Shown here piece by piece: positions 1 to 10,680 of a DNA stretch of 10,680 nt. The DNA lies in the NCBI GenBank assembly GCA_947565265.1, contig CANOFK010000019.1, positions 1-10,680 of the forward strand, read 5' to 3'. Made by a program: the position numbers and the translations under genes. The notes under the pieces are model-generated. The model did not search any database and had not been told where the DNA came from. It saw nothing but the letters and a program-made list of their open reading frames with translations. Position 1 is the first letter of the stretch. Each line of letters opens with the position of its first letter. This stretch comes from an uncultured Clostridia bacterium (lineage in GTDB: Bacteria > Bacillota > Clostridia > Oscillospirales > Acutalibacteraceae).

Positions 1-815
1 ACGCCCTGCGGGCCGGGAAAAACGTGCTGTGCGAAAAGCCCGCCGCCCGCACCTACGCCGAGGCCCTGGAGATGCAGAAGGCCCAGCATGAAACCGGCAA
101 GGTGCTGAACATCGGCGTGGTGAACCGGTTTAACGACAGCGTTAACCGCATTAAGCAGTATATTGACGCGGGCAAGCTGGGGGACATCCACCATGTGTAC
201 GCCAGCTTTAGGGCCCACCGCTCTATACCCGGGCTGGGCGGGGCCTTTACCACCAAGGACATTGCCGGCGGCGGCGCCCTCATCGACTGGGGTGTGCATT
301 ACCTGGATATTGTGATGTACTGCTGCGGCGACCCCAAGGTAAAGACTGTTTCCGGCGACACCTTCTGCAAGCTGGGCAAGGACATGAAGAACTACACCTA
401 TGTGGACATGTGGGCCGAGGCCAGCAGCGATAAGGAGAACGGCGTGTACGACGTGGACGACTCTGTTACCGGCATGATCCGCACCGAGGGGCCGGTCATC
501 ACCCTGAACGGCGCCTGGGCCCAGAACATCGGCGAGAGCGAAACCTATATTGACTTTATGGGGGACAAGGGCGGCATCCGCCTGCGCTACGGCAGCGACT
601 TCACCTACTACACCGCGGAGAACGGCGCGCTGGTGGAGTATACCCCCCACTTTAAGATGCGCGACCACTTCCAGAACGAGATCGACGCGTTTGTGGACTG
701 CGTTAAGACCGGGAAGAAACTGGCCTCCCACATCGACACGGTGATCATCACCGCGGAGATGATGCAGGCGATTTACGACTCTGCCGAACAGCACCGGGAG
801 ATTACCTTAGGGTAA
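1..815 (+). CDS. Gfo/Idh/MocA family NAD(P)-dependent oxidoreductase, 5'-truncated
   Basis: The gene enters from the left edge. Its frame is open from base 3 (ALRAGKNVLCEKPAA), so the GTG at 24 is an internal valine and not a start. About 270 residues are visible. The cofactor-domain motif EKP, which holds the conserved lysine, lies at visible residues 11-13. The Rossmann GxGxxG motif is outside the window. The C-terminal substrate domain contains GGGALIDWGVHYLD, the usual D-x3-H catalytic block of the family. Members oxidise or reduce sugars, inositols or aminosugars with NAD(P); the substrate cannot be read here. The next gene starts 7 bp downstream and a sugar phosphate isomerase/epimerase follows, so a role in carbohydrate or polyol catabolism is likely. 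The family call is secure; the specific enzyme is not. Confidence 0.93.
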   Translation, partial: ALRAGKNVLCEKPAARTYAEALEMQKAQHETGKVLNIGVVNRFNDSVNRIKQYIDAGKLGDIHHVYASFRAHRSIPGLGGAFTTKDIAGGGALIDWGVHYLDIVMYCCGDPKVKTVSGDTFCKLGKDMKNYTYVDMWAEASSDKENGVYDVDDSVTGMIRTEGPVITLNGAWAQNIGESETYIDFMGDKGGIRLRYGSDFTYYTAENGALVEYTPHFKMRDHFQNEIDAFVDCVKTGKKLASHIDTVIITAEMMQAIYDSAEQHREITLG

Positions 816-822
816 GCAGGGT

Positions 823-1359
823 ATGGCCAAAAATGATAACGCCCATGCCCGCCGGTTCTATGAGAGCCTGGCGCTGCTGGACCGGGACGCGGCCGTAGAG
901 TTTGCGGAAAAGCACCCCCTCTCCAAGTCCGCCACGATGGAAAAGAAGTTTGCCTGGGCCAAGGCCCAGTGCGGGTTCCTGGAGGGGCGCTTTTCCCTGG
1001 AGGACATCGGGGACATCCGGGCCCGCTGCCACTGTGAGGCAGGGGCGGCTTTGGCGGCGCGTATGCGGGGGTACCTTGCCCAGGCGGCGGATCTGGCAGC
1101 GTTTGCCCGGCTCTTTAACGAAAAGGAGAAGTACGTAAGCCTGGAGGCCACAGAGGGCGGGCTGCTGGTGATTTACCCGGTGTGCTACTGCTCTTGCATA
1201 AAGCGGGTGGAGGAGCATATTTCCCGGACTTGGTGCCTGTGCACCCTGGGCCATGTGCGCGGCCTGTTTGGCCAGGTGCTGGGCCGGGAGCCCAGGGTGG
1301 AACTTCTGGAAACGATCAAGTCCGGCGGCCAGCGGTGTGTTGTTAAAGTCTATATGTGA
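823..1359 (+). CDS. Cysteine-rich DUF6144-like protein
   Basis: This 178-residue soluble protein has no signal peptide or membrane segment. It starts at ATG 823, 7 bp after the dehydrogenase stop, behind a weak purine-rich site, so translation is probably coupled. The N-terminal half is helical and contains C50 and the pair C69/C71 (RARCHCEAG). The C-terminal half has a C121-Y-C-S-C125 cluster, then C138-L-C140 leading into GHVRGLFGQVLG, then a terminal block (VELLETIKSGG, C172). This layout resembles the DUF6144 / V4R-like small ligand-binding families of Firmicutes and archaea. I make that match from memory of the pattern, not from a search. Function is unknown. The clustered cysteines suggest binding of a metal or a small thiol-reactive ligand. 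Its place between two sugar-metabolism genes is unexplained. Confidence 0.85.
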   Translation: MAKNDNAHARRFYESLALLDRDAAVEFAEKHPLSKSATMEKKFAWAKAQCGFLEGRFSLEDIGDIRARCHCEAGAALAARMRGYLAQAADLAAFARLFNEKEKYVSLEATEGGLLVIYPVCYCSCIKRVEEHISRTWCLCTLGHVRGLFGQVLGREPRVELLETIKSGGQRCVVKVYM

Positions 1360-1381
1360 TATCTTACAAAGGAGGATCATT

Positions 1382-2221
1382 ATGTATCATTACCCCATAG
1401 GCGTGTTGCTGGAGTCTTTCCAGATGGACGTACTAAAGGCCCTGGACAAGGCCAAAGAACTGGGCATGGCCGGTGTGCAGATCCGTGTGACGGACGGCGA
1501 CCTGACCCCGGAGGCCCTGACCCCCGAAAAGCGGCGGGAACTGCTGAAGGAAGTGAAGGACCGGGGGCTGATCGTTTCCGCCCTGTGCGGGGACATTGGG
1601 GCCTTTGACAACCCGGAGATCAACCCGGGCCGGATTGAGCGGAGCAAGCGCATTGTGGATCTGGCCAAGGACCTGGAAACGGATATTGTGACCACCCACA
1701 TCGGCGTGGTGCCGGAGGACAAGGCCCACCCCCGGTACGCCGTGATGCAGGACACCTGCGGGGAGCTGGCGGCTTACGCGGACCAGATGCAGGCCCATTT
1801 CGCCATTGAAACAGGCCCGGAAACGGCCGTGACTTTGAAGGGCTTTTTGGACGGGCTGCACTCTACCGGGGTGGCGGTGAACCTGGACCCGGCCAACTTT
1901 GTGATGGTGACCGGGGACGACCCGGTGCAGGCGGTGTATACGCTGAAGGACTATATCTTCCACACCCATGCCAAGGACGGCCGGCGGCTGCGGTACGTGG
2001 CGCCGGAGATCGTATACGGGCTGGCGGAGGAAGAGATGCTGGGCAGCAGCTCCTTTATCGAGCTGCCTTTGGGCGAAGGGGATGTGGACTTCCCCAACTA
2101 CCTGAAGGCCCTGGACGAGATTGGCTACAAGGGCTTTTTGACCATTGAGCGGGAAGTGGGCGACGACCCGGCCGGGGATATTGCCACGGCGGTGAAGTTC
2201 TTGGAGAACCTGATAAAATAA
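1382..2221 (+). CDS. Sugar phosphate isomerase/epimerase (xylose isomerase-like TIM barrel)
   Basis: The protein has 279 residues. The frame is open further upstream, but ATG 1382 is chosen because GGAGG at 1371-1375 lies 6 bases before it and the upstream extension belongs to the previous gene's frame. The family is the metal-dependent AP endonuclease 2 / xylose isomerase-like TIM barrel. Likely metal ligands are E143 (AIETG), D169 (NLDPAN), H196 (FHTHAKDG) and E256 (FLTIERE). H106 in THIG is another conserved active-site residue. Such enzymes isomerise or epimerise ketoses, inosose or sugar phosphates and are often paired with Gfo/Idh/MocA dehydrogenases, as here. The likely job is a step in breakdown of an unusual sugar or polyol. 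The operon appears to end here, since hairpins follow within 45 bp. Confidence 0.92.
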   Translation: MYHYPIGVLLESFQMDVLKALDKAKELGMAGVQIRVTDGDLTPEALTPEKRRELLKEVKDRGLIVSALCGDIGAFDNPEINPGRIERSKRIVDLAKDLETDIVTTHIGVVPEDKAHPRYAVMQDTCGELAAYADQMQAHFAIETGPETAVTLKGFLDGLHSTGVAVNLDPANFVMVTGDDPVQAVYTLKDYIFHTHAKDGRRLRYVAPEIVYGLAEEEMLGSSSFIELPLGEGDVDFPNYLKALDEIGYKGFLTIEREVGDDPAGDIATAVKFLENLIK

Positions 2222-2244
2222 GGCGGCACGCGCCGGGGCGCATA

Positions 2245-2292
2245 AAAAGTCTTGGAAGAATCGTAAGAAACTTTCTGAAGAAAGTTTTTTAC
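2245..2292 (+). repeat. Intergenic hairpin element, copy A (possible terminator)
   Basis: A 13-bp stem (2263-2275 paired with 2280-2292, one G-T wobble) encloses the tetraloop TGAA, and the right arm carries a run of six T. The left flank reads AAAAAGTCTTGGAAGA. The same stem, the same TGAA loop and the reverse complement of this flank occur at 4126-4175, so this is one copy of an interspersed element in opposite orientations. It may also act as a weak terminator after the isomerase gene. Confidence 0.7.
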
Positions 2293-2326
2293 GCCGCCGG
2301 AGGCGGCCATAGCCCCACGCTTACCC

Positions 2327-2392
2327 AAAACGGGAATACTGTGCCCCCTGGGCTTACGGCCAGGGGAAAGCTTACAGTATTCCCGTTTTTTT
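2327..2392 (+). terminator. Rho-independent terminator with nested inner hairpin
   Basis: A perfect 16-bp stem pairs 2327-2342 (AAAACGGGAATACTGT) with 2374-2389 (ACAGTATTCCCGTTTT) and runs into seven T. The large loop holds a second stem, CCCCTGG 2345-2351 with CCAGGGG 2360-2366. It separates the sugar operon from the YitT-family gene. Confidence 0.85.
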
Positions 2393-2402
2393 GCGCAAAG
2401 GC

Positions 2403-2431
2403 TTGTAAAATGGCGCAAACAGTGTTAAAAT
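2403..2431 (+). promoter_or_regulatory. Probable sigma-A promoter for the YitT-family gene
   Basis: TTGTAA at 2403-2408 (4 of 6 matches to the -35 consensus) and TAAAAT at 2426-2431 (5 of 6 to the -10) are separated by 17 bp. They sit just after a strong terminator and about 45 bp before the start codon, which fits a new transcription unit. Confidence 0.55.
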
Positions 2432-2476
2432 TCATATAGCCATGTGTTGGCAAAGTATGGTTTAGGAGGAATGAAA

Positions 2477-3394
2477 ATGGACGAGGAAACTCTCAACCGG
2501 TCCCGGCTGGGGAACTTGCTGCGCAAGGGGTTCAGCCGGGCAAGGGCAAGCCTGCAAAAGTTTTTGACCATCAACCTGGGGGTACTGCTGTCGTCGCTGG
2601 GGGTGTACTTTTTTAAGTTCCCCAACAACTTTACAACAGGCGGGGTCAGCGGCCTATCCATTATATTGGGGCGGCTGGTGCCGGTGGCGTGGCTGTCGCC
2701 GGCCACGATGATGTGGGTCATCAACATGGTGCTGCTGGCGGTAGGCTTTATGTTTTTAAGCAAGGATTTTGGCTTTTGGACGGCCTATTGCAGCGTGGCC
2801 TTTTCGGCGGAAACCTGGCTGCTGGAAAAGCTGTGCCCGATGGAAACCCCGTTTACCGACCAGCCCCTTTTGGAGCTGTGCTTTGCCGTTATGCTGCCCG
2901 CGGTGGGGTCGGCGCTGCTGTTTAACAGCAATGCCTCTACCGGGGGGACGGACATAGTGGCCATGATACTGAAAAAATACACGGGCCTTGAGGACATCGG
3001 CAAGGCGCTGTTTGCCAGCGACGGGCTTATCGCCCTGTCCGCCTGCTGGATATTCGGGATGAAAACCGGGCTTTTCTCCCTGCTGGGCCTGTTTTTAAAG
3101 GCCTTTGTGGTGGACTCGGTGATCGAGAACATCAACCTGTGCAAGTTTTTCTCCATTGTCACCTCAAAGCCCCAGGAGATCTGCGACTATATCATCCACG
3201 ATATGAACCGCAGCTCTACGGTGGTGGACGCGGTGGGGGCCTACTCCCACGTGGGCTGCAAGGTGGTGCTGATAGCCTGCCGCCGGGGCGAGGCGCTGCG
3301 GCTGCGGCAAAAATGCAAGCAGGTAGACCCCCAGTGCTTTATGTTTATCACCAATACCAGCGAGATTATCGGCAAGGGGTTCCGCACCGTATAG
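2477..3394 (+). CDS. YitT family membrane protein (DUF161/DUF2179)
   Basis: The protein has 305 residues. ATG 2477 is preferred because AGGAGG at 2464-2469 is 7 bases upstream; the alternative ATG at 2471 is only one base from it. A basic N-terminus is followed by several hydrophobic segments (roughly residues 33-48, 57-70, 76-95, 134-150, 178-194, 198-215). Two family blocks stand out: FPNNFTTGGVSG near residue 48 and FNSNASTGGTDIVAMIL near 149. Both are the conserved TGG repeats of the YitT membrane domain. The last ~85 residues (from about 222) form the soluble DUF2179 domain, ending with a CFMFITNTSEIIGKGF block. Members are multipass inner-membrane proteins of uncertain function, sometimes proposed to be transporters. 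It has its own predicted promoter and is followed 91 bp later by an HD-domain gene. Confidence 0.92.
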   Translation: MDEETLNRSRLGNLLRKGFSRARASLQKFLTINLGVLLSSLGVYFFKFPNNFTTGGVSGLSIILGRLVPVAWLSPATMMWVINMVLLAVGFMFLSKDFGFWTAYCSVAFSAETWLLEKLCPMETPFTDQPLLELCFAVMLPAVGSALLFNSNASTGGTDIVAMILKKYTGLEDIGKALFASDGLIALSACWIFGMKTGLFSLLGLFLKAFVVDSVIENINLCKFFSIVTSKPQEICDYIIHDMNRSSTVVDAVGAYSHVGCKVVLIACRRGEALRLRQKCKQVDPQCFMFITNTSEIIGKGFRTV

Positions 3395-3485
3395 CGGGGG
3401 CTTGCCGGGGCGCCTTTGGGGGAGCCGGTTTACCGGGTATGCTTACAGGGTAGGATTTTATAATTTTTGAAAGGAGCGGATAACG

Positions 3486-4073
3486 ATGGCTAACCCGTAT
3501 AAGGAGGAATTTTGCCAGATTTTTCAGACCCATGTGACCCGCAGCGGCAGCGAAAAGCTGCTGGAATGGCTGGGCAGCAAGGACTTTTTTACCGCGCCGG
3601 CCAGCACCAAGTATCACTGTGCCTGCGAGTATGGGCTGGTGATGCACAGCATCAACGTATATAAGGTGCTGCGGGAGAAATACTTTGAGGAGGGCGACAG
3701 CGAGGAGAGCTTTGCCATTTGCGGGCTGCTGCACGACCTTTGCAAGGCCCAGTTTTACAAGGTGAGTACCCGCAACGTGAAAAACGACCAGACCGGCCAG
3801 TGGGAAAAAGTGCCCTTTTACACCACCGAGGACGCTTTCCCCTATGGGCACGGGGAAAAGTCTGTCTTTCTTATCGAGCGCTTTATTCGCCTGAAAACCG
3901 ACGAGGCCGTGGCCATCCGCTGGCATATGGGCGGCTTTGACGAGGCCGTGAAGGGAGGCAGCTTTGCCATCAGCCAGGCCTACGACCGCTACCCCCTGGC
4001 CGTGAAACTCCACTTGGCTGACCTGGAAGCTACCTACCTGCGGGAACACGGCACCTCCGGCGGCAACCGCTAG
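3486..4073 (+). CDS. HD-domain metal-dependent phosphohydrolase
   Basis: This 195-residue soluble protein starts at ATG 3486, with AAGGAG at 3471-3476. The HD motif is in GLLHDLCK (H83-D84). Other probable metal ligands are H54 (GLVMHSINVYK), H122 (YGHGEKS), H147 (RWHMGG) and D179 (LHLADLEATYL), giving the H...HD...H...H...D order of the superfamily. Such proteins hydrolyse phosphate esters such as nucleotides or cyclic nucleotides; the substrate is not evident. The 91-bp gap from the YitT-family gene has no terminator. It contains a perfect TATAAT at 3459-3464 but no convincing -35, so the gene may be read through, have its own weak promoter, or both. It is followed by hairpins at 4103-4157. 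Confidence 0.88.
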   Translation: MANPYKEEFCQIFQTHVTRSGSEKLLEWLGSKDFFTAPASTKYHCACEYGLVMHSINVYKVLREKYFEEGDSEESFAICGLLHDLCKAQFYKVSTRNVKNDQTGQWEKVPFYTTEDAFPYGHGEKSVFLIERFIRLKTDEAVAIRWHMGGFDEAVKGGSFAISQAYDRYPLAVKLHLADLEATYLREHGTSGGNR

Positions 4074-4102
4074 GCGCTTTCTGCCTCCCCGGCACGGTTT
4101 TT

Positions 4103-4119
4103 GTGGGGCGCTGCCCCAC
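4103..4119 (+). repeat. Perfect GC-rich hairpin downstream of the HD gene
   Basis: GTGGGGC at 4103-4109 pairs with GCCCCAC at 4113-4119 across a 3-base loop. It lies 30 bp after the HD-domain stop codon and directly before hairpin element copy B. A CCCCACGC stretch also lies next to copy A (2313-2320), so this may be part of the same mobile or repeated unit. It lacks a T-run of its own. Confidence 0.6.
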
Positions 4120-4125
4120 GCCCCG

Positions 4126-4175
4126 TTTAAGAAACTTTTTGAAAAAAGTTTCTTAAAAATCTTCCAAAACTTTTG
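4126..4175 (-). repeat. Intergenic hairpin element, copy B (inverted relative to copy A)
   Basis: A perfect 14-bp stem pairs TTTAAGAAACTTTT (4126-4139) with AAAAGTTTCTTAAA (4144-4157) around the tetraloop TGAA. The right flank ATCTTCCAAAACTTTT (4159-4174) is the near reverse complement of the left flank of copy A. The pair closing the loop is C-G in copy A and T-A here, and another base pair also differs with pairing kept, which suggests selection on an RNA or DNA fold. As an A/T-rich stem with T tracts it may terminate transcription of the HD gene. Confidence 0.7.
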
Positions 4176-4251
4176 CGCGCGCGGGGGAGGGGGCAAATGC
4201 CGTTTGGCTTTTGGACGCGGAGGTAGGCTTTGGAGGAGTTTTTACTGTTTT

Positions 4252-4318
4252 ACTTTTTTTCTTTTTCATTTTTTTGACAGGCGTATAGCATGGGGTAAGG
4301 ATGAAAAAAGAAAAAAGT
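4252..4318 (+). promoter_or_regulatory. T-rich/A-rich inverted repeat around a TTGACA box
   Basis: The arm 4252-4269 (A-C-T7-C-T5-CAT) is nearly the reverse complement of 4301-4318 (ATG-A6-G-A6-GT). Between them lies TTGACA at 4274-4279, a perfect -35 box. The matching -10 region near 4296-4302 (TAAGGAT) is poor. If it is a promoter, transcripts would run through the palindrome array into the ABC transporter genes, giving a leader of almost 300 bases. Promoter status is tentative; the inverted repeat is plainly visible. Confidence 0.35.
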
Positions 4319-4393
4319 TTTTCGGGGAAGTTCTTATAAGTTGGCTGAAGGCTTTGGGAAGAGGAAAGCAGTGGGGCACCATAAAGTTTAGGG

Positions 4394-4560
4394 CCGCCCT
4401 TTTTAAAGGGCGGTGGGTCCAGGGCAAAGCCCTGGCGGGTCTGGGCGGAGCCCAGCGGGCCTGGGCAGAGCCCAGCGGGTCTGGGCGGAGCCCAGCGGGC
4501 CTGGGCAGAGCCCAGCGGGTTTGGGCAGAGCCCAGCGGGTTTGGGCGGGGCCCAGTGGAG
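4394..4560 (+). repeat. Tandem array of palindromic 20-bp units upstream of the ABC genes
   Basis: Six head-to-tail 20-bp units begin at 4441, 4461, 4481, 4501, 4521 and 4541. Each has the form YTGGGC-RGR-GCCCAG plus a CGGG-type spacer, so each is a 6-bp hairpin. Units 1-2 and 3-4 are identical as 40-bp pairs, which points to recent duplication. A related 7-bp hairpin (CCAGGGC-AAA-GCCCTGG, 4419-4435) precedes them, and before that another (CCGCCCTTT with AAAGGGCGG, 4394-4413). The unit length is not a multiple of three and open frames run through on both strands, so the apparent repetitive peptides are not credible proteins. The array ends 24 bp before the ATPase start codon. It could form a chain of RNA hairpins in the leader, or be a selfish or recombination-prone repeat. 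Confidence 0.9.
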
Positions 4561-4584
4561 CGAAAAAGGAAAGTGGGTGGGAGC

Positions 4585-5637
4585 ATGGACGCGTTTGCAG
4601 CGTTTGACTTAACGAAGGCATATGGAGAGAACACGGCGCTACGGGGGGTAAACTTGCAGGTACCGGAGGGGGGCTCGATGGCCTGTGTGGGGCCGGAGGG
4701 CGCGGGAAAGACCACCCTTGCCCGGCTGATGGCGGGGCTGGGGCGGCCCAGTTCCGGGGGGTGCAGTGTGCTGGGGCTATCGCCGGCGCATGAATCGGCC
4801 AGGCTGCACGGGATGATGGGGGCGGTGCTGTACAGCGCAAAGCTGTACGGCAGCATGAGCCTTTGGGACAATATGCGTTTTTTTGCGGGGGCCCATTATG
4901 TGCCCAAAGACCAGGGCATAGAGCGGGCATCCTTTTTGCTGCACCGGCTGAACATATGGGACGAGCGGGACAAGCACCCCGGCCAGTTACCCACCGGGGT
5001 ACTGAAACGGGCCGGGCTGGCCAGGGCGCTGATCCATTGCCCCAAGGTACTGCTGTTTGACGAGCAGGGGGCCGGGATGGACCTGGAAACCGCCGAGATG
5101 GTGCGGGGGCTGCTGCGGTATGTGATCCAGGAGGAGGGGGTGAGCCTGCTGTTTTGCACCAAAAACATGAACTACGCCCCCGGCGTGTGCAGCAGCTTTG
5201 CCCTGCTGGACAGGGGTGCGCTGATGGCGCGGGGCAGCATGGAGGCCCTGCGGGTAGGGGGCGGCGTGCGCCTGCGGGCTGCCCTGCGGCTGGCAGAGGG
5301 CCAACCGGGCCCTACGGGCTTTTACCAGCAAGAGGGCCTTTGGCAGCGGGAGATACAGGCGGAGGAGGAGATGCCCCGGCTGATCGCCCAGGCGGTGGCG
5401 GCAGGGGGCAGCCTGTACGAGGCCAGGGTGATACGCCCCAGCCTGGAAGAGATATACGCGGCCTACCTGGCCGGCGGACGGAGAAGGGAGGCATTTCATG
5501 GAACAACGGGCGAAACACGGACCGGCCCAGCGGGAGCGGAGCCCCCGGCCGGCAGCCCAGAAGGAGGGGAAAACCAGGCTGTTTTCCTCGGCGGAACTGC
5601 TGCTGGTGAAGAAGGACCTGGCGACCATTTGGGCTAA
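4585..5637 (+). CDS. ABC transporter ATP-binding protein with degenerate motifs
   Basis: The frame is open from 4204, but ATG 4585 is the real start: the ABC fold begins at once (AFDLTKAYGENTALRGVNL), GGGAG lies just before it, and the upstream frame only reads through the palindrome array. The product has 350 residues. Walker A is GPEGAGKTT (36-44, with E where N is usual), Walker B is VLLFDE (155-160) with the catalytic Glu kept, and the signature is LPTGVLKR (135-142) instead of LSGGQ/YSTGM. The switch histidine is replaced by lysine (CTKNM, K193), and no clear Q-loop Gln is seen. The domain is of the ABC-2 exporter type. Residues from about 302 on are Gly/Pro/Glu-rich and overlap the permease gene, perhaps because the original stop codon was lost. 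Together with the permease it should form a drug, peptide or ion exporter; the cargo is unknown. Confidence 0.88.
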   Translation: MDAFAAFDLTKAYGENTALRGVNLQVPEGGSMACVGPEGAGKTTLARLMAGLGRPSSGGCSVLGLSPAHESARLHGMMGAVLYSAKLYGSMSLWDNMRFFAGAHYVPKDQGIERASFLLHRLNIWDERDKHPGQLPTGVLKRAGLARALIHCPKVLLFDEQGAGMDLETAEMVRGLLRYVIQEEGVSLLFCTKNMNYAPGVCSSFALLDRGALMARGSMEALRVGGGVRLRAALRLAEGQPGPTGFYQQEGLWQREIQAEEEMPRLIAQAVAAGGSLYEARVIRPSLEEIYAAYLAGGRRREAFHGTTGETRTGPAGAEPPAGSPEGGENQAVFLGGTAAGEEGPGDHLG

Positions 5638-6388
5638 AAACAGCCAGCGGGCACTGCTGATCGTGCTGCCCATTGCGCTGGTGGTGATTATACCCGCGGT
5701 ATACTTTGCGGCGATTTCCCTGCTGCCGGTAGAGCCAGGGGCCAGGCTGCCCCAGGCGCTGGCGGCCCTGCTGCCGGACTGGGCCGGGCGGTTGGACTAC
5801 CGGCAGGGTTGGCTGGTGGCCTTTATCGACCTGCTATGCCCGCTGCTGTTTACCTGTGTGCCGATCTTGACGGCGGCGGCCTCGGCCAGCTATGCCTTTG
5901 TAAACGAGCGGGAGAGCGGCACCCTGGAAACGTTGCTGCTGACTTCCATGGACGTGAAGGCGGTGTTCAACGCGAAAGTGACCAACTGTACCATCCTTTC
6001 GGTGCTGATCTCCGGAGTGGCCTTTGTGGCGTTTGGGATTACGGCGGTGATTGCCGCGGTGTTTGCGGGGGTGCCCTGGTTCTTCAGCTTTGAGTGGCTG
6101 GTTTTGCTGGTGCTGGTAATGCCGGTGCTTTCCCTGTCGTCGGTGGTGTTTGTGGCGCTGATCGTCAACCGGGTGCACAGCACGGGGGAGTCGTTGCAGA
6201 CCATGGGGTACCTGATCCTGCCGGTGGCGGCGCTGTATCTGGCGCAGTTTACGGGTATTTTGCGGTTGAACTGGCTGGTGCTGCTGGTTACGGCGCTGGT
6301 GCTGGGGGCAGCGGATGTGCTGCTGTTCAACCGGGCTGCCCGAAGCTTTACCCCGGAAAAGCTTTTGGCCGAGGATGAGCCGGGGTGA
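5498..6388 (+). CDS. ABC-2 type transporter permease
   Basis: The protein has 296 residues. ATG 5498 is well supported by AGGGAGG at 5485-5491, although it lies 140 bp inside the preceding ATPase gene in another frame. The first ~27 residues are basic and variable. A typical cytoplasmic segment (LFSSAELLLVKKDL) then leads to about six membrane helices near 52-76, 105-130, 162-190, 198-223, 235-252 and 257-277. The hallmark NERESGTLETLLLTSMDVKA (137-156) between helices 2 and 3 is the conserved cytoplasmic coupling loop of the NatB-like/ABC-2 family. It is the membrane half of the exporter with the upstream ATPase. No terminator is seen before the sigma gene 77 bp downstream. Confidence 0.9.
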   Translation: MEQRAKHGPAQRERSPRPAAQKEGKTRLFSSAELLLVKKDLATIWAKNSQRALLIVLPIALVVIIPAVYFAAISLLPVEPGARLPQALAALLPDWAGRLDYRQGWLVAFIDLLCPLLFTCVPILTAAASASYAFVNERESGTLETLLLTSMDVKAVFNAKVTNCTILSVLISGVAFVAFGITAVIAAVFAGVPWFFSFEWLVLLVLVMPVLSLSSVVFVALIVNRVHSTGESLQTMGYLILPVAALYLAQFTGILRLNWLVLLVTALVLGAADVLLFNRAARSFTPEKLLAEDEPG

Positions 6389-6465
6389 GGGGCGCCGGCA
6401 GCCCTAGCCGGGCCCTGGACAAGCCCCCCGGAAACGTCTATGATTAAGAAAAAGGGGGTGTGGCC

Positions 6466-7035
6466 ATGGCAGAGGACTACAGGGCCTGTAGCGACCAGGC
6501 CCTGACAGAGAAAATACAGGCCGGCGCCCCGGAGGCTTTTGTGGAGCTGAGCGCCCGGTACCTGCAACTGGTGCGGGCCAAAGCCGGCCGTTTTACCGGG
6601 CCGGGTATGCCGGAGTGGGAGGACCTGGCCCAGGAGGGGTTTTTGGGCCTGTACACCGCCGCCCTTACCTTTGACGCCACCGCTGGCGCGTCTTTTGCCA
6701 CCTACGCGGGGGTGTGCGTGTTCAACCGCATGGCCAGCGCCGCCCGCCGCCACCGCAGCTTGGGCAACCGCCCCCTCAACGAGTCCCTCCCGCTGGACTC
6801 TGCCGGGGATCTGCCCCAATCGATCGAGGGCCCGGAGGGCCTTTACGAACTGCGGGAAAGTTACGACCGGATGTGGCGGCGGATCGAGGCCGCCCTGACC
6901 CCCCTGGAACTACAGGCCCTGCGGCTGTACCTGCAAGGCTGCGGCCGGGAGGAGATCGAGGGGCAGGCGGGTATCCCCATCCGCCGGTTCCACAACGCGC
7001 TGCACCGGGTGCGGCTGAAACTGCGCAGGCTGTAA
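6466..7035 (+). CDS. Sigma-70 family RNA polymerase factor, SigH-like
   Basis: The protein has 189 residues. ATG 6466 is preferred over the GTG at 6460 because GGGGG at 6454-6458 is spaced 7 bases from it. Region 2 includes the core-binding and -10-reading segment WEDLAQEGFLGLYTAAL (51-67) followed by FDATAGASFATYAGVCVFNRM. Region 4 covers the last ~50 residues (LTPLELQALRLYLQG... IRRFHNALHRVRLKLRRL) with a helix-turn-helix. There is no clear region 3. The SFATYA form of region 2 resembles SigH/sporulation-type factors more than extracytoplasmic-function ones, but region 4 has an unusual IPIRRFHNALHR recognition helix. The target genes are unknown. It is followed by a zinc-ribbon gene 50 bp downstream, then a strong terminator. 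No anti-sigma gene adjoins it. Confidence 0.85.
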   Translation: MAEDYRACSDQALTEKIQAGAPEAFVELSARYLQLVRAKAGRFTGPGMPEWEDLAQEGFLGLYTAALTFDATAGASFATYAGVCVFNRMASAARRHRSLGNRPLNESLPLDSAGDLPQSIEGPEGLYELRESYDRMWRRIEAALTPLELQALRLYLQGCGREEIEGQAGIPIRRFHNALHRVRLKLRRL

Positions 7036-7085
7036 GCCTGGCTGTAGCCTGCCCTGCCATTTTCATTTGCAAGGAGGCGAACCTT

Positions 7086-7394
7086 ATGCCGGAAGATAAG
7101 ACCCTTACCTGCCGTTCCTGTGGCCGGGCGTTCCTGTTTACCGCTGCCGAGCAGGCTTTTTACGCCGAAAAGGGCCTGGCCAGCCAGCCCAGGCGCTGCA
7201 AAGAGTGCCGCCGCGCCCAGCAGGCCCGCCGGGCCAGGCAGACCCTGTACAAAGGCATATGCGCTGCCTGCGGCCGGGAGGCCCAGGTGCCCTTTTGCCC
7301 GGAGGAAACCCGGCTGATCTACTGCCGCGACTGCTACAGCCAGATGCAGGCAGAGCGCCGGGCCAACCGGAGCCACCGGGGCCGCAGGCCCTGA
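7086..7394 (+). CDS. Small double zinc-ribbon protein (CxxC-x17-CxxC)
   Basis: The protein has 102 residues. The frame is open far upstream, but ATG 7086 has a perfect AAGGAGG at 7071-7077 and begins the conserved domain. The first ribbon uses C9/C12 (TCRSCGRAF) and C38/C41 (RCKECR), with the family phrase FTAAEQAFYAEKGL between them. The second uses C59/C62 and C80/C83 with exactly 17 residues between the CxxC pairs (GREAQVPFCPEETRLIY), matching the CxxC-x17-CxxC motif seen in many clostridial proteins. The ends are rich in Arg, suggesting nucleic-acid contact. Molecular function is not established. It lies 50 bp behind the sigma gene with a shared terminator, so co-expression is likely. Confidence 0.9.
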   Translation: MPEDKTLTCRSCGRAFLFTAAEQAFYAEKGLASQPRRCKECRRAQQARRARQTLYKGICAACGREAQVPFCPEETRLIYCRDCYSQMQAERRANRSHRGRRP

Positions 7395-7402
7395 ACCATA
7401 GC

Positions 7403-7450
7403 AAAAGGCAAGGCCCCCATCCCGCCGGGGGCCTTGCCTTTTATTTTTTT
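7403..7450 (+). terminator. Strong Rho-independent terminator between convergent operons
   Basis: A perfect 16-bp stem pairs 7403-7418 (AAAAGGCAAGGCCCCC) with 7427-7442 around an 8-base loop, followed by a T-rich tail to 7450. It ends the sigma/zinc-ribbon unit. On the other strand the stem also ends in four T, so it may serve the convergent anti-sigma operon too. Confidence 0.95.
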
Positions 7451-7461
7451 GCCTGCCAACC

Positions 7462-8016
7462 TTACCCCTGCCCGCCGTGATGCCTGTGCCGGTGCCCGGC
7501 GCCGTGGCCCTGGGCCCGGCCGGCATGGCAGCTTACATTCTGGTGGTTTTTGGCGCAGGTTTCCAGATTGGCCAGCATTTCGCAGCTTTTGCGCTCGTCG
7601 TCGCACAGTACCTCGATAAATACTTCCCGGCCCTGTTGCACATAGCCCTGTACCTGGTCGCTGGCCAGCAGCTTTTCCACGGCCTGGGTGTAGCCCATAA
7701 AGCGCAAGTCAACGGTTTCGGCCAGCATCTCGCCCTCCGGGTTGTTCCCCTTGGCCCCTACCACCATGCCAAAGCAGTTGACCTGTAGGTCCAGCTCCGG
7801 GTTTACCCGTATGCCGATGGCGGAAACCGGGGTGAAATACAGCCAGCCCTCTACGGCCAGCACCAGAAACAACGCGGCGGCAGCCAGGGCCCAGCGCACC
7901 GGGTGGCGGGCTTTGGGACGGCCGGCCGCCCGGGCCAGCACATAGGCCTGGGTACGGGCCTTCAGGGCCTCGCTGGCCTGCACCCGGTCCAGGGCGGTTT
8001 TCAGTTGGTTATCCAA
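7462..8016 (-). CDS. RsgI-like membrane anti-sigma factor with His-rich C-terminal tail
   Basis: The protein has 184 residues. The start is a TTG at 8016 with GGAGG (8026-8030 on the other strand) 9 bases upstream, lying inside the end of the sigma gene; the genes overlap by 16 bases, so translation is coupled. Residues 1-40 are charged and probably cytoplasmic, and should bind the sigma factor. A single membrane helix spans about 42-60. The outer part begins VSAIGIRVNPELDLQVNCFG, the pattern of the RsgI extracytoplasmic domain, including the Asn-Pro pair (N72-P73) where RsgI proteins are reported to cleave themselves. No carbohydrate-binding or other sensor domain follows. Instead, after C138, C145, C154 and C163, the tail is His/Gly-rich (HGAGHRHRHHGG). 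The likely role is to hold the ECF sigma factor and release it on an outside signal, perhaps a metal. Function is inferred. Confidence 0.85.
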   Translation of the reverse strand: MDNQLKTALDRVQASEALKARTQAYVLARAAGRPKARHPVRWALAAAALFLVLAVEGWLYFTPVSAIGIRVNPELDLQVNCFGMVVGAKGNNPEGEMLAETVDLRFMGYTQAVEKLLASDQVQGYVQQGREVFIEVLCDDERKSCEMLANLETCAKNHQNVSCHAGRAQGHGAGHRHRHHGGQG

Positions 8017-8492
8017 AAGCTGTCACCTCCCAGCCGTTCTGCCAGCAGCTTGCGGGCCCTGGTCAGCAGCGTATAGACGGTATTGGGGTTCTTATGTAAA
8101 ATCCGCCCGATTTCCGGCGCGGTGTAGCCCTCATAATAGTGCAGGTATACCACGTTGCGGTATTTCTCCGGCAAAGAGAGCACCGCCTCCAGCACCTCCC
8201 GCTCCTGGGTGCCGGTTGCGGCAGGCAGGTCTGCCAGCGCCTCCAGAGGCACGGTGCGGCTGCGGAATATGGTCTTTATCAGGTCTTTGCAGGCGTTTAT
8301 GGTCACCCGGATCATCCATGCCCGCTCATGCTCCGGGTTTTCAAACACAGCAGAGCTAAGGACATACTTCAAAAATACGGTCTGAAATATGTCCTCCGAG
8401 TCAGCCTCGTTTTTAAGGTAGATCAAACAGATCCGCCGCACCAGGTCGGCGTACTGTTCGATGGCCCGGCTGGCCTCCTGCTCGCTGCGCAT
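8001..8492 (-). CDS. ECF-type RNA polymerase sigma factor
   Basis: The protein has 163 residues, normal for an ECF factor with only regions 2 and 4. Region 2 spans about 10-75, with NEADSEDIFQTVFLKYV and the -10-reading segment HERAWMIRVTINACKDLI. Region 4 spans about 101-152, with LPEKYRNVVYLHYYEGYTAPEIG and the recognition helix NPNTVYTLLTRARKLL. ATG 8492 lies 5 bases after the stop of the secreted Cys-rich gene, and no good ribosome site precedes it. It therefore probably depends on ribosomes finishing the upstream gene. The downstream anti-sigma gene overlaps its end. Sigma/anti-sigma pairs of this layout normally regulate their own operon, which would include the secreted protein. Confidence 0.93.
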   Translation of the reverse strand: MRSEQEASRAIEQYADLVRRICLIYLKNEADSEDIFQTVFLKYVLSSAVFENPEHERAWMIRVTINACKDLIKTIFRSRTVPLEALADLPAATGTQEREVLEAVLSLPEKYRNVVYLHYYEGYTAPEIGRILHKNPNTVYTLLTRARKLLAERLGGDSFWITN

Positions 8493-8497
8493 GGCTT

Positions 8498-9055
8498 TTA
8501 GCAGTGCTGCCCGCCGTGATGGCCTCCGCCATGATGGCCGCCGTTGCCGCCCCAGTTGCCGCCCCAGTTGCCGTTGCCATTACCGTTGCCGTTGCCGTTC
8601 CAGGTCCCGCAACTGCCGTGGGCGCCGCAGTGTTGCAGGCCGCAGGTGGGGCAGACGGCGCTGTTCAGGCAGCCGTTGCACGTGCCGTCCACGCAATTCC
8701 CGTTGCCGCAGTTGCCGTGGGAGCCGCAGTGCTGCAAGCCGCAGGTGGGGCATACGGCGCTACCCACGCAGGTGGGGCAGTCCGGGTAGGCATAGTTGCC
8801 GTCCTGGCAGTTGCCGTGGGCCTCGCAGTGGCGCAGGCCGCAGGTGCCGCAGAACACGCTGCCCCGGCAGTCGGCGCAACTGCTGTCTGCGCAGTGGGAA
8901 TAGCGGTGGCCGGCCCCACCCTGGTGGATGGTTTGCAGCCCGGTGCAAATGCCCCGGCTGACGCTGTGGTGCCCGTTTTGATGGTAGGCCATGGCCCCGG
9001 TGGGCGCCAGTACCAGCAAAAGCATGGCCGCCAAAAGTGCCAATGTCTTTTTCAT
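8498..9055 (-). CDS. Secreted Cys/His-rich protein with three 33-residue repeats
   Basis: The protein has 185 residues. ATG at 9055 is chosen because GGAGGG (9063-9068) is 7 bases upstream and a classic signal peptide begins there (MKKTLALLAAMLLLVLAPTG, cleavage probably after AMA at 23). The mature part has 22 cysteines. Three units starting at C60, C93 and C126 are exactly 33 residues apart, each with the spacing CxxCx5CxxCx4Cx5C, each containing the C-G-L-x-H-C block and a second His (H80, H113, H146). The C-terminus is an Asn-Gly dipeptide run, then Gly/Trp/Asn-rich, then HHGGGHHGGQHC. No known enzyme motif is seen and I do not recognise the family. Metal binding, or an extracellular disulfide-rich mini-domain array, are the two obvious possibilities. 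It is the first gene of the sigma/anti-sigma operon. Confidence 0.85.
   Translation of the reverse strand: MKKTLALLAAMLLLVLAPTGAMAYHQNGHHSVSRGICTGLQTIHQGGAGHRYSHCADSSCADCRGSVFCGTCGLRHCEAHGNCQDGNYAYPDCPTCVGSAVCPTCGLQHCGSHGNCGNGNCVDGTCNGCLNSAVCPTCGLQHCGAHGSCGTWNGNGNGNGNGNWGGNWGGNGGHHGGGHHGGQHC
8543..8600 (-). repeat. Hexanucleotide-type repeat encoding the Asn-Gly tail
   Basis: GTTGCC (plus strand) recurs six or seven times with slight variants inside the 3' part of the secreted Cys-rich gene, encoding the Asn-Gly and Trp-Gly-Gly-Asn run. Because the period is six bases, slippage would change tail length without shifting the frame. Confidence 0.7.
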
Positions 9056-9203
9056 GATAAATCCCTCCAAATAATGTTGGCCGTTCCCGGTCTTACTTAC
9101 AATACGAACCCCCACCCCAAAACCATTCATGGGCAAAAAATTTTTTTGAAAACTTTTCCGGCCCTTCCAATCCGGCCCTCCGCCGGGTGGTTGGCCGGAC
9201 GGG

Positions 9204-9288
9204 CGCTTAACCCTCGCTAAGCGTTTATCCCTCGCTAAACCAGAGTTCAGCTCTCGCTAAACCAGAGTTCAGCTCTCGCTGAACTCTG
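9204..9288. repeat. Short tandem repeats at the 3' end of prfC
   Basis: The octamer CTCGCTAA occurs at 9213, 9231 and 9253, and a variant CTCGCTGA at 9275. Two consecutive 22-bp units (about 9230-9273) are nearly identical, and the unit matches the last codons of prfC. The final copy forms an 11-bp hairpin, CAGAGTTCAGC (9263-9273) with GCTGAACTCTG (9278-9288), spanning the stop codon. A smaller stem, CGCTTA (9204-9209) with TAAGCG (9218-9223), lies beyond. No T-run follows on the minus strand, so it is not a standard intrinsic terminator. Confidence 0.75.
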
Positions 9289-10680
9289 ACAGTAGCAGCC
9301 CCTCGTTGCGCTCCAGGGCCCAGTTGATGCTCCACTGGTTGGAGAACAGCAGCAGGTAGCGCCCCCGCAGGTCCTGCACCTTTTTGGTGTCAGAGGTCAG
9401 GTTCAGCTTTTTCAGGCCGCTTTCGTCCATATCCTCGTTGTCTATCCAGCGTATAAACGAATAGGGCAAGTTCTGCATGAAAATCTCCACATTGTACTCG
9501 TTCTCCATACGGTACTGGAACACGTCAAATTGCAGGCTGCCCACCACGCCCACGATCACTTCCTCCATGCCGGCCCCGATCTCCTGGAAGATCTGGATAG
9601 CCCCTTCCTGGGCGATCTGGTTGGCGCCCTTTACAAACTGTTTGCGTTTCATGGTATCCTTCTGGCGCACCAGGCTGAACAGCTCCGGGGCAAAGGTGGG
9701 TATGCCCTCAAAGCGGATCTTCTTCCCCGGCGCGCACAGGGTGTCGCCAATGGAGAACACCCCTGGGTCAAACACGCCGATGATATCCCCCGCGTAGGCT
9801 TCCTCAATGATCTCCCGGCTCTGGGCCATCAGTTGCTGGGGCTGGCTCAGTTTCATCCGCCGGCCCCCCTGGACGTGCTCTACCTCCATGCCCTTCTCAA
9901 ACCGGCCGCTGCAAATGCGGATAAAGGCGATGCGGTCCCGGTGGGCCTTGTTCATGTTGGCCTGTATCTTAAACACAAAGGCGGAAAACGCCGGGTCAAA
10001 GGGGTCTATCAGCGCGCCGCCGGCGGTGCGGGGCAGGGGCGGGGTGGTCAGCCGCAAAAACGCCTCCAAAAAGGGCTCTACCCCAAAGTTGGTAAGCGCG
10101 GACCCAAAAAATACCGGCGAAAGCTTGCCGTGGCGCACCTTGTCCAGGTCGAATTCATACCCCGCCCCGTCCAAAAGCTCTACATCGTCCTGCAAGGCGC
10201 CGTACAGGTAGGGGCCGATGGCGGGCTCCAAAGCCGGGTCGTCCAGGGTAAAGTCCTGCTCCTGCACCTCTCGGCGGCCGGTGCCGCTCTCTTCGGGCTC
10301 AAAGCGCAGCACCCGGCCTTTCTCCCGGTCGTACACGCCCTTAAAATCCACCCCGCTGCCAATGGGCCAGTTCATGGGGTAGGTGCCAATGCCCAGTTCC
10401 TTCTCGATCTCGTCCAGCAGGTCGTAGGGGCTGCGGGAGTCCCGGTCCATCTTGTTGATGAAGGTGAATATGGGGATGTCCCGCATGACGCACACTTTAA
10501 ACAGCTTGCGGGTCTGGGCCTCTACGCCCTTGGAGGCGTCGATTACCATCACCGCCGAGTCCGCCGCCATCAGCGTGCGGTAGGTGTCCTCCGAGAAATC
10601 CTGGTGCCCAGGGGTGTCCAGTATGTTGATGCAGTAGTCCCCGTACTGGAACTGCATCACCGACGAGGTAACGGAGATAC
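9269..10680 (-). CDS. prfC: Peptide chain release factor 3, N-terminus outside window
   Basis: About 470 residues are visible, and the frame is open to the right edge: it begins ISVTSSVMQF, the switch I (G2) region, so the GTG at 10660 is an internal Val. The missing part is roughly the first 60-65 residues with the P-loop. G3 is DTPGH (visible residues 21-25) and G4 is NKMD (75-78). The G5-type SAL lies in FFGSALTNFGVEPF. Domains 2 and 3 follow (ANMNKAHRDRIAFIRICSGRFEKGMEV; VGVVGSLQFDVFQYRMENEYNVE). This GTPase drives RF1/RF2 off the ribosome after peptide release. The GSLQFDVFQYR block and the RF3-specific insert separate it from elongation factor G and from TetM-like proteins. The C-terminus (SEFSES) lies within a small tandem repeat. 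Confidence 0.95.
   Translation of the reverse strand, partial: ISVTSSVMQFQYGDYCINILDTPGHQDFSEDTYRTLMAADSAVMVIDASKGVEAQTRKLFKVCVMRDIPIFTFINKMDRDSRSPYDLLDEIEKELGIGTYPMNWPIGSGVDFKGVYDREKGRVLRFEPEESGTGRREVQEQDFTLDDPALEPAIGPYLYGALQDDVELLDGAGYEFDLDKVRHGKLSPVFFGSALTNFGVEPFLEAFLRLTTPPLPRTAGGALIDPFDPAFSAFVFKIQANMNKAHRDRIAFIRICSGRFEKGMEVEHVQGGRRMKLSQPQQLMAQSREIIEEAYAGDIIGVFDPGVFSIGDTLCAPGKKIRFEGIPTFAPELFSLVRQKDTMKRKQFVKGANQIAQEGAIQIFQEIGAGMEEVIVGVVGSLQFDVFQYRMENEYNVEIFMQNLPYSFIRWIDNEDMDESGLKKLNLTSDTKKVQDLRGRYLLLFSNQWSINWALERNEGLLLSEFSES

Follow-up and report, generated by a model that had tools for sequence, protein, structure and literature searches.

Does a short operon that encodes a secreted cysteine-rich protein, an ECF sigma factor and a membrane-bound anti-sigma factor constitute a signalling module in its own right, and if so what might it sense? 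The locus that raises these questions lies in the window, by which we mean the whole stretch of 10,680 nucleotides that was analysed. The host assembly of 1.46 Mb is 60% complete and carries a single copy of the secreted gene. Three genes occupy the minus strand in the order secreted protein, ECF sigma factor, RsgI-like anti-sigma factor, and their coordinates were checked in the window (Table 1). A preliminary description of this DNA had reported a 5-base gap between the first and second genes and a 16-base overlap between the second and third; these are confirmed at bases 8497-8493 and 8016-8001, respectively. It had also ascribed His/Gly-rich tails to both outer proteins and cysteines to the external part of the anti-sigma factor. 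Both hold, with C-terminal ends of GGHHGGGHHGGQHC in the secreted protein and GHGAGHRHRHHGGQG in the anti-sigma factor, the latter having five cysteines and seven histidines after residue 60. The arrangement is beyond chance, because the same gene order recurs in other genomes.

Table 1 Features of the operon and its immediate surroundings in the window
Feature	Position	Strand	Remarks
Secreted Cys/His repeat protein	8498..9055	-	ATG start, 185 aa, 22 Cys, 17 His
ECF sigma factor	8001..8492	-	163 aa; Sigma70_r2 and Sigma70_r4_2 above cut-off
RsgI-like SEAL-domain anti-sigma factor	7462..8016	-	TTG start, 184 aa; RsgI_M E 6.3e-12; AlphaFold model
Operon promoter, ECF type	9102..9127	-	AATGGTTT (-35), 13-base spacer, CGTAT (-10); TG precedes
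Signal peptide MKKTLALLAAMLLLVLAPTGAMA	8987..9055	-	From sequence
Tandem 99-base repeat region of secreted protein	8606..8853	-	C-x2-C-x5-C-x2-CG-x2-HC at residues 60, 93, 126
Gly/Asn/His tail of secreted protein, residues 154-185	8501..8596	-	From sequence; His co-varies with anti-sigma tail His
Shine-Dalgarno of anti-sigma gene, GGAGGTGA	8023..8030	-	Inside sigma gene, codons of LGGD
Predicted transmembrane helix of anti-sigma, residues 39-60	7837..7902	-	Hydrophobic stretch and helix in AlphaFold model
SEAL (RsgI periplasmic) domain, residues 63-167	7516..7830	-	
Predicted scissile Asn72-Pro73 of anti-sigma	7798..7803	-	NP in 70/74 aligned sequences
Gly/His tail of anti-sigma, residues 168-184	7465..7515	-	Low confidence in model
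Terminator-like hairpin	7403..7442	.	16-base-pair stem; separates operon from convergent gene at 7086-7394

Other features of the window were observed in passing. The convergent gene on the plus strand (7086-7394), across the shared hairpin, encodes a small CxxC-rich protein that looks zinc-ribbon-like by eye. A 20-base unit is repeated 6.7 times with 87% matches at 4422-4555, just upstream of a coding region that, again by eye, resembles an ABC-transporter ATPase, and a 22-base unit repeated 2.5 times (9231-9284) spans the stop codon of a release factor 3 gene.

The sigma factor is readily assigned. It is short, with regions 2 and 4 only, both matched in Pfam above the cut-off (PF04542, E 4.5e-10 and PF08281, E 5.4e-16), and scores 72.1 bits against the NCBIfam sigma70-ECF model TIGR02937, for which the cut-off is 42.9. 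The C-terminal part is Sigma70_r4_2 and not a SigI domain in place of sigma4. Identity with 16 relatives from the genus ranges from 61 to 74%.

The anti-sigma factor matches RsgI_M (PF23750) with 46.7 bits against a cut-off of 25.3, and the SEAL domain in a PDB profile search with E 1.4e-16. The AlphaFold model, mean pLDDT 88.4, displays the SEAL fold; confidence drops to about 50 in the last two blocks, which represent the tail. Asn72 and Pro73 are placed in the loop between strands 65-70 and 74-79, and the matched chains of five solved RsgI entries start at the position aligned with this Asn-Pro site. The dipeptide is present at the predicted site in 70 of 74 aligned anti-sigma factors, Butyricicoccus pullicaecorum (L068) being among the four that lack it. 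The anti-sigma factor probably cuts itself here. For RsgI, PMC12203970 describes autocleavage, then the action of RseP and ClpXP. Of the 74 sequences, 66 possess a GKY helical extension, which is absent from that of the window. The suggestion that a sensor domain had been exchanged for a short Cys/His tail in this particular locus is not borne out: low-complexity tails of Gly, His, Asn and Gln are common among the anti-sigma factors of the family, so there is no replacement particular to the window.

For the secreted protein there is no Pfam match at E ≤ 1, and a PDB profile search gave nothing convincing. The AlphaFold model has a mean pLDDT of 45 and thus predicts no fold. Matches to Lactococcin-972 and CpxP were rejected, being far below the cut-off and restricted to the first 38-47 residues. 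The sequence does contain three C-x2-C-x5-C-x2-CG-x2-HC repeats spaced 33 residues apart, for which a comparison with zinc ribbons and metallothioneins produced neither a profile match nor a confident model, and it contains no DxDxDG loop. Alignment with 13 relatives reveals a shared signal peptide and HHGGGHH tail, and a signal-like N-terminus, judged by a lenient rule, is present in all 92 of the family's secreted proteins examined.

Loops are the hallmark of most relatives. DxDxDGxC-like loops occur in 86 of 98 upstream frames picked by script, a set that includes two unrelated genes (L052, L105). The search pattern fixed Gly at position 6 and Cys at position 8, and required Asp, Asn, Ser or Glu at positions 1, 3 and 5. 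Within these limits Asp occupies position 1 in all 246 loops of the 86 proteins and position 5 in 227, whilst position 3 is Asp in 160 and Asn in 85; position 9, which was left free, is Asp in 243. Position 12 is mostly Gly (157 of 246) as opposed to the acidic residue of a canonical EF-hand. Other types of secreted protein also exist, five with a DGTG-type motif, one His-rich (L142) and one with CxxC (L143). When seven secreted relatives were scanned, no EF-hand, Excalibur or zinc-ribbon match exceeded the Pfam cut-off. EF-hand_5 and Excalibur appeared below it in L046 only, and L106 was the sole member of the seven with matches above it, to the adenylate-kinase lid and an ephrin-receptor-like repeat. 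In L055, L064, L098 and L085 the secreted protein has an additional insertion or an altered C-terminus, resembling surface-protein domains. Apart from the self-match, a search of the proteins of 148 genomes with the secreted protein of the window returned a single weak match, located at the G010 operon. On this evidence it is a derived outlier of its family, because it has Cys/His repeats without the loop and so few matches. The cysteine-rich character that the preliminary description took as the essence of the system is real in the window but atypical, most relatives carrying DxDxDGxCD loops, and by this comparison is the least typical part of the family.

How widely is the arrangement distributed? 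In the genus, a sigma factor at least 62% identical is found in 18 of 29 genomes (that of the window included). In every one of the 18 the secreted gene precedes sigma and an RsgI-like anti-sigma gene follows sigma. Amongst these, a contig end truncates L010, the anti-sigma frame of L012 is broken, L018 lacks the Asn, and L016 is fused: one 399-residue frame at 1501-2700 covers sigma and anti-sigma, representing a fusion or an assembly error. An exact DNA pattern for DGxGxCDN gave 24 matches in 12 of the 29 genomes, all at this operon. A scan of named genomes yielded at least 472 confirmed stretches, of which the best 80 were kept; their record labels include Oscillospiraceae, Lachnospiraceae and others. 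In a sample of the class at least 15 of 391 genomes reached 190 bits or more, a lower bound because only nine candidates were scored in genomes with more. The distribution is therefore patchy, as the genus and class fractions indicate, with one remnant (L126 in G049): around position 1500 on the minus strand a promoter stands directly before an anti-sigma-like C-terminal tail, with no secreted gene or sigma gene between. Cultured strains with the module include Faecalimonas umbilicata DSM 103426 (L103) and B. pullicaecorum DSM 23266.

A total of 111 loci (18 + 80 + 13) were analysed, 102 of them distinct. The secreted gene lies upstream of sigma in 99 of the 102, comprising 94 parsed by script (86 with loops, five with DGTG, plus L002, L142 and L143) together with L005, L010, L067 (partly masked), L103 and L108. 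Parsed distances between the two genes run from a 22-base overlap to a gap of 296 bases, and GGAGG is found near the sigma stop codon in 83 of the 102 loci, the window's own copy falling just outside the scanned stretch. The exceptions to the gene order are L039, with only 232 bases upstream, and L052 and L105, where no secreted gene lies beside sigma. L145, which scores 190.9 bits and has both promoter and repeats, was omitted from the counts because its sigma start was unreadable by the script. More remote ECF relatives (L146-L160, 180 bits or less) were left out because the promoter, SEAL motif and repeats were all absent by pattern from the fetched stretch. On the minus strand of L020 (G044) an ECF sigma factor 53% identical to that of the window is followed by a SEAL-like anti-sigma factor, and the fetched stretch revealed no DxDGxCD repeat gene, the one such case observed outside the group; the pairing of an ECF sigma factor with a SEAL-like anti-sigma factor is thus neither unique to the module nor new in itself.

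A promoter with at most three mismatches and a 13-base spacer is present within 1.5 kb upstream of sigma in 91 of the 102 distinct loci, a median of 49.5 bases (range 6-348) from the start codon picked by script. Spacers of 12-14 bases were allowed and every good match has 13; one match with a 12-base spacer in L106 was discarded as chance, the real site being further upstream. A strict form of the pattern matches once in the genome of the window. With a long pattern 30 genomes were searched, 28 chosen for a recognisable operon promoter, so that at least one match is expected in each of those, plus the two exceptions with an unlinked secreted gene. The operon or the unlinked gene was matched in all 30 with 0-3 mismatches. 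Twenty-five genomes have no further match and five share six more, at 2-3 mismatches, as against three matches for the reversed control. The number of mismatches does not set these six apart, since the operon sites in G000, G532, G535, G536 and G546 themselves have 2-3. The short strict pattern, applied to 60 relatives, matched the operon in six genomes and gave nine other matches, namely the L126 remnant and eight elsewhere, as against seven for the control; at one of the eight (L122, G007) an open frame begins 35 bases downstream. Close matches are thus nearly confined to the module, although weaker targets are possible.

A larger regulon was considered and rejected. The short pattern with up to three mismatches gave 331 matches against 139 for the reversed control in 29 genomes of the genus. 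The 18 genomes that carry the module (239 to 101) and the 11 that lack it (92 to 38) give the same ratio of 2.4, so the surplus reflects the pattern itself rather than this sigma factor. Among the matches listed, those with at most one mismatch are all at the operon. The description of the locus as self-contained is upheld in that the long-pattern promoter occurs once in 25 of the 30 genomes and, for flanking open frames of at least 110 residues, no gene family is common to more than 7 of the 102 loci.

The two loci with an unlinked secreted gene are instructive. A repeat-motif search located the gene elsewhere in both genomes (L192, L194), in each case preceded by TGAATGGATT-N13-CGTATT. This promoter is the sole match to the long pattern in either genome, so the sigma genes of L052 and L105 have no such site. 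The preliminary description had counted separation of the secreted gene from the sigma pair against its proposal. Separation does occur, in two of 102 loci, but the shared promoter on the unlinked copies indicates that the promoter preserves the tie to the secreted gene after the genes part.

Do the tails of the two outer proteins go together, as the preliminary description asked? Their histidine contents co-vary. Counts in the last 25 residues give rho 0.68 (p 2e-13) for 89 of the 102 loci. The other 13 (L005, L010, L012, L016, L039, L049, L052, L067, L103, L105, L106, L108, L144) were truncated, masked, fused, frame-broken, unlinked or not parsed, technical reasons for exclusion chosen before the test was run. 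Other tail lengths give rho of 0.66-0.71, and 44 thinned loci, using the last 40 residues, 0.64. With independent contrasts r is 0.56, a value that none of 1000 permutations reached, and other single residues attain at most 0.28 (Asn). Raw correlations are likewise weaker for Asn (0.34), Arg/Lys (0.33) and Gly (0.26). Whole tail composition yields a Mantel r of 0.11 (p 0.018) over 25 residues and 0.05 (p 0.21) over 40. In the window's genus alone, with 14 usable loci, significance is not reached (rho 0.49, p 0.07). There is no significant correlation with histidine in sigma or in the N-terminal part of the anti-sigma factor, or with GC content. Anti-sigma tail histidine does correlate with histidine in the body of the secreted protein (rho 0.50, contrasts 0.49), and the effect is therefore not one of the tail alone.

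Gene order, SEAL fold, Asn-Pro site, promoter and histidine covariation stand by sequence. From these we infer that the sigma factor reads this promoter, that the anti-sigma factor undergoes cleavage and site-2 proteolysis, and also what the cue may be and what the secreted protein may do. The reading we favour, and consider reasonably probable, is a sigma switch with one output, in which a self-cut SEAL anti-sigma factor senses through its tail, and the secreted effector and that tail share an extracellular partner. The anti-sigma factor would tether the ECF sigma factor at the membrane, its SEAL domain having cut itself between Asn72 and Pro73 with the pieces remaining associated. On meeting the cue at the disordered outer tail the SEAL fragment would dissociate and a site-2 protease would cut the remaining stub, freeing the sigma factor to read essentially one promoter, AATGGWTT-N13-CGTAT. 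This would drive the secreted repeat protein together with, in the majority of genomes, sigma and anti-sigma, giving self-amplification. The secreted and anti-sigma tails would bind the same partner, for which a divalent metal or, where the wall is damaged, a wall polymer is the likeliest candidate, and we propose that the effector is in this way directed to wherever the sensor has been set off. Sequence gives good support to the regulatory half but not to the cue; we lean towards a metal, to which the histidine covariation and the metal-like motifs point.

Several alternatives are less likely. In the first, which is possible but unlikely, the module serves metal-ion homeostasis, the secreted protein acting as an extracellular buffer for a metal that the anti-sigma His tail also senses, calcium in most species and zinc, copper or nickel in that of the window. 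The acid-rich loops with Asp at positions 1, 5 and 9 are consistent with this, as are the three Cys/His repeats of the window's secreted protein, the covariation of tail histidine, and a correlation of cysteine density in the secreted protein with anti-sigma tail histidine (rho 0.53, contrasts 0.50). However, Gly prevails at loop position 12, the seven relatives scanned gave no EF-hand, Excalibur or zinc-ribbon match above the Pfam cut-off, no neighbouring gene family recurs in more than 7 of 102 loci, and the cysteine contents of the two tails do not co-vary.

In the second, likewise possible but unlikely, the disordered anti-sigma tail probes the cell wall for gaps that the secreted low-complexity protein fills or marks, histidine and cysteine being of little importance. 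The SEAL fold, the low-confidence tail of the anti-sigma model and a mean net charge of about +2 on the secreted tails would suit such a role. So would the wall-defect model for Bacillus subtilis RsgI, which detects wall defects according to PMC10202637 and PMC13059805, in the latter through its disordered region. The prominence of histidine in the covariation and the conserved loops would nevertheless be left unexplained.

That the secreted protein is a ligand or feedback inhibitor of the anti-sigma factor, with the tails binding directly or through a bridging metal, is doubtful. The gene order, the co-varying tail histidine and the presence of HHGGQ in both tails of the window argue in its favour, but these two tails also share a 15-base DNA word, so that part of their likeness may stem from local recombination. 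A bolder version, in which His/Cys-rich tails bind each other via a shared extracellular metal and so put force on the self-cut SEAL domain or take it off, seems to us improbable; were it true, this would be a mechanical switch, gated by metal, that makes nothing but the partner it binds, its tail chemistry being adjusted from species to species and the window's lineage having moved from calcium loops to Cys/His sites. Finally, it is likewise improbable that the likeness of the tails is a by-product of low-complexity DNA in both genes under the same local bias or gene conversion: both tails are Gly-rich on average and the longest shared DNA word is slightly longer within loci than in His-matched cross pairs (mean 8.2 against 7.4 bases), but the correlation is unchanged when loci with 12 or more bases in common between the tails are removed (rho 0.67, n=83), there is no link with GC content, the contrasts are strong for histidine only, and both tails carry histidine in both genomes with unlinked genes (in the last 25 residues of secreted and anti-sigma protein, two and four for L052, four and six for L105, against medians of one and three), although two cases prove little.

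The favoured reading, a switch with one output, has consequences of some interest. In many gut bacteria a whole alternative sigma factor seems to be maintained for essentially one secreted protein, and a sigma factor dedicated to seemingly one promoter and one secreted protein would be an extreme case of signalling and an unusually simple surface-sensing circuit. The module would also make the cue sensed by SEAL-type anti-sigma factors outside the membrane directly testable, because histidine is a single measurable trait in which sensor and effector evolve together. The work behind the wall-defect model (Brunet 2022) reportedly also found a disordered region on a wall synthase that acts at the same sites; no closer parallel to matching tails on a sensor and an effector is known to us.

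How does the module compare with known systems? No description of the three genes together was found by title and start of abstract in the open-licence literature, and the module appears to join RsgI/SEAL signalling to an ECF sigma factor and a single secreted effector. The loops of most relatives have a DxDxDGxxD geometry that resembles those of EF-hands, thrombospondin type 3 repeats and dockerins; they differ from such calcium-loop proteins in having Cys at position 8 and mostly Gly at position 12, and the window's copy has lost them. As regards the SigI/RsgI systems of B. subtilis and Clostridium thermocellum, SigI lacks sigma4 according to PMC6056542, whereas the sigma factor of the window is a normal ECF type with region 4. 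The outer part of RsgI in C. thermocellum is a carbohydrate-binding or enzymatic domain (PMC12203970), as opposed to the short low-complexity tail seen here. The first gene of the present module, unlike SigI/RsgI, encodes a secreted repeat protein and the regulon resembles one promoter. ECF pairs such as SigV/RsiV and SigW/RsiW consist of a sigma factor encoded together with a membrane anti-sigma factor. The module is like them in possessing regions 2 and 4, an adjacent membrane anti-sigma factor and a -35/-10 promoter before the operon, and differs in that the anti-sigma factor carries a SEAL domain with a predicted cleavage site and that most genomes searched have a single promoter.
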